From NCBI RefSeq assembly GCF_004331695.1, contig NZ_SJSL01000001.1, positions 1,116,001-1,180,000 of the forward strand: a DNA stretch of 64,000 nt, given 5' to 3'. Position 1 is the first letter of the stretch. Each line of letters begins with the position of its first letter. The stretch comes from Pedobacter psychroterrae (lineage in GTDB: Bacteria > Bacteroidota > Bacteroidia > Sphingobacteriales > Sphingobacteriaceae). A program made the position numbers and the translations under genes. Below the pieces are notes generated by a model. The model did not search any database. It was not told where the DNA came from and worked only from the letters and a program-made list of their open reading frames with translations. This document shows, piece by piece, positions 1-64,000 of this stretch.

Positions 1-384
1 GGGCTGTCGCAGCTGCATCAGTTGCGGGGGCGTGTAGGAAGGGGGGCAGAGCAGTCTTTTTGTATCCTGATGTCAGGTAATAAGTTAAGTGCCGACGGAA
101 AGCTTCGTCTGGAAACCATGGTCAAAACGAACAATGGTTTTGAGATCTCGGAGATCGATCTGCAGCTTCGCGGACCAGGAGATATCACCGGGACACAGCA
201 GAGTGGGGTGCTGGAGCTAAAGCTGGCGGATCTGGCCAAAGATCAGCTGATCTTGCAGGAAGCACGAAATACCGTTATCGATATCCTTTCAGAAGACCCA
301 ATGCTGGATGATCCGAAAAGCAGTCTGTTGAGAACCTATCTGAGCAAAAGAAGCCGTGGTATTGCTTTTGATAAAATATCCTAA
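1..384 (+). CDS. recG: ATP-dependent DNA helicase RecG, C-terminal fragment (5' end outside window)
   Basis: Frame 1 is open from the first base and encodes the last 127 residues of RecG, the branched-DNA helicase that remodels stalled forks and Holliday junctions in the cytoplasm. The first residues contain helicase motif VI (QLHQLRGRVGRG), followed by the family's LRGPGDITGTQQSG stretch and a helical C-terminal tail. The ATPase core start and the wedge domain lie upstream of the window. The stop (382-384) shares four bases with the stop of the convergent serine-hydrolase gene. Identification rests on motif VI plus the LRGPGD segment. Mfd and PriA also carry QxxGRxGR, but their C-termini do not look like this. 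Confidence 0.93.
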   Translation, partial: GLSQLHQLRGRVGRGAEQSFCILMSGNKLSADGKLRLETMVKTNNGFEISEIDLQLRGPGDITGTQQSGVLELKLADLAKDQLILQEARNTVIDILSEDPMLDDPKSSLLRTYLSKRSRGIAFDKIS

Positions 385-1613
385 TCCTCGTCACTTCCCG
401 GTAATGAACCAGCGCCTGAATAGGCGCCTTTTCTTATGACCGGCATTTTTAAATATTTGAACAATTCATCCAGGTGTAATAAACTACCATTGGTCAAATT
501 GCCTAAAAAGATCACTACAATATCCTTATCCAGATCACGGATATAAATGTGACGGAAACCATGCCACCAACCGGTATGGTAAACTACTTTGTCCATCCCT
601 TTGCCATCAAACATACGCCATCCGTAACCATAATTAAAATGTCCATTAACGGGTTTATTGCGGCCTTTGTAAGCAGAATCCAAGCTGTTTTTTTTCAGCA
701 GGCGGCCGTTTTTTAAATATTTGTCATACAATACCAGGTCATGCAGCGTACTGTAAATCCCTTTATCACCCACCGGCCCGTCCAGAAAGTTCTGGGCCAC
801 AGAATAGCGCCAGGTACGGTCATGCCCAACTACGTCAACGGGGATTTTTTCATATTCACTGGTGGAATAAACATGCGTGTTTTTAAGCCCTGCAGGTTTA
901 AAAACATGCTCCATCATGTATTGGGAAAACCGCTGTTTGGTTACTTTTTCTACGATGGCAGCCAGTACCATAAAATTAGAATTGTTGTAATGGAACACAC
1001 GGTCTGGCCTGGTGTATGGATTGGGCTTTTTGTCGGCTATAACCTGCATTACCTCCTGATTGGAAACCCCTTTTTTCATGTTGCGCTTTTCCTTTCGCCA
1101 TATGTCGTCGATAAAATAAACATAGTTCATCATCCCGCTCCGGTGCGACAATAACAAGCTTATCGTAATCCCATCATAAGGAAAATTAGGATAGAATTTC
1201 TTCACATCATCCGTTAACTTAAGTTTCCCGGCTTCAACCAACTGCATTACCGCTACACTGGTAAAAGTTTTGGTGATGGATGCGAGTTCAAATTCAGAAC
1301 TGATCTTTAAGCTGTCACGATGCAGGTAGTCTGCCCAGCCAATGGCTTTTTGATACAGGATCTTTCCCTTTCTTGCCACCAGCATGTTTCCGTTAAAGCC
1401 TGATTTTTTATGCAGGTTCTGTACGAAACCAGCAATCCATTTATCTCCTTTTGCAGGATCATATGCTAATAAAAGGCTGTCGGTTTTATCGTCTTCCTTG
1501 ATTCTTACTTTTTTGTCAGCTTCAGCTTTTTTAGCTTTTTCTTCCGGACTGGAACAGGCTGATAATGAAAAAATGGCAAGCGAAATGGTTAAGGTCAGCA
1601 GATTAAACTTCAT
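381..1613 (-). CDS. Serine hydrolase lipoprotein, beta-lactamase/penicillin-binding protein fold
   Basis: This 410-residue protein starts with a lipoprotein signal peptide (lipobox LSAC, Cys20), so it is probably anchored in the periplasm or outer membrane. A charged linker (26-45) precedes the beta-lactamase-related domain (class C/PBP4* type, PF00144). The nucleophile motif SITK lies at Ser112-Lys115, a YNNSN segment fits the YxN motif, and HTGWWHG near residue 355 fits the third (KTG-like) motif. Such proteins act on D-Ala peptides, esters or muropeptides. The real substrate cannot be read here, and it need not be a beta-lactamase. It converges on recG with a 4-bp stop overlap and is followed upstream by 136 bp without genes. 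Confidence 0.85.
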   Translation of the reverse strand: MKFNLLTLTISLAIFSLSACSSPEEKAKKAEADKKVRIKEDDKTDSLLLAYDPAKGDKWIAGFVQNLHKKSGFNGNMLVARKGKILYQKAIGWADYLHRDSLKISSEFELASITKTFTSVAVMQLVEAGKLKLTDDVKKFYPNFPYDGITISLLLSHRSGMMNYVYFIDDIWRKEKRNMKKGVSNQEVMQVIADKKPNPYTRPDRVFHYNNSNFMVLAAIVEKVTKQRFSQYMMEHVFKPAGLKNTHVYSTSEYEKIPVDVVGHDRTWRYSVAQNFLDGPVGDKGIYSTLHDLVLYDKYLKNGRLLKKNSLDSAYKGRNKPVNGHFNYGYGWRMFDGKGMDKVVYHTGWWHGFRHIYIRDLDKDIVVIFLGNLTNGSLLHLDELFKYLKMPVIRKGAYSGAGSLPGSDED

Positions 1614-1749
1614 TGATTGGGTAGATACTTGTTAAAAAGTCGAAAATTAAGGATTTTTAACACTTTAAACGCAAAAGAGTTTTAAACATTGCTTTAGGTA
1701 GAAGTAAATTGGTCTTATGCTAAGCAAGCATATTTATAGAAGTTATTAC

Positions 1750-2496
1750 TTATAGCTGTTGCAAGGCTTGTTTTACAGTGTCCTTGTTGGGCTTAGAAAC
1801 GGGTATTTTTTCTCCGGATATTAAAAGTAGAATACCACCGTCTTCTTTTAACCAGCTTTTTACATATTTTGGATTTACTAAATGGCTTTGATGAGTTCTT
1901 AGAAATCCTTTGGGGCGCAGTAAATCTGCATATTCTTTAAGGGACTTAGAAACCAGTATTTTTTCATCACCCGAAAGGAAGAAGTGTGTATACGTATTGT
2001 CTGCTTCACAACGTATAATTTCCGATAAAGTAACATACCTGATTTCGCTTTGCATCTGCAGGGCAATTTTGCTCACGTTCGTTTCCGGCTTTTTTAATTG
2101 CTGCAGCAAAAAATCGAGTTGCGAAGTTTGTATTTGGGTCGCCAGTTTTTCTTCAGCTTTATTGACTGCGTTCAGCAGTTCATCAATATCAATAGGCTTC
2201 AGAAGATAATCCAGGGCGGCAAATTTTACAGCTTGTATACCATAATGGTCGTAAGCAGTAACAAAAATAATATCGAAATTACGTGTTAGTAGCTGCCTCA
2301 GCACATCAAAACCGGTTTGATCGCCCATTTGAATATCCAGAAACACCAAATCAGGCGAATATTTTTCAATAGCATCAACCGCATCACTTACGTTTTGCGC
2401 TGTTGCTATTATAGTCACCTGCGGACAATGCTTTTCCAGCAAAGACCGCAGGTTCTCTAAGTTGGAGATTTCGTCATCTATTAAAATTGCCCTCAT
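1750..2496 (-). CDS. LytTR-family response regulator
   Basis: The 248-residue cytoplasmic protein has an N-terminal receiver (1-120) with the acidic pair at Asp7-Asp8, phospho-acceptor Asp54 (LVFLDIQM) and a conserved KP pair in YLLKPID. A C-terminal LytTR DNA-binding domain (about 145-248) follows, with the typical RTHQSHLVN segment. It starts 4 bp after the stop of the histidine kinase gene, so the two form an operon and almost surely a cognate pair. LytTR regulators bind short direct repeats upstream of targets; none was identified here. Length and domain order are normal for the AlgR/AgrA/LytR family. Confidence 0.92.
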   Translation of the reverse strand: MRAILIDDEISNLENLRSLLEKHCPQVTIIATAQNVSDAVDAIEKYSPDLVFLDIQMGDQTGFDVLRQLLTRNFDIIFVTAYDHYGIQAVKFAALDYLLKPIDIDELLNAVNKAEEKLATQIQTSQLDFLLQQLKKPETNVSKIALQMQSEIRYVTLSEIIRCEADNTYTHFFLSGDEKILVSKSLKEYADLLRPKGFLRTHQSHLVNPKYVKSWLKEDGGILLLISGEKIPVSKPNKDTVKQALQQL

Positions 2497-2500
2497 TATA

Positions 2501-4114
2501 TTATAGCCAATCGGTTAACGTTAAGCTTATATTGGTGCCTATAGTGGTTGATTCTATGGCTAAAGTAAAGCGATTTTTTCTATAAATACTATTTAACAGC
2601 GCTATTCTACCGTCGCTCAATGCCAAACCCAAACCCATATACTTTTTTTTCGTATCAAATCCATTTCCATTGTCGGTAACGGTTAATACTAAATCATTTG
2701 CTTGCTTCATCATTGTGATGGTCACTTTTCCATCAGTAGCTTTTTTCGCTATGCCGTGCTTCACTGCGTTTTCTACAAAAGGCTGCAGCAGCATACTTGG
2801 TATTTCTATGATATCTAAATCCAGGTCTTCTGAATGATCAATTTCGTATTTAAAGCCGAACCGCAATTGCTCCATTTGCAGGTAATCGTCCAATAAAGTT
2901 TTTTCTTGTGATAGACTGATCAGTTCTTTATCATCCAATACGTTACGGGTTAACCGAGCAAATTTAGAAAGGTATTTGTTGGCATTGTCTATTTCGTTCT
3001 TGTTCATTAAATTTTGAATGCCAGAGAGTGCATTGAACAGAAAATGAGGGTTTAATTGGGAACGAATGGAGTTCAGCTCGAGCTTTGCAATGTTTTTTTG
3101 CTGCTCTTTTTCTGCCAGCTTTCTTTTGTTCCTTTTTTTGTTGAAATAAAGGATTATGAGAAAGATTAGTCCAATGGATAAGGCGACGGCAAACGTATAG
3201 ATCAAAAGTTCCTTTTTGGTGTAGCTTTCTTCATTTAACGTTATAGAAAGCGTATGTCTGGTAATATATTTTTCTCTGTCTTTTACTGAAAGGTCGCAAT
3301 CACGGCATCCTTCCCATTTTATCCTTGGCTGAATGATAATTTCATAATCCCCCGATTTTTTGAAAATGCTTTTGTCAAACGCTACGTAAGGCAAAAACTG
3401 ATGTTCCTCACTTATGCCTCCATATTGCCAGGCAGTGGATTCGAAGATAATTTCCCCTGTTTTATTCTCTTTTATTGAGATATAGTAGAGATAATCAACG
3501 TCTGATTTGTCTTTAATAATGGTTAGTTCATCGTCCTTTTCAGTGAAAGTAAGCTTTGTTCTGTCTTTTGGGTGGCTGATCCAGCTGTAGTCAACACCTA
3601 AGTCAGTTTTGAAGCGCTTTGAAAAACCTTGAATTTTCGCTCTCGGAATGGGCTTCCCGTAAAAAACGGTTTTATAAACATCCTGAGGCTTTTGGATGTC
3701 GTAGGTGATTATGGTAATGATTTTATCTTTTATAGGAACGATACCAAACGTTGCAGCTCGGAATACTTCTTCGTCCCCCGCGTTGGCGTCTTTCAGTTGT
3801 GCCAGGTCGATCGGCTTGTTTACCACTAACGGCTTGTTATTCTCTAAAATTGTGTACCGATAATGCTGTGGACTGTCTACCTTTCTAAAATAAATTTCGA
3901 CGCTTGCATTATGGACGTCGGGTAAGAAATTAAAAGATGTATGAGGTTGATTGGAAAATATATTCCAGCAAAAGAGGTTTTTGGCCGAACTGTCTACAGA
4001 CATGAGCATTTTTCCTCCCACACCGGCTTTGCGAAAATAGTTGATGCCTTTTTGTGCATTTACTGTAGATAGCGCTATTATGAAGCTAAGGAATGTGAAG
4101 AGTATCTTTTTCAT
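2501..4114 (-). CDS. LytS-type sensor histidine kinase (His_kinase/HATPase)
   Basis: The protein has 537 residues from the ATG at 4114, chosen because it begins directly with a signal peptide ending STVNAQ; upstream in-frame ATGs only add a hydrophilic extension. Residues 22-300 are a periplasmic sensor region with no domain I recognise. One membrane segment (304-324) leads to a short coiled region and the His_kinase domain (PF06580) with the LNPHFLFNAL box at His357, then an HATPase domain (ENAVKHGI as N-box, DNGNGF as G1 box). It phosphorylates the LytTR regulator encoded 4 bp downstream. The large extracytoplasmic domain suggests an envelope or ligand signal. Confidence 0.9.
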   Translation of the reverse strand: MKKILFTFLSFIIALSTVNAQKGINYFRKAGVGGKMLMSVDSSAKNLFCWNIFSNQPHTSFNFLPDVHNASVEIYFRKVDSPQHYRYTILENNKPLVVNKPIDLAQLKDANAGDEEVFRAATFGIVPIKDKIITIITYDIQKPQDVYKTVFYGKPIPRAKIQGFSKRFKTDLGVDYSWISHPKDRTKLTFTEKDDELTIIKDKSDVDYLYYISIKENKTGEIIFESTAWQYGGISEEHQFLPYVAFDKSIFKKSGDYEIIIQPRIKWEGCRDCDLSVKDREKYITRHTLSITLNEESYTKKELLIYTFAVALSIGLIFLIILYFNKKRNKRKLAEKEQQKNIAKLELNSIRSQLNPHFLFNALSGIQNLMNKNEIDNANKYLSKFARLTRNVLDDKELISLSQEKTLLDDYLQMEQLRFGFKYEIDHSEDLDLDIIEIPSMLLQPFVENAVKHGIAKKATDGKVTITMMKQANDLVLTVTDNGNGFDTKKKYMGLGLALSDGRIALLNSIYRKNRFTLAIESTTIGTNISLTLTDWL

Positions 4115-4155
4115 GTTAATAAGTTTAATTTTCATCAAACTTGTCACAATAATAG

Positions 4156-4163
4156 CAAAACTA
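4156..4163 (-). promoter_or_regulatory. Candidate -7 box of the LytS/LytTR operon
   Basis: On the minus strand this reads TAGTTTTG, matching the Bacteroidota -7 consensus TAnnTTTG, about 40 bp before the kinase start. No TTTG at the usual -33 spacing was found, so support is moderate. Confidence 0.35.
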
Positions 4164-4303
4164 AAACCGTAAAACAGGAAAGGCAGTGTTTCAAATAGTA
4201 GATGTGTTGTTTTTTGCAGTATTTGAATTTGCCAAAAGTGGGGCTTACATTTCCGAAAAACTCTTCCAATGTTTTTCTAATTTGTGTAACGTTTCTAAAT
4301 AAA

Positions 4304-4334
4304 TTTCCTTTAAGGGGCAAAAAGGTTAAATTTG
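4304..4334 (+). promoter_or_regulatory. Candidate fumC promoter (-33/-7 type)
   Basis: TTTC (4304-4307), a 19-nt spacer and TAAATTTG (4327-4334) fit the Bacteroidota promoter TTTG-N19/20-TAnnTTTG. The predicted start of transcription lies about 20 nt before the fumC ATG at 4360. Confidence 0.45.
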
Positions 4335-4359
4335 GGCAAAAATAATTTTTCAAAATACT

Positions 4360-5757
4360 ATGAGTTTTAGAATAGAACACGATACAATGGGCGAAGTACA
4401 AGTGCCAGCTGATAAATATTGGGGAGCACAAACCGAACGTTCACGTAATAATTTTAAAATTGGTCCCGAAGCGAGTATGCCAAAGGAAATTATACATGCT
4501 TTTGGTTATTTAAAAAAAGCCGCGGCTTTGGCTAATTCCGAGCTAGGGGTATTGTCTCAGGAGAAAGCAAATCTGATTGCCAAGGCATGTGATGAGGTCA
4601 TTGCAGGAGCGCTTGACGATCAGTTTCCGCTGGTAATCTGGCAAACCGGTTCAGGAACGCAAAGTAATATGAACGGCAATGAGGTAATTGCCAATCGTGC
4701 CCATGTTCTGAACGGGGGACAATTAGCTGATGATAAAAAGATTTTGCACCCAAATGATGACGTAAATAAATCCCAGTCTTCAAACGATACCTATCCTACT
4801 GCTATGCATATTGCGGCATATAAACAAGCAGTAGAGGTGACTATTCCCGGCTTAGAAAAATTGCGAAATACCCTTCATCTGAAGGTTCTGGAGTTTGGTG
4901 ATATTGTTAAAACCGGTCGTACGCACTTTATGGATGCCACACCCCTAACTTTAGGACAGGAATTTTCAGGTTATGTACAGCAGATAGACAACAGTATCCG
5001 TACGGTAAAAAATGCTTTGGCGATGATCAGCGAACTGGCATTGGGTGGTACTGCTGTTGGAACAGGGTTGAATACGCCGAAAGGCTATGATGTGCTGGTG
5101 GCTCAGAAAATAGCTGAGCTGACAGGACTTCCATTTGTTACCGCCCCTAATAAGTTTGAGGCCCTGGCAGCACATGATGCCATGGTAGAGCTTTCCGGCG
5201 CTTATAAAAGAACTGCTGTTTCTTTAATGAAAATAGCCAATGACATCAGGATGTTAAGTTCTGGCCCGCGCTGCGGAATTGGGGAGATCATCATTCCGGA
5301 CAACGAGCCAGGTTCTTCTATCATGCCTGGAAAAGTTAACCCTACCCAGCCTGAGGCGATGACAATGGTCTGCGCACAGGTGATGGGCAATGACGTTACT
5401 GTAGGCATAGGCGGAAGTAACGGGCATTTTGAACTGAATGTATTTAAGCCTGTGATAGCTGCAAATGTGCTGCAGTCGGGCAGATTAATTGGTGATGCAT
5501 GTGTTTCATTTAACGATAAGTGCGCAGAAGGAATCCTGCCAAACCTGCCGGAGATCAAAAAGCATTTACAAAACTCGTTAATGCTGGTAACGGCATTGAA
5601 TCCTCATGTAGGTTATGAAAATGCGGCTAAAATTGCTAAAAAAGCGCACAAAGAAAATAAAACACTAAAAGAGGCCGCAGTAGAACTTGGTTTGCTGACC
5701 GGAGCACAGTTTGATGAGTGGTTACGTCCTGAAGATATGGTGGGCAGCTTAAAATAA
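4360..5757 (+). CDS. fumC: Fumarate hydratase class II
   Basis: This 465-residue protein belongs to the class II fumarase (iron-independent, homotetrameric) branch of the fumarase/aspartase superfamily and catalyses fumarate to L-malate in the TCA cycle. The superfamily signature [13 protein letters not shown] is intact and includes the catalytic serine loop. The [10 protein letters not shown] and [11 protein letters not shown] segments that line the active site are also present. The GSGTQSNMN and [11 protein letters not shown] forms point to fumarase rather than aspartase, though aspartase activity is not excluded by sequence alone. Length is normal. A lipoprotein gene follows after 3 bp and is probably co-transcribed. 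Confidence 0.95.
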
Positions 5758-5760
5758 GGT

Positions 5761-6264
5761 ATGCTTCGTAAAGGATTTTATCTTGCGCTGCTGGTACCCT
5801 GTATTTTGCTTTTTATGTCTTGTCAGCGGCTTCCTGATGTACAGGGCAAAGGTTCTGGTTTTATGCAAGGAGTATGGGTACAGGATGCTGTGCCCGATGC
5901 TGAAAAGCTGCTGAGCAATACCCATCACCGGTTTAAGATTACCTGTGATTCATTTTATGTTGACCTTACTACCTATTCAAAGGTCAACTACTATGCTGAC
6001 AGCTGTTTTCAGAACGGCATCTGGAAAGAATATGCAAAGGGTGTTTATCTGGTACGGTCTGACAGTGTTTTTTTTGAAGGCACTTATACCAAAGCCAATT
6101 ATAAGCAGAAGCTTTCGGGATGCTATCAGACCGGACGCTATATTAAAAGTTTCAAGATCAAAGAGGCCTCCTCAGACAAATTGCTATTGGAAAGTACAAA
6201 CAACCAGCGAGAGCTTAGGCTGACGTTAAACGAAAGGATCACCTGTGTCCCAAGGGAATTATAA
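5761..6264 (+). CDS. Small lipoprotein of unknown function, downstream of fumC
   Basis: The 167-residue product begins with a lipoprotein signal peptide (lipobox FMSC, Cys21). The mature part has many Tyr, Lys and Cys residues and looks like a compact beta-rich domain, with a repeated pattern of SDSVFFEGTY type that resembles small Bacteroidota lipoproteins. I recognise no catalytic motif. It starts 3 bp after the fumC stop, so it is very probably in the same transcript. That is an odd pairing of an envelope lipoprotein with a cytoplasmic TCA enzyme, and may reflect shared expression rather than shared function. The S1/P1 nuclease gene follows after 18 bp. Confidence 0.75.
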   Translation: MLRKGFYLALLVPCILLFMSCQRLPDVQGKGSGFMQGVWVQDAVPDAEKLLSNTHHRFKITCDSFYVDLTTYSKVNYYADSCFQNGIWKEYAKGVYLVRSDSVFFEGTYTKANYKQKLSGCYQTGRYIKSFKIKEASSDKLLLESTNNQRELRLTLNERITCVPREL

Positions 6265-6282
6265 ATAAGAAGATTGAAAGCC

Positions 6283-7071
6283 ATGAATAAATACCTAAAA
6301 GTACTCGCTGTTTCAATGATATTGTACCTGCCTTTTAGCGCAGGTGCCTGGAGCATGATTGGGCACCGTATTGTCGGACAAATAGCCGAAAATCATTTGA
6401 GCAGCAAAGCCCGCAAGGCCATCAGGGCAATACTTGGCAATGAAAGTCTGGCTATGGCCAGCAATTGGGGAGATTTTATCAAATCAGATCCGGCTTATGA
6501 TTATTTGTACAACTGGCATTTTGTCAACCTGCCTGCTGGGCTGAACAAGCAGGGGTTATTTGATTTTTTAGAAAAAGATACGGCCGCGAGTGTTTATACC
6601 AAAGTGCCTGTGATGATTGCAATATTGAAAGACAAGCAAAGCAGCGCTGATCAAAAGATCTTTGCCATGCGCATGCTGGTACACCTGGTTGGTGATTTAA
6701 ACCAGCCAATGCATACCGCACGCAAGGAAGATCTGGGTGGAAATAAGATATATGTAACCTGGTTTGGTGAAAAATCTAATTTACACCGGGTTTGGGATGA
6801 TGAACTGATCGATTACCAAAGGTTGAGCTATATGGAATATGTAGCCGCTATTGATCACCCCACTGCAATGCAACTTGTTAACTGGAAAGGTAATAGCCTC
6901 AAAGATTTTGTATACGGCTCTTACGAGGTATGCAACAAAATCTATGAGACTACCAAACCAGAGGCGAAGCTGGGTTATAAATACAATTTTGACTACGTAA
7001 ATACTTTAAATGATCAGTTATTAAAAGGTGGTATCTGCCTGGCCAATATTCTTAATGATCTTTATAAATAG
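6283..7071 (+). CDS. Secreted S1/P1-type nuclease
   Basis: The 262-residue protein starts at the ATG at 6283 rather than an in-frame TTG 9 bp earlier. Its signal peptide ends ...SAGA, leaving Trp23 as the mature N-terminus, which is diagnostic: in S1/P1 nucleases the N-terminal Trp coordinates the zinc cluster. Other zinc-ligand segments are visible (GHRIVGQIAE, MLVHLVGDLNQPMH, LHRVWDDEL). The family cleaves single-stranded DNA or RNA in the periplasm or outside the cell, giving 5'-nucleotides. Length fits bacterial members. The stop is immediately adjacent to the convergent cphA stop, with no intergenic base. Confidence 0.9.
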   Translation: MNKYLKVLAVSMILYLPFSAGAWSMIGHRIVGQIAENHLSSKARKAIRAILGNESLAMASNWGDFIKSDPAYDYLYNWHFVNLPAGLNKQGLFDFLEKDTAASVYTKVPVMIAILKDKQSSADQKIFAMRMLVHLVGDLNQPMHTARKEDLGGNKIYVTWFGEKSNLHRVWDDELIDYQRLSYMEYVAAIDHPTAMQLVNWKGNSLKDFVYGSYEVCNKIYETTKPEAKLGYKYNFDYVNTLNDQLLKGGICLANILNDLYK

Positions 7072-9687
7072 CTAGACACCAAATTCCTTATCGAGATATT
7101 CAGATACCTTCCCAATTGCATTGTCAATGGTGTCGCTCAATATAGTAATATATGAACCTGGTTTGGCAGTGCTGATAATATAACGGAGACAATCATCGCC
7201 ATTGTTGTTAATGATCACTTCCATGCCGGGTTTGACTTCTTCAATCCCTTTAAGCAGCAGCTCTATTAATTCCTGTTGCGTACGGCCGCGCAGGTATTTC
7301 TCCTGGCAGATGATAATTCTGTCAAACATCTGTGCGGAAATTCTGGCTGTTTCAATGATATCCTCCTCGCGCCTGTCTCCGGTACCTGATATAATACCCA
7401 GGTGCTCCGTTGCCTCTATCGATTTCAGATAAGATTTTATGCCGTTAAAGCCATCAGGGTTGTGTGCAAAATCAACAAGAACCTTAAACTCTTTGAATTT
7501 AAAAGTGTTCATCCTACCGGGTGTCTGAGCTGCAGACGGGATAAAAGTTTCCAGTGACATGCGGATATCTTCTATCTTATATCCCCATAAAAAGGTAGCA
7601 AGCGTAGCAGCCAGCACATTCTGGATCATGAAGTCTACAGTACCACCAAATGTCAGCGGGATGTGTGTCACTTTTTCCACCCGGATCTTCCAGTCGCCTT
7701 TCTTAATGGTGATATACCCAGTCTCATATACCGCAGAGATCCCTCCTTTTTTACTATGTTCCCTAATTACCGGATTGTGCTCATCCATACTAAAGTACGC
7801 AATGTTACAATCTGCCTCGCCGGCAATTTTGATACAGTATTTATTGTCAGCGTTCAGCACTCCCCAGCCAGTTCTTTTCACTGCACCAATTACTACCGAT
7901 TTAACTCTCGTGAGATCTTCTAAAGTGTGTATGTCTGAGATTCCCAGGTGGTCTTCCTGTATATTGGTCACCACGCCAATATCACATTTATTAAAACCCA
8001 GTCCTGCCCTTAAGATACCACCGCGTGCTGTTTCTAATACAGCAAATTCTACGGTTGGGTCTCTTAATATGAATTCTGTACTGACAGGGCCTGTAGTGTC
8101 TCCCTTCATCAGCATCGTATTTTGTACATAAATACCGTCTGATGTGGTATAGCCCACCCTTGTACCATTGCTTTTTACGATATGGGCTATCAACCTTGTG
8201 GTGGTTGTTTTGCCGTTTGTACCTGTTACAGCTATAATAGGGATACGTGCAGATTTGCCCGGAGGATAGAGCATATCTATTACTGGTGCAGCCACGTTTC
8301 TGGGTAATCCTTCACTCGGTGCCAGGTGCATCCTGAAGCCGGGTGCAGCATTTACCTCGAGTATTACGCCACCATTTTCAGGCAAGGGCTGGGTGAGGTT
8401 CTCGGCCATAATATCAATACCGCAGATGTCCAGTCCTATTATCCTCGAAATCCGTTCACTGATAAATACATTTTGCGGGTGTACGAGGTCGGTTACGTCT
8501 ATTGAAGTCCCACCAGTGCTTAAATTGGCCGTAGATTTCAGGTAAACGATTTCGCCCTTTGGGGGAATGGTGTCCAATGTGTAGTTTTTCTTTTCAAGCA
8601 GGTCCAGCGTATCGCGGTCTACTATGATTTCGGTCAGCACATTTTCGTGTCCGTAACCACGTCTGGGATCTTCATTTTCCAGGTCTATGAGTTGCTGGAC
8701 GGTCAACTCGCCATTGCCGGTCACGTGTGCAGGCACACGAAGTGCCGCGGCTACCATTTTGTGGTCAATTACCAGGACCCTGAAATCATAACCTGTAATG
8801 AATTTTTCAATGATGATTTTTCTTGAATAGTTTTTGGCGTATTCAAAAGCTTCTTTGGCTGCTTCATCCGTTTTTACATTGATGGAGGCACCTTTGCCGT
8901 GGTTTCCGTCGAGGGGTTTAAAAACCAGCGGATAGCCGACCTTTTTGATGGCATCGGCCAGGTCTTCTATATCAGAAATGGTTACGCCTTTAGCTACCGG
9001 AATCGCGGAATCCTGTAACAATCTTTTTGTTTCGTCCTTGTTGCAGGCAATGTCGACCGCAATGCTGTTGGTTTTTTCGGTCATCGTGGCGCGGAAACGA
9101 ACCTGGTTCTTTCCATAACCCAGCTGTACCAATGAACTTTTATTGAGCCTGATCCATGGAATATCCCTTGAAATGGCCTCGTCCACAATTGATCCTGTAC
9201 TGGGTCCTAATCTTTCCAGTTCCCTCAGTTCGCGCATACGCTGGATGTCAGTTTCCAGGTCATACTCCACATTATTGATGAGGGCTTCTGCTATTTTAAC
9301 AGAAGCTTCCGCGGCATATACCCCCGCTTTCTCTTCAATGTAGCTGAATACCACATTATATATCCCGTCAGTTTTAGTCTGGCGTGTCCTTCCAAAACCA
9401 GTATCCATCCCAGCAAGGGTCTGTATTTCTAGGGCGATGTGCTCAATCACATGGCCCATCCAGGTTCCCTCATCGATCCTTTCCAGAAATCCTCCGGGTG
9501 CACCTTTTGAGCACCTGTGCGATTGTAACGTCGGGATCAGTTTCTCGATGCGTTCCCTAAAGCCCGCAATAAGGTTTGTTGGGCTTTGTTCCAGTTCTTC
9601 GAGATCCAGCCTCATCTGAATCAGTTTTTTTCTATTTATAGACCAGATGTTTGGTCCGCGCAGCACTTGTATGCCTAATATCTTCAT
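7072..9687 (-). CDS. cphA: Cyanophycin synthetase
   Basis: The 871-residue enzyme polymerises aspartate and arginine into cyanophycin (multi-L-arginyl-poly-L-aspartate), using two ATP-driven steps. Residues 1-160 form the CphA N-terminal domain. An ATP-grasp domain (about 161-478) carries VFKPLDGNHGKG and GVILEVNAAPG; it adds Asp to the backbone. A Mur-ligase-like domain (480-871) with P-loop VTGTNGKTTT (487-496) and DFAHNPDG adds the side-chain Arg. Length and order match CphA1. Its start lies 104 bp from the divergent cyanophycinase gene, and a peptidase for the released dipeptide follows, which strongly supports the assignment. Confidence 0.95.
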   Translation of the reverse strand: MKILGIQVLRGPNIWSINRKKLIQMRLDLEELEQSPTNLIAGFRERIEKLIPTLQSHRCSKGAPGGFLERIDEGTWMGHVIEHIALEIQTLAGMDTGFGRTRQTKTDGIYNVVFSYIEEKAGVYAAEASVKIAEALINNVEYDLETDIQRMRELRELERLGPSTGSIVDEAISRDIPWIRLNKSSLVQLGYGKNQVRFRATMTEKTNSIAVDIACNKDETKRLLQDSAIPVAKGVTISDIEDLADAIKKVGYPLVFKPLDGNHGKGASINVKTDEAAKEAFEYAKNYSRKIIIEKFITGYDFRVLVIDHKMVAAALRVPAHVTGNGELTVQQLIDLENEDPRRGYGHENVLTEIIVDRDTLDLLEKKNYTLDTIPPKGEIVYLKSTANLSTGGTSIDVTDLVHPQNVFISERISRIIGLDICGIDIMAENLTQPLPENGGVILEVNAAPGFRMHLAPSEGLPRNVAAPVIDMLYPPGKSARIPIIAVTGTNGKTTTTRLIAHIVKSNGTRVGYTTSDGIYVQNTMLMKGDTTGPVSTEFILRDPTVEFAVLETARGGILRAGLGFNKCDIGVVTNIQEDHLGISDIHTLEDLTRVKSVVIGAVKRTGWGVLNADNKYCIKIAGEADCNIAYFSMDEHNPVIREHSKKGGISAVYETGYITIKKGDWKIRVEKVTHIPLTFGGTVDFMIQNVLAATLATFLWGYKIEDIRMSLETFIPSAAQTPGRMNTFKFKEFKVLVDFAHNPDGFNGIKSYLKSIEATEHLGIISGTGDRREEDIIETARISAQMFDRIIICQEKYLRGRTQQELIELLLKGIEEVKPGMEVIINNNGDDCLRYIISTAKPGSYITILSDTIDNAIGKVSEYLDKEFGV

Positions 9688-9756
9688 GAATATATAGTAT
9701 GGTAGTTAATGTAGGAATTTTTTTCGTAAACGGCATAAAAACACAGCAGTTTTATT

Positions 9757-9764
9757 TATGTTTG
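9757..9764 (+). promoter_or_regulatory. -7 box in the cphA-cphB divergent region
   Basis: TATGTTTG matches TAnnTTTG. It lies downstream of an in-frame ATG at 9699, so a transcript from this promoter could only start translation at the later ATG (9792). That decides the cphB start. No clear -33 TTTG is present. Confidence 0.45.
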
Positions 9765-9791
9765 AAATTATTGGGAAATGTAGAGAAAAAA

Positions 9792-10667
9792 ATGGCTCCA
9801 AAGGGTAAATTAATCATAATAGGAGGTGCAATAGATACCGGAAGTTTTACTGAAACGCAGTTTGGCCTGCCTCAAAATATGAATTTTTTTGAGAGAGGCA
9901 TCTTAAAGAAGATCACTACCGAATCAATCAACAATACTGAATCAAGATTTGAGATCATCACCACAGCCTCTTTAATCCCCGAAAAGGTAGGCGAAGAATA
10001 TATTAAAGCCTTTGCCCAGCTGGACGTTCACAATGTAGGCGTTTTGAATATCAGCAATAGGGAGCAGGCCAATGCAGTGGAAAATTGTGAACGCCTTAAG
10101 GCAGCAGATGTCGTTATTTTTACGGGTGGAGACCAGTTGCGGCTTACCTCCATTTTTGGGGGCACGGCTTTCCATCAGATTCTGCTTGAAAAATACGAGA
10201 ACGAGGAAATTGTGATAGCAGGTACTTCGGCCGGTGCTGCAGCTAGTTCAAAAAATATGATCTACCAGGGCAGCAGTAAAGATGCGCTGTTAAAAGGAGA
10301 AGTGAAGATCACCGGCGGACTGGGCTTTATTGACGGGGTGATTGTTGACACCCATTTTGTGCAGCGTGGCAGGATAGGGAGGCTTTTATATGCTACAGCA
10401 AGTAATCCTGGAATTTTGGGCATTGGCCTGGGAGAAGATACCGGTTTATATATTTCCAAAGGAAACCGGATGGAAGCGATCGGTAGTGGTATGGTTATTT
10501 TGGTAGACGGAAGGAACATGCTGGATACCAACCTAACGGATGTAGAGATGGGGCAACCTGTTTCCATTAAAAATATGGTGGTACATGTCATGTCTAACGG
10601 AGATGTTTATGACCTTACGGCACACCAGCTGACTATTCATCACCCAAGGGTAATTCCGGTAGACTGA
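9792..10667 (+). CDS. cphB: Cyanophycinase (peptidase family S51)
   Basis: The 291-residue exo-peptidase releases beta-Asp-Arg dipeptides from cyanophycin. The S51 signatures are present: FTGGDQLRL, and the nucleophile elbow GTSAGAA with Ser146. The start at 9792 gives the usual length and puts the conserved KGKLIIIGGAIDTG strand at the N-terminus. A longer frame from 9699 would add 31 unconserved residues and would begin upstream of the -7 box. Its absence of a signal peptide fits an intracellular storage-granule enzyme. The isoaspartyl peptidase gene follows after 1 bp, so the two degradative enzymes are translationally close. Confidence 0.93.
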   Translation: MAPKGKLIIIGGAIDTGSFTETQFGLPQNMNFFERGILKKITTESINNTESRFEIITTASLIPEKVGEEYIKAFAQLDVHNVGVLNISNREQANAVENCERLKAADVVIFTGGDQLRLTSIFGGTAFHQILLEKYENEEIVIAGTSAGAAASSKNMIYQGSSKDALLKGEVKITGGLGFIDGVIVDTHFVQRGRIGRLLYATASNPGILGIGLGEDTGLYISKGNRMEAIGSGMVILVDGRNMLDTNLTDVEMGQPVSIKNMVVHVMSNGDVYDLTAHQLTIHHPRVIPVD

Positions 10668-10668
10668 T

Positions 10669-11511
10669 ATGAAAATAATTATTCACGGAGGGTTCTTCAG
10701 CGAATCCGCAACCAATCAGGAGACAAAAAAAGCTAAGCAGGATGCACTGTCCTCGATTGTGACGCAGGCTTATGATTACCTTCAAACACACGATGCGGTT
10801 CAGACAGTGGTTTATGCGGTCAGTCTGCTGGAAGACAATGAGCTGTTTAATGCCGGCTTAGGCTCGCAGATACAAAGCGATGGAAAAGTTCGGCTTAGCG
10901 CCTCATTAATGGACGGAAAGACCCAGCGCTTTAGTGGGGTCATTAACATAGAAAACGTACAAAATCCTATACAGATCTCCCAAATATTACTAGATTATGA
11001 AGACAGTGTACTGAGCGGAGAGGGGGCATTTAATTTTGCGATAAAGAACGGAGTTGAATTCTTTAATCCCATCACCCCGCAAAGGCAGTTTGAATATGAA
11101 GCAAAGCTGGATCAGCATAACCGAAAAGGAACTGTAGGTTGCGTAGCAATGGATGCGTCAGGCAATATTGCCGTGGGCACTTCTACGGGTGGAAAAGGTT
11201 TTGAAATACCCTGCAGGGTGAGCGATTCAGCTACTGTGGCAGGTAATTTTGCCAATCAATACGCAGGTGTTTCCTGTACAGGAGTAGGTGAAGACATCGT
11301 AAATACGGCCCTTGCGGCAAGGATCGTTACCCGGGTCACAGATGGCTTTACTTTGCAGGCAGCCTGTGAAAAGTCCTTTGCAGAGCTTAAGTCTTTCGAT
11401 GGATTTGCAGGGGTGATAGGCATATCGGCCAAAGGAGCGGTTTTTCATACCGATTCGCATCCTTATATGGTATGGGCATCTTATGATGAAAGTTTGCAGG
11501 TGTTTATATAG
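10669..11511 (+). CDS. Isoaspartyl peptidase / plant-type L-asparaginase (Ntn hydrolase)
   Basis: The 280-residue precursor belongs to the asparaginase-2 family (PF01112), which self-cleaves before a threonine to form alpha and beta chains. The cleavage site is seen in HNRKGTVGCVA, making Thr155 the N-terminal nucleophile of the beta chain. The IHGG start, NAGLGS segment and GNIAVGTSTGG loop are typical. In this locus the natural substrate is probably beta-Asp-Arg produced by CphB, giving free Asp and Arg and completing cyanophycin breakdown. It may also act on general isoaspartyl dipeptides or asparagine. It is 1 bp downstream of cphB. No signal peptide is present. Confidence 0.92.
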   Translation: MKIIIHGGFFSESATNQETKKAKQDALSSIVTQAYDYLQTHDAVQTVVYAVSLLEDNELFNAGLGSQIQSDGKVRLSASLMDGKTQRFSGVINIENVQNPIQISQILLDYEDSVLSGEGAFNFAIKNGVEFFNPITPQRQFEYEAKLDQHNRKGTVGCVAMDASGNIAVGTSTGGKGFEIPCRVSDSATVAGNFANQYAGVSCTGVGEDIVNTALAARIVTRVTDGFTLQAACEKSFAELKSFDGFAGVIGISAKGAVFHTDSHPYMVWASYDESLQVFI

Positions 11512-11521
11512 AGTTGTGTAA

Positions 11522-11529
11522 TACTTTTG
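11522..11529 (+). promoter_or_regulatory. Candidate -7 box of the TPR gene
   Basis: TACTTTTG fits TAnnTTTG and lies 13 nt before the ATG at 11543, predicting a very short leader. No well-spaced -33 element was seen. Confidence 0.35.
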
Positions 11530-11542
11530 TTATCTTTACTTT

Positions 11543-12229
11543 ATGAATAAGAGTTGGTTAGCAATTATTTTACTGTTTATTTCTGTTCGGGCAATGAGTC
11601 AGGCGGGCCATTCATTGGCTGAAGATCCTCATGCACCTAATAGTGCGATAAATATTGTGGTATCTAATCTGGATGAAAGTGAGGGAAATACCTATTTTGC
11701 TGAGGCTGAAAAAAACGAACGTAAAGGGGAGCTTGATGAGGCGGTAACCCTCTTTGGAAAAGCTGCATTTGAATATAACAGTGCCAGGCAATTCGTCCGT
11801 TATGGAAGTGCTTTAATGCGTCTGAGCAATGTTCACTTTCAGTTGGCCCATTTTACAGAAGCAGAACAGGTCGTGCTGAATGTAGCATTAAAAAACTATT
11901 CAAAGATCGGTAGTAAAGCCGGACAGATGGAATCATATAGTCAGCTTGGGAAAATTTACCTGGCATCGAGTAAATACACGCAATCCATGTGGTTCTATAC
12001 CCAACAAGGTATTTTGGCCAGGCAAATAGGAAATAACACTGCCTATATTGAATCGGTGCTGGGTATTGCGAATGTGAAGATCAGGAAAAAGGAATATACA
12101 ATGGCATCAAGAGATCTGACCCGGGCTGAACTTTTGGCGCGTTCGGCCAATACGACGCAGTTTAAAAGCCAGATCAGGGAAGCGCGCGCATTGATCCCAG
12201 CTAAAATATCAGCTAAAAAGCAATCATAA
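11543..12229 (+). CDS. Exported TPR-repeat protein, function unknown
   Basis: The 228-residue protein has a signal peptide (cleavage near AMSQ-AG), then a helical region from about residue 45. At least three TPR-like units are visible (for example EAEKNERKGELDEAVTLFGKAA, the run around AHFTEAEQVVLNVALKNY, and SQLGKIYLASSKYTQSMWFY written here only as landmarks). TPR arrays are protein-binding scaffolds, so this is likely a periplasmic adaptor. No enzymatic motif is seen. A perfect hairpin terminator follows at 12286, separating it from the tail-protease gene. Confidence 0.75.
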   Translation: MNKSWLAIILLFISVRAMSQAGHSLAEDPHAPNSAINIVVSNLDESEGNTYFAEAEKNERKGELDEAVTLFGKAAFEYNSARQFVRYGSALMRLSNVHFQLAHFTEAEQVVLNVALKNYSKIGSKAGQMESYSQLGKIYLASSKYTQSMWFYTQQGILARQIGNNTAYIESVLGIANVKIRKKEYTMASRDLTRAELLARSANTTQFKSQIREARALIPAKISAKKQS

Positions 12230-12285
12230 AAAATCACTTACCTAATGTTTTTTGCGTTGTAATTAATAGCTTTGGTAAGATTACA

Positions 12286-12320
12286 GAAAAGAGACAGTAA
12301 TAATACTGTCTCTTTTCTCT
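12286..12320 (+). terminator. Intrinsic terminator after the TPR gene
   Basis: A perfect 14-bp stem (12286-12299 with 12304-12317) with a 4-nt loop is followed by a T-rich stretch. The arms read GAAAAGAGACAGTA and its complement, so it can work on both strands. Confidence 0.8.
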
Positions 12321-12362
12321 TTATTTGGGAAATTGGTATCATATTAGTGTGGAATAATAAGA

Positions 12363-14534
12363 ATGGATTTTAAAACAGTAAAAGAGATGTTGAAAAGAAT
12401 ATTATTGGTAACCTTTACCGCAGCTGTTATAGCATGTCACGCCTCACCACAACCTCAGCCAATGGTTTCGGGTGTTAGTAATATACTACCGGATGAAAAG
12501 CAAGCGTTGGTTTGCAGAGAGATAGTAAAGCTGATAGAAACGTATAATTATAAGAAAATAAAAGTCAATGACTCCATCTCCTCAGTGGTGCTGGACCGAT
12601 ATATTAAAGACCTTGACCCTTCCAAATATTATTTTACTGCTACGGATATCAAGGAATTTGAAAAGTTCAGATACGAACTGGACAATCAGTTTAGAAACGG
12701 CGACTTAAGTGCGCCCTTCTATATCTTTAATGTTTATTTGAAAAGATACAATGACTACCTGAACTATGCATTGGTGCAGTCTAAAACCAAGTTTGATTTC
12801 AGTCAGAATGACACTTATGTCTTTGACCGTGAGAAAATGCCCTGGACAGCATCAGAAACTGCCTTGAATGAGATCTGGAAGAAACGCGTAAAATATGAAT
12901 TGCTTAATTTAAAAATTGCGGGAACCACTGAAGCGAAGAACATTGAAACGATAACAAAACGCTATGATAATTTAAAATCACAGTCTGGCAAGATTAACAA
13001 TCAGGATGTATTCCAAATGGTCATGAACTCTTTCACAGAGGCCATAGATCCGCATACCAATTATTTTAATCCTGTAAATGCCCAGCAGTTTGATGAGGAA
13101 ATGGCCCGTTCATTTGAAGGGATCGGAGCAAGGTTGCAACTGGAAAATGAAATCCTGAAAATTGCTGAAATTATTCCAGGCGGCCCGGCTTTTAAAGGCA
13201 AACAGTTGAGTGCTGGCGACAGAATTATCGGTGTAGCGCAGGGTGCAGGAGAATTTGAAGACATTGTAGGCTGGAGAATTGAGAATTCTGTTTCCAAGAT
13301 CAAAGGCCCTAAGGGCACTAAAGTAAGGCTTAAGATTATCCCTGTAGGCCAGGAAATGTCGGCCAAGCCAGTTATCATTGAACTGGTAAGGGAAAGAATT
13401 GTGATGGAAGACCAGAGTGCGCAGAAGAAAGTTAGAACAATCAGTTCAAATGGCAAACCCTATAAAATCGGGATCATAACAGTTCCGGGATTTTACGCGG
13501 ATTTTAAAGCGGCGAAAGCGGGAGACCCGAATTATAAGAGCACAACTCGTGATGTGAAGTTGCTGATAGATACTTTAAAGAAGCTGGACAAAGTAGATGC
13601 TATCGTTATGGATTTAAGAGGTAATGGAGGCGGTTCCTTACTAGAAGCGATCGACCTGACCGGATTATTCATTGATAAAGGGCCCGTAGTACAGGTTAAA
13701 AATCTTAAAAATGAAGTTGAAGTGAGCGATGATGCGAATGCTGGTGTTGCATGGAGTGGTCCTTTTGGTGTAATGATTGACAGGCTGAGTGCTTCAGCTT
13801 CAGAAATATTTGCTGGTGCGGTGCAGGATTATGGAAGAGGTGTTATTATGGGTACCCAAACTTATGGAAAAGGTACCGTTCAGTCTTCCATCAATATGAA
13901 CGATATCGTAAATCCGTCTATTTTAAACAAGCTGGCCGCATTGGTAAAAGGTACACAAGGCAAAGATGATGCTGCAACTGAACTTGGAAAGATCAACCTG
14001 ACTATGGCTAAGTTTTACAGGGTAAACGGCAGCAGTACACAACATAAAGGAGTCGTGCCGGATATCGAGTTTCCTTCGCTGTATCCTATGGATAAAATAG
14101 GTGAGGATACAGAAATATCTGCCTTACCATGGGATGTGGTATCGAAATCGAATTTTACACCTGTGGCGAACCTGGGTACTGTAACTCCGGAGCTGGTGAA
14201 ATTGCATAAAGAGAGAATGGCGAAGTCGCTGGATTATAAAATGCTGAATGAAGATTTGGCTGACCTTAAAAAACGTGATACTGAAGTTTCGGTTTCGTTG
14301 AACCAGACTAAGCTAAAAGCAGAACGTGACAGCCTGGAAGCGAAAGCCCTTCAACGCATGAATTTGCTAAGGGCATCAAGAGGTTTGCCGGCTGTTAAGA
14401 AAGGGGATAAGATCACTAAAGCGGAGAGCTTTGACTTTGTTGAGGATGAGAGTTTGCAGGTGATAGCTGATTTTATGCGTTTTACAAATCCGAATACAGG
14501 ACTGGTAAAAACCCAGCAAAGTTTTCATAAGTAA
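12363..14534 (+). CDS. prc: Carboxy-terminal processing (tail-specific) protease, peptidase S41, Prc type
   Basis: The 723-residue protein resembles E. coli Prc/Tsp. It has an N-terminal signal with lipobox VIAC (Cys25), a long helical N-domain, a PDZ domain (about 235-330), the S41 peptidase core, and a C-terminal helical extension. The Ser-Lys dyad is visible: Ser478 in LSASASEIFAGA and Lys503 in TYGKGTVQ, with the 25-residue spacing seen in Prc. It cleaves proteins from their C-termini in the periplasm and commonly regulates cell-wall hydrolases. The predicted lipid anchor would be specific to this lineage. An alternative start at 12387 would shorten the N-region only. A strong terminator follows. 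Confidence 0.92.
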   Translation: MDFKTVKEMLKRILLVTFTAAVIACHASPQPQPMVSGVSNILPDEKQALVCREIVKLIETYNYKKIKVNDSISSVVLDRYIKDLDPSKYYFTATDIKEFEKFRYELDNQFRNGDLSAPFYIFNVYLKRYNDYLNYALVQSKTKFDFSQNDTYVFDREKMPWTASETALNEIWKKRVKYELLNLKIAGTTEAKNIETITKRYDNLKSQSGKINNQDVFQMVMNSFTEAIDPHTNYFNPVNAQQFDEEMARSFEGIGARLQLENEILKIAEIIPGGPAFKGKQLSAGDRIIGVAQGAGEFEDIVGWRIENSVSKIKGPKGTKVRLKIIPVGQEMSAKPVIIELVRERIVMEDQSAQKKVRTISSNGKPYKIGIITVPGFYADFKAAKAGDPNYKSTTRDVKLLIDTLKKLDKVDAIVMDLRGNGGGSLLEAIDLTGLFIDKGPVVQVKNLKNEVEVSDDANAGVAWSGPFGVMIDRLSASASEIFAGAVQDYGRGVIMGTQTYGKGTVQSSINMNDIVNPSILNKLAALVKGTQGKDDAATELGKINLTMAKFYRVNGSSTQHKGVVPDIEFPSLYPMDKIGEDTEISALPWDVVSKSNFTPVANLGTVTPELVKLHKERMAKSLDYKMLNEDLADLKKRDTEVSVSLNQTKLKAERDSLEAKALQRMNLLRASRGLPAVKKGDKITKAESFDFVEDESLQVIADFMRFTNPNTGLVKTQQSFHK

Positions 14535-14541
14535 AAAATAT

Positions 14542-14574
14542 AAAGGGCTTGCAGATTAAAGCAGGCCCTTTGTT
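14542..14574 (+). terminator. Intrinsic terminator after the tail protease
   Basis: The stem AAAGGGC (14542-14548) pairs with 14565-14571, extended by four inner pairs including one G-T, with an 8-nt loop. A TGTTTT tail follows. Confidence 0.75.
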
Positions 14575-14679
14575 TTCATCTATTTTGAAATAGTAATATC
14601 ATCAATCAATGACCACAATTGATGGCATAGTTTGTTTGGGGCATAGATATTGCTTGATGAAGAATAAACATATAGTCCT

Positions 14680-14865
14680 ATGAATGTAAAACGTACTTTT
14701 GGCACCATCCTTACCATACTAGGAATTATTGGTCTGATCTATGCAGGATATGCACTGATCAACCATAGTGCAACTTATACTTCGCTGATCGTGATTGGCG
14801 TAATCGGACTGATCTTTTTTGTATCAGGCATAGGCTTGGTTAAAAATACAAAGGACGAAGCCTAG
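14680..14865 (+). CDS. Small two-helix membrane protein
   Basis: This 61-residue protein has two hydrophobic segments (about 8-26 and 33-53) joined by a short polar loop and a charged tail ending NTKDEA. The Gly-rich faces (TILGIIGLIYAGYAL, LIVIGVIGLIFFVSGIGLV) suggest tight helix packing. No family assignment is made. It is free-standing, preceded by about 105 bp after the Prc terminator. Its stop codon overlaps the stop of the convergent CapA-like gene by four bases (CTAG). Codon use and composition look like real coding sequence. Confidence 0.65.
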   Translation: MNVKRTFGTILTILGIIGLIYAGYALINHSATYTSLIVIGVIGLIFFVSGIGLVKNTKDEA

Positions 14866-15989
14866 TCCGGTTTCTGCTGAATTCTTCCGCTGCCTGAGAA
14901 AATGAGCCTGTGGCCGGGGAAATCAGTATCAGTAAGGTATTTCATCTTTTTGAAAGCACCATAGGCGGGATCAAGGTTAAGACGTTTTACCTTATCCTGC
15001 CTTACGGATACAATATCGGCAAAGAGAAAATCGCCTTTACTGGTTACCTTAAGCTGGAGCAAGGGTGCAATGCCATTGGGGCCTTTGAGATTGAACATTC
15101 CAAATGTGCAGAAATTGCCAAGGCTATAGGCTATGAATTTATTTTTATACACTTCAACGGCACGGGTAACGTGAGGCCCATGGCCCAATACTACATCTGC
15201 CCCCGCATCGATTACTGCATGGGCAAAGGCATATACATTGCCCCTGTTTTCCTTGAAGTATATTTCGTCCTTTTTAGGTACATGCTCGTGAAGGGAGCCT
15301 TCGGCGCCGCCATGAAAGGATACAATGACAATATTGGCCTGCTGCTTTAAGCGGCTCACCAGTGCTTTTGCACTGTCGATGTTGCTGATTTGTAGGGTAT
15401 TTTGATTAGGAGCAAAGGCGCAAAATGCATATTTGACGCTGTCCTTTTCGAAAAATGCATAAGGGTGCGACTGCAGGCCAGCATAGCTGATGTTTAAAGA
15501 GTCGAGCACATCCATTGTTCGTTTTCTGCCAGTGTCTTCGAAGTCGCCAATGTGGTTGTTGGCAATACTCATGACATTGAAACCTGCTTTTTTTATAATT
15601 GAAGCATACCTAACAGGCATCCTGAAAGCATAACAGCTGGTACTAAGCGTGTCCTTGCATTTGACAGACTTGCCGGTGTCGAGAAAGCAGCCTTCCAGGT
15701 TTCCAAATATCACATCGCCCTTTAAAAAATCATTTACTTTTCTGAAGCTGTGAACCGCGTCGTCTGAGGGCAGGTTGGTTTTAACAGGATAAGGTGAGCC
15801 CAACATGATATCGCCTACGGCAATAATGTTAATTGTGTCCTTTAACTTGATGGAGGTATCGGGATTGACGTATGGATGGAGAACAGGAATGTCTACTGAG
15901 GCAATGGAACTATTGCCAAGCTGGCAACTGGATAGTGTTATTATAAGTGCTAATAACCAAATTTTAGGATGCTGAAATAAATTCAGCAT
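14862..15989 (-). CDS. CapA-family lipoprotein (PGA_cap metallophosphatase fold)
   Basis: The family (PF09587) is related to CapA/PgsA of poly-gamma-glutamate capsule synthesis and has a calcineurin-like phosphoesterase fold. Motifs seen are VGDIMLG, GNLEGCF, SIANNHIGDF, IVSFHGGAE and VLGHGPHV. I place the start at 15989, giving 375 residues with lipobox LSSC (Cys22). A longer frame from 16031 would overlap the upstream NlpC/P60 gene and translate through a palindromic intergenic repeat. Even the chosen ATG lies inside that repeat, so the repeat supplies the first residues. Without other capsule genes nearby, its substrate is unknown; a surface phosphatase or ligase accessory role is possible. 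Confidence 0.83.
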   Translation of the reverse strand: MLNLFQHPKIWLLALIITLSSCQLGNSSIASVDIPVLHPYVNPDTSIKLKDTINIIAVGDIMLGSPYPVKTNLPSDDAVHSFRKVNDFLKGDVIFGNLEGCFLDTGKSVKCKDTLSTSCYAFRMPVRYASIIKKAGFNVMSIANNHIGDFEDTGRKRTMDVLDSLNISYAGLQSHPYAFFEKDSVKYAFCAFAPNQNTLQISNIDSAKALVSRLKQQANIVIVSFHGGAEGSLHEHVPKKDEIYFKENRGNVYAFAHAVIDAGADVVLGHGPHVTRAVEVYKNKFIAYSLGNFCTFGMFNLKGPNGIAPLLQLKVTSKGDFLFADIVSVRQDKVKRLNLDPAYGAFKKMKYLTDTDFPGHRLIFSGSGRIQQKPD

Positions 15990-15993
15990 GACG
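15967..15993. repeat. Palindromic repeat at the CapA-like start (REP-like)
   Basis: ATGCTGAA (15969-15976) and its inverted copy (15982-15989) flank a 5-nt loop. Read on the minus strand this is a GTCATGCTGAATTT-type sequence that I recall as a common dispersed intergenic repeat in Bacteroidota genomes. It is translated as MLNLFQHP at the start of the CapA-like protein. Confidence 0.6.
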
Positions 15994-16020
15994 TGGTGTT
16001 TAAGGGTGTGAAAAGAATGG

Positions 16021-16575
16021 TTATTCTTCAATCAGGTCTTCTTTAAGGCCTTCAACTATTCTTCCGCCTTTATAGAAATATCTTGAATAATAAGGTTCAT
16101 TTAGGTTGCTAATAACAACCCCCCGGGTAGAAGATGCGTGTGCAAAGCGATTGTCACCCAGGTAGATGCCAATATGGGTGATGCTTCTGCTTTTAATCTT
16201 GAAAAATACCAAGTCGCCTTCTTTCAGTTCATCTTTAGGAAGCGGATTGACCATACTGAAGATATCGCGTGAGTTTCTTAAGATGGTAGTGTTGAAAACT
16301 TTATCGTAAATAGCTTTTGTAAAGGCCGAACAATCGATGCCTTTTTGTGTATTTCCACCAAATCTGTATGGTGTGCCGATCCATTCGTAAATGAATTTAT
16401 ATAATTTTATGTTGGAAGTTGCATCCATCGCCACACCCATCACCTGAGAAAAATATTGTGAGGCAAGGTTGTCCGGATCTTCTAATTTGGTACTTTCTTT
16501 TGTTTTTGTTTGTGCGTTTGCAGCCGAAAGGACGCACAATACGATGATGGTAGACAACAAAAACTTTTTTATCAT
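16021..16575 (-). CDS. NlpC/P60 cell-wall hydrolase
   Basis: The 184-residue exported protein has a signal peptide ending SAANAQ and a single NlpC/P60 domain. The catalytic Cys82 is in GIDCSAF, His134 in ITHIGIY, and His146 in FAHASS is the likely third polar residue. The family cleaves gamma-D-Glu-diaminopimelate bonds in peptidoglycan stem peptides. There is no SH3 targeting domain, so partners may direct it. It is upstream of, and 31 bp from, the CapA-like gene, with a REP-like element between and into that gene. A well-formed promoter lies upstream at 16649-16680. Confidence 0.9.
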   Translation of the reverse strand: MIKKFLLSTIIVLCVLSAANAQTKTKESTKLEDPDNLASQYFSQVMGVAMDATSNIKLYKFIYEWIGTPYRFGGNTQKGIDCSAFTKAIYDKVFNTTILRNSRDIFSMVNPLPKDELKEGDLVFFKIKSRSITHIGIYLGDNRFAHASSTRGVVISNLNEPYYSRYFYKGGRIVEGLKEDLIEE

Positions 16576-16648
16576 GTTATACTGTTAAGTTTGGGTTATA
16601 AGCACTTACACTTAAACGTACACCACTGCGGGCTTATTGTTTCGGTGA

Positions 16649-16680
16649 CAAACATATGTATTTTGTAAAACTTATCCAAA
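16649..16680 (-). promoter_or_regulatory. NlpC/P60 gene promoter (full Bacteroidota consensus)
   Basis: On the minus strand TTTG (16677-16680), a 20-nt spacer and TATGTTTG (16649-16656) match TTTG-N20-TAnnTTTG exactly. The leader would be about 65 nt. This is the best consensus promoter I found in the window. Confidence 0.65.
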
Positions 16681-16917
16681 TGCTACAGGTATATTGTTAA
16701 AAGTTATTAACATTATTTATTGACATCTTCTTCATTTTTTAAAATGGCAAGCCATATAAATTTTTGTTGTTAATGGTTTAGCTGCAACTTATGATGGCAG
16801 GTCTGCTAAACTGTATGCTTTTAATTTGCCTGTGTGCAGGAATACGTATGTTGATCCAGACGTCGTATGCGGACTAACTACTAAATTTACTATAGCTTAG
16901 TGTCGATTTTACGATCA

Positions 16918-16953
16918 TTTGTTCCATTTCTTTCAATAAAAAAAGTAAATTTG
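16918..16953 (+). promoter_or_regulatory. Candidate pdhA promoter
   Basis: TTTG (16918-16921) and TAAATTTG (16946-16953) are separated by 24 nt, slightly longer than ideal. The leader to the ATG at 16983 would be about 23 nt. Confidence 0.4.
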
Positions 16954-16982
16954 TTCTCGTAAATAAAAATCAACACCCAACA

Positions 16983-17978
16983 ATGAGTGCAGTAGAAATA
17001 AATAAGGATACCTATCTGAAGTGGTTTGAGTCGATGTTGCTGATGCGCAAGTTCGAAGAAAAAACCGGGCAGCTTTACGGACAACAAAAAATTCGTGGAT
17101 TCTGTCATTTATATATTGGCCAGGAAGCCGTTGTAGCAGGAGCTATTTCTGCCATGCAGCAAGGTGATTCTATGATCACTACCTACAGGGACCATGCGCA
17201 TGCATTGGCGCTGGGCGTAAGCGCTAACAGTATCATGGCTGAGATGTATGGTAAAGCTACTGGCTGCTCTAAAGGTAAAGGTGGTTCGATGCACATGTTT
17301 AGCAAAGAGCACCACTTTTATGGCGGACATGCAATTGTAGGCGGCCAGATCCCTTTGGGTGCCGGTATTGCATTTGCTGAGAAATACAAAGGTACAGACA
17401 ATGTAAATATTTGCTACATGGGAGATGGTGCCGTTCGTCAGGGTGCACTGAATGAAACCTTTAATATGGCAATGCTTTGGAAACTTCCGGTGATATTTGT
17501 TTGTGAGAACAACGGTTATGCCATGGGAACTTCCGTAGAGCGTACCACAAATATGACGGAGATTTATAAGATTGGTCTTGGATTTGACATGCCTTGCGCA
17601 CCTGTAGACGGAATGAGCCCTGTGGCAGTTCACAATGCAATGGATGAAGCAATTCAGCGTGCACGGAATGGTGAAGGACCTACGTTCTTAGAAATGAGGA
17701 CTTATCGCTACCGTGGACACTCAATGTCTGATCCGGCTAAATACCGTACTAAAGACGAATTGGAAGAATATAAAGCCAAAGACCCGATTGAGCAGGTAAG
17801 AGAGGTGATCGTTAAAGAAAAATATGCTGATGAGGCATGGTTTGAAGAGATCGAAGCAAAGGTGAAACAGACGGTGGATGAGTCTGTGAAATTTGCTGAG
17901 GAATCTCCATGGCCTGAGGTATCTGAACTATACACTGATGTGTATATGCAGCAGGACTATCCATATATACATGATTAA
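16983..17978 (+). CDS. pdhA: Pyruvate dehydrogenase E1 component, alpha subunit
   Basis: The 331-residue subunit pairs with a separate E1 beta to decarboxylate pyruvate with thiamine diphosphate and reductively acetylate the E2 lipoyl arm. The ThDP motif runs from GDG (147-149) to ENN (Asn176-Asn177). The phosphorylation-loop-like segment YRYRGHSMSDPAKYR and the GKGGSMHMF segment are typical of the pyruvate-specific E1 alpha rather than the branched-chain form. The E2 gene lies 29 bp downstream, so they form an operon. No E1 beta or E3 gene is present in this window, and their absence between the two genes means E1 beta is encoded elsewhere. Confidence 0.93.
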   Translation: MSAVEINKDTYLKWFESMLLMRKFEEKTGQLYGQQKIRGFCHLYIGQEAVVAGAISAMQQGDSMITTYRDHAHALALGVSANSIMAEMYGKATGCSKGKGGSMHMFSKEHHFYGGHAIVGGQIPLGAGIAFAEKYKGTDNVNICYMGDGAVRQGALNETFNMAMLWKLPVIFVCENNGYAMGTSVERTTNMTEIYKIGLGFDMPCAPVDGMSPVAVHNAMDEAIQRARNGEGPTFLEMRTYRYRGHSMSDPAKYRTKDELEEYKAKDPIEQVREVIVKEKYADEAWFEEIEAKVKQTVDESVKFAEESPWPEVSELYTDVYMQQDYPYIHD

Positions 17979-18007
17979 TTAAGAAAGTATTTCAATAGAT
18001 ATATAGA

Positions 18008-19666
18008 ATGGCTGAAATAGTTAGAATGCCCAAAATGAGCGATACCATGACCGAAGGTGTGATGGCGAAATGGCATAAGAAAGTTGGCGATAAAATAAAA
18101 AGCGGTGATGTTATGGCCGAAGTGGAAACCGATAAGGCGACCATGGATCTGGAATCATATTGGGATGGTACCATACTTTACATTGGTGTAGAAGAAGGTA
18201 AGGCTGTTCCTGTTGATGCGGTAATTGCTGTAGTAGGTAAGGAGGGTGAAGATTATAAAGCTGTTCTGGATGCAGAAAGTGGCTCGTCTGCTGAACCTGC
18301 TAAGGAAGAGAAACCAGCTAAAGAAGATAAGCCTGCTGCGGAAGCTAAAGGCAGTTCTGATGCCCCTGCCGCAGGTGGACTTACTGATGCTGACATTGAA
18401 AAAATGGGTGTTACGGTGATCCGTATGCCTTTGTTAAGTGATACCATGACTGAAGGCGTAATTGCTGAATGGCATAAAAAAGTAGGCGATAAGGTAAAGG
18501 ATGATGATATCCTCGCAGATGTGGAAACCGATAAGGCTACCATGGAAGTGATGGGCTATGCATCGGGTACGCTATTGCATATCGGTGTTGAGAAAGGGCA
18601 GGCGGCGAAAGTGAATGGAATCATTGCAATTGTTGGTCCTGAGGGAACTGACATTAGCGGTATCCTGGCACAGGGTGATGCTCCGGCAAAAGCCGTTGCC
18701 GATAAAAAATCAGATGTGCCTGTGGCGGAAAAAACTGCTGAAGCTAAAGAAGAGGACGCTCCTGCTTTAGGTTCGGGAGACCGTTTAAAAGCTTCTCCAC
18801 TGGCTAAAAGAATTGCTAAAGACAAAGGGATAGACCTTGCGCAAGTGGCTGGCAGTGCTGATGGCGGCAGAATCATTAAAAAAGATATAGAAAATTTCAA
18901 GCCTGCTGCGGCAAGTGCTGATAAAGGTGCCGCTCCGGCTGCTGCTGATAAATCTGCACCAAGTATCCCTCAATATATTGGTGAAGAGAAATATACAGAG
19001 AAACCGGTATCGCAAATGCGTAAAGTGATTGCTAAACGTTTAGCGGAAAGCTTGTTTACTGCTCCACATTTCTACCTGAACATCAGTATTGATATGGACA
19101 ATGCAATTACTGCACGTACTGCTATCAATACGGTAGCCCCGGTTAAGGTTTCATTTAACGACATCATCATCAAGGCTGTAGCTGTTGCCTTAAAACAACA
19201 TCCTGCGGTTAACTCATCATGGCGTGGCGATAAAATCCGCTTCAATGAGCATACAAACATTGGCGTAGCTATGGCTGTAGAAGATGGACTATTGGTGCCT
19301 GTGGTTCGTTTTGCAGATGGTAAATCTTTATCTCACATCTCTGCTGAGGTTAAGGAATATGGTCAAAGGGCAAAAGCCAAAAAATTACAACCTGCTGATT
19401 GGGAAGGTTCTACGTTCACTGTTTCCAACCTGGGTATGTTCGGTATTGATGAATTTACCTCTATTATCAACTCTCCTGACGGTGCGATCCTGTCTGTAGG
19501 TGCTATACAACAAATTCCTGTGGTTAAAAATGGAGCTGTGGTACCTGGTAACGTAATGAAGCTTAGCTTAGGTTGCGATCACCGTGTGGTAGACGGCGCT
19601 ACAGGTGCAGCATTCCTACAAACGCTTAAGGGTTTGCTGGAAGAGCCTATAAGATTATTGGTTTAA
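18008..19666 (+). CDS. pdhC: Pyruvate dehydrogenase E2, dihydrolipoamide acetyltransferase
   Basis: The 552-residue core enzyme transfers acetyl groups to CoA. Two lipoyl domains are visible (about 1-80 and 135-215), with lipoylated lysines Lys43 and Lys176 in VETDKATM. Each is followed by an Ala/Pro/Lys-rich flexible linker. A peripheral-subunit-binding domain (about 258-298, ASPLAKRIAKDKGIDL) binds E1 or E3. The C-terminal catalytic domain carries DHRVVDG with His525 and Asp529. The doubled lipoyl arrangement is common in this group. A strong terminator follows, closing the pdhA-pdhC operon. Confidence 0.95.
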   Translation: MAEIVRMPKMSDTMTEGVMAKWHKKVGDKIKSGDVMAEVETDKATMDLESYWDGTILYIGVEEGKAVPVDAVIAVVGKEGEDYKAVLDAESGSSAEPAKEEKPAKEDKPAAEAKGSSDAPAAGGLTDADIEKMGVTVIRMPLLSDTMTEGVIAEWHKKVGDKVKDDDILADVETDKATMEVMGYASGTLLHIGVEKGQAAKVNGIIAIVGPEGTDISGILAQGDAPAKAVADKKSDVPVAEKTAEAKEEDAPALGSGDRLKASPLAKRIAKDKGIDLAQVAGSADGGRIIKKDIENFKPAAASADKGAAPAAADKSAPSIPQYIGEEKYTEKPVSQMRKVIAKRLAESLFTAPHFYLNISIDMDNAITARTAINTVAPVKVSFNDIIIKAVAVALKQHPAVNSSWRGDKIRFNEHTNIGVAMAVEDGLLVPVVRFADGKSLSHISAEVKEYGQRAKAKKLQPADWEGSTFTVSNLGMFGIDEFTSIINSPDGAILSVGAIQQIPVVKNGAVVPGNVMKLSLGCDHRVVDGATGAAFLQTLKGLLEEPIRLLV

Positions 19667-19686
19667 GACAGCATTAAAATATTAGG

Positions 19687-19722
19687 AAGGTTGTGTGCTT
19701 TTATGAGCATACAACCTTTTTT
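19687..19722 (+). terminator. Intrinsic terminator of the pdh operon
   Basis: A 13-bp stem with one G-T (19687-19699 with 19706-19718), a 6-nt loop and a run of Ts mark a rho-independent terminator. Confidence 0.8.
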
Positions 19723-19727
19723 ATTTT

Positions 19728-19805
19728 ACGTCGTCCTGAATTTTTCAGTATTAGGTATTGGTTTTTTGCCTTAAAGAATGCTACGCATTTTATTTAAGGA
19801 TGACG
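19728..19805. repeat. Possible REP-like or MITE-like palindromic element
   Basis: About 78 bp bounded by imperfect 12-bp inverted ends (CGTCGTCCTGAA at the left, TTAAGGATGACG at the right, 10 of 12 pairing). A small inner hairpin ATGC-TAC-GCAT is also present. It lies between the pdh terminator and hisS. Confidence 0.4.
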
Positions 19806-19828
19806 AAGAGCATAACTGTTACTTTTTG

Positions 19829-19836
19829 TACTTTTG
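19829..19836 (+). promoter_or_regulatory. hisS -7 box, five bases before the start codon
   Basis: TACTTTTG matches TAnnTTTG and ends 5 nt before ATG 19842. It supports that ATG over upstream in-frame ones and predicts a leaderless or nearly leaderless mRNA. Confidence 0.45.
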
Positions 19837-19841
19837 CGCGT

Positions 19842-21227
19842 ATGTCGAATATCAAACCCTCTTTAGCAAAAGGTACCCGTGATTTCTCTCCCCAGGAGAT
19901 GGTGAAACGCAACTACATTTTTGATACCATCAAAAAGGTCTTTAAAAAATATGGTTATGCTGAAATACAAACACCATCGATGGAAAATTTGGCTACCCTG
20001 ACCGGTAAATATGGTGACGAAGGGGATAAGCTGATATTCAAAATATTAAACAGCGGGGATTTCCTTGCTAAAGTAAAACCAGATCTGCTGACCCAGGCTA
20101 ATTCTAATGCCATCACTTCATCTATCAGTGAAAAGGCATTGCGATATGATCTTACCGTTCCTTTTGCACGTTATGTAGTGATGCACCAAAATGATATTTC
20201 ACTACCTTTTAAGCGCTTTCAAGTGCAGCCGGTATGGCGTGCAGACAGACCGCAAAAAGGCCGTTACAGAGAATTCTATCAGTGTGATGTGGATGTGGTA
20301 GGTTCTGACAGCTTGCTAAATGAAGCGGAGTTTATCCTGATCTACCAGGAAGCGCTGAGCAACCTGGGCCTAAGTGATTTCACTATTAAGATCAACAATC
20401 GTAAAATTCTTTCAGGTATTGCAGAAGTGGTGGGAAAACCGGAATTGATTGTAGACATGACTGTTGCCATCGATAAGTTGGATAAAATAGGCCTGGAGGG
20501 GGTAATTAAAGAACTGTTGGAACGTGGCTTTACTGAAGCGGATATCAGCCGGTTAAAGCCAGTTATTTTATTGGATGGCACAAATGAGCAAAAGTTGGGG
20601 AGTTTAAAATCTGTGCTGGCAGTATCTCAGACTGGTCTGGCGGGGATAGCAGAAATAGAAAAAGTATTTGCTTACGTAACAGGACTGCTGAAAGCGGACC
20701 AGGTAGTAAAACCGGATATTACGCTTGACATTACACTGGCCAGAGGCTTGAACTATTATACAGGCTGTATCTTTGAAGTAAAGACCAACGAAGTGGCTAT
20801 GGGTAGCATTGGTGGTGGTGGAAGGTATGATGACCTGACCGGAATGTTCGGCCTAAAGGGACTGACCGGGGTGGGTATTTCTTTTGGTGCCGACAGGATC
20901 TATGATGTATTGCAGGAACTGAACCTTTTCCCTGAATCTGCCGCCGCAGGTACAAAAGTACTAATCAGTAATTTTGATGAAGCTGCTGAGATTTACGCGC
21001 TGCCGATCCTTCAGCAGTTCCGGAATGCCGGTATAGCCGCGGAGTTGTATCCTTCATCTGCCAAGCTTAAAAAACAGATGAGCTACGCAGATGACAAACA
21101 TATTCCTTACGTAATCCTGATTGGAAGTGATGAAATGCAGAATGGCAGGATTACTTTAAAAGACATGAATAGCGGGCAACAACGGCAATTGTCTGCTGAG
21201 GAAATCATTGAGCTGTTAAAGGACTAA
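19842..21227 (+). CDS. hisS: Histidyl-tRNA synthetase
   Basis: This 461-residue class II aminoacyl-tRNA synthetase charges tRNA-His. The start at 19842 gives MSNIKPSLAKGTRDF, the family's normal N-terminus; an in-frame extension from 19758 would run through a palindromic repeat and upstream of the -7 box. Motif 2 (FQVQPVWRADRPQKGRYREFYQCD), HisA-type segment LARGLNYYTGCIFE, and motif 3 (GVGISFGADRI) are intact. A C-terminal anticodon-binding domain starts near residue 365. The stop overlaps the stop of the convergent NTF2-like gene by 4 bp. Confidence 0.96.
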   Translation: MSNIKPSLAKGTRDFSPQEMVKRNYIFDTIKKVFKKYGYAEIQTPSMENLATLTGKYGDEGDKLIFKILNSGDFLAKVKPDLLTQANSNAITSSISEKALRYDLTVPFARYVVMHQNDISLPFKRFQVQPVWRADRPQKGRYREFYQCDVDVVGSDSLLNEAEFILIYQEALSNLGLSDFTIKINNRKILSGIAEVVGKPELIVDMTVAIDKLDKIGLEGVIKELLERGFTEADISRLKPVILLDGTNEQKLGSLKSVLAVSQTGLAGIAEIEKVFAYVTGLLKADQVVKPDITLDITLARGLNYYTGCIFEVKTNEVAMGSIGGGGRYDDLTGMFGLKGLTGVGISFGADRIYDVLQELNLFPESAAAGTKVLISNFDEAAEIYALPILQQFRNAGIAAELYPSSAKLKKQMSYADDKHIPYVILIGSDEMQNGRITLKDMNSGQQRQLSAEEIIELLKD

Positions 21228-21700
21228 ACTGTTTGCCGGGCAGTCATATACAACTCAAGGTTGTTTTTTGCTTTACTGCTTATTTTGTTTCTGAGTAAGC
21301 CGGTCCATCCAAGTAAGATGCCTGTTAGCCCAAGTGACTGACTTGCCCATTTATAAAAGCTGAAGCGATCTGTATGCCTCACTATTTTTCCGTTTTCAAT
21401 AAAGAATGATGCTTTGATACGATTGGTGACCTTATTGCCTGTAGCAGAGAAAGTATAATAAGCAATCCATTCTGCTGTACCCCCGCTACAGCTTCCGGTA
21501 ATGTTCTTAAACTCTACCCGCATATCCTTTCCGCTTTTAATTAGCATGGCCCACATCGCCCTCACTTGTTCAGCATTTAGGTTGCTAAAGACCGGGTCGT
21601 TAAATACTGCATTATCGGCATAGCAATTCTGCATAGCCGCTACGTCTTTTTGCTGAAAAGCGGTATAGAATTTTTCGATCAGCGCTTTATTGCCGTCCAT
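21224..21700 (-). CDS. SnoaL/NTF2-like family protein
   Basis: The 158-residue cytoplasmic protein starts at ATG 21700 (MDGNKALIEKFYTAFQ), the usual beginning of the NTF2-like fold; a longer frame to 21727 adds nine residues. The pattern of one helix pair, then YADNAVFNDPVF, then a curved beta-sheet (WIAYYTFSATGNKV, KASFFIENGKIVRHTDRFSFYKWA) is typical of SnoaL-like proteins, which act as small-ligand isomerases, hydrolases or carriers. The KIVRHTDRF segment is well conserved in the nuclear-transport-factor-2 group. Its substrate is unknown. It is divergent from ku with about 80 bp between. Confidence 0.8.
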   Translation of the reverse strand: MDGNKALIEKFYTAFQQKDVAAMQNCYADNAVFNDPVFSNLNAEQVRAMWAMLIKSGKDMRVEFKNITGSCSGGTAEWIAYYTFSATGNKVTNRIKASFFIENGKIVRHTDRFSFYKWASQSLGLTGILLGWTGLLRNKISSKAKNNLELYMTARQTV

Positions 21701-21782
21701 AAACACAATTTTTATAGGAAGATACACATTTTTGTAAAAAACAAATGCTACAATACCTTGTTATAAACTAATATATCATTGT

Positions 21783-22556
21783 ATGAGAGCAATTTGGAAA
21801 GGTTCTATAGGATTTGGGCTGGTAAATATTCCTGTCAGGCTTTTTTCGGCAGTTCAAAACAGCGGACTTGACCTGGATATGCTTGATGAAAAGGATCATT
21901 CAAAAATCAAGTTTAAGCGTGTTAATGAATCAAGTGGAAGGGAAGTTGCTTATGAAAAAATCGTAAAGGGCTACCTGTTGAATGAAAATTATGTAATCCT
22001 TGACGATGAGGATTTTAAGGATGCGAGTCCTGAGAAAAGTAAAATGATCGAGCTGGAAAATTTTGTGGATATAGCAGAGATCAATCCAATCTACTATGAA
22101 ACATCTTATTATGCAGAACCTGAAAAGCAAGGTAAAAAAGCATATGCATTACTTTTAAAGGCACTTATAAAATCAAATAAGGCGGGGTTGGCCAGGTTTG
22201 TTTTGCGCAGTACCGAAAACTTATGCGTCATCCATCCGCTGGAGGATGTACTTGTGGTGACTAAAATAAGGTTTGCACAAGAGGTAAGGTCCTACAAAGA
22301 AGACCTTACTTTGCCCGATGTTAGTGCCATTGGTAAAAAGGAGCTTGACGTAGGTCTCGCATTGATAAAACAATATACCTCAGCGTTTAATATTGAAAGT
22401 TTTCATGACGAATATAGTAAGGAGCTGATGAGGATTATAAAGGCGAAAGCTAAAGGAAAACGTGCAACGGTTAAGAAACTAAAGCCAAGGGAAGAACTGA
22501 GTGACGACCTGTACGGACAGTTGATGAAAAGTTTATCGGGTAAAAAAGGTGCCTAA
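21783..22556 (+). CDS. ku: Bacterial Ku protein (non-homologous end joining)
   Basis: The 257-residue protein begins with the strongly conserved MRAIWKGSIGFGLVNIPVRL and has the Ku core beta-barrel that forms a homodimer ring on DNA ends. Residues YYAEPEKQGKKAYALL and the LARFVLRSTENLCVI segment are typical. A short Lys-rich C-terminal tail (about 220-257) fits the minimal or extended tails that affect DNA threading and LigD recruitment. The ligase partner LigD is not in the window, unlike many genomes where the two are adjacent. It converges with an orphan receiver gene, 14 bp apart. Confidence 0.94.
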   Translation: MRAIWKGSIGFGLVNIPVRLFSAVQNSGLDLDMLDEKDHSKIKFKRVNESSGREVAYEKIVKGYLLNENYVILDDEDFKDASPEKSKMIELENFVDIAEINPIYYETSYYAEPEKQGKKAYALLLKALIKSNKAGLARFVLRSTENLCVIHPLEDVLVVTKIRFAQEVRSYKEDLTLPDVSAIGKKELDVGLALIKQYTSAFNIESFHDEYSKELMRIIKAKAKGKRATVKKLKPREELSDDLYGQLMKSLSGKKGA

Positions 22557-22570
22557 CTTGATTAGCTGAT

Positions 22571-22963
22571 TCAATAGGTCTTGCCTGCTAGAATGCCTTC
22601 AATTTTATCTAAAAGGTTATCTATATCAAATGGCTTCGCTAAAAATCCATTGGGTTTAAACTCTCCATGCTCTACATTTTGTTCCGTATATCTTGCTGAG
22701 ATCATCAGCACCGGAATATTTTCGGTTTTTGTATCTGACCTAAGTTGTTTTAAAAGGTCCCTTCCATCTCCATCCGGTAACATAATATCCAGAATGATGA
22801 GATCTGGCTTTATTTTTTCAATATGTAACATCATATCAACGCTCTTATTAAAGCCTGATACCTTATAGGCTTCACTTTGTAAAATTAAGGTAATGACGTC
22901 CAGAATAGCGTGATTATCTTCGATAACAAGTATATTTTTGTAAACTTTAGAGCTCTTTGCCAA
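22571..22963 (-). CDS. Single-domain response regulator (CheY-like receiver)
   Basis: The 130-residue protein is a stand-alone receiver: acidic residues Glu15-Asp16, phospho-acceptor Asp59 in LIILDIMLPDGDG, Ser/Thr position in MISAR, and Lys110 in FLAKPFD. No output domain follows. The start is TTG (22963); no ATG exists before the core, and the TTG leaves the correct N-terminal strand. No kinase gene is adjacent, so its partner is elsewhere. Such receivers work as phosphorelay intermediates or bind other proteins directly. Convergent with ku. Confidence 0.85.
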   Translation of the reverse strand: MAKSSKVYKNILVIEDNHAILDVITLILQSEAYKVSGFNKSVDMMLHIEKIKPDLIILDIMLPDGDGRDLLKQLRSDTKTENIPVLMISARYTEQNVEHGEFKPNGFLAKPFDIDNLLDKIEGILAGKTY

Positions 22964-23140
22964 AATCAGTTAATTAATAGAATGCAAATATATTCAAGTT
23001 GATTCATTTGTTTATGGTTTTTTTAAAAAATATGAACAAATGAATTTAATCTAATTTATTTGTAAATCAATCAGATTTAAATTCAAACCTTTTTGATATA
23101 GCATAGTCCTATATATAAGTTTTAGTTTTAGGTTAGGATT

Positions 23141-23173
23141 GGGTGTGATTGTGGCGATTGCACCCTTCCTTTT
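23141..23173 (+). terminator. Hairpin with T-tract, possible terminator or attenuator
   Basis: GGGTGTGATT pairs with GATTGCACCC (10 pairs, three of them wobble; 23141-23150 with 23156-23165) around a 5-nt loop, then TTCCTTTTT. It lies about 90 bp before the His-rich gene and no gene on the same strand ends just upstream. Confidence 0.4.
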
Positions 23174-23241
23174 TATACATCCTATCAATTAAAATACAGG
23201 AATTTTACAAATGCTGTAAGCTAAACATATAATGTATTGCT

Positions 23242-23249
23242 TATTTTTG
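23242..23249 (+). promoter_or_regulatory. -7-like box before the His-rich gene
   Basis: TATTTTTG fits TAnnTTTG and ends 5 nt before TTG 23255, the start I prefer for the downstream gene. No -33 match was seen. Confidence 0.35.
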
Positions 23250-23254
23250 GATCT

Positions 23255-23593
23255 TTGAATCATACAGCCTTACATATAAGAAAGATTTTATCAGTTGTCC
23301 TGCTAATGGTATTTGCCATTACATTAACACCTTTTAGTGCTTTTCACCATCATGAGGAAGAGGGCACAAAATGTGTGGAAAATAATAAAAGCTGTTCACA
23401 TCGGTTTCATATCCACAGCCATGCTGAGAAATGTTTGATCTGTACTGTTCATTTTGAAAAAAACTACGATAAAGTTCAGTTTCATTATCTCTTATATAGG
23501 ACACATAATACTATTTTAAAGCCATTTGCTGTCCTAAGCGGTGGTTATACAAAACTGATAAGTTTAGCGCTAAGAGGCCCTCCACTGGCTTAA
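23255..23593 (+). CDS. His/Cys-rich exported protein next to a metal-type TonB receptor
   Basis: No ATG precedes the hydrophobic signal, so the start is non-ATG; I chose TTG 23255 (112 residues), because TTG 23237 lies upstream of the -7 box. After the signal segment (about 10-27) the protein carries HHHEEEG, then Cys and His residues in CVENNKSCSHRFHIHSHAEKCLICTVHFE, ending with LRGPPLA. The last motif and Cys/His pattern resemble DUF2946-like small proteins found with metal genes. A role in periplasmic binding or sensing of zinc or copper is inferred from composition and from the receptor gene 116 bp downstream. Confidence 0.6.
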   Translation: MNHTALHIRKILSVVLLMVFAITLTPFSAFHHHEEEGTKCVENNKSCSHRFHIHSHAEKCLICTVHFEKNYDKVQFHYLLYRTHNTILKPFAVLSGGYTKLISLALRGPPLA

Positions 23594-23709
23594 TATCTTA
23601 TTTTCCTTTATTTGAAATAGCCTAAAAGCTATTCTATGTCAATTAGTTATAAACTTATTATTGACCTGTGTATTTATGCAGTGTCATGATTATCAAACAT
23701 TATTTAAAA

Positions 23710-26010
23710 ATGAAGAAGATTCAATTTCTATTGATCCTGCTGATACAAATATTATTTACAGCCAATGTTTTTGCTACTAAAATGGCTGAGTTTAAGGGTA
23801 AGGTAGTAGATGCTGACAGTCAGACACCCTTAGCCGGTGCTACCATCTACATTAATGACCTTAAGACCATAACATCCAGTAATGCTGAGGGCGAATTTAT
23901 ACTTAAAAATGTGCCCGCTAAAGGAAGATTTTTGTTGGAGGTTCGTTATGTAGGGTACAAAACACAGGCCCAAACAATAGATCTTGCCCAACCGGAAGGT
24001 ATAATTATATCTTTGGAGCCATCTATAGTAGAAAGTGCAGAGGTTGTTATCACAGGCTCTCCGTTCAGTTCTGATAATAAAACGAACAGTCTTTCGGTGA
24101 TTACAATTGGAAAAGAAAAGTTAGTTCAGTCAGCAGGGACAAATCTGATCGATGCCATATCCAGGATCCCCGGAATTTCGCAGGTGAGTACAGGCGGGGC
24201 TATATCAAAGCCTGTAATACGCGGTTTGGGCTATAACAGGGTACTTACCATGGTAGATGGTGCAAGAGAGGAAGCACAACAATGGGGTGATGAACATGGT
24301 ATTGAAATTGACCAGTTTTCGGCATCGCGTATAGAAATTCTGAAAGGCCCTGCCAGTTTATTGTACGGTTCTGATGCCCTGGGTGGGGTCATCAATGTCA
24401 TTGATGACCTGGTACCTACTCCTGGTGAATTTAAGGGTGATTTTATTACTACGTATAGCACCAATAGTGGCCTGTCAGCTTCTTCGCTAATGTTGCAGGG
24501 CAATAATAATGGATTAGTGTACCGTGGACGTACATCCTACAAAAATGCACATGGTTTTCAATACAAAAATGCAACAGTCCCCAATTCGGGGTTTAATGAG
24601 TTTAATTTGAACGGCATGGTAGGATTAAATAAAAGCTGGGGATATTCTCATCTGTCATTTTCCAGGTTCCATACTAATATTGGCCTGGTAGAAGAAGGGC
24701 CTGACAATGATGGGAATTACCTGGACGAAGCGGGTGCGCCTGTTTTAGCAGCTGATGCAAAAGATAGGACTCTTGGGCTTCCTTTTCAAAATATCAATCA
24801 TTACCGGGCAGCACTAAACAGCAATATTATACTTGGAAAGGGGCAACTTAAAACCACCTTCGCGTTTCAGCGAAATCTGCGAAAAGAATTTGAGGAAAGC
24901 ACGGACGAAGCAGGTTTAAACTTGGATTTGAACTCATATACGTATGATCTGAAGTATTATCTGCCTAATCAGGGTAAATGGGAGCCTGCAATTGGGGTCC
25001 AGGGAATGTACCAAAACAATATTAATAAGGGGGATGAATTTCTAATACCAGATTATAATAGCAATAGTATAGGCACATTTTTTTATTTGAAGCGCAATTT
25101 TAAACAGGGAGCTCTAAATGCCGGGATACGGTATGATTATAAGACGATCAATGGAAAAGATCTTGAGTTTGAAGGTGAAGAAGTATTCCAAAGTTTTGAC
25201 AATCAATTCTCGAATGTTTCAGGATCACTTGGTTTTGCGTTTGAAATAGCTAAAGAGCTGGTGATCAAGGGTAATGCCGGCTCTGGCTTTAGGGCACCAA
25301 ATATTGCTGAATTGGGTGCAAAGGGCCAGCATGAAGGAACTTTCAGATATGAAATAGGCAATAGCAAGCTGAAACAGGAAACAAGCTTGCAGTTTGACCT
25401 GGGATTGGAATATACTACCCAGAACATCACATTTGGTCTTAATGCGTATGCAAACAGCATTTACAACTATATATATCCTGGTAATTTCAATGATGAAACA
25501 ATAGCCGTTGAGCATGAAGATGGGGGATCTGAAACGCTCCCTGTTTACAGGTTTGTACAAACAGATGCAGAATTGATCGGTGCTGAAGCTTCTGTAGACT
25601 TTCACCTGATCAGGTCACTTCATTTTGAAAACTCTTTTGCATATGTAAGGGGAATCAACAAAGCAAACAATCAGGCGCTGCCATTCATACCTGCCGCCAG
25701 TATTAATAACGAACTGCGATTTGAACCATCTATTAAGGGTTTTGAAAATGCCTTTCTTAAGATAGGGATCAACAATGTATTTAAGCAGGCACGTTTTGAT
25801 AGTTTTGAAACACAGACCGATGGGTATACCTTGCTTGATGCCGGTTTGGGTATTTCGGTTAATACAAAAAAAAGCAAGCTTAATATTTGGGCTACCGGTC
25901 AAAATCTACTGAACAAACAATATTATAATCATCTCAGCAGATATAAACTCGCTGGTATCTATAATTCCGGACGTAATGTTACATTTGGGATCAGTTTTCC
26001 TTTTTTATAA
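23710..26010 (+). CDS. TonB-dependent outer-membrane receptor, ZnuD-like, with carboxypeptidase-regulatory domain
   Basis: The 766-residue receptor starts at ATG 23710, directly before a signal peptide ending NVFATKMA. A CarboxypepD_reg-like beta domain (about 28-110) is followed by the plug (120-230, with VRGLGYNRVLTMVDGA and RIEILKGPASLLYGSDALGGVINV) and a 22-strand barrel to the C-terminal Phe-Leu. The plug segment EEAQQWGDEHGIEID closely resembles the zinc receptor ZnuD/YiiY group. With the His/Cys-rich protein upstream it suggests TonB-driven import of a divalent metal, probably zinc or copper. A terminator follows. Confidence 0.87.
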   Translation: MKKIQFLLILLIQILFTANVFATKMAEFKGKVVDADSQTPLAGATIYINDLKTITSSNAEGEFILKNVPAKGRFLLEVRYVGYKTQAQTIDLAQPEGIIISLEPSIVESAEVVITGSPFSSDNKTNSLSVITIGKEKLVQSAGTNLIDAISRIPGISQVSTGGAISKPVIRGLGYNRVLTMVDGAREEAQQWGDEHGIEIDQFSASRIEILKGPASLLYGSDALGGVINVIDDLVPTPGEFKGDFITTYSTNSGLSASSLMLQGNNNGLVYRGRTSYKNAHGFQYKNATVPNSGFNEFNLNGMVGLNKSWGYSHLSFSRFHTNIGLVEEGPDNDGNYLDEAGAPVLAADAKDRTLGLPFQNINHYRAALNSNIILGKGQLKTTFAFQRNLRKEFEESTDEAGLNLDLNSYTYDLKYYLPNQGKWEPAIGVQGMYQNNINKGDEFLIPDYNSNSIGTFFYLKRNFKQGALNAGIRYDYKTINGKDLEFEGEEVFQSFDNQFSNVSGSLGFAFEIAKELVIKGNAGSGFRAPNIAELGAKGQHEGTFRYEIGNSKLKQETSLQFDLGLEYTTQNITFGLNAYANSIYNYIYPGNFNDETIAVEHEDGGSETLPVYRFVQTDAELIGAEASVDFHLIRSLHFENSFAYVRGINKANNQALPFIPAASINNELRFEPSIKGFENAFLKIGINNVFKQARFDSFETQTDGYTLLDAGLGISVNTKKSKLNIWATGQNLLNKQYYNHLSRYKLAGIYNSGRNVTFGISFPFL

Positions 26011-26018
26011 ATGAATAT

Positions 26019-26048
26019 AAGCCTGTCTTTAAAGTAAGGACAGGCTTT
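26019..26048 (+). terminator. Intrinsic terminator after the TonB receptor
   Basis: A 9-bp stem AAGCCTGTC (26019-26027) with 26039-26047 around an 11-nt loop, ending in a short T stretch. Confidence 0.7.
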
Positions 26049-26110
26049 ATAAATAGCTGCAGTGCTTAAGAACATTTGTGGCTTTTTTTTGTTTCATTTA
26101 AAACTATCCT

Positions 26111-27103
26111 ATGTTAAAAAGAATATCTCTTCTTGCCACTATCTTTCTTCTATATGGCAGCAGCAAATTGCTTGCTCAAAAAACAGATACCATATCGATT
26201 ACGCTGGAAAATGTCAAGTATCCTTATCCAGTGAAGTTTTTTCCGGTAAATACGGAAGGCCAGAACCTAAGAATGGCTTATATGGACATCAGCCCTACAA
26301 AGCTTTCAAACGGAAGAACGGTGGTGCTTTTTCATGGAAAAAACTTTGGCGGATATTATTGGACAGATGTGATCAATTCATTAACAAGTCGGGGTTTTAG
26401 GGTCATTGTGCCAGATCAGATAGGCTTCGGAAAGTCATCCAAAGCATTTATCCATTATAGTTTTCATCAAATGGCGCGCTGGAACAAAGCCTTGTTAGAC
26501 ACACTTGGAATTAAAAAGGCTAATATACTTGGACATTCAATGGGCGGGATGCTGGCCACCCGTTTTGCATTGATGTATCCAGAGCAGACGGAAAAGCTGC
26601 TGCTGGAAAATCCGATTGGACTGGAAGATTACCGTCGCTTTATTCCTTATATAAGTACAGAAGAACAGTACCGTACAGAACTCAGGGCCACACCCGAGAG
26701 CATCAGGAGATACTATCAGACTTCCTACTTCACTGTTTGGAAACCTCAGTATGAGGAATTGGTAAGGGTAGCAGGCGGTACAACTTTTAGCGGGGATTTC
26801 CCCCGACTGGCCAGGATTGCTGCGATAACTTACGCCATGATCTATGAGCAGCCTGTAGTCTATGAATTTTATCACATTAAAGTACCTACCATATTATTCA
26901 TTGGCAAAGAAGATAAAACCATAGTCGGTAAGGCCCTGCTGAGCACTGATCAGCAGGCGCTATACGGACAGTACCGGCTATTGGGTAAACAAACTGCAGC
27001 TAAAATCCCTGGGGCCAAGATCATAGAATTTGATGCCTGTGGCCATATCCCCCATATTGAGATCCCAACTGAATTTACGGTTGCGCTATTGGGAAGTCTG
27101 TAA
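26111..27103 (+). CDS. Exported alpha/beta hydrolase
   Basis: The 330-residue enzyme has a signal peptide (cleavage near SSKLLAQ), then an alpha/beta-hydrolase fold. The oxyanion-hole strand is VVLFHGKNFGG, the nucleophile elbow GHSMGG, the acid probably Asp in LFIGKEDKTI, and the His in DACGHIPHIE. The fold covers esterases, lipases, epoxide hydrolases and peptidases; the cap region here does not tell me which. It is monocistronic between the TonB-receptor terminator and a convergent oxidoreductase gene 10 bp away. Confidence 0.85.
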   Translation: MLKRISLLATIFLLYGSSKLLAQKTDTISITLENVKYPYPVKFFPVNTEGQNLRMAYMDISPTKLSNGRTVVLFHGKNFGGYYWTDVINSLTSRGFRVIVPDQIGFGKSSKAFIHYSFHQMARWNKALLDTLGIKKANILGHSMGGMLATRFALMYPEQTEKLLLENPIGLEDYRRFIPYISTEEQYRTELRATPESIRRYYQTSYFTVWKPQYEELVRVAGGTTFSGDFPRLARIAAITYAMIYEQPVVYEFYHIKVPTILFIGKEDKTIVGKALLSTDQQALYGQYRLLGKQTAAKIPGAKIIEFDACGHIPHIEIPTEFTVALLGSL

Positions 27104-27113
27104 GGTCCCTGTT

Positions 27114-28127
27114 TTAAGATTCTAATATCTCTAGTTGTGCAATGATCTGATCTTCTGTTACCGGATATGGTACATCATTCACTATAGATTGGTATATAGC
27201 CTCAAACAGGCCCATATAATTTCCATCTTCAGAATCTACATAGTTTACCTGCGGATTGCTCTGCTCGTCCATAGTGGTTAAGCGGCCTTTGCTTTCCTGG
27301 GCTTCTATGCCAAAAACAGGATTGTTGATTTTCATGCCATTCAATAATTGCTCTTCCTGAACATCAGAACGGCCTTTTATAAAAGAACCTTTTGAGCCAT
27401 GTAATACAAAGGCTTTCTGAGGATCTGCTACCAATAAGCTAGAAGTTAAAAATACGTTAAGATCATTTGGATATGCTAAATGAATCATAAAGTAATCGTC
27501 TACTTTCGTGTGTTCACGGTGCTTGCCCAGTACCTTATAAAAAGACCGCGGTTTACCAAATAGGCTGATGGCTTGGTCCAGCAAATGCGGACCCAAATCG
27601 TACATTAAGCCACTTGCCTCTTGCGGTTCTTCTTTAAATGTTTTGGCCCCTATTGCTCTTCTATAACGGTCGTAACGGTAATGAACTTCGCTAATTTTAC
27701 CCAGCTGTCCGCTCTCTACTACCTTTTGTATAGAGGTACAGTCGCTGTCCCATCTCCGGTTGTGGTAAATGAATATTTTTTTACCCAAACTTCTGGCCAG
27801 TTCAAACAGTTCCCTGGCTTCCGCTGATGTAGGCGTAAAGGGTTTTTCTACCAGTACGTGTTTTCCGGCCTGCAGACTACGGCGAGTGTAATCTACGTGT
27901 GTAAAATTAGGTGTGTTTACAATAACCAGCTCAATTTCCTGATCTGCAAGGATATCTTCAAAAGTATCGTAACTTTTTACTCCAGGGTAGTCTTGTACTG
28001 CTTTTTTCTGATTACGCTCAAGAATCGCATGAAATTTAAAACCGGGATGCCCATCAATAAATGGAGCATGAAATACTTTTCCAGACATACCATAGGCCAG
28101 TAAGCCTGTTACAATTGCTTTTTCCAT
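27114..28127 (-). CDS. Gfo/Idh/MocA-family oxidoreductase
   Basis: The 337-residue enzyme has an N-terminal Rossmann domain (1-120) with the Gly-rich turn GLLAYGMSGKVFHAPF and the catalytic-lysine motif EKPFTPTS, then an alpha/beta C-terminal domain. The GMSGKVFHAPFI form is typical of the YdgJ/YhhX-like subgroup. The second motif ASGLMYDLGPHLLDQAISLFG is also present. Members use NAD(P) to oxidise or reduce sugar or inositol derivatives. The lack of a signal peptide points to the cytoplasm. Its substrate is unknown. It diverges from the small gene at 28208 with about 80 bp between. Confidence 0.87.
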   Translation of the reverse strand: MEKAIVTGLLAYGMSGKVFHAPFIDGHPGFKFHAILERNQKKAVQDYPGVKSYDTFEDILADQEIELVIVNTPNFTHVDYTRRSLQAGKHVLVEKPFTPTSAEARELFELARSLGKKIFIYHNRRWDSDCTSIQKVVESGQLGKISEVHYRYDRYRRAIGAKTFKEEPQEASGLMYDLGPHLLDQAISLFGKPRSFYKVLGKHREHTKVDDYFMIHLAYPNDLNVFLTSSLLVADPQKAFVLHGSKGSFIKGRSDVQEEQLLNGMKINNPVFGIEAQESKGRLTTMDEQSNPQVNYVDSEDGNYMGLFEAIYQSIVNDVPYPVTEDQIIAQLEILES

Positions 28128-28195
28128 AGGGATAAAATTAACAATTAGGTTTCAATTGCCGTTCATTTATTATCATAAAGCTGTGTGCCTAATTG

Positions 28196-28203
28196 TATCT
28201 TTG
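28196..28203 (+). promoter_or_regulatory. -7-like box four bases before the start of the 28208 gene
   Basis: TATCTTTG matches TAnnTTTG and ends 4 nt before ATG 28208; a leaderless transcript is predicted. It also argues against an in-frame start at 28193. Confidence 0.4.
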
Positions 28204-28207
28204 TAGT

Positions 28208-28555
28208 ATGAAGCCTGCAGAGATACACGCAAAATGGAAAATTTTGCAACAAAAAATAGCCGAAGAGTTTGATTCTGATGTTCCGGATCTAAAGGTAATC
28301 CTGTTTTTAATAGGCGTACAGGAATTGGGTAAAGGCCCGGGTAAATACAGTAAGCGTCAAAAGGAAGAGTTGATGCATATAGCAACATGCCGATTGCTGA
28401 GCGAAATGGGATTTTATGAACTGGAAGGTCTTGACCAGGATGGCTGGCCACATTGGAGACTGCTAAAACCTGTACCTTCATTTGCCATGATGGAGCAGGA
28501 GCTATTGCTTAAATCACTGGCGATACATTATTTTGATGATATCTATGGCGACTAA
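28208..28555 (+). CDS. Conserved-looking small cytoplasmic protein, function unknown
   Basis: The 115-residue protein (MKPAEIHAKWKILQQKI...) is acidic and helical, with no signal peptide or membrane segment and no motif that I recognise. The pattern of alternating helices (LKVILFLIGVQELG, EELMHIATCRLLSEMGFYEL) suggests a compact all-alpha fold. The unit GPGKYSKRQKEELMHI could be a basic contact region. It is flanked by a terminator on the 3' side and is monocistronic. Coding bias is consistent with a real gene. Confidence 0.65.
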   Translation: MKPAEIHAKWKILQQKIAEEFDSDVPDLKVILFLIGVQELGKGPGKYSKRQKEELMHIATCRLLSEMGFYELEGLDQDGWPHWRLLKPVPSFAMMEQELLLKSLAIHYFDDIYGD

Positions 28556-28585
28556 ATGAACAGCAGCAAATAATAAATCTTAAAA

Positions 28586-28612
28586 AGCCCGAAGTACATT
28601 GTACTTCGGGCT
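28586..28612. terminator. Bidirectional intrinsic terminator between 28208 gene and OmpA gene
   Basis: A perfect 12-bp stem (28586-28597 with 28601-28612), 3-nt loop, with an A-run on the left and TCATTTATT on the right. It can serve the convergent genes on both strands. Confidence 0.8.
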
Positions 28613-28642
28613 CATTTATTATAGGTAGATGTAGATATTCGC

Positions 28643-29323
28643 TTATTTTCCTTGTTGCTGAGCTTCTTTTTTAAGCTGATCGTTTGCAACAATAACAACT
28701 TCAACCCTACGGTTAGCTGCTCTTCCATCGTCAGTAGCGTTGTCAGCAATCGGCTCAGAAAAACCTTTACCTAGCGTGATTAAACGTGCTGAAGAAACGC
28801 CCTGAGAAACTGCATACGCTTTTACGGCTGCCGCTCTTCTTTCAGATAGTCCCATATTATATGTTTCGCTGCCTTTATTGTCGGTATGACCAATAATCTT
28901 GATGTCAGTTCCCGGATACTGGCTTAATGAGCCAGCCAACGATTTTACATTTTCTTTTGCCTGTGCAGTAAGGTCTGATTTGTCAAATCCAAAAAGGATT
29001 CCACTATCAAACTTTACGATGATACCTTCTCCTTCTCTGATAACTTCTGCATTAGGGATTGCATTTTGAATCTCTGCAGCTTGCTTATCCATTCTTTTAC
29101 CTATAAAACCACCAGCTGTACCACCTACTGCAGCACCGATAATAGCTCCTACAGCAGTATTACCTGCTTTTTTGCCAATTATTGCACCGATCACGCCACC
29201 CGTTGCAGCACCGATACCTGCGCCTTTTTGGGTTTTTGTTAAACTATCACAACCTTGAAAAGCCATTGCTCCAATGGATAAGGCGATACTGAATGTTGCT
29301 ATTTTAAATTTTGAAGTAATCAT
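28643..29323 (-). CDS. OmpA-family lipoprotein with glycine-zipper region
   Basis: The 226-residue protein starts at ATG 29323. A lipoprotein-like signal ends in AFQGC (Cys25), a slightly unusual lipobox. Residues 34-90 are Gly-rich zipper repeats (GAGIGAATGGVIGAIIGKK, GAIIGAAVGGTAGGFIG), then an OmpA peptidoglycan-binding domain (about 105-215) with IIGHTDNKG and LSERRAAAVKAYAV. This is the YiaD-like arrangement: membrane-tethered and bound to the wall. A -7-like box (TAGGTTTG on the minus strand at 29357-29364) lies 34 bp upstream. It ends with a Lys/Gln tail. Confidence 0.9.
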   Translation of the reverse strand: MITSKFKIATFSIALSIGAMAFQGCDSLTKTQKGAGIGAATGGVIGAIIGKKAGNTAVGAIIGAAVGGTAGGFIGKRMDKQAAEIQNAIPNAEVIREGEGIIVKFDSGILFGFDKSDLTAQAKENVKSLAGSLSQYPGTDIKIIGHTDNKGSETYNMGLSERRAAAVKAYAVSQGVSSARLITLGKGFSEPIADNATDDGRAANRRVEVVIVANDQLKKEAQQQGK

Positions 29324-29356
29324 AATATTATCATTTGTTTTATAAAGGGCACTAAT

Positions 29357-29364
29357 CAAACCTA
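29357..29364 (-). promoter_or_regulatory. -7-like box of the OmpA lipoprotein gene
   Basis: Minus-strand TAGGTTTG fits TAnnTTTG, 33 nt before the ATG, consistent with the choice of start at 29323 rather than the in-frame ATG at 29359. Confidence 0.4.
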
Positions 29365-29486
29365 ATGCCAGTTTTAATGGGTGTGTTCTAAAATCGGCTT
29401 TAACATTGATTTTTAATCACATATATTGAAAAGGGCAACTATAACATCAATGAAAATGTTACAGCGACCCAAATACAGTACAATGA

Positions 29487-30185
29487 TCATTCTGAAAAGT
29501 ATTCCTCCAGTTCTTTTAATGAATTTTCATCTTTCATGAAATCCTTAATCACCAATCCCTTTTCCAGCAATATGATCCTGTCACATACATCTGTAACATG
29601 ATTGAGGTCGTGGCTTGAAATAAAAGTTGTGAGGCGTCTTTCACTTTTTAAAGACCGGAGAATGGTTTTTAGCCTGATCTGGGTAGTAGGGTCCAGGTTG
29701 GCAAAGGGCTCGTCCAACACCAGAAACTCCGGATTTTGCATCAGTGCAGCAGCAATGCCAACTTTGTTTTGATTGCCCTTACTAAAATCACGGATGTATT
29801 TACCGCTGTTAATGATCTCGCCGTTAAAAAACTCCGTATACCTCGACAGATACGCAGAAACATCAGCCTGGCTTAAGTTGTGGAGGCTGCCGATAAAGAT
29901 GAAGTACTCTTCTGGTGTAAGATAATCTATCAGAAATCCTTCATCCAAAAAGGAAGCGGTATAATCTTTCCAGGCGTCTGTCTGCATTACATTTTCTCCC
30001 TTGGATAATACTGAACCCTCTGAAGGGCGTATCAGGTCTAAAAGCATCCGGAAAAATGTAGTTTTACCGGCGCCATTATTTCCTACAAGGCCTACTGTTT
30101 CGCCTTCAGCGATTTGCAGGTATTCTATGTTTACAACGGTTTTATCGCCGTAAACTTTCTTTAAATTTTTAATCTCTAAAATCAT
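29487..30185 (-). CDS. ABC transporter ATP-binding protein
   Basis: The 232-residue ATPase has Walker A GNNGAGKTT, a signature loop FSKGNQNKV in place of LSGGQ, Walker B FLVLDEPFANLD, and the H-loop SSHDLNH. The signature is degenerate but is like that in CcmA-type efflux ATPases. It begins 2 bp after the DUF5687 permease gene stop, so the two probably make one transporter complex at the inner membrane, the ATPase on the cytoplasmic face. The substrate cannot be told from the sequence. Confidence 0.9.
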   Translation of the reverse strand: MILEIKNLKKVYGDKTVVNIEYLQIAEGETVGLVGNNGAGKTTFFRMLLDLIRPSEGSVLSKGENVMQTDAWKDYTASFLDEGFLIDYLTPEEYFIFIGSLHNLSQADVSAYLSRYTEFFNGEIINSGKYIRDFSKGNQNKVGIAAALMQNPEFLVLDEPFANLDPTTQIRLKTILRSLKSERRLTTFISSHDLNHVTDVCDRIILLEKGLVIKDFMKDENSLKELEEYFSE

Positions 30186-30187
30186 AA

Positions 30188-31660
30188 CTATTCTCTAAAG
30201 CCTTCGGCTATCTTATATCGTTGCTGTTCAAACTTTTTTGTAATGAAATCTACCCAAAAACCACGCATAAGTAACATGATCATGCCAAAAGCAGAAAGTA
30301 CAACCAATCCTAAGTAAGGTTTATCAAGCATACCAAATGGCAGGTAGACTAAAAAAGGAACTAGTACGTACGGCAACATAAGGAGCCATTGAGTAGCGCC
30401 AGTACCCTGAAAATTGAAGCTGGCAGATTTGGTCATATCCAGTCTTTTATAATTCATTGTGGCTAGGTATAGGACCGTTACGGTGCCAAAACCTATGTTG
30501 TACAGATATGCGGCAAGATGGAGTAAAAGCAACTTAGGGCTTAAAAAACCATAAAAACTTGCCAATAATGTAATGATTGTAGCCGCTATGGTAAAAAGAA
30601 GGAACTTGGCCTTGATAAAGTCTTTAAAGTTGATCTTGTTGCTAAGCAACCCATCAAAATGAGCGCTTTGCCACGCAAACATAAATTGACCGTACATGAT
30701 GATAGATATGCCTGTCATAAAAATGGCGGCAAACATCATCTTTCCAAACTCATCGGCAGCAATGATTTTCTCTTTATAGAAAATAAGGCCGTAAATAAGG
30801 AAGAAAAAACTCATGGTAATGGAATAGCGCGACCGTTTATGTCTGAGTATCAGCTTCAGTTCCAGTGCAGCTAATTCGCCTACCCTGCCAAACTGGTTTA
30901 AGAACGCATAATCTGTGCTTGCTTTTTTCTCCTGTTTGGTACTTAGCTCTTCTACATAAAGATTTTTTCGCAGGTATTCCGAATTTATCCAGAACATCAG
31001 CCCTGCCACTAATGTAAAAAACAAGCCATAGTAGGGATGAGCCGCGACGGCGCTAAATACAAAATGCGATCCAGTCATAATAGAAATCACCTTATAGTAT
31101 TCGAGTGCAGCAAAGCCGGCAATTACTGCCAGGCCTATTACTGTATAGAGTATATTGGTAATAGACTTTCTTTTTATATATAGAACGGTATAGTTGTTAA
31201 ATACCATAATGGAAAGAATGGATATGATATACATGAGCATCGCAAACACACCATAAGCTTCTGCAATCCGGATAATGCAAAAGGGCAGGAAGATAAATAG
31301 CGGCAATAAGTTAAAGGCTGAAAACAGTGCTTTTACATTTATAAAACTGATTATCTTCTGCTTTGGGATCTTAAGGTGCAGATAAGGGATGATGCTCAAA
31401 GTGGGCAATTCCTGAAGTTGTAAACGCAATAGAAAGTCAAATGCAAAATAGTATAGAATGATGCCGTCAAACATTTTTAGCGGATCCTGACCTTTAAATA
31501 CTTTTGGGAGTAAATAAGGCATGCCAAATCCGACAATCAATGCTATAGCCACGAAGTATAGGATAAAAAAGCCCATTACAATTTGTGTAGCAATGCTTCC
31601 GCCTTTGTTGCGCGAACGCCAGAATGATTTTCTTTGGTGACTTAAAAAAGTACTCAGCAT
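30188..31660 (-). CDS. DUF5687-family multi-pass permease
   Basis: The 490-residue protein has about 10-12 hydrophobic segments, starting near residue 27 (VMGFFILYFVAIALIVGFG), and basic cytoplasmic loops. It belongs to what I recognise as DUF5687, an ABC-2-like permease group of Bacteroidota. An N-terminal LSHQRKSFWRSRN motif and a central VGELAALELKLILRHKRSRY amphipathic helix fit an ABC-2-type fold. It starts 1 bp after the rarA stop and the ATPase follows by 2 bp, so it is likely the membrane half of a transporter. Substrate unknown; lipid, peptide or drug export are all possible. Confidence 0.8.
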   Translation of the reverse strand: MLSTFLSHQRKSFWRSRNKGGSIATQIVMGFFILYFVAIALIVGFGMPYLLPKVFKGQDPLKMFDGIILYYFAFDFLLRLQLQELPTLSIIPYLHLKIPKQKIISFINVKALFSAFNLLPLFIFLPFCIIRIAEAYGVFAMLMYIISILSIMVFNNYTVLYIKRKSITNILYTVIGLAVIAGFAALEYYKVISIMTGSHFVFSAVAAHPYYGLFFTLVAGLMFWINSEYLRKNLYVEELSTKQEKKASTDYAFLNQFGRVGELAALELKLILRHKRSRYSITMSFFFLIYGLIFYKEKIIAADEFGKMMFAAIFMTGISIIMYGQFMFAWQSAHFDGLLSNKINFKDFIKAKFLLFTIAATIITLLASFYGFLSPKLLLLHLAAYLYNIGFGTVTVLYLATMNYKRLDMTKSASFNFQGTGATQWLLMLPYVLVPFLVYLPFGMLDKPYLGLVVLSAFGMIMLLMRGFWVDFITKKFEQQRYKIAEGFRE

Positions 31661-31661
31661 A

Positions 31662-32942
31662 TTAGTAATTATATTTATTCTTCCAGTTGTATTTTAATTT
31701 CTCTCTTAACTTCTCTTCTGCAGGATTGCTCCCGGGGTCGTACAGTTTAGTCCCGCTTAGCTCGTCCGGAAAATATTCCTGAGGAGAAAAATTGCCCTCG
31801 TATCCATGACTATACTGATAGTCCTTTCCGTAACCTATGTTCTTCATGAGCTTGGTCGGTGCATTTCTTATATGTAGTGGGACTGGCAAATTGCCCGTTT
31901 GTTTCACCAATGCCTGAGCTTTATTTATTGCTTCGTATGAGGCATTACTTTTTGCCGAGCTGGCAAGGTAAGTGACACACTGAGATAAGATAATTCTTGA
32001 CTCCGGAAATCCGATCACATTTACTGCGGTAAAGCAATTATTAGCCAATAGTAACGCATTGGGATTGGCATTTCCGATGTCTTCGGAGGATAAGATCAGC
32101 AACCTGCGCGCAATAAACAATGGATCTTCGCCGCCTTCTATCATCCTGGCCAGCCAGTAGACAGCAGCATTCGGATCGCTGCCCCGTATGGATTTAATAA
32201 AAGCAGAAATAATGTCGTAATGCTGTTCTCCTGCTTTGTCATACAGTGCCAGGTTTTGCTGGGCATGAGCCAGTACATTCTCATTTGTGAGCACCACTTT
32301 ATCTCCTCCCACACCATTTACAGCAATCTCCAGGACATTAAGCAATTTCCTCGCATCACCGCCAGACAATCTGATCAGCGCTTCATGCTCCTTTATAGTG
32401 ACCTTTTTTTCTTTTAAAATTACATCCTGTACGATCGCAGTCTGGAGCAATCCAGATAGCTCATCTTCCTCCAAGGATTTTAAAATGTATACCTGACATC
32501 TGGAGAGCAAAGCTGATATGACTTCAAAGGAAGGGTTTTCGGTAGTTGCACCAATAAGGGTAACCAGTCCACGTTCTACGGCGCCCAATAGGCTGTCCTG
32601 TTGTGACTTACTGAATCTATGAATCTCATCGATAAATAGGATGGGAAGACCCAGCAGACTGTTTTTTAACTGAGCCGCTTTGTCTATCACTTCCCTGATA
32701 TCCTTAACGCCTGAATTGATGGCACTCAGATTAAAGAAAGGCCTGTCAAGTGTTTGTGAAATGATATAAGCTAATGTCGTCTTCCCAACTCCCGGCGGAC
32801 CCCAAAAGATCATGGAGGGAATTTGTCCGCTTTGAATAGCTTTGCGCAATACTGCATCTGGACCTACTATATGCCGCTGACCCACATACTCATCCAGACT
32901 TTGTGGACGCATCCGTTCAGCTAAAGGAGGTAGGTTTTGCAT
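31662..32942 (-). CDS. rarA: Replication-associated recombination protein A (AAA+ ATPase)
   Basis: The 426-residue protein is RarA/MgsA, a clamp-loader-related ATPase that acts at stalled replication forks. Walker A is GPPGVGKTT, Walker [10 protein letters not shown], sensor 1 [10 protein letters not shown], followed by the MgsA C-terminal helical domain (about 280-415). The N-terminal [17 protein letters not shown] is diagnostic. Length is usual. It sits 21 bp after the DEAD-box helicase gene and its stop lies 1 bp before the DUF5687 start, so it is in a tight co-directional run. Confidence 0.95.
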
Positions 32943-32963
32943 GAAAGTAAATATAAAGAATAT

Positions 32964-34217
32964 TTATTCAGTCAGGGGCTTACTGCCTGCAGATTTAGGT
33001 TTTTTATTCCAGAATTTTTTCTTAGGCTTGCTGTTGTTCGCTGATCTTGGAACTGGCTTGCCGGGAGCAGTTGCTTCCGTAGTAAGTGGTTGACTAAAAC
33101 GTTCCGGGAGTGGCATCCGCTCAATCTTTTTCTCAATCAGTTTCTCAATGTTGTCCAGCTTGCGCTTATCCTTAGCATTCACGAGCGTGATCGCTGTACC
33201 TTTGGTAGCAGCCCTTGCTGTACGCCCAATACGGTGTACATAATCTTCTGCATCATGGGGAGCATCAAAATTTACCACAAGATCTATTCCTTCCACATCT
33301 ATGCCACGGCTTAATACATCCGTTCCTATAAGGATAGGTAATTGCTTGTTTTTAAACTTCAACAAAATGCTTTCCCTTTCTTTCTGGTCCAGATCTGAAT
33401 GAAATGCTTCTGCTTTGAGCCCAAGGTTTCTAAAAACTTTGCCCAGGTTCTTCACCTTGTCTTTTGTAGAAGCAAACACAATGATGCTTTTGAAATCGCC
33501 TGTTTTTAATATCTCTGTCAATAGCGGAACCTTATGCTCATCATGAATCAGGTAGATTTGCTGAGAAATGCCTTCTGCCGGTTTAGATATAGCCAGACTG
33601 ATCTGCTCCGGGTGCTGCAGTAAAGTAGCTGCAAGCTTTCTGATCTTTGGCGGCATAGTAGCCGAAAACATTACCGTTTGTCTTTTTTGCGGCAGAAAGC
33701 TTACAATGCGCATGATGTCATCATAGAATCCCATGTCCAGCATCCTGTCAGCCTCATCCAGCACCAGGTGCTGAAGCTGGTCCAGCTTCAAAAGTCCTGA
33801 TGAAAGGTGAGAGATCAAACGGCCGGGAGTAGCGATGATGATGTCAACACCCTCACGCATAGAACGTTTTTGCTGCTCATAGGCTATGCCATCTCCTCCT
33901 CCGTATACAGTCAACGAACTGATGTTGGTGAAATAAGAAAGCGCCTCTACCTGCAGGTCTATTTGCTGTGCAAGTTCCCGCGTCGGGGCCAGGATCAGCG
34001 TATTGTTATGTCTGTTTTCTGTTGCCGCTATCATATTCATGATCGGCAATAGATATGCGCCGGTTTTACCGGTGCCAGTTTGCGCACATGCTATCAGGTC
34101 TTTTTTGTCAAGAATGAGTGGGATAGCTTGTTGTTGAACAGGGGTGGCATTGCGAAAACCCATTGCCATTAAACCCTCAAACAGTTCAGGGTTAAAATTA
34201 AAATCTTTAAAATCCAA
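32964..34217 (-). CDS. DEAD-box RNA helicase, RhlE-like
   Basis: The 417-residue protein has the Q motif ATPVQQQAIP, Walker A AQTGTGKT, DEAD at VLDEADRMLDMGF, SAT, and HRIGRTARA, all intact. A short basic tail (about 365-417, rich in Lys and Pro) likely binds RNA; members of this type unwind short duplexes in ribosome assembly or mRNA decay. The start is a TTG at 34217: no ATG occurs upstream in frame and the next internal ATG would remove the Q-motif region. It is part of a tight co-directional run with rarA downstream. Confidence 0.93.
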   Translation of the reverse strand: MDFKDFNFNPELFEGLMAMGFRNATPVQQQAIPLILDKKDLIACAQTGTGKTGAYLLPIMNMIAATENRHNNTLILAPTRELAQQIDLQVEALSYFTNISSLTVYGGGDGIAYEQQKRSMREGVDIIIATPGRLISHLSSGLLKLDQLQHLVLDEADRMLDMGFYDDIMRIVSFLPQKRQTVMFSATMPPKIRKLAATLLQHPEQISLAISKPAEGISQQIYLIHDEHKVPLLTEILKTGDFKSIIVFASTKDKVKNLGKVFRNLGLKAEAFHSDLDQKERESILLKFKNKQLPILIGTDVLSRGIDVEGIDLVVNFDAPHDAEDYVHRIGRTARAATKGTAITLVNAKDKRKLDNIEKLIEKKIERMPLPERFSQPLTTEATAPGKPVPRSANNSKPKKKFWNKKPKSAGSKPLTE

Positions 34218-34261
34218 TCTACTTTTTATATTAATCGTACTATGCGATAAAAGTAACCTTT

Positions 34262-35005
34262 TTATTTGGTTTTATTTCTATCAACATAACCAAACACTTT
34301 TTGAAGCAGTGTAGTTGTTCTGGCACCCAGGTTGTCCCTGATCAGGAGTTCCTGCTGAGCCACCTGGATAAACATCCCATCTATTGCTTTTTGAGCTACA
34401 TAATTGGAGAGGTCTGTTGATACCGGCTTCACCAAAGGGATCTTATTGTATTGATTCGCCGCGTCGCCCCAGTACTTAGTAGCTCCTACCTTACTCAGGC
34501 TATTTGAGATCACAGGTCTAAACTTCTCTATAAGCTGTGCAGTGGTTACCCTTTTAAAATATTCTGTTGCTGCGTCTTTATTTCCGAAAAGTATATTTGT
34601 AGCATCGGCAATGGTCATTTGCTTAATGGCCGAAAGGAAAATTGGCTTTGCCTCCTTTGCCGCGTCTTCAGCAGCACGATTGATGCTCAGGATCACATTG
34701 TCTGCCAGAGAGCCTAAGCCGATAGTCCGCAATGTTTTCTCCACTTTTTGCGCCTCCGGCGGGAAAAATATCTTAACGGCCAGGTTTCCTAAAAAGCCAT
34801 CTTTTGCCGACAACTGATCTGCACCTCTTGAAGTTCCTAATTCCAGCGCCTGTTTTATACCCAGACCCATTTCTAATGCGGTAGGATTTCCACCCGCCGG
34901 TAGCTGCTTTATAATGTTTCCCAGCTGTGACTGAGTTTGTACATCACAACTGTTGAACGATATTGATATAATTGCAAGAAAGTAAATAAAATTAATTTTT
35001 TTCAT
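34262..35005 (-). CDS. DUF4197 lipoprotein
   Basis: The 247-residue protein has a lipoprotein signal (lipobox FNSC, Cys20) and matches what I recall as DUF4197: helical, with LEMGLGIKQALELGTSRGADQLSAKDGF and repeating amphipathic helices. DUF4197 has no known activity; it is widespread in Proteobacteria and Bacteroidota. The ATG overlaps the end of the VWA gene by 14 bp, so the two are co-expressed. It is 44 bp upstream of the DEAD-box gene. Confidence 0.82.
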   Translation of the reverse strand: MKKINFIYFLAIISISFNSCDVQTQSQLGNIIKQLPAGGNPTALEMGLGIKQALELGTSRGADQLSAKDGFLGNLAVKIFFPPEAQKVEKTLRTIGLGSLADNVILSINRAAEDAAKEAKPIFLSAIKQMTIADATNILFGNKDAATEYFKRVTTAQLIEKFRPVISNSLSKVGATKYWGDAANQYNKIPLVKPVSTDLSNYVAQKAIDGMFIQVAQQELLIRDNLGARTTTLLQKVFGYVDRNKTK

Positions 35006-36965
35006 TTAATGGGATCTTTTCATTCATGCCCAGCAAATCTTTGGCCAGTAATTTTGCAGACTTCGCTAATTTAACGAATTCGGCACGATATCCCTCATCA
35101 TCTTTTCCGGTGGCTTTTTGCGCAGTACTGATTACATTGTCAAAACTTGCGTTTTGTTTGTATGCAGATTGCCTCAGCAGCATCCCAAATTCTGCAACAG
35201 CAGCGCTGAACCTGAAGTTGTCACTGGTGTTGCCAAACGGAACGGCAGTGTCAATTACTGCCTGCGTTATTAGTTTGCTTACATTTTCATCTGGCTTTTT
35301 GTACCTAAGCTTTACCGTCATCAGCTCTTTGCTGTTTTTCAGCAAAACAGCAGGTTTTGAATCAACCTGATATTTAAGCTCATCTACACTTCCGGCAAAA
35401 GTGCTTTTTACACCCACCGGAATTATTTCGTACAAAGCGGTTACGGTATGTCCAGCGCCAAGTTCACCTGCATCTTTCTGGTCATTGTTGAAATCTTTGG
35501 CCGTTAACACGCGGTTTTCGTATCCTATCAGTCGGTAGGCTTGGGTTTTTGCCGGATTAAATTCTACCTGTAGCTTCACATCCTTTGCTATTGTAAATAG
35601 CGTTCCGCCAAACTCATTGATCAGTATTTTTCTCGCTTCACTGATATTGTCAATATATGCATAGTTTCCATTGCCTTTATTGGCAAGGGTCTCCATTTTG
35701 CTGTCTTTATAATTTCCCATTCCAAAGCCCAGAGCAGTTAAGAATATTCCGCTTTTTCTTTTCTGTTCTATTAAGGTTTGCATGTCTTTGTCGCTTGAAA
35801 TTCCGACATTAAAATCACCATCTGTAGCCAGAATTACCCTGTTATTTCCGTCTTTGATGAAATTTTCAGCGGCTACTTTATACGCCAGTTCAATACCTTG
35901 GCCTCCTGCAGTTGATCCACCCGCACTTAATTTGTTCAATGCTTCTTTTATCCGGATCTTTTGATCTCCCGGGGTAGAGGGTAGTACCAGACCTGCCTGT
36001 CCTGCATAGACCACAATAGCCACTTTATCTGCCGGTCTCAACTGCTCAGTGAGCAGCTTAAATGAAGATACCAGCAAGGGAAGTTTATTGGCCTGATTCA
36101 TGGATCCCGATACATCTATTAGAAATACCAGATTGGACGCAGGCAGTTTGTCCGTAGGGATTTTTCTGCCTTGCAGCCCAATCTTTACCAGTTTATGGTT
36201 GGTATTCCATGGAGCGCTTGAAATTTCTGTAGTGATACTTATGGGCTCTTTCCCTGTAGGCTGGGCATATTTGTAATCAAAGTAATTGATCATTTCTTCA
36301 ATCCTCACGGCATCCGCAGGTGGTAAGTTCCCATTGTTGATAAATCTGCGTACGTTGCTGTATGATGCGGCATCAACGTCGATAGAGAACGTAGACAGTG
36401 GATTTTTTAATGAAGTTTTAAATGTGTTTTCTTCAATAGAAGAATAAGCCTCGCTAGAAGGTTCAGTTCCGGAGGAAGGAAAACCTGTAGAATTTTGAAT
36501 GTTCAACCCTGCTACCTTTCCCTGCAACAACTGTCCGACATTTGACACAGGAGCATCAGCTACCTCTTTGCCGGTGACAATAAATGAACTCCCGGTAGTT
36601 ACTTCTCTTGTTCTTTTCTGATAACCACGGATCACTACTTCGTCCATTGTGCTCTTGTCTTCTTCCATTTGAATGTTCATCACGGAAGAAGTTATCTTTA
36701 CCCTTACAGTCTTATAACTCACGTAAGAGAAAATAAGTTCCTGGGCATCGTTACCTACTTTTACACTGTACTTGCCTTTTGCGTCCGTAGTGCTCAACCC
36801 ATTTGGTTTATTGTCCTTTTTAACAACATAGATATTCGCTCCCGGGATCGGAGCGCCGGAGACTTTATCAGTGACAATTCCTGAAATGGATCTTTCCCGG
36901 TTATTTGAGGTTCTGAAACCTGAGGACAGAATAGCTACAAATAGTAGTAACAATAATTTTTTCAT
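34992..36965 (-). CDS. VWA-domain protein (YfbK-like) with carboxypeptidase-regulatory domain and TonB-plug-like segment
   Basis: The 657-residue exported protein starts at ATG 36965, directly at a signal peptide (MKKLLLLLFVAILSSG). Its domains are a CarboxypepD_reg-like domain (about 25-100), a short TonB-plug-like segment (about 103-158) similar to SusC plugs but with no barrel, a YfbK N-domain (185-245, LSTFSIDVDAASYSNVRRF), and a VWA domain with MIDAS DVSGS (284-288). A C-terminal YfbK-type domain follows. VWA domains bind ligands through a divalent metal. It is divergent from the ECF sigma gene and shares a near-identical patch with the anti-sigma-like protein. Confidence 0.87.
   Translation of the reverse strand: MKKLLLLLFVAILSSGFRTSNNRERSISGIVTDKVSGAPIPGANIYVVKKDNKPNGLSTTDAKGKYSVKVGNDAQELIFSYVSYKTVRVKITSSVMNIQMEEDKSTMDEVVIRGYQKRTREVTTGSSFIVTGKEVADAPVSNVGQLLQGKVAGLNIQNSTGFPSSGTEPSSEAYSSIEENTFKTSLKNPLSTFSIDVDAASYSNVRRFINNGNLPPADAVRIEEMINYFDYKYAQPTGKEPISITTEISSAPWNTNHKLVKIGLQGRKIPTDKLPASNLVFLIDVSGSMNQANKLPLLVSSFKLLTEQLRPADKVAIVVYAGQAGLVLPSTPGDQKIRIKEALNKLSAGGSTAGGQGIELAYKVAAENFIKDGNNRVILATDGDFNVGISSDKDMQTLIEQKRKSGIFLTALGFGMGNYKDSKMETLANKGNGNYAYIDNISEARKILINEFGGTLFTIAKDVKLQVEFNPAKTQAYRLIGYENRVLTAKDFNNDQKDAGELGAGHTVTALYEIIPVGVKSTFAGSVDELKYQVDSKPAVLLKNSKELMTVKLRYKKPDENVSKLITQAVIDTAVPFGNTSDNFRFSAAVAEFGMLLRQSAYKQNASFDNVISTAQKATGKDDEGYRAEFVKLAKSAKLLAKDLLGMNEKIPLNEKN
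36492..36659 (-). repeat. Inverted repeat copy A (in the VWA gene)
   Basis: Encodes 56 residues from DKSTMDEVVIRGYQ to GLNIQN. It differs from copy B at 38455-38622 at 10 of 168 positions by hand count, in opposite orientation and in the same codon frame. Protein differences are Thr/Ser, Glu/Lys, Ala/Val and Gly/Glu. Confidence 0.85.
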
Positions 36966-37037
36966 CTCTATGTAATTTGTTAACAGGATGTACACTTTGT
37001 AGAATTTCCATAACAGTGTCAAAAAATATTTTTATAC

Positions 37038-37643
37038 TTGGATAATAATGTCTCAAAAGCACCCTTGAAGTTTATAAAGAATAATACCCGTATTGACGAG
37101 CAGGACGATGCCAGCCTGATCAGCCGCTACAAATCAAGTGGTAGTCTGGAGGTATTGGGTACGCTTTATAATAAATACATGCACCTGGTATTTGGGGTAT
37201 GTCTTAACTACCTGAAGGATGAAGAACAGAGCAAGGATGCGGTGATGCAGATCTTTGAAGAGCTTGTTGTAAAGTTGAAAGTTCACGAAGTCCAGAATTT
37301 TAAAAGCTGGCTGCATGTACTTGCCCGCAACCACTGTTTGATGGCGATCCGCAAAAATTCGCGACATGAAACGGTTTCAATAGAAGATACTTTTGTGGAA
37401 AACACAGAATTTGTGCATCTTGATGTAGATGATACAAAGGAGAATAAACTCACCGTTATGGAAAAGTGCATGGAGACACTACCTGAGGAGCAACGGATCA
37501 GCGTAGATTTGTTTTATTTGCAGGAAAAGTGCTATAAGGAAGTGGCAAATATCACAGGTTATGATATGTTGAAGGTAAAGAGCTACATACAGAACGGAAA
37601 GAGGAACTTAAAAATTTGTATAGAGAAGAACAGTGGTGAATAA
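37038..37643 (+). CDS. ECF-type RNA polymerase sigma factor
   Basis: The protein has 201 residues from TTG 37038; no ATG is in frame before the core, and TTG 37065 is an alternative. Region 2 (about 35-100, YNKYMHLVFGVCLNYLKDEEQSKDAVMQIFEEL) and region 4 (about 135-195, LPEEQRISVDLFYLQEKCYKEVANITG) are both visible, with the usual ECF length. It redirects RNA polymerase to target promoters. Its stop overlaps the start of the anti-sigma-like gene by 8-11 bp, indicating translational coupling, the classic arrangement for a sigma/anti-sigma pair. Confidence 0.88.
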   Translation: MDNNVSKAPLKFIKNNTRIDEQDDASLISRYKSSGSLEVLGTLYNKYMHLVFGVCLNYLKDEEQSKDAVMQIFEELVVKLKVHEVQNFKSWLHVLARNHCLMAIRKNSRHETVSIEDTFVENTEFVHLDVDDTKENKLTVMEKCMETLPEEQRISVDLFYLQEKCYKEVANITGYDMLKVKSYIQNGKRNLKICIEKNSGE

Positions 37644-38886
37644 GGATTGGTTAGATATAGACGTATTAGAAGATTACCTTGATGGTAAGCTGGATGCCAA
37701 GTCGATGAACCGGGTGGAACGCGCTGCCTTGGAAGATCCTTTTGTTGCCGAAGCCCTTGCCGGCCTGAGTATGTCTCCCAAACGTTCATTAGCCTCTTTG
37801 TCTTTACTTCAAAAGCAGCTTCAGCAACGTGTTACTGAACAGCAGTATGTCAAAAAGAAGACTGTAATTACCTGGCAAAGACTAAGTATCGCCGCTACGG
37901 CAGCGGTATTATTCATCTCGATAGGCATTATATTCTGGATGAAGCAGGTCAATTATCAGCAGACCGGGGACAATCAGTCTAAAAAGGTGGATGTAGTGAT
38001 TGCACCCAAGGTCAAAGCAACAGAACCTGTAAAACCTGTGCCCGAGTTAATCCCTCCGATGGCCTCAGATGAGGTCGCGATGAATACCAAAGCCAAAACC
38101 AGGACAATGAAAGCAAGGGTAAACGAGCCTTCAGCATTATCAGAACAGAAAGCCGTATTAATGGAGGTAGCCGTTTCTGCCAGCCCTTATTCCTCATCCC
38201 TTGTTATTGGTAATTCAATTAGAGGAAAGGTTACAGATGAAACTACAGGGGAACCAATTGTAGGGGCTAATATCTATAAGATGAATGCTGATGGAACTTA
38301 CAGGGGAATTGGCGCTACGGATCAGGCGGGTGAATTTAACATTAAGGTAGATAGTTTGACGAAAGAACAGGAGATAATTGTAAGTTATGTATCCTATACA
38401 ACAAAAAGAATAACTGTAAAGCCGAACGAACTTCTGGCAGTCGCGTTGCATGAAGACAAGAGCACTATGGACGAAGTAGTGATCCGCGGTTATCAGAAAA
38501 GAACAAGAGAAGTAACTACCGGCAGTTCATTTATTGTCTCCGGCAAAAAGGTAGCTGATGTTCCTGTGTCAAATGTCGAACAGTTGTTGCAGGGAAAGGT
38601 AGCGGGGCTGAATATTCAAAATAACGTCAATGCCGAACCAACCATTGGCTGGGAGAAATACAGGGAATATCTGATCAAAGAAAATCGTTTCAATAAGGAA
38701 ACAAAACCTGAGCAAACCGCTGAATATCTTTTTGTCATCAAGAAAGGAAGACCCGTAAATATTAGTGTCGCGAAAGGCATTTCAAAAAAATACGACAAAG
38801 AGGCCATTCGTTTAATAAAGAAAGGGTCGGACTGGAAATTATCCGATCCGACCCTTTCTGAAGTAAGTGTCGTGCTAAAATTCTAA
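37633..38886 (+). CDS. Membrane anti-sigma-like protein with carboxypeptidase-regulatory, plug-like and TonB C-terminal domains
   Basis: The 417-residue protein starts at a GTG (37633, or 37636). A cytoplasmic N-region of about 80 residues (IDVLEDYLDGKLDAKSM...) resembles sigma-binding regions of anti-sigma factors. One membrane segment (84-103) leads to a periplasmic part: a low-complexity linker, CarboxypepD_reg-like domain (196-272), plug-like segment (275-330), and a TonB_C-like domain (about 340-417, EYLFVIKKGRPVNISVAKGI). That architecture is like an inner-membrane signalling or TonB-like protein and would receive a signal in the periplasm. The overlap with the sigma gene supports a regulatory role; the exact function is inferred. 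Confidence 0.75.
   Translation: MVNKDWLDIDVLEDYLDGKLDAKSMNRVERAALEDPFVAEALAGLSMSPKRSLASLSLLQKQLQQRVTEQQYVKKKTVITWQRLSIAATAAVLFISIGIIFWMKQVNYQQTGDNQSKKVDVVIAPKVKATEPVKPVPELIPPMASDEVAMNTKAKTRTMKARVNEPSALSEQKAVLMEVAVSASPYSSSLVIGNSIRGKVTDETTGEPIVGANIYKMNADGTYRGIGATDQAGEFNIKVDSLTKEQEIIVSYVSYTTKRITVKPNELLAVALHEDKSTMDEVVIRGYQKRTREVTTGSSFIVSGKKVADVPVSNVEQLLQGKVAGLNIQNNVNAEPTIGWEKYREYLIKENRFNKETKPEQTAEYLFVIKKGRPVNISVAKGISKKYDKEAIRLIKKGSDWKLSDPTLSEVSVVLKF
38455..38622 (+). repeat. Inverted repeat copy B (in the anti-sigma-like gene)
   Basis: Partner of copy A at 36492-36659. The two bracket about 1.8 kb that contains the sigma gene, the divergent promoter region, and the 5' parts of both repeat-carrying genes. 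Flanking protein sequence is clearly less similar than the patch itself. Confidence 0.85.
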
Positions 38887-40175
38887 AGAAATAAACTAAG
38901 AATAGCGTAGATAATTGCTGCGAGTGCTGCTGAGACGGGGATGGTGAGCACCCATGCCCATATCAGTTTAACTGTTACGCCCCATTTTACTGCTGAAGTC
39001 CCTTTAGTCAGACCGGAGCCGATAATGGATCCGGTAATGGTATGTGTAGTACTTACCGGAATTCTCAGATGCTCTGTAAAATACAAGGTCAAAGCACCAG
39101 CTGTTTCAGCAGTTACGCCTTCAAACGGAGTTACTTTCGTGATTTTAGATCCCATGGTTTTCACGATTTTCCAGCCACCGCTTAATGTACCAATGGCAAT
39201 TGCACTATAACAGGCCAAAGGAATCCATGTAGGCATGTGTTCCGGAGTTTCATTGCCAAACGCGTCTTTTGAGGGTAGTACTACCCGCAGCCATTCCGGC
39301 ATGTCGGCCAGGTTGGCTCCCGATTGGTGAATATACACCACTACCGCTGCTGCGATAATACCCATCACTTTCTGAGAATCGTTCCCTCCATGACCAAGGC
39401 TAAAGGCGGCGGATGATAGCAGCTGCATTTTCTTCAACCATTTAGTAGATTGATGATGGCTGAGATAGCTAAATATCAAACAAAATGAGCTGATAGAAAG
39501 TATAATGAAGGCTATTAAAAACCACTTGATGTTATGAGATTCAAATGCGACGCTCCAGAAATGAGAATCAAAACGGGGTTTGTGTATCTTTTCGTAAGGA
39601 ATCATTTGTAAATACACAAAAACGATGGTGGCAATCATCAAAGTCAGCGTGAATATTTTAGGCCCAATACTTTTTCTTGAGGAATGCAATAACCAAATAG
39701 AAATGCAATAAGATACGATTGCACCGATCAGCGGAGCCAATACAATGAAGCCGATAATGACTAAAACGCCGCTTGGCAGTTCCCCTGCTTTACCTTCTTT
39801 ATACCAGTTTACCACATCCAGGCCAGCATGTGCAATTGCCGCACCTGCAAAACCGCCGATGAGTGTATGGGAAGAACTGGAAGGAATGCCGAACCACCAG
39901 GTCAGTAGGTTCCAGATGATTGCAGCGATTACCCCCGCCAATATTACAACCAGGTTGATTTCCATCGTATTGGCTGTTTTTGCTACGGTATCAGCCACAC
40001 CAAAACCAAATACCCAGTACGCCAAGAAGTTGAAAAACGCCGCCCATATTACTGCCTGAAACGGAGACAGTACTTTTGTAGCCACTACGGTTGCAATTGC
40101 ATTAGCCGCATCGTGAAAACCATTGATATAATCAAATACGAGCGCTAAAGCTATAATTGTAAGAAGTAAGGTCAT
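38883..40175 (-). CDS. PiT-family inorganic phosphate transporter
   Basis: The 430-residue permease has about 10-12 membrane segments and the PiT signature in both halves: GFHDAANAIATVVATKVL near the N-terminus and PVSTTHTITGSIIGSG near the C-terminus (the second repeat). It probably imports metal-phosphate with protons through the inner membrane. Length is short of E. coli PitA (499) because the central loop is small, which is normal for Bacteroidota. The DUF47 partner gene lies 8 bp upstream in the same operon. Its stop overlaps the anti-sigma-like gene stop by 4 bp. Confidence 0.93.
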   Translation of the reverse strand: MTLLLTIIALALVFDYINGFHDAANAIATVVATKVLSPFQAVIWAAFFNFLAYWVFGFGVADTVAKTANTMEINLVVILAGVIAAIIWNLLTWWFGIPSSSSHTLIGGFAGAAIAHAGLDVVNWYKEGKAGELPSGVLVIIGFIVLAPLIGAIVSYCISIWLLHSSRKSIGPKIFTLTLMIATIVFVYLQMIPYEKIHKPRFDSHFWSVAFESHNIKWFLIAFIILSISSFCLIFSYLSHHQSTKWLKKMQLLSSAAFSLGHGGNDSQKVMGIIAAAVVVYIHQSGANLADMPEWLRVVLPSKDAFGNETPEHMPTWIPLACYSAIAIGTLSGGWKIVKTMGSKITKVTPFEGVTAETAGALTLYFTEHLRIPVSTTHTITGSIIGSGLTKGTSAVKWGVTVKLIWAWVLTIPVSAALAAIIYAILSLFL

Positions 40176-40183
40176 AATAAATC

Positions 40184-40825
40184 TTATGCGTTTTTAACCA
40201 AGATGGACTCCAGTACATTTGCCGCATCTTCACATTTATCAGTAGCCATTTCTAACGTCTGCAATACTTCTTTCTGTCTGATTAGCTCAATGGCGTTGGT
40301 TTCAAATTCAAACAGGCGGGCAATAGCTAGATTGCACACATAGTCGGCCTGATTCTCACCACTGTTGATTTTAATGCAAGCATCTGCAATCACCCTGATG
40401 TTTTTAAAACTTCTCAATTCCTTGATGGCTTTTTCAAGATCTGAGCACATTTCTACAAGGATCTCAGCAAGTTTGATCATCGCATCACCTATTTGGGTAA
40501 TATTATAAAGCTCAATATTACTTGCCGATGCATGTATGTAATCTGCGATGTCATCTACAGCACTTGCAAGCGCGTGGATATCTTCTCTATCAAAAGGAGT
40601 GATGAAGTTCTTACTAAGTTCGAGGAAAATTGAATGGGTGATATCGTCACCTACATGCTCCAGGCGTTCGATTTCTTTCGTGTATTCTTTTCTTTTCTCA
40701 AGGTCGGTTGTTGATAAAGCAAGCAGCAGAACTTCTGAGATTTCCTTTACATTGCTTCCTGCCTGTTCGAACAAGGGTTGAAATTTTTTGTCCTGAGGAG
40801 TGAAGAACTTAAAAATACTATTCAT
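40184..40825 (-). CDS. DUF47 / PhoU-like phosphate-transport regulator
   Basis: The 213-residue protein is an all-alpha PhoU-related protein (DUF47, TIGR00153) with ERLEHVGDDITHSIFLELSKNF and the HALASAVDDIADYIHASASNIEL helix, the family's metal-binding ExxxD-type positions. DUF47 proteins are commonly encoded directly before pit genes and adjust or enable PiT transport. It sits 8 bp upstream of the pit gene as the first gene of the operon. A Pho-box-like operator overlies its promoter. Confidence 0.9.
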   Translation of the reverse strand: MNSIFKFFTPQDKKFQPLFEQAGSNVKEISEVLLLALSTTDLEKRKEYTKEIERLEHVGDDITHSIFLELSKNFITPFDREDIHALASAVDDIADYIHASASNIELYNITQIGDAMIKLAEILVEMCSDLEKAIKELRSFKNIRVIADACIKINSGENQADYVCNLAIARLFEFETNAIELIRQKEVLQTLEMATDKCEDAANVLESILVKNA

Positions 40826-40849
40826 CTTATTGATCTATGTAATATGATA

Positions 40850-40857
40850 CAAAAGTA
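40850..40857 (-). promoter_or_regulatory. -7 box of the DUF47-pit operon
   Basis: Minus-strand TACTTTTG fits TAnnTTTG and lies 25 nt before the ATG. The -33 region is occupied by the Pho-box-like repeats. Confidence 0.5.
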
Positions 40858-40862
40858 TGAGT

Positions 40863-40884
40863 GTAATGTTAAGTTAATGTTAAG
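40863..40884 (-). promoter_or_regulatory. Pho-box-like operator (two 11-bp direct repeats)
   Basis: On the minus strand the two contiguous 11-mers are CTTAACATTAA and CTTAACATTAC. Tandem 11-bp direct repeats are the known format of PhoB-type binding sites, and the CTTAAC core resembles the cyanobacterial Pho box. They end 5 nt before the -7 box, in place of a -33 element, upstream of phosphate-transport genes. Confidence 0.6.
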
Positions 40885-40915
40885 TGTCGTGTTTTTTTAA
40901 AAATAGTTAACAATG

Positions 40916-41941
40916 CTATCCGAGTTTTTCAAGTGTGAATGCAAATGTAGTGCCTATCTGAAGGGTACTCCTCACAGAAATAATCTGTTGATGTGCTTCT
41001 AATATGTGCTTTACTATTGCCAGGCCAAGCCCCGTACCTCCTTCTTCCCTTGACCTGTGCGTATCAATTCTATAAAATCTCTCAAACAGACGGGGCAGGT
41101 GTTTTTCTTCTATTCCGATTCCGTCATCGGTTACTTCTATCAGGTACTGGTCATGCAGTTCGAAAATTTTTATGGCTGTTGATCCGTTCGTCCTGCCATA
41201 TTTCAATGAGTTTTGTATCAGGTTGATCATTACCTGCCGGATTTTTTCCCTGTCTGCTCTTACATATGCCGGAGAAGTGTACTTCTCTTTGAACGACAGT
41301 TTTATATTTCTCACTCTGGCACTGTCTTCCAGGTTATCCATTACCTCTTTTGTCAGCAAAACAAAATCAAATTTTTGATAATTGATAGGGATCTCCCCCG
41401 ATTCCAGTTTAGAAATAGAATCAAGATCATTGATCAGGTAGCTTAGCCGTTCTACATTTGTGGCGGCTTTCTTTAAGAATTTATTTGCCGTTTCCGGGTC
41501 ATCAACCATGCATTCCTGTAAAGTATCAATGTATCCCTGTACTGCAAAAAGAGGTGTTTTGAACTCATGGGACACATTTGAAAGAAATTCACGTCTGAAC
41601 TGTTCCTGTTTTTTTAATACATCGATCTCGCGTTTTTTTGCGCCAGCCCATTCTTTAACTTCCTGTTCGACATCATTGATCGGATCTGAGCTTACATATT
41701 CTCCCAAAGCATCTTTAAGGTCTTTACCCAATTTTAAATTATGAATCAGCTTATAAATGAGTACGATCTTGGAATAAATATATTTCTGCAGTAAATAATA
41801 GAAAACCACATAACTAATGGCAAAAGATACTCCAAAGGAGATCATCAGGTCATACCAGCTTTGTTGAAAATAAAAATTTACCAGACCAATCGCTATACCT
41901 ACAGCAAGCGCTGCAATTAAAACCAATACACTTAATTTCAT
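40916..41941 (-). CDS. PhoR-like sensor histidine kinase
   Basis: The 341-residue kinase has two N-terminal membrane segments (about 5-23 and 32-51) with a very short periplasmic loop, then a linker, a HisKA domain with the H-box SNVSHEFKTPL (His125), and an HATPase domain (NLIQNSLKYG, DDGIGIEEKHL, GGTGLGLAIVKHIL). This is the PhoR pattern, which senses phosphate indirectly through PiT/Pst complexes. It lies 90 bp upstream of the DUF47-pit operon on the same strand, supporting a phosphate role. No response regulator is adjacent on either side, so the regulator is elsewhere. Confidence 0.85.
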   Translation of the reverse strand: MKLSVLVLIAALAVGIAIGLVNFYFQQSWYDLMISFGVSFAISYVVFYYLLQKYIYSKIVLIYKLIHNLKLGKDLKDALGEYVSSDPINDVEQEVKEWAGAKKREIDVLKKQEQFRREFLSNVSHEFKTPLFAVQGYIDTLQECMVDDPETANKFLKKAATNVERLSYLINDLDSISKLESGEIPINYQKFDFVLLTKEVMDNLEDSARVRNIKLSFKEKYTSPAYVRADREKIRQVMINLIQNSLKYGRTNGSTAIKIFELHDQYLIEVTDDGIGIEEKHLPRLFERFYRIDTHRSREEGGTGLGLAIVKHILEAHQQIISVRSTLQIGTTFAFTLEKLG

Positions 41942-42053
41942 CCCTTGTAATTTTATCTTAAAGGTGCGGTCGTCAGGATGACTAATGCATCATAGAACAG
42001 GTAATAACGCCCTTAAACAAAGGCAATTTACAAGATATATTTTATATTACCGA

Positions 42054-42818
42054 CTACAGGACCTGTTTTTCGGTAAGATATTTCCAATATCTTTTGGGTA
42101 CATGCTGTACATGCAGTTTTGTGTTTTTACGTGACTGTATGTTGGTGCTCTTAAAGTAATCTTTCCACAGTGTTGCATATAATGCTTCTTTTTCAGAGCG
42201 CAAGTGCTCCGCAGGTTTATAAGCTGTTCTTATGGCTACTACATCCATATGGATTTCTTCCACCTTATTGAGATCGTAGAACAAGCCGTAATGTCGCTTT
42301 AGGTCGTAAATTATCCATTGCTGATCCGCATACCGGTTTTTAAAATGCTGCATGATCAGGGGTAGTACATTGAAATCAGGATCAATGCCGCAATAATACA
42401 TCCCGTCCGCTGTTTGCTGAAACCGGATGAAAGCTTCCATGCGATGCTTTTCTCTTTCTACTTTCCTTGCCGTCTGGTCCACACTCAGCACAAAGGGATT
42501 TCCGTAGTTTGCTTCAGCGCCCGTGGGATTGGAAAAAATGTAGCAGGCAAATTCAAATAGACTGGTATAGGCCTCAGGGATTTCTGACAAAAAGGCGCAA
42601 TAGGATTTGCGCATCCAACCTCTATCCAGCTTTTGCTGTAATCCTTTCCATACGCGGTCGGCTTTTTTTACGTCGTTGGACACCTCAAAAACAGGAGCAA
42701 AGGCATCTGGCTGATGTTCCCTTTTCAACTGGATCAATATTTTGCCCGGCTTCCGCTCAAACCATTCATAAACTGCGCAGAGCAGACTCTCCAGGCTTCC
42801 ATCTATCAGGTAGATCAT
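42054..42818 (-). CDS. DUF4130/TIGR03915-type DNA-metabolism protein
   Basis: The 254-residue protein starts at ATG 42818, 2 bp after the radical-SAM gene stop. It matches the family named probable DNA metabolism protein (TIGR03915, DUF4130), which is encoded next to the radical-SAM protein and elsewhere is fused to a UdgX-type uracil-DNA-binding domain. Here there is no such fusion. Conserved segments are IYLIDGSLESLLCAVYEWF, HRMEAFIRFQ and FNVLPLIMQHFKNRYADQQWIIYD. Its activity is unknown. Operon structure implies joint function with the radical-SAM enzyme. An in-frame longer start at 42941 is rejected, because it would overlap the upstream gene. Confidence 0.85.
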   Translation of the reverse strand: MIYLIDGSLESLLCAVYEWFERKPGKILIQLKREHQPDAFAPVFEVSNDVKKADRVWKGLQQKLDRGWMRKSYCAFLSEIPEAYTSLFEFACYIFSNPTGAEANYGNPFVLSVDQTARKVEREKHRMEAFIRFQQTADGMYYCGIDPDFNVLPLIMQHFKNRYADQQWIIYDLKRHYGLFYDLNKVEEIHMDVVAIRTAYKPAEHLRSEKEALYATLWKDYFKSTNIQSRKNTKLHVQHVPKRYWKYLTEKQVL

Positions 42819-42820
42819 AT

Positions 42821-44077
42821 TCAAAACAAAATTAGCTGCTGTGTACTGCTTTTTAAATACTTGCTTTGGCTCTCGGCCATGATAAAAGATTTGATCTGGG
42901 TGCCCTGATAGTCTTTCAACTGATAGGGCGTATCTGCACAAACTATAAAATGTTTGGCCCTGTTGTAAGCTACGCCAATCTTTTTCAGCTGGTCGATTCG
43001 TAACCTGCCAAATTTTCGGGCCTGTACGATTTTTAGTGCTGAAGTAACACCTATGCCCGGAACCCTGATAATCATCTTATAGGCAGCCACATTAATATCA
43101 ACGGGAAACAACTGCAGGTTGCGCAATGCCCAGCTTAGCTTAGGATCCATATCGATATCCAGGGTAGGGTTGGCATCATTTAGCAATTCATTTACATCAA
43201 AGCCATAAAACCTCATCAGCCAATCTGTTTGATAAAGCCTATTTTCACGTATTAAGGGTGGCTGAGAACCTAATATGGGCATCCGGCTATCATTGCTTAT
43301 AGGAATGTAGCCAGAATAATAGACCCGCTTTAATGAGAAATTCTTGTAAAATGCTGCCGCGGTATGCATGATATCCTTATCCGTTTCCGGCGTAGCTCCG
43401 ATTACCATTTGTGTGCTTTGTCCAGCTGGTACGAATGTGGGAATACTTTTTATAAGCTTCTTTTCATCTTTGAACTGTACAATTCGCTTTTGTACATAGC
43501 CAAGTGGCTTAATTACATCGTCATGGCTTTTGTCGGGGGCCAGTAATTTTAAACCTGCTTGTGTAGGCATTTCTAGGTTAATACTCATCCTGTCGGCATA
43601 AAGGCCTGCTTCCATAATCAGTTCCTGACTCGCTCCAGGTATGGTCTTTAAGTGGATATATCCATTAAAACGTTCTTCCAGTCTTAATTTTTTAACCACT
43701 CTAAGCAGGCGTTCCATGGTAAAATCCGCATTTTTAAAAATCCCGGAACTTAAAAATAATCCTTCAATATAATTTCTCCTGTAAAAGTTCATGGTTAGCG
43801 ATACCACCTCATCCACAGTAAAGGCCGCTCTTTCGATATCATTACTTTTGCGTGAAACGCAATAGGCGCAATCAAAAATACAATGATTTGTAAGCAGGAT
43901 TTTCAGGAGGGAAACACAGCGCCCATCTTCCGTATAGGTATGACAAATTCCTGATGAATGGCTATCACCAAGGCCTTTATTGTCATTTTTTCTTGTCCCG
44001 CCGCCTGATGAGCACGATACATCGTATTTGGCGGCATCTGCCAGTATGTTCAGTTTTTCTCTAATTCGTTCAGCCAC
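42821..44077 (-). CDS. Putative DNA modification/repair radical-SAM protein (TIGR03916)
   Basis: The 418-residue enzyme starts with GTG 44077. A radical-SAM iron-sulfur motif C-x3-C-x2-C is seen at Cys66, Cys70 and Cys73 (CIFDCAYC). A C-terminal helix-hairpin-helix region (about residues 345-385, IRVPGIGVTSALKIVQARK) is a DNA-binding feature. This combination matches the family named putative DNA modification/repair radical SAM protein, always paired with the DUF4130 protein encoded 2 bp downstream. No substrate is established. Confidence 0.87.
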   Translation of the reverse strand: MAERIREKLNILADAAKYDVSCSSGGGTRKNDNKGLGDSHSSGICHTYTEDGRCVSLLKILLTNHCIFDCAYCVSRKSNDIERAAFTVDEVVSLTMNFYRRNYIEGLFLSSGIFKNADFTMERLLRVVKKLRLEERFNGYIHLKTIPGASQELIMEAGLYADRMSINLEMPTQAGLKLLAPDKSHDDVIKPLGYVQKRIVQFKDEKKLIKSIPTFVPAGQSTQMVIGATPETDKDIMHTAAAFYKNFSLKRVYYSGYIPISNDSRMPILGSQPPLIRENRLYQTDWLMRFYGFDVNELLNDANPTLDIDMDPKLSWALRNLQLFPVDINVAAYKMIIRVPGIGVTSALKIVQARKFGRLRIDQLKKIGVAYNRAKHFIVCADTPYQLKDYQGTQIKSFIMAESQSKYLKSSTQQLILF

Positions 44078-44158
44078 ATTACTAAATTTGCTAACAAATA
44101 TAGTATTTTAACTAAAATAATTAGTCAAATTATTGAAGTAAAAGCATTCCTTAAAGCG

Positions 44159-44803
44159 CTATATGGCACCCTTCCATTCGCGATAAAACTGATCAAGATA
44201 AGTGAGCATAAAATCGTGGCGTTGCGATGCTATTTTTTTTCCTGTATCAGTTTTCATCAGGTCTTTAAGCAGGAGCAGTTTTTCGTAAAAATGATTGATA
44301 GTCGGAGCTGTGGTGTTCTTATACTCTTCTTTCGTTTGATGGAGCTTAGGTGCAATTTCAGGATCATACAATACTCTATTCTTATATCCGCCATAAGTAA
44401 ATGCCCTTGCGATGCCTATTGCGCCCATTGCATCCAGCCGATCAGCATCCTGAACGATATTAAGTTCTTTAGATTCGAAGGTAATGGTTCCCAGACTGGC
44501 CTTAAAGCTTAGGTTTCTGATGATTTGCTGTACATGATCAATAATCTCATCTTCCACTCCGATAGAGTTTAGGAATTCACTGGCCATCCGCGGACCAATC
44601 TCTTCATCACCATTATTAAATTTCGGATCAGCAATGTCGTGTAGTAAGGCTGCGAGCAATACGATTAACTCATCTCCTCTTTCGGACTCATTAATTTTTT
44701 TTGCATTGTTGTATACACGTGCAATATGAAACCAATCATGTCCGGCCTCGGCCCCGGCTAAAGTAGCTTTAACAAATGCTATTGTTTTATCTATGATTGG
44801 CAT
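44159..44803 (-). CDS. HD-domain phosphohydrolase
   Basis: The 214-residue protein has the HD-domain metal-binding residues: AGHDWFHIARVY, LHDIADPKF, and IVQDADRLDAMGA. The closest pattern is the YedJ-like group of uncharacterised HD phosphohydrolases; members often hydrolyse nucleotides or inorganic phosphate esters. Length is normal. It lies 5 bp downstream of an XRE-type regulator gene, so both are probably co-transcribed. No signal peptide. Confidence 0.87.
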   Translation of the reverse strand: MPIIDKTIAFVKATLAGAEAGHDWFHIARVYNNAKKINESERGDELIVLLAALLHDIADPKFNNGDEEIGPRMASEFLNSIGVEDEIIDHVQQIIRNLSFKASLGTITFESKELNIVQDADRLDAMGAIGIARAFTYGGYKNRVLYDPEIAPKLHQTKEEYKNTTAPTINHFYEKLLLLKDLMKTDTGKKIASQRHDFMLTYLDQFYREWKGAI

Positions 44804-44808
44804 TGTGC

Positions 44809-45066
44809 TTAGTGGCGGGTTAAGGTCTGAATAAAGTCGGTGCTGTCAGCATCAAGAAGCTGCATTACCTCAATTTCAAGGATCGTCGAAATAGTAAATA
44901 GTCGCTCCAGTGTTATTTTGCTATAGCCCAATTCAATTTTGCTATAAGCATTCTGAGAAATGCCCAGTTTAGCAGCCAGGTAATCCTGGGTGTAATTCCT
45001 GACGTCCCTTACTTTCCTAATGTTGCCTGCTACGGTTTTCGCTTTTAGTGATGCCGCTTCTTTCAT
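44809..45066 (-). CDS. XRE-family helix-turn-helix regulator
   Basis: The 85-residue protein consists mainly of one Cro/C1-type HTH (about 15-70): IRKVRDVRNYTQDYLAAKLGISQNAYSKIELG is the two-helix core, followed by TLERLFTISTILEIEVMQLL. It is a single-domain DNA-binding protein. It lies upstream of, and 5 bp from, the HD phosphohydrolase gene. Autoregulation is plausible but I found no clear operator. It is not obviously a toxin-antitoxin member, as the HD partner is a housekeeping-type enzyme. Confidence 0.82.
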   Translation of the reverse strand: MKEAASLKAKTVAGNIRKVRDVRNYTQDYLAAKLGISQNAYSKIELGYSKITLERLFTISTILEIEVMQLLDADSTDFIQTLTRH

Positions 45067-45132
45067 AAAACAATTATAGTTAAATTTCTCTAGCAGTATA
45101 AACGAATTAAAAAGAAATTTGGATCTGAGAAT

Positions 45133-46311
45133 TTATTGTTCAAGTTCAGCGACCCTTCGGCTACCATCGTACAGTTCGTACTCAAGCATCCGGCAGTCGA
45201 GCTTGCCATTGTAAAATTCTATTTTACGCGTAGCTTTCAAACCTATTTTTTTCGCTAGGTCAGGATTTCCGGTGAATATATAACCGGAGTAACCTTTGCA
45301 TTCCTGTTTCATAAAATCGCCCATGCGCTTATAGGTGGCTTCCAGTTTGGAATGGACACCGAGGCGCTCACCATATTCCGGATTGAAGATCACTACGCCT
45401 TTGCCGCCTTCGGGTACCTGCGTTTCCGCAAAATCACAGACTTCAAAAGTGATGAGTGTGTCCACACCTGCAGTTTTAGCATTTTTGCGGCTTACGTCAA
45501 CCGCATCGTCAGAAATATCGGTGGCGATGATCTGCAGGTCCACATTTTTAACTACCTGGTCTTTCAGTATTCTTCGTTCTGCAAAAAATACCTGCTCGTC
45601 ATAGCCTATGATGTGCATAAAACCATAATTCATCCTAAACAGGCCAGGCCTGCGATTGGTGGCAATCAGTGCTGCTTCAATGGCCAAAGTCCCGGAACCG
45701 CACATAGGATTTACGAAAGGAGATTTCTGGTCCCATTGGGTACTCAGCACTACTCCTGCGGCAAGGGCTTCCAGCATAGGTGCTTTGCCGGGAATTTTAC
45801 GATATCCATGCTTGGCGAGGGTTTCCCCTGAAGTGTCAATAAATACATCGGCATCATTGTCTTTCCAATATAAATGGATTACCGCTTTATTGGCATCAGA
45901 GCCAGAATTTGGGCGGATGCCTTTTTTCTCTTTAATGCGGTCAACAATTGCATCTTTAACTTTTAAATTGGCAAACAGCGGCGTCGTAATGGTCGGGTTA
46001 TCCACATTTGAAGTAACCGAGAAATAACCTGAAAAATCGATCAGGTCTTCCCATGGCATATCTACCATTTCGCGGTATAGTTCTTCAGGATTACCTGCTT
46101 TAAAGCTTTTAATGTTATATAAAATCTGACTGGCGCACCTTAAATTCAGGTTCAGCCTGATGCATTCAGATAAAGTGATGTTTAATTCAACACCAGTTGG
46201 AAATTCTCTGACGATCTCATAACCCAGAGCAGTAACTTCCTCTGCTAAATAAACCGAAAGACGCTTGTTGCAGGTTATGATAACCTTACTTTTTGTGTGG
46301 AAAACTTGCAT
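45133..46311 (-). CDS. THUMP-domain RNA N2-guanine methyltransferase (RlmL N-domain/YpsC type)
   Basis: The 392-residue protein has an N-terminal THUMP RNA-binding domain (about 45-165) and a Rossmann methyltransferase. The SAM motif is NPMCGSGTLAIEAALIATNRRPG. Motif IV reads NPEYGERLG, where the family normally has NPPYGERL; the Pro-to-Glu change is noted as odd. The last part YELYDG is typical. It is related to RlmL (m2G2445 of 23S rRNA) and to YpsC. Length fits a stand-alone N-type enzyme without the RlmK half. It is divergent from DUF3127 with 72 bp between. Confidence 0.88.
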   Translation of the reverse strand: MQVFHTKSKVIITCNKRLSVYLAEEVTALGYEIVREFPTGVELNITLSECIRLNLNLRCASQILYNIKSFKAGNPEELYREMVDMPWEDLIDFSGYFSVTSNVDNPTITTPLFANLKVKDAIVDRIKEKKGIRPNSGSDANKAVIHLYWKDNDADVFIDTSGETLAKHGYRKIPGKAPMLEALAAGVVLSTQWDQKSPFVNPMCGSGTLAIEAALIATNRRPGLFRMNYGFMHIIGYDEQVFFAERRILKDQVVKNVDLQIIATDISDDAVDVSRKNAKTAGVDTLITFEVCDFAETQVPEGGKGVVIFNPEYGERLGVHSKLEATYKRMGDFMKQECKGYSGYIFTGNPDLAKKIGLKATRKIEFYNGKLDCRMLEYELYDGSRRVAELEQ

Positions 46312-46383
46312 AATTAATTCTACGAAGTTATCAATAAAAATATAGAGATTTGAACATCGTAGTAGAATAAAATAGTATTTGAT

Positions 46384-46752
46384 ATGGAATTAAAAGGAAA
46401 AGTGCATGAAATTGGTGCATTACAGCAGGTGAGTGAGACTTTTAAGAAACGCGACCTAATTATAGAGTATGCCGAAAACCCTACCTATCCTGAATACATC
46501 AGGTTTGAGGCTTTGCAAGATAAAACAGCATTATTTGACAGCTTAAAGCCGGGAGATGATGTAGAAGTTTCGTTCAATTTACGTGGTCGTCCATGGACCG
46601 ATAAAGCAGGAAAGACATCATATTTTAACAGTTTGGTGGTATGGCGCATCAATGCACTTACAAATAGTGCAGCTGCGGTAGCTACTCCGGCATATGCCCC
46701 TCCTGCCGATCTAAGCAGCGCACCGGGCGAGGAAGATGACCTTCCTTTTTAA
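46384..46752 (+). CDS. DUF3127 single-stranded-DNA-binding-like protein with SSB-type acidic tip
   Basis: The 122-residue protein matches DUF3127, an OB-fold family related to SSB. Residues 1-95 contain the core (MELKGKVHEIGALQQVSETFKKRDLIIEY as landmark, GRPWTDKAGKTSYFNSLVVWRI). A flexible Ala/Pro linker leads to a C-terminal acidic tip, EEDDLPF. That tip has the DDxPF form of bacterial SSB, which recruits repair and replication proteins. DUF3127 function is not established; the tip is a strong hint that it uses SSB partner docking. A terminator follows at 46783. Confidence 0.82.
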   Translation: MELKGKVHEIGALQQVSETFKKRDLIIEYAENPTYPEYIRFEALQDKTALFDSLKPGDDVEVSFNLRGRPWTDKAGKTSYFNSLVVWRINALTNSAAAVATPAYAPPADLSSAPGEEDDLPF

Positions 46753-46782
46753 GATCTTTTTTAATAAACAAATTTCAACGTG

Positions 46783-46814
46783 ATGCCACCCAGTTACAGG
46801 GGTGGCATTTTTTA
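46783..46814 (+). terminator. Intrinsic terminator after DUF3127
   Basis: A 9-bp stem ATGCCACCC (46783-46791) with 46800-46808, an 8-nt loop and a T-rich tail. Confidence 0.75.
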
Positions 46815-46835
46815 TGCATGTTGCTGACAAATCTG

Positions 46836-47303
46836 CTACAGCAAAATGCCTTTAAGATCAGCAGGCGAGTAATTAATAGATTTAAGTGTTTTGTTGTCAT
46901 TCGTCCTATAAACCAAAAACAAAGATTCTTCTTCTTTATGGTAGGCATCACATTGTTGATTTTTTCTATAATGCCGTATGGTATCATTTGCTTCCTCCAT
47001 TGATTTGCAGGCCTTGCTCATGTTTGAGCGGTGTACTTCATCAAAAAGCGTTTTAAATTTATCAGCCAAACCAAATTCCAGGATAGCGCCTGAAAGCACA
47101 TATTGCAGGTCACACAAAGCATCAGCTATTTCTACCAAGTCATTGTCGTCAATGGCTTGTTTAAGTTCGTGCAGTTCCTCGGCAAGTAAGGAGACCCTGA
47201 GGTTACACCTGTCTCTTGAAGGGATAAGGGGGCTGTCTTGAATTGGATGTTTGAATGTTTTATGAAATTCGGCTACCTGGTTTAACGAATTTGTTTCTTG
47301 CAT
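46836..47303 (-). CDS. MazG/HisE-like nucleoside-triphosphate pyrophosphohydrolase family protein
   Basis: The 155-residue protein has the all-alpha NTP-pyrophosphohydrolase pattern: LLAEELHELKQAIDDNDLVEIADALCDLQYVL gives the E-E-x-x-E and E-x-x-D metal ligand positions seen in MazG/HisE/dUTPase-2 proteins. An N-terminal FHKTFKHPI and HRSNMSKACKSMEEA segment are typical of the phosphoribosyl-ATP-pyrophosphohydrolase-like group common in Bacteroidota and phages. It probably hydrolyses non-canonical or damaged NTPs to monophosphates. It is convergent with DUF3127 and about 130 bp from the next gene. Confidence 0.8.
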   Translation of the reverse strand: MQETNSLNQVAEFHKTFKHPIQDSPLIPSRDRCNLRVSLLAEELHELKQAIDDNDLVEIADALCDLQYVLSGAILEFGLADKFKTLFDEVHRSNMSKACKSMEEANDTIRHYRKNQQCDAYHKEEESLFLVYRTNDNKTLKSINYSPADLKGILL

Positions 47304-47436
47304 AAGATTGATCGGTTTGTTTAGATCAAAGATATAATTTCTACGGTTTTATCGTATACCCAAAGCTCCGATGCCGCCAGGTTCGCTATTCGGTATCTTC
47401 TTGAAGGGCCTTGCGGCCGAACCAGTTTACTAAAGC

Positions 47437-47895
47437 TTATATTCCAAATTGCCTAAGATGATGATCAATGTGCTTATAAAATAGGTTGTTCCATTGTTCT
47501 ACGCTTAATTTTCCAAATGAATGCGATTCTTTGTCCTGAAAGGTATGTTTACCTTGTTTCTGGGTATGCTCCAGGTACGCAATCAATCGTTTCTTTTCTG
47601 TTTGGAATTCCCTTTCGTCAGTAATTAAAAATACGGGTGCGGTACGTATGCTTTTTGAGTAGGGCTTTTCACCGACTACCTGGTTTTTTGCGAGCATCGA
47701 TATGATAAACTTCATAAACGCTCCGGGTTTAGGGTGCTTGTTATCATAGACCAATTCATACGCTACACAGCAATGTGCCAGCATTTGTGCTATATTCATT
47801 TTTCCCCATTGAGGTTGGCTTTCAGGGCTTAACTGCTCAATTCTTTGGATTACCTGATCAGTGACCTCTTTGCTAAAAATGTTTGGAAGTGCCAT
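47437..47895 (-). CDS. DUF1569 family protein (DinB-like fold)
   Basis: The 152-residue protein starts at ATG 47895 (MALPNIF); an in-frame extension to 47958 would start in the promoter region. It matches DUF1569, a DinB/YfiT-like four-helix family with His ligands: MNIAQMLAHCCVAYE and FYKHIDHHLRQFGI contain the probable metal-binding histidines. Members are putative thiol transferases or metal-dependent hydrolases; none is characterised. A -7-like TACTTTTA lies at 47912-47919 on the minus strand. It diverges from the GNAT gene. Confidence 0.78.
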   Translation of the reverse strand: MALPNIFSKEVTDQVIQRIEQLSPESQPQWGKMNIAQMLAHCCVAYELVYDNKHPKPGAFMKFIISMLAKNQVVGEKPYSKSIRTAPVFLITDEREFQTEKKRLIAYLEHTQKQGKHTFQDKESHSFGKLSVEQWNNLFYKHIDHHLRQFGI

Positions 47896-47977
47896 TAAAT
47901 TTGATTTGCAATAAAAGTAAGTAAACTTATCTTTGGGTAGGCTAGATATTATAAACAAATTTATTTGTCAGAATTTA

Positions 47978-47985
47978 TATTTTTG
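47978..47985 (+). promoter_or_regulatory. -7 box five bases before the GNAT start
   Basis: TATTTTTG matches TAnnTTTG and ends 5 nt before ATG 47991, predicting a leaderless mRNA. It argues against a GTG start at 47985. Confidence 0.45.
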
Positions 47986-47990
47986 TGAAT

Positions 47991-48440
47991 ATGATTTTTA
48001 GAGTAGCGGAACTTTCAGATATCAAACAGATGCAGTTAGTGAGACATTTGGTGAAAGAAAATACTTTGAGCAATCCAGACCTTGTGCCTGATAAAGATGT
48101 GGCATATTACATTTCCGAGAAAGGAAAGGGATGGGTTTGTGAGGTGAACGGTCAGTTTGTAGGTTTTTCAATTATAGACCTGATGGGAAAGAATGTCTGG
48201 GCATTGTTTGTAGATCCTGAGTTTGCAGAAAAAGGGATTGGAAAGGAATTGCATCGACTAATGATGGATTGGTATTTTCAGCAAACTAAAGATAAAGTGG
48301 TTTTGGGAACAGCACCAAATACACGTGCAGAACTATTCTATTCTCTTCAAGGCTGGACTCAAGTCGGTAGTTATTCCTATGGAGAAACTAAATTTGAATT
48401 GAATTACCAAGGCTGGATTCATCGTTCTGGACAATATTAA
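47991..48440 (+). CDS. GNAT-family N-acetyltransferase
   Basis: The 149-residue protein is a typical GNAT: motif A is NVWALFVDPEFAEKGIGKELHRLMMDWYFQ (as landmark; acetyl-CoA pyrophosphate loop in EKGIGKEL), followed by LGTAPNTRAELFYSLQGWTQVG. The start at ATG 47991 follows a -7 box. Acceptor substrate is unknown: small molecules, aminoglycosides or protein termini are all possible for this family. It is followed by an unusual intergenic region with a long hairpin. Confidence 0.83.
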   Translation: MIFRVAELSDIKQMQLVRHLVKENTLSNPDLVPDKDVAYYISEKGKGWVCEVNGQFVGFSIIDLMGKNVWALFVDPEFAEKGIGKELHRLMMDWYFQQTKDKVVLGTAPNTRAELFYSLQGWTQVGSYSYGETKFELNYQGWIHRSGQY

Positions 48441-48688
48441 ATGTAGTCCCCTCTCATAAATTTCAGGTAACTTTTTAAATTCCTTCCAGCACCTTACCCG
48501 GTGATAATAAAATACGCGTCAGATTTATTATATGCTGAATGGCAAACAGGTGGCGAGAAGGGCGTACTGCAAAGCCGCCTACACTGCCGCAGCTGGCCAA
48601 ACGGCAGGCAATGGTGTAGTAATTGGTAAAATCATACAAAAGGCGATAGGTGTAAGCCTACCGCCTTTTGTATGATTTTACCAAATTC
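48441..48688. other. Intergenic region with GC-richer patch and long hairpin
   Basis: About 250 bp between GNAT and the thioredoxin-like gene. The part at 48532-48620 is richer in GC than its surroundings and reads through as a 47-codon frame (48532-48675) that runs into the hairpin, so it is unlikely to be a gene. It may be a remnant of an older element. Confidence 0.4.
48623..48684. terminator. Very long hairpin (28 bp, one mismatch) between GNAT and TlpA-like gene
   Basis: Arms 48623-48650 and 48657-48684 pair at 27 of 28 positions around a 6-nt loop. Both neighbours converge on it, so a bidirectional terminator is the simplest reading. The stem is far longer than usual, and no long T-run follows, so a folded element or repeat is also possible. 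Confidence 0.55.
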
Positions 48689-49831
48689 TTATTTTGCACC
48701 ACCGCCGAGGATCTCGGCAAGCTTAGTTTGGAGTTCTTCACCTCTTATGTTTTTAGCAATGATCTTTCCGGTAGGGTCAATCAGGTAGTTGGCGGGAATA
48801 GAGCGAATGCCATATTGAACAGCCACCTCGTTGCTCCATCCTTTTAGATCTGATAACTGAGTCCAGTTTAAACCATCTTTTTCAATAGCTTGCAACCAGG
48901 CCTCCTTTTTACCAGGATTATCTAACGAAACGCCCAAAACTGTGAAGTTCTTATCTTTATAAGTAGTGTAAGCTTTAACCACGTTAGGATTTTCTGCGCG
49001 GCATGGTCCACACCATGAAGCCCAGAAATCTACCAATACATACTTACCTTTAAAATCAGATAGTTTAACCGGTTTGTCATTCACATCATTTTGCGTGAAG
49101 TCCATCGCAAGCACACCAATCGCAGTTTTTTTACCAGCAGTCAATAATTGAGCAAGGGCAGTACCTGATTTAGTAGCTTTTAATTCAGGTGAAAGGGCAT
49201 TGTAAGCCTTCTCTGTATCATTTGCTAAATTAGCGTCAGTTGCCAGTTGGTTAAGTGCTGACAAACTGATATAAGATTTTGGGTTGCTTTTAGCAAAATT
49301 CAATTGAATCGGTTTCAATTCTTCCATAGCCTTCATATAGCGATCTCCAAATTCCTTATTCTTCTCTTTTCTCTCCTCATCTGTAGCGAGTTTTGCATAC
49401 TCTGCATTGATGGCGTCCATTCGGTCAGTAACTGGCTTGGTCAATGCTTTCAGTTTTTTGTCATCAGCGTTGATTACAGAACCGGTAATGGTTACTTTTT
49501 TTAAAGAGTCTGCCGCTGCTAGTTTAATTGCAACAGGCTCAAGATATAAAGTTGTTGCATCCAGAATCTCTCCCTTTTCGGGACGGTTTACATAGGGATT
49601 CTTATTTAAGAACAGATTACCTCTTGCCGGATCGGCCAATGTGCCTTTAAAAGCAAAGGTTCCATTTGTTACCGTGGCCGAGTCTGTAATTGTGTTTCCA
49701 TCAGCCTGATAGATAAGGTAAACCTTATCTCCTGTTTTCAATCCTTTGATATCACCATTGATACTGAAGGGTTTTTGCGCCAAAACTGCCAGCGGCAATA
49801 AAGCCATAGCAGATAATACTAATTTTTTCAT
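48689..49831 (-). CDS. TlpA/ResA-like thiol-disulfide oxidoreductase with DUF4369 domain
   Basis: The 380-residue exported protein starts at ATG 49831 (MKKLVLSAMALLPLAVLAQ, signal peptide); an in-frame upstream ATG at 49876 adds a charged stretch. Residues 20-125 form a DUF4369 beta domain, common in Bacteroidota. A helical linker (about 130-230) follows, then a thioredoxin-like domain with WCGPC active site (Trp273, Cys274, Cys277). Proteins of this form reduce or maintain cysteines of periplasmic proteins, for example in cytochrome c maturation. It converges with GNAT. Confidence 0.9.
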   Translation of the reverse strand: MKKLVLSAMALLPLAVLAQKPFSINGDIKGLKTGDKVYLIYQADGNTITDSATVTNGTFAFKGTLADPARGNLFLNKNPYVNRPEKGEILDATTLYLEPVAIKLAAADSLKKVTITGSVINADDKKLKALTKPVTDRMDAINAEYAKLATDEERKEKNKEFGDRYMKAMEELKPIQLNFAKSNPKSYISLSALNQLATDANLANDTEKAYNALSPELKATKSGTALAQLLTAGKKTAIGVLAMDFTQNDVNDKPVKLSDFKGKYVLVDFWASWCGPCRAENPNVVKAYTTYKDKNFTVLGVSLDNPGKKEAWLQAIEKDGLNWTQLSDLKGWSNEVAVQYGIRSIPANYLIDPTGKIIAKNIRGEELQTKLAEILGGGAK

Positions 49832-49920
49832 CGAATAATTTTGTTTTTTTAAGGGGTTAGTTGTTCCTTTTTTCAAAGATATGTTAATCGTAATGTGTTA
49901 ACGTAAAATGCATTGTAAAA

Positions 49921-51102
49921 TTATAGTAGTTTTTGATAGGTACGCCACCAGAGGTCAGGCATTTCCCCGTTTACCGCGGCAGTGTAATCGTCATATCTGC
50001 AGGGAACCAGATGAAAACGCTCATTTCCAGATATACCTGTAGGATAAGGTACCTGCATCCACCATCGATCGGATTTCTTACTTTTCACAAAGAATAATTC
50101 ACCCTTGCCATCAGTAAGAGTGGCCCGGTAGATGAGGTATTGTGATTTTGGTGTAAGTGGAAAATCTTTTTTACGGTTGTAATAGCCATCGATAAAATAC
50201 CATACCATTTGCGCCAGCAGCATGGCGGTCTGTCCGTTGCTGTCAAAGGCAGGATTGAATTCATAAAAGCCAATGGAAGTAAGTTTATCACTCATTCCTG
50301 CATAACGAGTGATTCGGCAGGCTTGTTCGCCATAAAAGCCATTGGGGCTTGCATTGGCATTAGCAGCGGCATCTGATGAACGGATGGCCCCTATGTCGAA
50401 GCTGATCATACTGGCATTGCGTATGATCGGCTCGGTCAGCGTAATGTCATCTGAGAATTCACCCAGGCGGTGTACATCAAAGTACAATTTGCCCATTACC
50501 TTGAGGCTTTCCTGGTTCACAAAATAAGTCTGATACCCAATATTGCTGAAGTTGAAGAGGTAATTTGGCTGATGAAGCAATATTTTGTTAAGATAAGTAT
50601 CAGATTTGGCCGCCAATCCTTCTTCATCCTCTTCATCCAGGTCAAACTTGCTGTCTACTACCACAAGATCGACTTTTTGCTCGAGCGGTTCATAAGCAAG
50701 ATACTGGGCATAGGTCAGATCCTGACCACCGCCAATGATAATCGGCAGGATGTTTAACCTGATCAGTTCTGCTACTACCATTTTTACGGCCACATATGTA
50801 TCAGATATGGCAGCACCCGCTTTAATGTCGCCCAGATCTACAATCTTACTAGGAGCGATTCCTTCATTTAGCGTATAAAACTGCTTACGAAAATACTCCG
50901 GTGCCAGTGCGCATCCCTCATTATTTACCGCAGCACGGTCATCCTGCACACCAATAATGGCGATATCAAATGAATTTTCTGTCAGCTCAGGAAAATTATC
51001 TACAAAAAAAGTCGTCTTTAAACCCAACTGACTGGTGAAAAATCCCGCTTTTGGTGTAAATTTGCTAATACTTAAGGGTGAAAAAAAATCTGATAAGGAC
51101 AT
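49921..51102 (-). CDS. Arginase/formiminoglutamase-fold protein with altered metal motifs
   Basis: The 393-residue protein starts at ATG 51102; a longer frame to 51126 adds eight residues. Overall it aligns to the ureohydrolase fold (IIGGGQDLTYAQYLAYE, LVVVDSKFDLD, ISFDIGAIRSSDA). In arginases, agmatinases and formiminoglutamases these are GGDHS, DAHxD and SFDxDxxDP, carrying the two Mn ligands; here GGGQD, DSKFD and SFDIGAIRSSD replace them. Annotation pipelines may call it formimidoylglutamase, but the binuclear site appears incomplete, so it may be a non-metal or binding protein. Divergent from the SDR gene. Confidence 0.8.
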   Translation of the reverse strand: MSLSDFFSPLSISKFTPKAGFFTSQLGLKTTFFVDNFPELTENSFDIAIIGVQDDRAAVNNEGCALAPEYFRKQFYTLNEGIAPSKIVDLGDIKAGAAISDTYVAVKMVVAELIRLNILPIIIGGGQDLTYAQYLAYEPLEQKVDLVVVDSKFDLDEEDEEGLAAKSDTYLNKILLHQPNYLFNFSNIGYQTYFVNQESLKVMGKLYFDVHRLGEFSDDITLTEPIIRNASMISFDIGAIRSSDAAANANASPNGFYGEQACRITRYAGMSDKLTSIGFYEFNPAFDSNGQTAMLLAQMVWYFIDGYYNRKKDFPLTPKSQYLIYRATLTDGKGELFFVKSKKSDRWWMQVPYPTGISGNERFHLVPCRYDDYTAAVNGEMPDLWWRTYQKLL

Positions 51103-51131
51103 AAAGCAATAAATGTATGGCATCAAATATC

Positions 51132-51139
51132 TATTTTTG
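51132..51139 (+). promoter_or_regulatory. -7-like box upstream of the SDR gene
   Basis: TATTTTTG fits TAnnTTTG, inside an in-frame upstream extension from 51113, so it supports ATG 51176 as the SDR start. The leader would be about 30 nt. Confidence 0.4.
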
Positions 51140-51175
51140 AGCGCATATTTTAATGAACAGCCTAAAAAAAGTGAA

Positions 51176-52144
51176 ATGATATTAGTTACCGGTGCTACTG
51201 GGTTTTTAGGAGCAGAATTGATACATCAGCTGACAGGGCAGGGTATGGCAGTAAGGGCACTGAAGCGTGGGAGTTCTGTAATTCCTGCTTTAATTAAAGA
51301 AAACGCCCTTGTAGAGTGGTTTAGTGCCGATATAAATGAGATCTCTGCTCTTGAAGATGCTTTTGAGGACATAGACCGGGTATATCATTGTGCCGCGCTG
51401 GTTTCTTTTGATCCGGCCGACAAAGCAAAACTACTGAAGATTAATATCGAAGGGACGAGTAATATTGTCAACCTTTGTGCAGCAAACAATGCCAGACTGT
51501 TGCATGTAAGCTCCGTTGCCGCACTGGGCAATGCCAAAAAAGGAGAGCTGATCACTGAGAAAGATTTTTGGGAATATGATTCTAGTGTACATTCGTATGC
51601 CATTTCTAAATATGAAGGCGAGATGGAGGTATGGCGGGGAATAGCGGAGGGATTGGATGCAGTAATCGTAAATCCTTCTGTAATTATTGGTGCGGCTGCG
51701 GGATTTGAAGGAAGCGGTGCTATCTTTAAACTAGTGAAAGATGGCCTTTCTTTTTATACAAAAGGGGCAACAGGATTGGTGGATGTCGAGGATGTTGCCA
51801 AAAGTATGATTGCCTTGATGAACAGTAAGGAAACTGCTGAGAGATATACCATCTCTGCAGAAAACTGCCATTATCAGCAGTTCTTTGCAGAAATCGCCAA
51901 AGGATTTGGTGTCAGGTCCCCAGCCAGGGAAGCCAAAGCCTGGATGCTGGGCATTGCCTGGAGGATGGCCCGCTTTGCTTCCATGTTTACAGGCAAGCCC
52001 GCGGCGCTGACCAGTGATGCGGCAAAAAGCAGCCTCAACGAAAGCTTATACAGTAACGAAAAGATAAAAAATACTATAGGAATACAATTTAAACCGCTTA
52101 AGCAAAGTATTGAAGAAGTTTGCCGGGGGTTAAACGCATTATAA
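51176..52144 (+). CDS. Extended short-chain dehydrogenase/reductase (NAD-dependent epimerase/dehydratase type)
   Basis: The 322-residue protein starts at ATG 51176 with MILVTGATGFLGAEL, giving the Rossmann Gly motif TGATGFLG right at the N-terminus. The SDR triad is seen in SSVAAL and YAISKYEGE (Tyr and Lys). The C-terminal half is the substrate domain. It most resembles dihydroflavonol-4-reductase-type proteins, whose substrates vary. It lies 1 bp before the phosphoserine-phosphatase-like gene, an operon. The choice of start is supported by the -7 box. Confidence 0.85.
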   Translation: MILVTGATGFLGAELIHQLTGQGMAVRALKRGSSVIPALIKENALVEWFSADINEISALEDAFEDIDRVYHCAALVSFDPADKAKLLKINIEGTSNIVNLCAANNARLLHVSSVAALGNAKKGELITEKDFWEYDSSVHSYAISKYEGEMEVWRGIAEGLDAVIVNPSVIIGAAAGFEGSGAIFKLVKDGLSFYTKGATGLVDVEDVAKSMIALMNSKETAERYTISAENCHYQQFFAEIAKGFGVRSPAREAKAWMLGIAWRMARFASMFTGKPAALTSDAAKSSLNESLYSNEKIKNTIGIQFKPLKQSIEEVCRGLNAL

Positions 52145-52145
52145 A

Positions 52146-53444
52146 ATGAAGCAAAAGAACATTTACATCATCGACTTTGACAGCACCTTTACCCAGGTTG
52201 AGGCACTGGATGAACTGGCCCGGATCTCTCTTAAAAAGCACCCCGAGAAGGAAGCTATCTTTAAAAAGATTGAAGACTATACCAACCTTGCGATGGAAGG
52301 CAAGCTCTCTTTTGGAGAAAGCCTTGCACAAAGGGTAAAGCTGCTCGAAGCTACTGAGGATCATCTGAAGCAGCTGATCACCAGGCTGAAGAAAAAGGTA
52401 TCGGCCTCATTCTCCCGCAATGCGGAATTCTTTAAGAAACATGCGGATGAGGTGCTGATCGTTTCGGGCGGTTTTAAGGAATTCATCACTCCTGTTGTGA
52501 GCCAATATTATATTAAAAAAGAAAATATTTATGCCAATACTTTTGTGACCACAGGTGACGGCAAGATCATAGACTATGACCATGCCAACCCTTTGAGTGA
52601 GGAAGGAGGTAAGGTGAAGCTAATGCAGCAGCTAAACCTGGAAGGTAATCTTTATGGTATTGGGGACGGCTATTCCGATTTCCAACTAAGGGAAAGTGGA
52701 CTGATCAAAAAGTTCTATGCCTTTACGGAAAATATTTCGAGAGAGAGTATCGTAAAAAAGGCCGACCATGTAACCCCTAGTTTTGATGAATTTCTCTATG
52801 TAAATGACTTACCAAGGGCGATTTCGTATCCTAAAAACCGGATCTTATGTCTTGTGATAGGTGATGCACCCGCACAGGGCATAGAGCAACTTAAAAAGGA
52901 TGGTTTTTCTATCCGTCATAAGGAGTCTTTTGAAGAAAAGTATGTAGCAGATGTGCATATGATGCTGCTGGCTGATGGCGAGAAACTGGATGTCAATGAC
53001 CTGAAGCGTGCGGTGAAGCTAAAAACGATTGGCTATCTGGGTAGTACCAAGGGTAAAATTGATATTCCGACCTGTACCGAACAGGGTATCGTGGTATTTG
53101 AAGATGTAAAGCACAATCCGAGGAACATAGATTTTATCCCCAAAAGGATGATAGATTTTATGAATACCGGGACTACTTACCTAAGTGCCAATTTCCCGAA
53201 CCTGCAATTGCCAAGGATAGAAAAATCACACAGACTGATCCATATCCATAAGAATGTGCCCGGAATTATGGCCAAGGTAAATACGATATTTGCCAAGCAT
53301 GACATCAATATTGTCGGGCAGTTTTTGATGACCAATCCGAGCATCGGTTATGTAATTACAGACATTAATGCCCAGTACGATAAGCAGTTGTTCAAGTCTT
53401 TAAAGAAAATAGAGTATACAATAAAGTTTCGCGTTTTGTATTAA
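52146..53444 (+). CDS. Composite phosphoserine phosphatase (HAD) with PhgDH remnant and ACT domain
   Basis: The 432-residue protein has three parts. Residues 1-215 are an HAD-IB phosphatase with the nucleophile motif DFDSTFTQ (DxDxT form), LIVSGGFKEF and GDGYSDFQL, as in SerB. Residues about 222-345 resemble the substrate-binding half of D-3-phosphoglycerate dehydrogenase, without the NAD-binding half. Residues 345-432 are an ACT domain in the PhgDH style (HIHKNVPGIMAKVN and the DINAQYDKQ region), which binds serine in PhgDH. It may make serine from phosphoserine with built-in feedback. It starts 1 bp after the SDR gene. Confidence 0.83.
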   Translation: MKQKNIYIIDFDSTFTQVEALDELARISLKKHPEKEAIFKKIEDYTNLAMEGKLSFGESLAQRVKLLEATEDHLKQLITRLKKKVSASFSRNAEFFKKHADEVLIVSGGFKEFITPVVSQYYIKKENIYANTFVTTGDGKIIDYDHANPLSEEGGKVKLMQQLNLEGNLYGIGDGYSDFQLRESGLIKKFYAFTENISRESIVKKADHVTPSFDEFLYVNDLPRAISYPKNRILCLVIGDAPAQGIEQLKKDGFSIRHKESFEEKYVADVHMMLLADGEKLDVNDLKRAVKLKTIGYLGSTKGKIDIPTCTEQGIVVFEDVKHNPRNIDFIPKRMIDFMNTGTTYLSANFPNLQLPRIEKSHRLIHIHKNVPGIMAKVNTIFAKHDINIVGQFLMTNPSIGYVITDINAQYDKQLFKSLKKIEYTIKFRVLY

Positions 53445-53462
53445 CGTTAGAGTTTGGTTACT

Positions 53463-53470
53463 TACATTTG
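53463..53470 (+). promoter_or_regulatory. -7-like box upstream of tryptophan dioxygenase gene
   Basis: TACATTTG fits TAnnTTTG; leader of about 15-20 nt to ATG 53490. Confidence 0.35.
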
Positions 53471-53489
53471 TTGGTAACTAACTTACATA

Positions 53490-54452
53490 ATGGAATTAAC
53501 ACCACAAATAATTGCAAAGCTCGATCAGCTGCAAGAAAAATATTCGGCTATGGGCCAGGATATGTCTGCCTATCTGGACGGATTGTTGTATGCCGATTTC
53601 TTGACTTACTGGGATTATATTCATCTGGATACGCTGTTAAGCCTGCAAAGTCCGAAAACTTCTTTTCCTGACGAAGAGATATTTATCATGTACCATCAGA
53701 TTACGGAGCTGTACTTTAAGCTGGCGCTGCATGAGTTTACGCAGCTGGCAGCGCAGCCGGCACTGACTGCCGCATTTTTTACCAGTCGCGTAAAGCGCAT
53801 CAATGCGTATTTTAATGCACTCACTACTTCATTTGAAGTAATGGTAAACGGGATGGAAAAAGGACAGTTCCTGAAGTTCAGGATGTCCCTTTTGCCGGCA
53901 AGTGGTTTCCAGTCCGGACAATATCGGATGATTGAGATCTGCGCCGCAGATTTTCTGCAATTGGTGGACAAAAGTAAAAGAACCGAACTGGCCCATGCCA
54001 CACTTGAAGAGCAGTTTGAATTCATTTACTGGAAATTTGGCGCTACTGAACTGGCCAGCGGCAAGCAAACCCTCACGCTAAAACAATTCATTAATAAATA
54101 TTCTGCACAATTCCTGCAACTGGCAAGAGACAGGAAGGAAAGCAATTTTGCCGCACTTTATCATAAGCTGCAGGCCGAAGGAGAAGATGTTTCGGCCCTC
54201 GCTGAAGAATTGAGAAGACTGGATCTTTTTGTCAATGTAGAATGGCCTTTATCTCACTATAAGTCGGCTGTAAGGTACCTGGAAAGAGATCCTGTAGATA
54301 TTGCGGCTACAGGGGGAACCAACTGGCAAAAATACCTTCCCCCACGTTTTCAGAAAAGAATATTCTATCCTTTTTTATGGACTGCCGAACAAATGGAAGA
54401 ATGGGGCAAGGGCTGGGTGCTTGGCGTATTAAAGAGCATTAGGGAAGAATAG
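53490..54452 (+). CDS. kynA: Tryptophan 2,3-dioxygenase family protein
   Basis: The 320-residue heme protein is homologous to tryptophan 2,3-dioxygenase, which opens the indole ring to N-formylkynurenine in the first step of the kynurenine pathway. The N-terminal TYWDYIHLDTLLSLQ and IMYHQITELYFKLALHE segments are the substrate-side helices; the latter includes the His of the distal pocket. The proximal heme His is in EWPLSHYKSAVRYL, and GGTNWQKYLPPRF follows. Length is normal. Other kynurenine genes are not in this window. Confidence 0.87.
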   Translation: MELTPQIIAKLDQLQEKYSAMGQDMSAYLDGLLYADFLTYWDYIHLDTLLSLQSPKTSFPDEEIFIMYHQITELYFKLALHEFTQLAAQPALTAAFFTSRVKRINAYFNALTTSFEVMVNGMEKGQFLKFRMSLLPASGFQSGQYRMIEICAADFLQLVDKSKRTELAHATLEEQFEFIYWKFGATELASGKQTLTLKQFINKYSAQFLQLARDRKESNFAALYHKLQAEGEDVSALAEELRRLDLFVNVEWPLSHYKSAVRYLERDPVDIAATGGTNWQKYLPPRFQKRIFYPFLWTAEQMEEWGKGWVLGVLKSIREE

Positions 54453-54463
54453 ATAATTTTAGT

Positions 54464-54471
54464 TAAATTTG
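54464..54471 (+). promoter_or_regulatory. -7-like box upstream of ilvE
   Basis: TAAATTTG fits TAnnTTTG, about 20 nt before ATG 54492. Confidence 0.35.
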
Positions 54472-54491
54472 CCAAAGAAATATTAATCATC

Positions 54492-55556
54492 ATGAACGAG
54501 ACACTAGATATAGCTATCACTAGAGCTGATCAAAGCAGATTAACGGTAACTGATTTTTCGCAATTACCCTTCGGGAAAGTATTTTCCGATCACATGTTCC
54601 TTGCCGATTATAACAACGGGGAGTGGACGAACCTGCGGGTGATTCCTTATGGTCCTGTCCCTATGAGCCCGGCCATTTCTGCCCTGCATTACGGACAGGC
54701 AATTTTTGAAGGTATGAAAGCATATCGTCAGGTGGGGGGTAAAATAAGTGTCTTCAGGCCTGAAAAAAACTGGGAAAGATTTAATAAGTCTGCATACCGT
54801 ATGTCCATGGCAGCAATTCCTCAGGATATTTTTATGCAGGGTATAGCTGCACTCCTGGAAATAGATGAAAAATGGATCCCTTCGCAGGAAGGTTATTCCC
54901 TGTATATCCGTCCTGTGATGTATGCAACTGATCCATACCTGGGTGTAAGGGCTTCAGACTCCTATACTTTTGCATTGCTGACCACTCCTACAGGCCCTTA
55001 TTACAGCAAGGCCCTAAGGGTAAAAATTGAAACAGAATATACACGTGCTGATGATGGTGGGGTTGGTTATGCTAAAACAGCCGGTAATTATGCCCGTTCA
55101 TTATATCCTTTTGCGGAAGCCATGAAAGATGGTTTTGACCAGTTGATCTGGACAGATGCCGCCACCCATGAGTTTATTGAGGAGGCGGGGACTGCCAACC
55201 TGATCTTTGTAATAGACGGTAAACTGGTGACTCCTTCTGTAAGAAGTACCGTACTGGACGGCGTAACGCGCGATACCATCATCAAGCTTGCAAAAGAAGC
55301 AGGTATTGAAGTGGAAGAAAGGCGTGTGAGTGTGAAAGAGGTAATAGAAGGAATAGAAAATGGCAGACTGACGGATGCTTTTGCTGCAGGAACAGCAGCC
55401 ACTGTAACCCCAATTGGAGAAATCGGCTATGAAGGTAAACTATATACTTTACCTGATGCTTCTACCCGTACTGTTTCTGCAGGAATTGCCAAAACGCTTA
55501 ACGATATCCGTTACGGCGTGATCCCTGACGAATTTGGATGGAACTGGATTGTATAG
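54492..55556 (+). CDS. ilvE: Branched-chain amino acid aminotransferase (class IV PLP)
   Basis: The 354-residue enzyme transfers amino groups between branched-chain amino acids and 2-oxoglutarate. The PLP lysine is Lys195 in GYAKTAGNYARS. The BCAT type II length and the LHYGQAIFEGMKAYRQ N-terminal segment fit the larger (eukaryotic-like) BCAT form found in Bacteroidota. IEEAGTANLIFVIDG and GTAATVTPIGEIGY are the other signatures. It lies 39 bp after the tryptophan dioxygenase gene and its own -7 box lies in the gap. A clear terminator follows. Confidence 0.93.
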   Translation: MNETLDIAITRADQSRLTVTDFSQLPFGKVFSDHMFLADYNNGEWTNLRVIPYGPVPMSPAISALHYGQAIFEGMKAYRQVGGKISVFRPEKNWERFNKSAYRMSMAAIPQDIFMQGIAALLEIDEKWIPSQEGYSLYIRPVMYATDPYLGVRASDSYTFALLTTPTGPYYSKALRVKIETEYTRADDGGVGYAKTAGNYARSLYPFAEAMKDGFDQLIWTDAATHEFIEEAGTANLIFVIDGKLVTPSVRSTVLDGVTRDTIIKLAKEAGIEVEERRVSVKEVIEGIENGRLTDAFAAGTAATVTPIGEIGYEGKLYTLPDASTRTVSAGIAKTLNDIRYGVIPDEFGWNWIV

Positions 55557-55569
55557 TTTAAGATAAGAT

Positions 55570-55592
55570 AAGGCGCCTCAGGCGCCTTTTTT
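55570..55592 (+). terminator. Intrinsic terminator of ilvE
   Basis: Perfect 8-bp stem AAGGCGCC (55570-55577) with 55581-55588, 3-nt loop, T-run. Confidence 0.85.
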
Positions 55593-55753
55593 ATGAGTTA
55601 ATTTCCTGTCTTTAATTTATGAGCATTTAATTTATCATTACGTTCACTCATTATTACTTTCGGTTCACGAATCAAAACACCCCTTTCATAAGATTGGCAC
55701 AAAAGGATTGAAAAAACTATCTAGATTTGGAGGAAATTTTAAATCAATCCTGT

Positions 55754-56054
55754 ATGAAATCATTAAAACTATTAACAGTCCTATGCTTGGTAATCCTGGG
55801 CTGCAGCACAATTTTTTATTCCTAAAAAAAAGAAGCTGGTCCGCAGGGAGAACAAGGTGAAATTGGCTTGCCTGGTCCGGCGGGCAGTACTGCCTTCAGG
55901 ATGGTAGTATGCCAAGGCCTTTAGTGACACTACGGCCGATAATTCTAATAGTGTGGCGCTGTCAACATTGTTGCAGTACCGTTATGTAGTCATTCCGGGA
56001 GGTAACCAGTTCTCCAATCTCCCCATGCAAGACCTGAAAATTATGAGCTCATGA
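55754..56054 (+). pseudogene. Disrupted collagen-like lipoprotein gene
   Basis: From ATG 55754 a lipoprotein signal is read (MKSLKLLTVLCLVILGC, Cys17), then a TAA at 55823-55825. The same frame continues with a collagen-like GPQGEQGEIGLPGPAG run until stops at about 55919-55924. A +1 frame then gives a coherent stretch AKAFSDTTADNSNSVALSTLL to YRYVVIPGGNQF, ending at TGA 56052-56054. So at least one in-frame stop and one frameshift break it. Intact relatives are short surface lipoproteins with a Gly-Xaa-Yaa N-terminal region. Sequencing error cannot be ruled out for the frameshift, but two separate lesions make it a poor explanation. Confidence 0.7.
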
Positions 56055-56098
56055 CAATACATTTAAGGTACCTGACTAGCTTATAATTAAGCTCTGAT

Positions 56099-56139
56099 AA
56101 AGGCTGCTGGAGAAATTTAACTCTTCTGCAGCCTTTTTT
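56099..56139 (+). terminator. Terminator-like hairpin after the pseudogene
   Basis: A 9-bp stem AAAGGCTGC (56099-56107) with 56128-56136 around a 20-nt loop, followed by Ts. Confidence 0.6.
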
Positions 56140-56163
56140 CTTGTAAGGCTAATCAAATAATCT

Positions 56164-56171
56164 TACTTTTC
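56164..56171 (+). promoter_or_regulatory. -7-like box four bases before the DPP-IV start
   Basis: TACTTTTC is one base off TAnnTTTG and ends 4 nt before ATG 56176, predicting a leaderless mRNA. Confidence 0.35.
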
Positions 56172-56175
56172 GGTC

Positions 56176-58323
56176 ATGAAAAAAACTGTACTTTTTTGTC
56201 TATCCCTTGTATTATATACGGGTGTGGTTCAGGCTCAGCAAAAAAAACTGACCTTGCAGCAAATATATGAAGGGCAGCCTTCATTAACCAGGTCTTTGAA
56301 TACAATTGTTGGCTGGAGTGATAATAATAACTATATAGAAGTTGACGGAGCAGATAGAAAATTATACGCAGTAGACGTAAAGTCGGGTGCAAAATCACCC
56401 TATACGCCTCCACCAAAAAGTAATGTGAGCCTGTTTATGAGAGACAGTGAAATTTACATTCAATATGGCAAGGATGATGCAAAGCGACTGACCAATAACA
56501 AGGATGAAGAGAAAAACCCTACGCTTTCGCCCGATGGTAAGTACGCCGCTTTTACACGCAACAATGATCTGTATGCAGTGGAAGTAAGTACAGGTAAGGA
56601 GATCAGGTATACTACTGATGGCACTGATGTGATTTATAACGGATGGTCTTCCTGGGTTTATTACGAAGAGATCCTGGGCAGGGCTACCAATTACAAAGCT
56701 TTTTGGTGGTCGCCGGACAGCAAGCATCTGGCATTTATGCATTTTGATGATACAAAAGTCCCTATGTTTCCTATCAACGGTTCTACAGGACAGCATGGAT
56801 ATACTGAAAAAACGCGCTATCCTAAAGCAGGTGATCCCAATCCGGAAGTAAAAGTGGGCTTTGTGCCTACCACAGGCGGGCGAGTAATCTGGGCAGATTT
56901 CAATGAAAAGGATGACCAGTATTTTGGAACTCCTTACTGGAGCTTTGATGGCAGCAACCTGATGGTGCAGTGGGTAAACCGCGGGCAGGACAACCTGAAG
57001 TTCTATTCTGTAAATCCGCTATCGGGAGAAAAAAAGCAGATCTATGACGAAAAGCAGCCTTCATGGGTGGACTTAGACCATGATGGGCGTATTGCATATC
57101 TGAAAGACAATAAACACTATATCCTTAAAAGCGATAAAACGGGCTGGGCGCACTATTACCTGTACAAACTGGATGGTACTTTGCTCAATCCGGTCACCAG
57201 TGGAAAATGGCAGGTGACTAACCTGGAGTATGTAGATGAAAAAAATAAGGTAATCTACTTTACTGCACGTAAGGAAGCATCTACCAGAACTGATTTTTAC
57301 AGTGTGGGCTATAATGGTAAAAATCTGAAACGCCTGACTTTTGGTGATTACAATCATCAAGTCATGATTTCTGAAGGGGGGTCTTATTTCATTACCACCT
57401 ATTCCAATGTTACTACACCACCAAAGCGCACGCTTTTAAACAATAAAGGCACGATAATCAAAGAGCTTGGCGATAGCAAATCAGCTGATTTCGGTCAGTA
57501 CAGCTTTGGTAAAACGGAGATGATCGCCATTCCGACTGATGATGGCTATAACCTGCCAGCTGTGATTACGTATCCAACGGATTTTGACCAGAACAAAAAG
57601 TATCCGGTAGTAATGAGTATTTACGGAGGGCCGAATGCAGGTTCGGTCAATAATTCATGGAAAGGCATTGGCGGTCAGTGGTGGGCCAGTGAGGGTATTA
57701 TACAGATTGCGGTAGACCACCGTGCTTCAGGCCAGTTTGGTAAAGAGGGTGTTGCTTTGATGCACCGCAACCTGGGCGAATGGGAAATGAAAGATTATAC
57801 TACTGCTGCCCGCTGGCTGAAGGCGAAAAGCTGGGTAGACAATAAAAAGCTTTTGATTACCGGGCATAGCTATGGAGGGTATATGACCTGTCTGGCGCTA
57901 ACTATGGGTGCAGACGATTTTGATTTTGGTTATGCAGGTGCACCCGTTACAAGCTGGGAATTATACGATACCAATTATACCGAGCGCTTTATGGACACCC
58001 CTCAGGAAAATCCGGAAGGATATAAAAAGGCCTCAGTTTTAAGTTATGTAGACAATTACAAAGGGCTATTGAGGATCATGCACGGAGATATGGACGACAA
58101 TGTGCATATACAAAATACCATCCAACTGGTGGATAAACTGCAAAATGCAAACAAACATTTCGAGCTGATGATTTATCCCGGTGGCCGACATGGATGGGGC
58201 GGTCCGAAAACACCTCATGATATGGCCGAACGCTTTAGGTTTTACTACCAGAACCTGCTGAACAAGCCTGTACCGGCCGAGATCACTAATATGAGAGTTC
58301 TTCAAACTTCCACACGCAAATAA
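56176..58323 (+). CDS. Dipeptidyl peptidase IV (peptidase S9B)
   Basis: The 715-residue exported enzyme has a signal peptide (cleavage near VVQAQ), a beta-propeller N-domain (about 25-450) and an alpha/beta-hydrolase domain. The catalytic Ser565 is in GHSYGGY, the acid is in HGDMDDNVH (about 640-641), and His672 is in GGRHGWGG. The EE motif WVYYEEILGR binds the substrate N-terminus, so it removes X-Pro or X-Ala dipeptides. It is thus a periplasmic peptide-degrading enzyme. The GH16 gene follows after 2 bp. Confidence 0.93.
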   Translation: MKKTVLFCLSLVLYTGVVQAQQKKLTLQQIYEGQPSLTRSLNTIVGWSDNNNYIEVDGADRKLYAVDVKSGAKSPYTPPPKSNVSLFMRDSEIYIQYGKDDAKRLTNNKDEEKNPTLSPDGKYAAFTRNNDLYAVEVSTGKEIRYTTDGTDVIYNGWSSWVYYEEILGRATNYKAFWWSPDSKHLAFMHFDDTKVPMFPINGSTGQHGYTEKTRYPKAGDPNPEVKVGFVPTTGGRVIWADFNEKDDQYFGTPYWSFDGSNLMVQWVNRGQDNLKFYSVNPLSGEKKQIYDEKQPSWVDLDHDGRIAYLKDNKHYILKSDKTGWAHYYLYKLDGTLLNPVTSGKWQVTNLEYVDEKNKVIYFTARKEASTRTDFYSVGYNGKNLKRLTFGDYNHQVMISEGGSYFITTYSNVTTPPKRTLLNNKGTIIKELGDSKSADFGQYSFGKTEMIAIPTDDGYNLPAVITYPTDFDQNKKYPVVMSIYGGPNAGSVNNSWKGIGGQWWASEGIIQIAVDHRASGQFGKEGVALMHRNLGEWEMKDYTTAARWLKAKSWVDNKKLLITGHSYGGYMTCLALTMGADDFDFGYAGAPVTSWELYDTNYTERFMDTPQENPEGYKKASVLSYVDNYKGLLRIMHGDMDDNVHIQNTIQLVDKLQNANKHFELMIYPGGRHGWGGPKTPHDMAERFRFYYQNLLNKPVPAEITNMRVLQTSTRK

Positions 58324-58325
58324 TT

Positions 58326-59123
58326 ATGAATATAAGCTATCACATCACTGCAATACTGTTGACCCTGTCAGCATCTGCTATGTCGCAAAGCAAACCCACT
58401 ACAAACCACAAAAAGGGAAAAATGATTTGGGCTGAGGAGTTCAACTACAAGGGTCTTCCTGATCCTGCCAAATGGGGGTATGAAGAAGGCTTTGTTAGAA
58501 ATAATGAAAAACAGTATTATGCTGCTGCTAGACTGGAAAACAGCTATGTAAAAGGGGGCAACCTTGTGATTGAATCGATGAAAGAGCAGTACAAAGCCGC
58601 AAATTATACTTCAGCAAGTATCAATACGCTCGGTAAGCAAAGCTTTGCTGGCGACATTCGTGTCGAGGTGAGGGCCAAGCTGCCTTCAGGCAAGGGGATC
58701 TGGCCTGCAATATGGATGATGGGTGACAACGTAAATCAAATAGGCTGGCCTAAATGCGCCGAATTTGATATTATGGAATTTGTAGGCCACACACCTGATG
58801 TTATTCACGCAAATATCCACTGGTTTGACACCCCAAGCGGGAAGAAGCTTTCTAAAGGAGGGCAGACTAAAAGGACAGACCTCAACAAGACCTTTCACCT
58901 CTACGGTCTGGAGCGTAAAGGGGATAGCATTAGCATTTTTTTAGACGATGAGCATTATTTTACCCTTAAGGCAGATTCTGGTGTTTACAAAGACTCCTTT
59001 AATAGTCCCTTATACCTACTCCTCAATACCGCCATCGGTGGTGACTGGGGAGGCGAAATCGATGAGTCGATTTTTCCTCAAAAGTATTATATAGACTACG
59101 TTAGAGTATATAAATTGGAATAG
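58326..59123 (+). CDS. Glycoside hydrolase family 16 beta-glucanase (laminarinase-like)
   Basis: The 265-residue exported enzyme has a signal peptide ending ASAMSQ. The GH16 catalytic motif E-x-D-x-x-E is seen as EFDIME (Glu146, Asp148, Glu151), followed by FVGHTPDVIHANIHW. It lacks the beta-bulge Met of kappa-carrageenases that I would expect for that group and best fits endo-beta-1,3(4)-glucanases. It starts 2 bp after the DPP-IV gene stop, so they are co-transcribed. That pairs peptide and glucan turnover, which may reflect feeding on biomass rather than a pathway. Confidence 0.9.
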   Translation: MNISYHITAILLTLSASAMSQSKPTTNHKKGKMIWAEEFNYKGLPDPAKWGYEEGFVRNNEKQYYAAARLENSYVKGGNLVIESMKEQYKAANYTSASINTLGKQSFAGDIRVEVRAKLPSGKGIWPAIWMMGDNVNQIGWPKCAEFDIMEFVGHTPDVIHANIHWFDTPSGKKLSKGGQTKRTDLNKTFHLYGLERKGDSISIFLDDEHYFTLKADSGVYKDSFNSPLYLLLNTAIGGDWGGEIDESIFPQKYYIDYVRVYKLE

Positions 59124-59127
59124 GAGC

Positions 59128-60927
59128 TTACCTGTCTGACGGACGGCGGGCTCTTCTTTTCTGTCTTTCTGCCTTACGCTTGTCCCTGTCTGTTTTGATC
59201 TTTTCAAAGCTGGCTATTTTCTTACGGATTTCTTCTTCTTTTTTATCAGTGATCCCAACGCTATACCTGATCCCCTGGAAGAGTGTTTTCCAGACAAAAT
59301 TAAAGAAGGAAGCGGTTTTTACCCGCTGATGATTTATGGGGGCGGGGATCAATACCCCCGTTGCATTTGGATTATCTGAATTGATCACCATGGCATTGGC
59401 CAGAATAGACATCAGGCCTTTCCTTACCAGACGGTCTCCGTTCTTTTCCCGTTTGAGCAGGGCTACCGAAAGATCATTGAATGCAAATTTAACATAACCT
59501 TTCGCCTTGTCTTCATTGGCGGTGATGTCAAATTCCAGCTGCTTTACTTCACCCCGCTTAACGAGAATCATACCAAGAGGTCTCGTTATCTGGTTTAGCG
59601 CATCGCCATCCATTTCCCCAAGCTTACCAGAATAGGAAAAAGCCCCGTCTTTGGCATCAAGATCAAACTTAAATCTGACATCCAACTTTCCTTTGCCCAT
59701 CATATAGGTGCTGAGGTTTACAAACATATAAGGATTGCGGGCTTTGACATTTTCTGCATTGGTAATATTGGTCACTGTTCCTGAAGTCTTTTCAAAAGTG
59801 ATCCTGCCTTTCTGCCTGCTGTCGCGGTCAAACTCTTCATAGCTCACATCGATATTGTTCAGATTTACCTGCTTTACGGTAAGCTGGGCCTGTAACTGCT
59901 GCATTAGCTGATGCGGAAATTTTCCCGTTTTATCAGCCGTTATCTTTGGTAGTTCGTTGTTGTTGAAAACGCTGATAGCACCGTTTGTGATGGTCATTGC
60001 AGTGGCATATAACTCCTGTCGGCGGATATACAATGGCAAATTAATACCTTCCAGGCTTATGTCGCTCATTTGAATATTAAACCGGTCTTTTGCAAAGCCG
60101 ACAACTTTTCCAAAGGTCATTTCATCGTAGCGCGGAACGACATTCAAACTTTTTATATTTAGTTTTCCTGTTGAGGCTCTAAAATCAAAGTGACTTATAT
60201 TGATGTGGTAAAGACTATCTGACGTAGCGTAAGTATAATCGTTGAGGTTAATGATGATGTCCTTGAGCAGATAAAGCCTGTTTTCATCCCTGGCAGACGT
60301 TTTGCTTATCAGCCAGTCTTTTAAAGTAATGTTTAGGTTTCTTACAGAATCGGTTTCAGGTACAGTTAGATTATTATTGACATACTTAAAGCTGATGTTT
60401 TTAAAATCTATGGTTTTTACCCTAAGTTCCCTCAGGTATTTTGAAATATACTCATAGGGCTCTTTATCTGAATAGGCGCTTTTGCTTTCGTTAAAGTCCA
60501 GGCGCCTGTTGACCATCTTAATTTCCGGATTGTCAAAGAGCAGCAGATCGATATTCAATTTTTTATGTCTGAATATCCTGAACGGGTGAAAGTGTTTGAT
60601 ATGCAATTCTTTTAATTCGATATAGTAGAGGTTGTTTGGCGCCTTTTTCTCCACTATAAGTTTTTTGAATACATTCGTATCCGGAGTGATCTTAACGTTT
60701 GTAAGCGAAGCGGCACCTGTAAAAAAATTGGTGGTTACATCAGAGAATTCAATGTGGTACAAGCTGTCAGTAGCATCAAGTACCAGTTCCCTCACCTGCG
60801 CTTTTATAGTTGGTTTAACCTTCCTGTTTAATTGTCTGGAGGCGATAGTCATTAATACAATAAGAAAAAGCAAGGCAACTCCGACCCATTTAAGTGTTTT
60901 GTAGTTCCTACTTACCTTTTTTATCAT
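59128..60927 (-). CDS. AsmA-like membrane-anchored protein, paralogue 2
   Basis: The 599-residue protein has one N-terminal membrane segment (about 15-32) and a long repetitive beta-rich periplasmic part with the AsmA/DUF748-like pattern (DFRASTGKLNIKSLNVVPRYDEMTF, YMFVNLSTYMMGKGKLDVRFKF as landmarks). The C-terminal 40 residues are very basic (KRKAERQKRRARRPSD). AsmA-type proteins bridge inner and outer membranes for lipid transport. It is a tandem paralogue of the upstream gene (60961-62826), which is 33 bp away, sharing the SVxxFxxDxxxLNxxxxPHQLMQQL-type layout. Function is inferred. Confidence 0.7.
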   Translation of the reverse strand: MIKKVSRNYKTLKWVGVALLFLIVLMTIASRQLNRKVKPTIKAQVRELVLDATDSLYHIEFSDVTTNFFTGAASLTNVKITPDTNVFKKLIVEKKAPNNLYYIELKELHIKHFHPFRIFRHKKLNIDLLLFDNPEIKMVNRRLDFNESKSAYSDKEPYEYISKYLRELRVKTIDFKNISFKYVNNNLTVPETDSVRNLNITLKDWLISKTSARDENRLYLLKDIIINLNDYTYATSDSLYHINISHFDFRASTGKLNIKSLNVVPRYDEMTFGKVVGFAKDRFNIQMSDISLEGINLPLYIRRQELYATAMTITNGAISVFNNNELPKITADKTGKFPHQLMQQLQAQLTVKQVNLNNIDVSYEEFDRDSRQKGRITFEKTSGTVTNITNAENVKARNPYMFVNLSTYMMGKGKLDVRFKFDLDAKDGAFSYSGKLGEMDGDALNQITRPLGMILVKRGEVKQLEFDITANEDKAKGYVKFAFNDLSVALLKREKNGDRLVRKGLMSILANAMVINSDNPNATGVLIPAPINHQRVKTASFFNFVWKTLFQGIRYSVGITDKKEEEIRKKIASFEKIKTDRDKRKAERQKRRARRPSDR

Positions 60928-60960
60928 TGGCCTCCCCTGGTTTATTGGTAATATACAATA

Positions 60961-62826
60961 TTATTGCCGGTCTTTTTCCTGTTTTGCTTTTTCTGCATCA
61001 CGTTTTTTCTGTTCCTGGAGTTTCTCTTTTTCCTGCTGCTCCTTTCGGTCTTTACGCTCTTCTCTGCGTTTCTCTCTTTTTTCTTTTCGGTCCAGTTTCT
61101 TGTCATTGATTTTTTCAAGGGCCTGCTCAGGTGTTTTTACCGGAACAACTCCCAAACCAATGATCTCGCGCATGCCGATAAACACACTTTTCCACAATAA
61201 ATTAAAGAAAGAAGCAGATGGCGTTCTTTGAAAGGTAAGATTTGCTGTCCGGGGCGGGTCATCTTTGGTTGGGTTGGAATTCTTGATCAGCAGGGTGTTG
61301 GCCAGAAAAGATAAAAAGCCTTTTTTCTTAGGTGCATTGCCCTGATCATCCTCTTTGAGTAATTTCACTTTCAAATCTTTGTATAGAAAACGCACGGTTC
61401 CTGAAGATCCTTGGAGATTGGCTTTGATGTCAAACGCAGTCTTTTGCATTTGCCCGCTTTCAATCTCCACCAGACCCATATTGGTACCCACGGTATTCAA
61501 TACTTTCATGTTCATAGGGGCTACCTCTCCATTAAAACGGAAGGCGCCATTTTTATCTGTCAGGTTAAAGTTTATCCTGATGTCTATCCGGCTGGTCTTC
61601 ATCACCATTGCATTCAGTTGGGCTACAGCATGATTGTTTTTAATGAGTTGTGTGGAGTCATTGGTGACATTAAGGATGTTGCCGTTCAGGTTTTCAAAGT
61701 AGATGGTTCCCCTTCTCATGCTGATTGGGTTATATTCCGTATAGGCCACATCTATATTCTTTAATTTTATAGTGTCTATAATAGCCTGAATGGGCAATTT
61801 TTTTAATGCCAGGTGCGGAAAGTTTCTACCTTTATCGAGGTTTGGTTGCGGGGGCAATTCCCTGTTCACAAATATGCCTGCCTTTGCCGGCCCAATCTTC
61901 AAAGACTTTGCGTGCAGATCACCGCTGTTATTCAGCTTGATAAAATCTACCCCGCTAAAAATGATCTTGTCAAAATCAAGGTCATACCTGTCTTTGCCAT
62001 ATTTGTATTTGCGGGTAAAGGTAAGGTCGGGAAGCATGGGAATCATTTTGAAGCCGCTAACAGTAATGGATTTGTTAATGGCAGAGCCATAGATAGTATC
62101 GACCTTTATCGTGTACATTTTATCTTTTCCCAGCGACTTATAGTCAATTAGTTCAAAACCAATGTCTTTGGTGTAGTAAAATCTGGTAGTGTCAAACTGG
62201 GCCATTGAATCAATCAGCAGGTCACTAACATTTATGCTGAGGTGCTTTACAGAATTTAGCGGTTTTGAGGTAGCGCCATTGATGTAATCAAGATTAGCAT
62301 CGATAATTTTAATCTGCTTTACATGAATAGATTTTAGGATTTTGGAGATCTGTTCATACAAACTCCGCTCATCCTTAACCGTATCTGGTCTTTTAGGAAC
62401 TTTATTGTGGATGATATTGATGGAGGGCTTGTGAAGTATGATAGAATTCATCTCTATTTCCTTTTTGAAATAAGCCCTGAGTACAGCTACACGGCTCAAT
62501 TGGAGCCTGGCTAGTTTAACCTGAAATAGGTGAACTGGTGCCAGTTTAAGTTGCCTTAGTTCATTAAAAACCGCTGTATCCGGCATCAGCGAAACACTGT
62601 CCATGGTGGCGCTTCCGGTAACCAGATTAATGCTTATGTCTTTAAAATTGATCCTGTATAGCCCGTGAGAGCCATTGTAAACAGCTTCCTTTACCTTATC
62701 TGTAAGTATGGGCTTCCATTTTGCGCTGAAATATAAAGCCACACCGGCCACCAAAAGGATCAGCACCCCCAGAATGCCACCCACCCATTTTAGTATAGTG
62801 TATTTTCCTGTTTTTTTCTTTGCCAT
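60961..62826 (-). CDS. AsmA-like membrane-anchored protein, paralogue 1
   Basis: The 621-residue protein shares its plan with the next gene: one membrane segment (about 14-34), then a long beta-rich region with LKSLKIGPAKAGIFVNRELPPQPNLDKGRNFPHLALKKLPIQAI-type segments (landmark only) that line up with PKITADKTGKFPHQLMQQLQ of the paralogue. The last 60 residues are extremely rich in Lys, Arg, Glu and Gln (coiled or disordered). It is probably a periplasmic protein tethered to the inner membrane with a role in lipid or envelope homeostasis. The two genes are co-directional and 33 bp apart. Confidence 0.7.
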   Translation of the reverse strand: MAKKKTGKYTILKWVGGILGVLILLVAGVALYFSAKWKPILTDKVKEAVYNGSHGLYRINFKDISINLVTGSATMDSVSLMPDTAVFNELRQLKLAPVHLFQVKLARLQLSRVAVLRAYFKKEIEMNSIILHKPSINIIHNKVPKRPDTVKDERSLYEQISKILKSIHVKQIKIIDANLDYINGATSKPLNSVKHLSINVSDLLIDSMAQFDTTRFYYTKDIGFELIDYKSLGKDKMYTIKVDTIYGSAINKSITVSGFKMIPMLPDLTFTRKYKYGKDRYDLDFDKIIFSGVDFIKLNNSGDLHAKSLKIGPAKAGIFVNRELPPQPNLDKGRNFPHLALKKLPIQAIIDTIKLKNIDVAYTEYNPISMRRGTIYFENLNGNILNVTNDSTQLIKNNHAVAQLNAMVMKTSRIDIRINFNLTDKNGAFRFNGEVAPMNMKVLNTVGTNMGLVEIESGQMQKTAFDIKANLQGSSGTVRFLYKDLKVKLLKEDDQGNAPKKKGFLSFLANTLLIKNSNPTKDDPPRTANLTFQRTPSASFFNLLWKSVFIGMREIIGLGVVPVKTPEQALEKINDKKLDRKEKREKRREERKDRKEQQEKEKLQEQKKRDAEKAKQEKDRQ

Positions 62827-62876
62827 AAGAATTGAATATGCTTATCATATGCAATATCAAGGCCACAAAATCAGGT

Positions 62877-63716
62877 CTACAGCTCTTTGGCCCTGTACCT
62901 GCGTACATCGACGTCATTTACAGAGAAGTAACCCTGCGCATTTCCCGAGATGTTCCCGCGTACATTGACCGGGACACTTGAAAATAATCCGCTCCAGTCG
63001 GTTTCCATAAATACAGAATAGAGGTACCTGGCATAGCTTTCTGAAAGTGAAATTTTGTAGAGCCATACAAAGTCATCTGCGCCAAGTACGAAATCTCTTT
63101 TAAGATTGTTAAGTGGATAAAGGGAATTTGGCGAGCCCAGAAGGTGCGTATAGCTGTAATATTTGGTCTGGTCAAATTTGGCAGGGTTCCACAACGGAAT
63201 CGACATGTAAGAAATAAACCATTTATTTGGATTCAAGTATCCAAAAGTATGTTTAGGGATAGTTCCTTCAATCACCTTATCAGATAGTGCATGAGTAGAT
63301 AGCGGTAAAAAGTCGTCCACGATATTTACTACCTGCCTGAGTGTATCAATGGCAAAATAGGTTTTATCATTGTATTTTACAGTAAGTTTGTAAGCCTTAT
63401 TATAATTGGGATCGTTTCTGTTTAGCCCCTGGTACACACCGGCCTCAGTCTCTTTAAAAACTATGTCAAACTTGCTGTCGTTAACTATTACTGTCGCATT
63501 TCTTATGGGCTCAGGAGCTAAACCGGGATGAACGGAAGGTTTAGTAAGACGAATATATTGCCAGGGTATGAGGGTATTTATGCCACCCTCCACCGCGAGG
63601 TCATAGACTTGCTGCGGCTTATTGAACATGTCTTTTTCAAATGGGTTTTTCTGGCAGCCGCTCCATAAAAGCACCTGCAAAAGCAATACCCAAAAAAGAT
63701 TTATACTATTACGCAT
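62877..63716 (-). CDS. DUF4249 lipoprotein
   Basis: The 279-residue protein has a lipoprotein signal (lipobox WSGC, Cys21) and fits DUF4249, a Bacteroidota beta-rich family. Typical elements are VEGGINTLIPWQYIRLTK near the N-terminus and a closing segment GNISGNAQGYFSVNDV. DUF4249 genes are regularly encoded right after a TonB-dependent receptor, and here the receptor gene ends 1 bp upstream. A substrate-binding surface lipoprotein paired with that receptor is inferred, analogous to SusD but unrelated in sequence. Confidence 0.85.
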   Translation of the reverse strand: MRNSINLFWVLLLQVLLWSGCQKNPFEKDMFNKPQQVYDLAVEGGINTLIPWQYIRLTKPSVHPGLAPEPIRNATVIVNDSKFDIVFKETEAGVYQGLNRNDPNYNKAYKLTVKYNDKTYFAIDTLRQVVNIVDDFLPLSTHALSDKVIEGTIPKHTFGYLNPNKWFISYMSIPLWNPAKFDQTKYYSYTHLLGSPNSLYPLNNLKRDFVLGADDFVWLYKISLSESYARYLYSVFMETDWSGLFSSVPVNVRGNISGNAQGYFSVNDVDVRRYRAKEL

Positions 63717-63717
63717 A

Positions 63718-64000
63718 TCACAATTTAAAACTATAAGCTACCCAAGGATAAAAGCCAAACCCATATTCTACACTACTTCTTTTGTTTTCATCGGGAGACG
63801 AATTCAGGTGGTAATATAAGGGGTTTTTACGATTATAAAGGTTATATACCCCCGCTGAAATAATATGCGACAGACTTCTTTTTCCAGAAACCCTGGTTTG
63901 CAACCGGTATTGTGCCGAAAAGTCAAGCCTGCTGAAGTCAGGAAATCTCGAGGTATTTCTTCCTTCAAAGATCGGTACGTTCAAGCCGTCATGCTGGTAA
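63718..64000 (-). CDS. TonB-dependent receptor, C-terminal fragment (5' end outside window)
   Basis: The minus-strand frame is open from the window end. It encodes the last barrel strands of a TonB-dependent receptor: NVPIFEGRNTSRFPDFSRLDFSAQYRL is the next-to-last hairpin, SHIISAGVYNLYNRKNPLYYHL the typical SusC/FecA-type penultimate strands, and it ends FGFYPWVAYSFKL with a C-terminal hydrophobic residue. It is probably one subunit of a receptor with the DUF4249 lipoprotein 1 bp downstream. Ligand unknown, as the plug is outside the window. Confidence 0.85.
   Translation of the reverse strand, partial: YQHDGLNVPIFEGRNTSRFPDFSRLDFSAQYRLQTRVSGKRSLSHIISAGVYNLYNRKNPLYYHLNSSPDENKRSSVEYGFGFYPWVAYSFKL

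Follow-up and report, generated by a model that had tools for sequence, protein, structure and literature searches.

Within the phylum Bacteroidota, one of the closest described systems to the locus studied here is PhoP of Riemerella anatipestifer, for which DAP-seq and EMSA provided a binding motif with core TTTAACA and which is reported to be upregulated in phosphate starvation (PMC9603813). In Flavobacterium johnsoniae, the response to phosphate depletion has PhoX and PhoBR among its members and comprises a phosphate-depletion-induced PhoBR operon (PMC8115612). According to the same source, plant-associated Bacteroidota matter in soil phosphorus mobilisation, which makes the underlying wiring worth testing. 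With regard to regulatory RNAs, the FopS small RNAs in Bacteroides thetaiotaomicron act on the translation start of SusC-like mRNAs and thereby repress them (PMC11697453). Phosphate-linked small RNAs are already known as a kind, e.g., from Sinorhizobium meliloti, for which candidate small RNAs that carry a predicted PhoB site or respond to phosphate are given (PMC2573895). Statements on these systems, here and below, refer to the available parts of the respective accounts.

Here, we study a tandem repeat in front of the DUF47-pit operon of Pedobacter psychroterrae, found within a 64-kb stretch of DNA that was analysed as a whole (the window). Judging from sequence, we consider it quite likely that the repeats are a PhoB-like operator, which in low phosphate would activate DUF47-pit together with a phosphate regulon and a small RNA that lowers SusC-type importers.

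The operator-promoter unit in front of DUF47-pit

The features of the locus are as follows (positions within the window).

40878..40883, minus strand: upstream operator half-site TTAACA, kept in 80 DUF47 loci (best 80 of 176)
40874-40884, minus strand: 11-mer CTTAACATTAA carrying the upstream half-site
40867..40872, minus strand: downstream operator half-site TTAACA, 11 nt in register after the first
40863-40873, minus strand: 11-mer CTTAACATTAC carrying the downstream half-site, at the place of the -33 element
40858-40862, minus strand: 5-nt spacer ACTCA between CTTAACATTAC and the -7 box
40850..40857, minus strand: -7 promoter box TACTTTTG (TAnnTTTG), with a constant 9-nt distance to the second TTAACA where the composite is exact
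40184..40825, minus strand: DUF47 (PhoU_div) gene, first after the promoter (PF01865, E 1.6e-25)
38883..40175, minus strand: Pit-type phosphate transporter gene, second gene (PF01384 (PHO4), E 2.8e-91)
40916..41941, minus strand: PhoR/PnpS-like sensor histidine kinase, upstream neighbour (HisKA + HATPase_c)

On the minus strand, CTTAACATTAA and CTTAACATTAC adjoin directly and are followed, after 5 nt, by TACTTTTG; the start codon of DUF47 (40825) is located 25 nt past the end of this -7 box. The positions of repeats and box put forward in the original prediction match the sequence base for base. It had also placed a phosphate-transport operon behind the motif, in agreement with the PHO4 match of the Pit gene, and a PhoR-like kinase just upstream, where the HisKA + HATPase_c gene indeed ends at 40916 on the minus strand.

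The arrangement is that of a Pho box, i.e., a tandem direct repeat with an 11-nt period and two half-sites, which takes the position of the upstream promoter element. In the -33/-7 promoters of Bacteroidota, the -33 element is marked by TTG. Among the 77 DUF47 loci with at most two mismatches (see below), 76 have no TTG 16-24 nt upstream of the -7 box. Given this and the fixed spacing to the -7 box, the earlier claim that the repeats replace the -33 element stands in this sense.

Elsewhere in the window, two divergent genes (34992-37022, minus strand; 37633-38886, plus strand) share a near-identical protein stretch (MDEVVIRGYQKRTREVTTGSSFIV...LLQGKVAGLNIQN) after their CarboxypepD_reg domains, and a sigma-70-type factor (37038-37643) adjoins both. 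The pair resembles a domain that was duplicated around a sigma/receptor-like cassette.

For composite searches, we used the pattern TTAACA-N5-TTAACA-N9-TANNTTTG; in the genus-wide search, the same pattern read backwards served as a control. The window contains one exact TTAACA-N5-TTAACA only, namely the DUF47-pit copy. When up to two mismatches are allowed, the bare repeat is seen 15 times compared to a mean of 12.5 in shuffles, that is, at chance level. What supports the site is thus its exactness, together with the attached -7 box and its conservation. The exact composite occurs once in the 5.1-Mb P. psychroterrae genome and is present in 142/145 genomes of the genus Pedobacter (132/132 good assemblies), while the control pattern shows a single match in all 145.

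Conservation was assessed by scanning the 330 bases upstream of DUF47 in 80 loci of relatives (best 80 of 176). The best composite match has 0/1/2/3 mismatches in 71/4/2/3 loci. When the last 250 upstream bases are shuffled, 3 mismatches are reached in 0.1% of trials and no trial goes below 3. Both TTAACA half-sites are retained in all three loci with 3 mismatches, two of which (L043 and L056) have the -7 box shifted by one base. In most of the 80 loci, about 20 nt separate the -7 box from the DUF47 gene, in others about 80-110 nt; the operator-promoter unit holds its inner spacing regardless. An extra TTAACA is located 7 nt further upstream in 34/76 DUF47 loci; it is absent in the window.

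Sites in the genome and within the class

Searching the whole P. psychroterrae genome for composite sites with at most 3 mismatches results in 32 sites (1/4/7/20 for 0/1/2/3 mismatches) compared to 15 for the control. To obtain expected numbers per mismatch class, the control count was spread over the classes by the number of possible words. At 0-1 mismatch, 5 sites are seen where about 0.04 are expected; for 2 mismatches the expectation is about 0.9. The 20 sites with 3 mismatches are near the control level and many of them are noise-like. Among the 30 composite sites with surroundings examined, 4 are inside genes, all of them in the 3-mismatch class.

The five best sites precede DUF47-pit, a PhoX phosphatase (PF05787, 5.5e-78), a TonB receptor that is clustered with a lipoprotein gene, and, at two places where no gene follows, the two copies of the small RNA described below. 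The seven sites with 2 mismatches are found at pstSCAB, at a TPR gene beside PhoX and at five places without visible phosphate link, such that pstSCAB is the only clear phosphate operon among them. Its PstC, PstA and PstB proteins score above the NCBIfam cut-offs, PstS below. Within the 3-mismatch class, the site of ppk1-ppx shows two perfect half-sites and an imperfect -7 box, and further sites belong to a metallophosphatase gene and to that of a glycerophosphodiesterase.

Along with the original prediction, it had been proposed to check the motif by searching the genome; this recovers sites at pstSCAB and PhoX, and the 0-1-mismatch sites exceed the control. The predicted phosphate-starvation operator with a readable regulon motif is supported at this level, with PhoX, pstSCAB, ppk1-ppx and the TonB receptor as putative members beside DUF47-pit.

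The pstSCAB operon is located at L218:5519-8845 (contig C9) and is without phoU. Classical PhoU (PF01895) has no match in the P. psychroterrae genome, and DUF47 may be its only PhoU-like protein. A doubt about the presence of a Pst system, raised by the missing PF01895, is ruled out by this phoU-less operon.

Within the class Bacteroidia, the exact composite was found in 12/295 genomes and the control in none. Six of the exact matches are outside the own family, three of which are at phosphate-type genes. The first is positioned 20 nt before PstS (303 bits, cut-off 206.6), the second has a kinase-like gene on one side and DUF47-Pit on the other (DUF47 4e-25; the kinase and the Pit gene were identified by eye), and the third precedes a lipoprotein sharing 41% identity with its counterpart in the own TonB-receptor cluster. 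The other three, i.e., two CarboxypepD_reg proteins and one SprB/PKD protein, are without obvious phosphate link. As a phylogenetic test, PhoX was considered as well; only 2/31 genomes carry it at E 1e-80, and the PhoX locus of the second genome (another family) has no composite site with at most 4 mismatches.

Two genomes from different genera of the same family of the class, which is not the own family, carry, 8-9 nt behind exact units, genes for small secreted proteins of the CarboxypepD_reg type with 113-115 aa (L321/L322). These are possibly a new phosphate-regulated protein.

A predicted small RNA and its putative targets

Outside the DUF47 loci, 20 exact sites from other genomes were inspected, 18 of which lead into a conserved stretch without sense gene. 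We predict this stretch to be a small RNA of about 76 nt. The family is not visible from the 64-kb window and would belong to the regulon. Its 5' part forms a hairpin with loop UUUGGUUA, followed by an unpaired linker GUUUAGG(U)UUAGUUGAUAA and, in the 3' part, a terminator hairpin around UGGAUG and then U. As regards a FopS-like identity, the RNA matches no described family in Rfam at gathering score, and the best matches by E-value are far below their curated scores. The P. psychroterrae copy contains no start-to-stop reading frame of note. The family is apparently undescribed.

A model built from 16 copies finds the small RNA in 138/145 genomes of the genus (129/132 good ones) with one to six copies each. 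Among 300 genomes of the order Sphingobacteriales, 113 match the model; five of these matches are outside the genus and weak (E 3e-4 to 9e-4). The respective features are as follows.

C1:1699322-1699401, plus strand: small RNA, own copy 1, model match directly behind a top-five operator site
C1:1347286-1347367, minus strand: small RNA, own copy 2, model match directly behind a top-five operator site
L101:11979-13184, also L168-L187 and L309: divergent secreted protein, one at a second small-RNA copy

The last of these is encoded in many genomes in divergent orientation to the small RNA; the protein is secreted, measures about 400 aa, carries the motif F-x-F-Y-x-x-T-F-N and matches nothing in Pfam or NCBIfam.

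In a set of 50 distinct copies, 9/12 pairs of the terminator stem show double changes, as judged from an alignment fitted to the model. In these copies, the first hairpin shows 98% pairing, with no double changes and no covariation; it is missed by RNAalifold and present in single-sequence folds of most copies tried.

Next, we studied the promoters of the small RNA. For 38 loci found by the model, the composite has 0/1/2/4 mismatches in 13/21/3/1 cases. Since seven of these loci belong to the training set of the model and another two were chosen via the pattern, we also give the numbers without these nine, where 28/29 show at most 2 mismatches. A second set was composed of 20 copies chosen outside the exact-pattern list plus own copy 2. 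Here, 1/2/3/4 mismatches are observed in 11/5/4/1 cases, with the operator-promoter unit at the identical position in 21/21. When the DNA upstream of the small RNA is shuffled, 3 mismatches are reached in 0.03% of trials, although the position was left free.

In 17/19 loci (the 18 conserved loci and own copy 1), the small RNA faces a converging OlsF-like gene, which ends just behind it; the one such protein scanned scores 427.9 bits (cut-off 620). The small RNA could accordingly act in cis, i.e., as an antisense or shared terminator for the converging OlsF-like gene, or for the divergent gene, as the close ending in 17/19 first-set loci would suggest. We hold this to be unlikely, given that neither P. 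psychroterrae copy has an OlsF-like neighbour, that L175 carries a different gene at the OlsF position, and that the five second-copy loci listed have other neighbours, while the loop and the linker are conserved.

To find candidate targets of a small RNA that acts in trans, the genome was searched for the complement of the linker. This results in 18 sites, two of which are the small-RNA genes themselves, compared to 20 for the control, i.e., no excess. Five of the other 16 sites are just upstream of a start codon; we therefore evaluated pairing with start regions (-40 to +12). For the linker and 422 genes, 7 reach -16 kcal/mol compared to a mean of 1.2 in shuffles (0/60), which is a modest excess. 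At -18 kcal/mol no excess is observed for these 422 genes, and the top genes have no common theme. In a second gene set, which includes 5 SusC genes, the linker favours SusC starts with p 0.0025.

The union set covers 40 stretches of the P. psychroterrae genome (794 kb) and one of 8 kb, with 590 genes, 11 of which are SusC-type. Here, the linker pairs with SusC starts at a mean of -11.9 kcal/mol vs. -8.6 kcal/mol for the others (p 1.5e-5, 11 SusC genes). Dinucleotide-shuffled SusC starts are as low in 0/300 cases, and shuffled linkers as extreme in 0/100. SusC starts are also favoured by the first loop (p 9.6e-5). Since 8/40 stretches hold a linker-complement site, some of these stretches having been chosen to include one, the sample leaned toward the SusC result. 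Without those eight, the reduced set has 477 genes with 7 SusC, and the linker effect is weaker but persists (p 0.002; shuffled starts 4/300, shuffled linkers 1/100), as does that of the first loop (p 0.00046; 0/300 and 0/100).

The terminator loop shows no SusC preference, neither in the union set (p 0.57) nor in the reduced set (p 0.64), so another contact is possible for it. The loop UGGAUG is near-invariant (UGGAUA in four second copies) on a stem that covaries, a combination unusual in a plain terminator, and may serve such a contact; in own copy 1 this part is located at about L101:13371-13400.

Overall, complementarity to SusC translation start regions, as known from FopS, is observed on small numbers. 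SusC-type mRNAs are thus predicted targets of the small RNA, which is a prediction and not proof of regulation; SusC starts may share complementary sequence for a different reason. The full circuit, i.e., that low phosphate induces the multi-copy small RNAs via the operator of DUF47-pit and thereby shuts down SusC-type importers, is put forward tentatively as one possible outcome.

Regulator, alternative readings and known systems

The best NCBIfam match of the kinase (40916-41941) is PnpS with 258.3 bits (cut-off 400), followed by PhoR with 237.1 (334.2), both below the cut-off. An orphan regulator on contig C13 (near 16.4 kb) matches PhoB best, with 223.7 bits, and misses the cut-off of 296.2. 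That is, neither kinase nor regulator reaches the curated family score of a PhoR-PhoB pair. The kinase is upstream of DUF47 in 75/80 loci (best 80 of 176). We furthermore searched 118 Bacteroidota genomes for the kinase and compared the neighbourhoods of the best 30 loci. Within the own family (4 loci including P. psychroterrae), a regulator adjoins the kinase in 0/4 loci and DUF47-Pit follows. Outside the own family, a response regulator adjoins the kinase homologue in 23/26 loci; of the remaining 3, two are without regulator and in one the kinase was missed by gene calling. For all 23 adjoining regulators, the closest P. psychroterrae regulator is the C13 orphan with 241-287 bits vs. at most 143 for the next, where seven of the eight P. 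psychroterrae proteins with OmpR-family DNA-binding domain were compared. Kinase and C13 orphan are best read, on these sequence comparisons, as a PhoR-PhoB pair whose genes are split apart in the own family. The gene of the orphan regulator itself has no composite site with at most 3 mismatches.

In the mechanism we propose, the kinase would sense low phosphate and phosphorylate the orphan PhoB-like regulator, which would bind the two 11-nt repeats head to tail at the place of the -33 element. The bound regulator would recruit RNA polymerase to the TAnnTTTG box and turn on DUF47-pit. The identical unit would drive PhoX, the TonB receptor, pstSCAB, probably ppk1-ppx, and the two small-RNA copies, and the RNA of about 76 nt would most likely pair with start regions of SusC-type mRNAs, lowering their translation. 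While the sequence itself shows the operator and its conservation, the genes that follow the sites, the conserved RNA gene and its promoter unit, and the complementarity in statistical terms, we infer the binding by the C13 regulator, activation as opposed to repression, the phosphate signal, and both the expression and the effect of the RNA.

With regard to the direction of control, the PhoB-like regulator might bind and repress DUF47-pit in starvation, such that uptake is left to pstSCAB. PhoB represses the pap-pit operon in Sinorhizobium meliloti, DUF47-Pit is of the low-affinity type with a Pst system also present in P. psychroterrae, and an operator that overlaps a promoter can repress. 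However, the unit at DUF47-pit has the same geometry as those at pstSCAB, PhoX and the small RNAs, and it is without the TTG -33 element for a promoter active unaided, which renders repression rather improbable.

Alternatively, the operator could belong to another OmpR-family regulator, e.g., of envelope stress, with the phosphate genes being incidental. The known sites of OmpR-family regulators are all tandem direct repeats, eight P. psychroterrae proteins share the DNA-binding domain, and several sites precede genes without phosphate link. We nevertheless judge this reading highly improbable, because in several families phosphate genes are found behind the best sites and because elsewhere the kinase pairs with a PhoB-like regulator and not with the others (seven of eight compared). 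Finally, a chance match within AT-rich intergenic DNA, for which one might cite that the bare repeat with two mismatches is no commoner in the window than in shuffles, has a negligible probability, being contradicted by the genus-wide exact composite, the conservation over 80 loci and the controls; the composite operator-promoter unit is not due to chance.

The operator, which we thus take as a probable PhoB-like activator site, is a Pho box in kind, and its half-site has a measured precedent in the phylum. The core of the Bacillus Pho box is close to TTAACA. With the boxes of Escherichia coli PhoB and Bacillus subtilis PhoP, as given in the available text, the operator shares the two 11-nt repeats that replace the upstream promoter element, while the E. 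coli core is CTGTCAT vs. TTAACA in P. psychroterrae (PMC4415409). Unlike the E. coli and Bacillus boxes, it is joined to the TAnnTTTG box of Bacteroidota.

The half-site TTAACA agrees with the TTTAACA core of R. anatipestifer PhoP, a likeness at the motif level. The available account of the latter mentions neither a tandem geometry tied to the -7 element, nor a site at DUF47-pit, nor a small RNA. PhoP-PhoR form one operon there, in contrast to separate genes in P. psychroterrae. The original prediction had drawn on cyanobacterial Pho boxes; the R. anatipestifer core, as far as described, is the closer precedent. In F. johnsoniae, the layout of the PhoBR operon resembles our TonB receptor-lipoprotein cluster, a likeness by layout; its account, in the part available, gives no operator and no small RNA (PMC8115612). 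The phosphate-induced small RNAs of S. meliloti have no evident PhoB site in the available text and are other RNAs of another phylum (PMC2573895). A literature search, with most subscription papers outside its coverage, returned neither a phosphate-linked Pedobacter small RNA nor this tandem operator.

A phosphate operator is proposed at base level for the promoter type peculiar to Bacteroidota; its regulon would be readable from sequence, and a probable kinase-regulator pair is named despite the genes lying far apart. Moreover, a conserved small-RNA family without Rfam entry would link the phosphate switch to mRNAs of nutrient importers. If true, one two-component system re-allocates the outer membrane, away from importing glycans and towards capturing phosphate, and the circuit is a phosphate-controlled counterpart of that of FopS. 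With the FopS RNAs, as far as their available account goes, the Pedobacter RNA shares paralogous short copies with a terminator hairpin, and an action on SusC that is shown there and predicted here. They differ in that FopS RNAs have canonical promoters and a single-stranded 5' end, whereas the Pedobacter RNA has a Pho-type promoter unit and a 5' hairpin.
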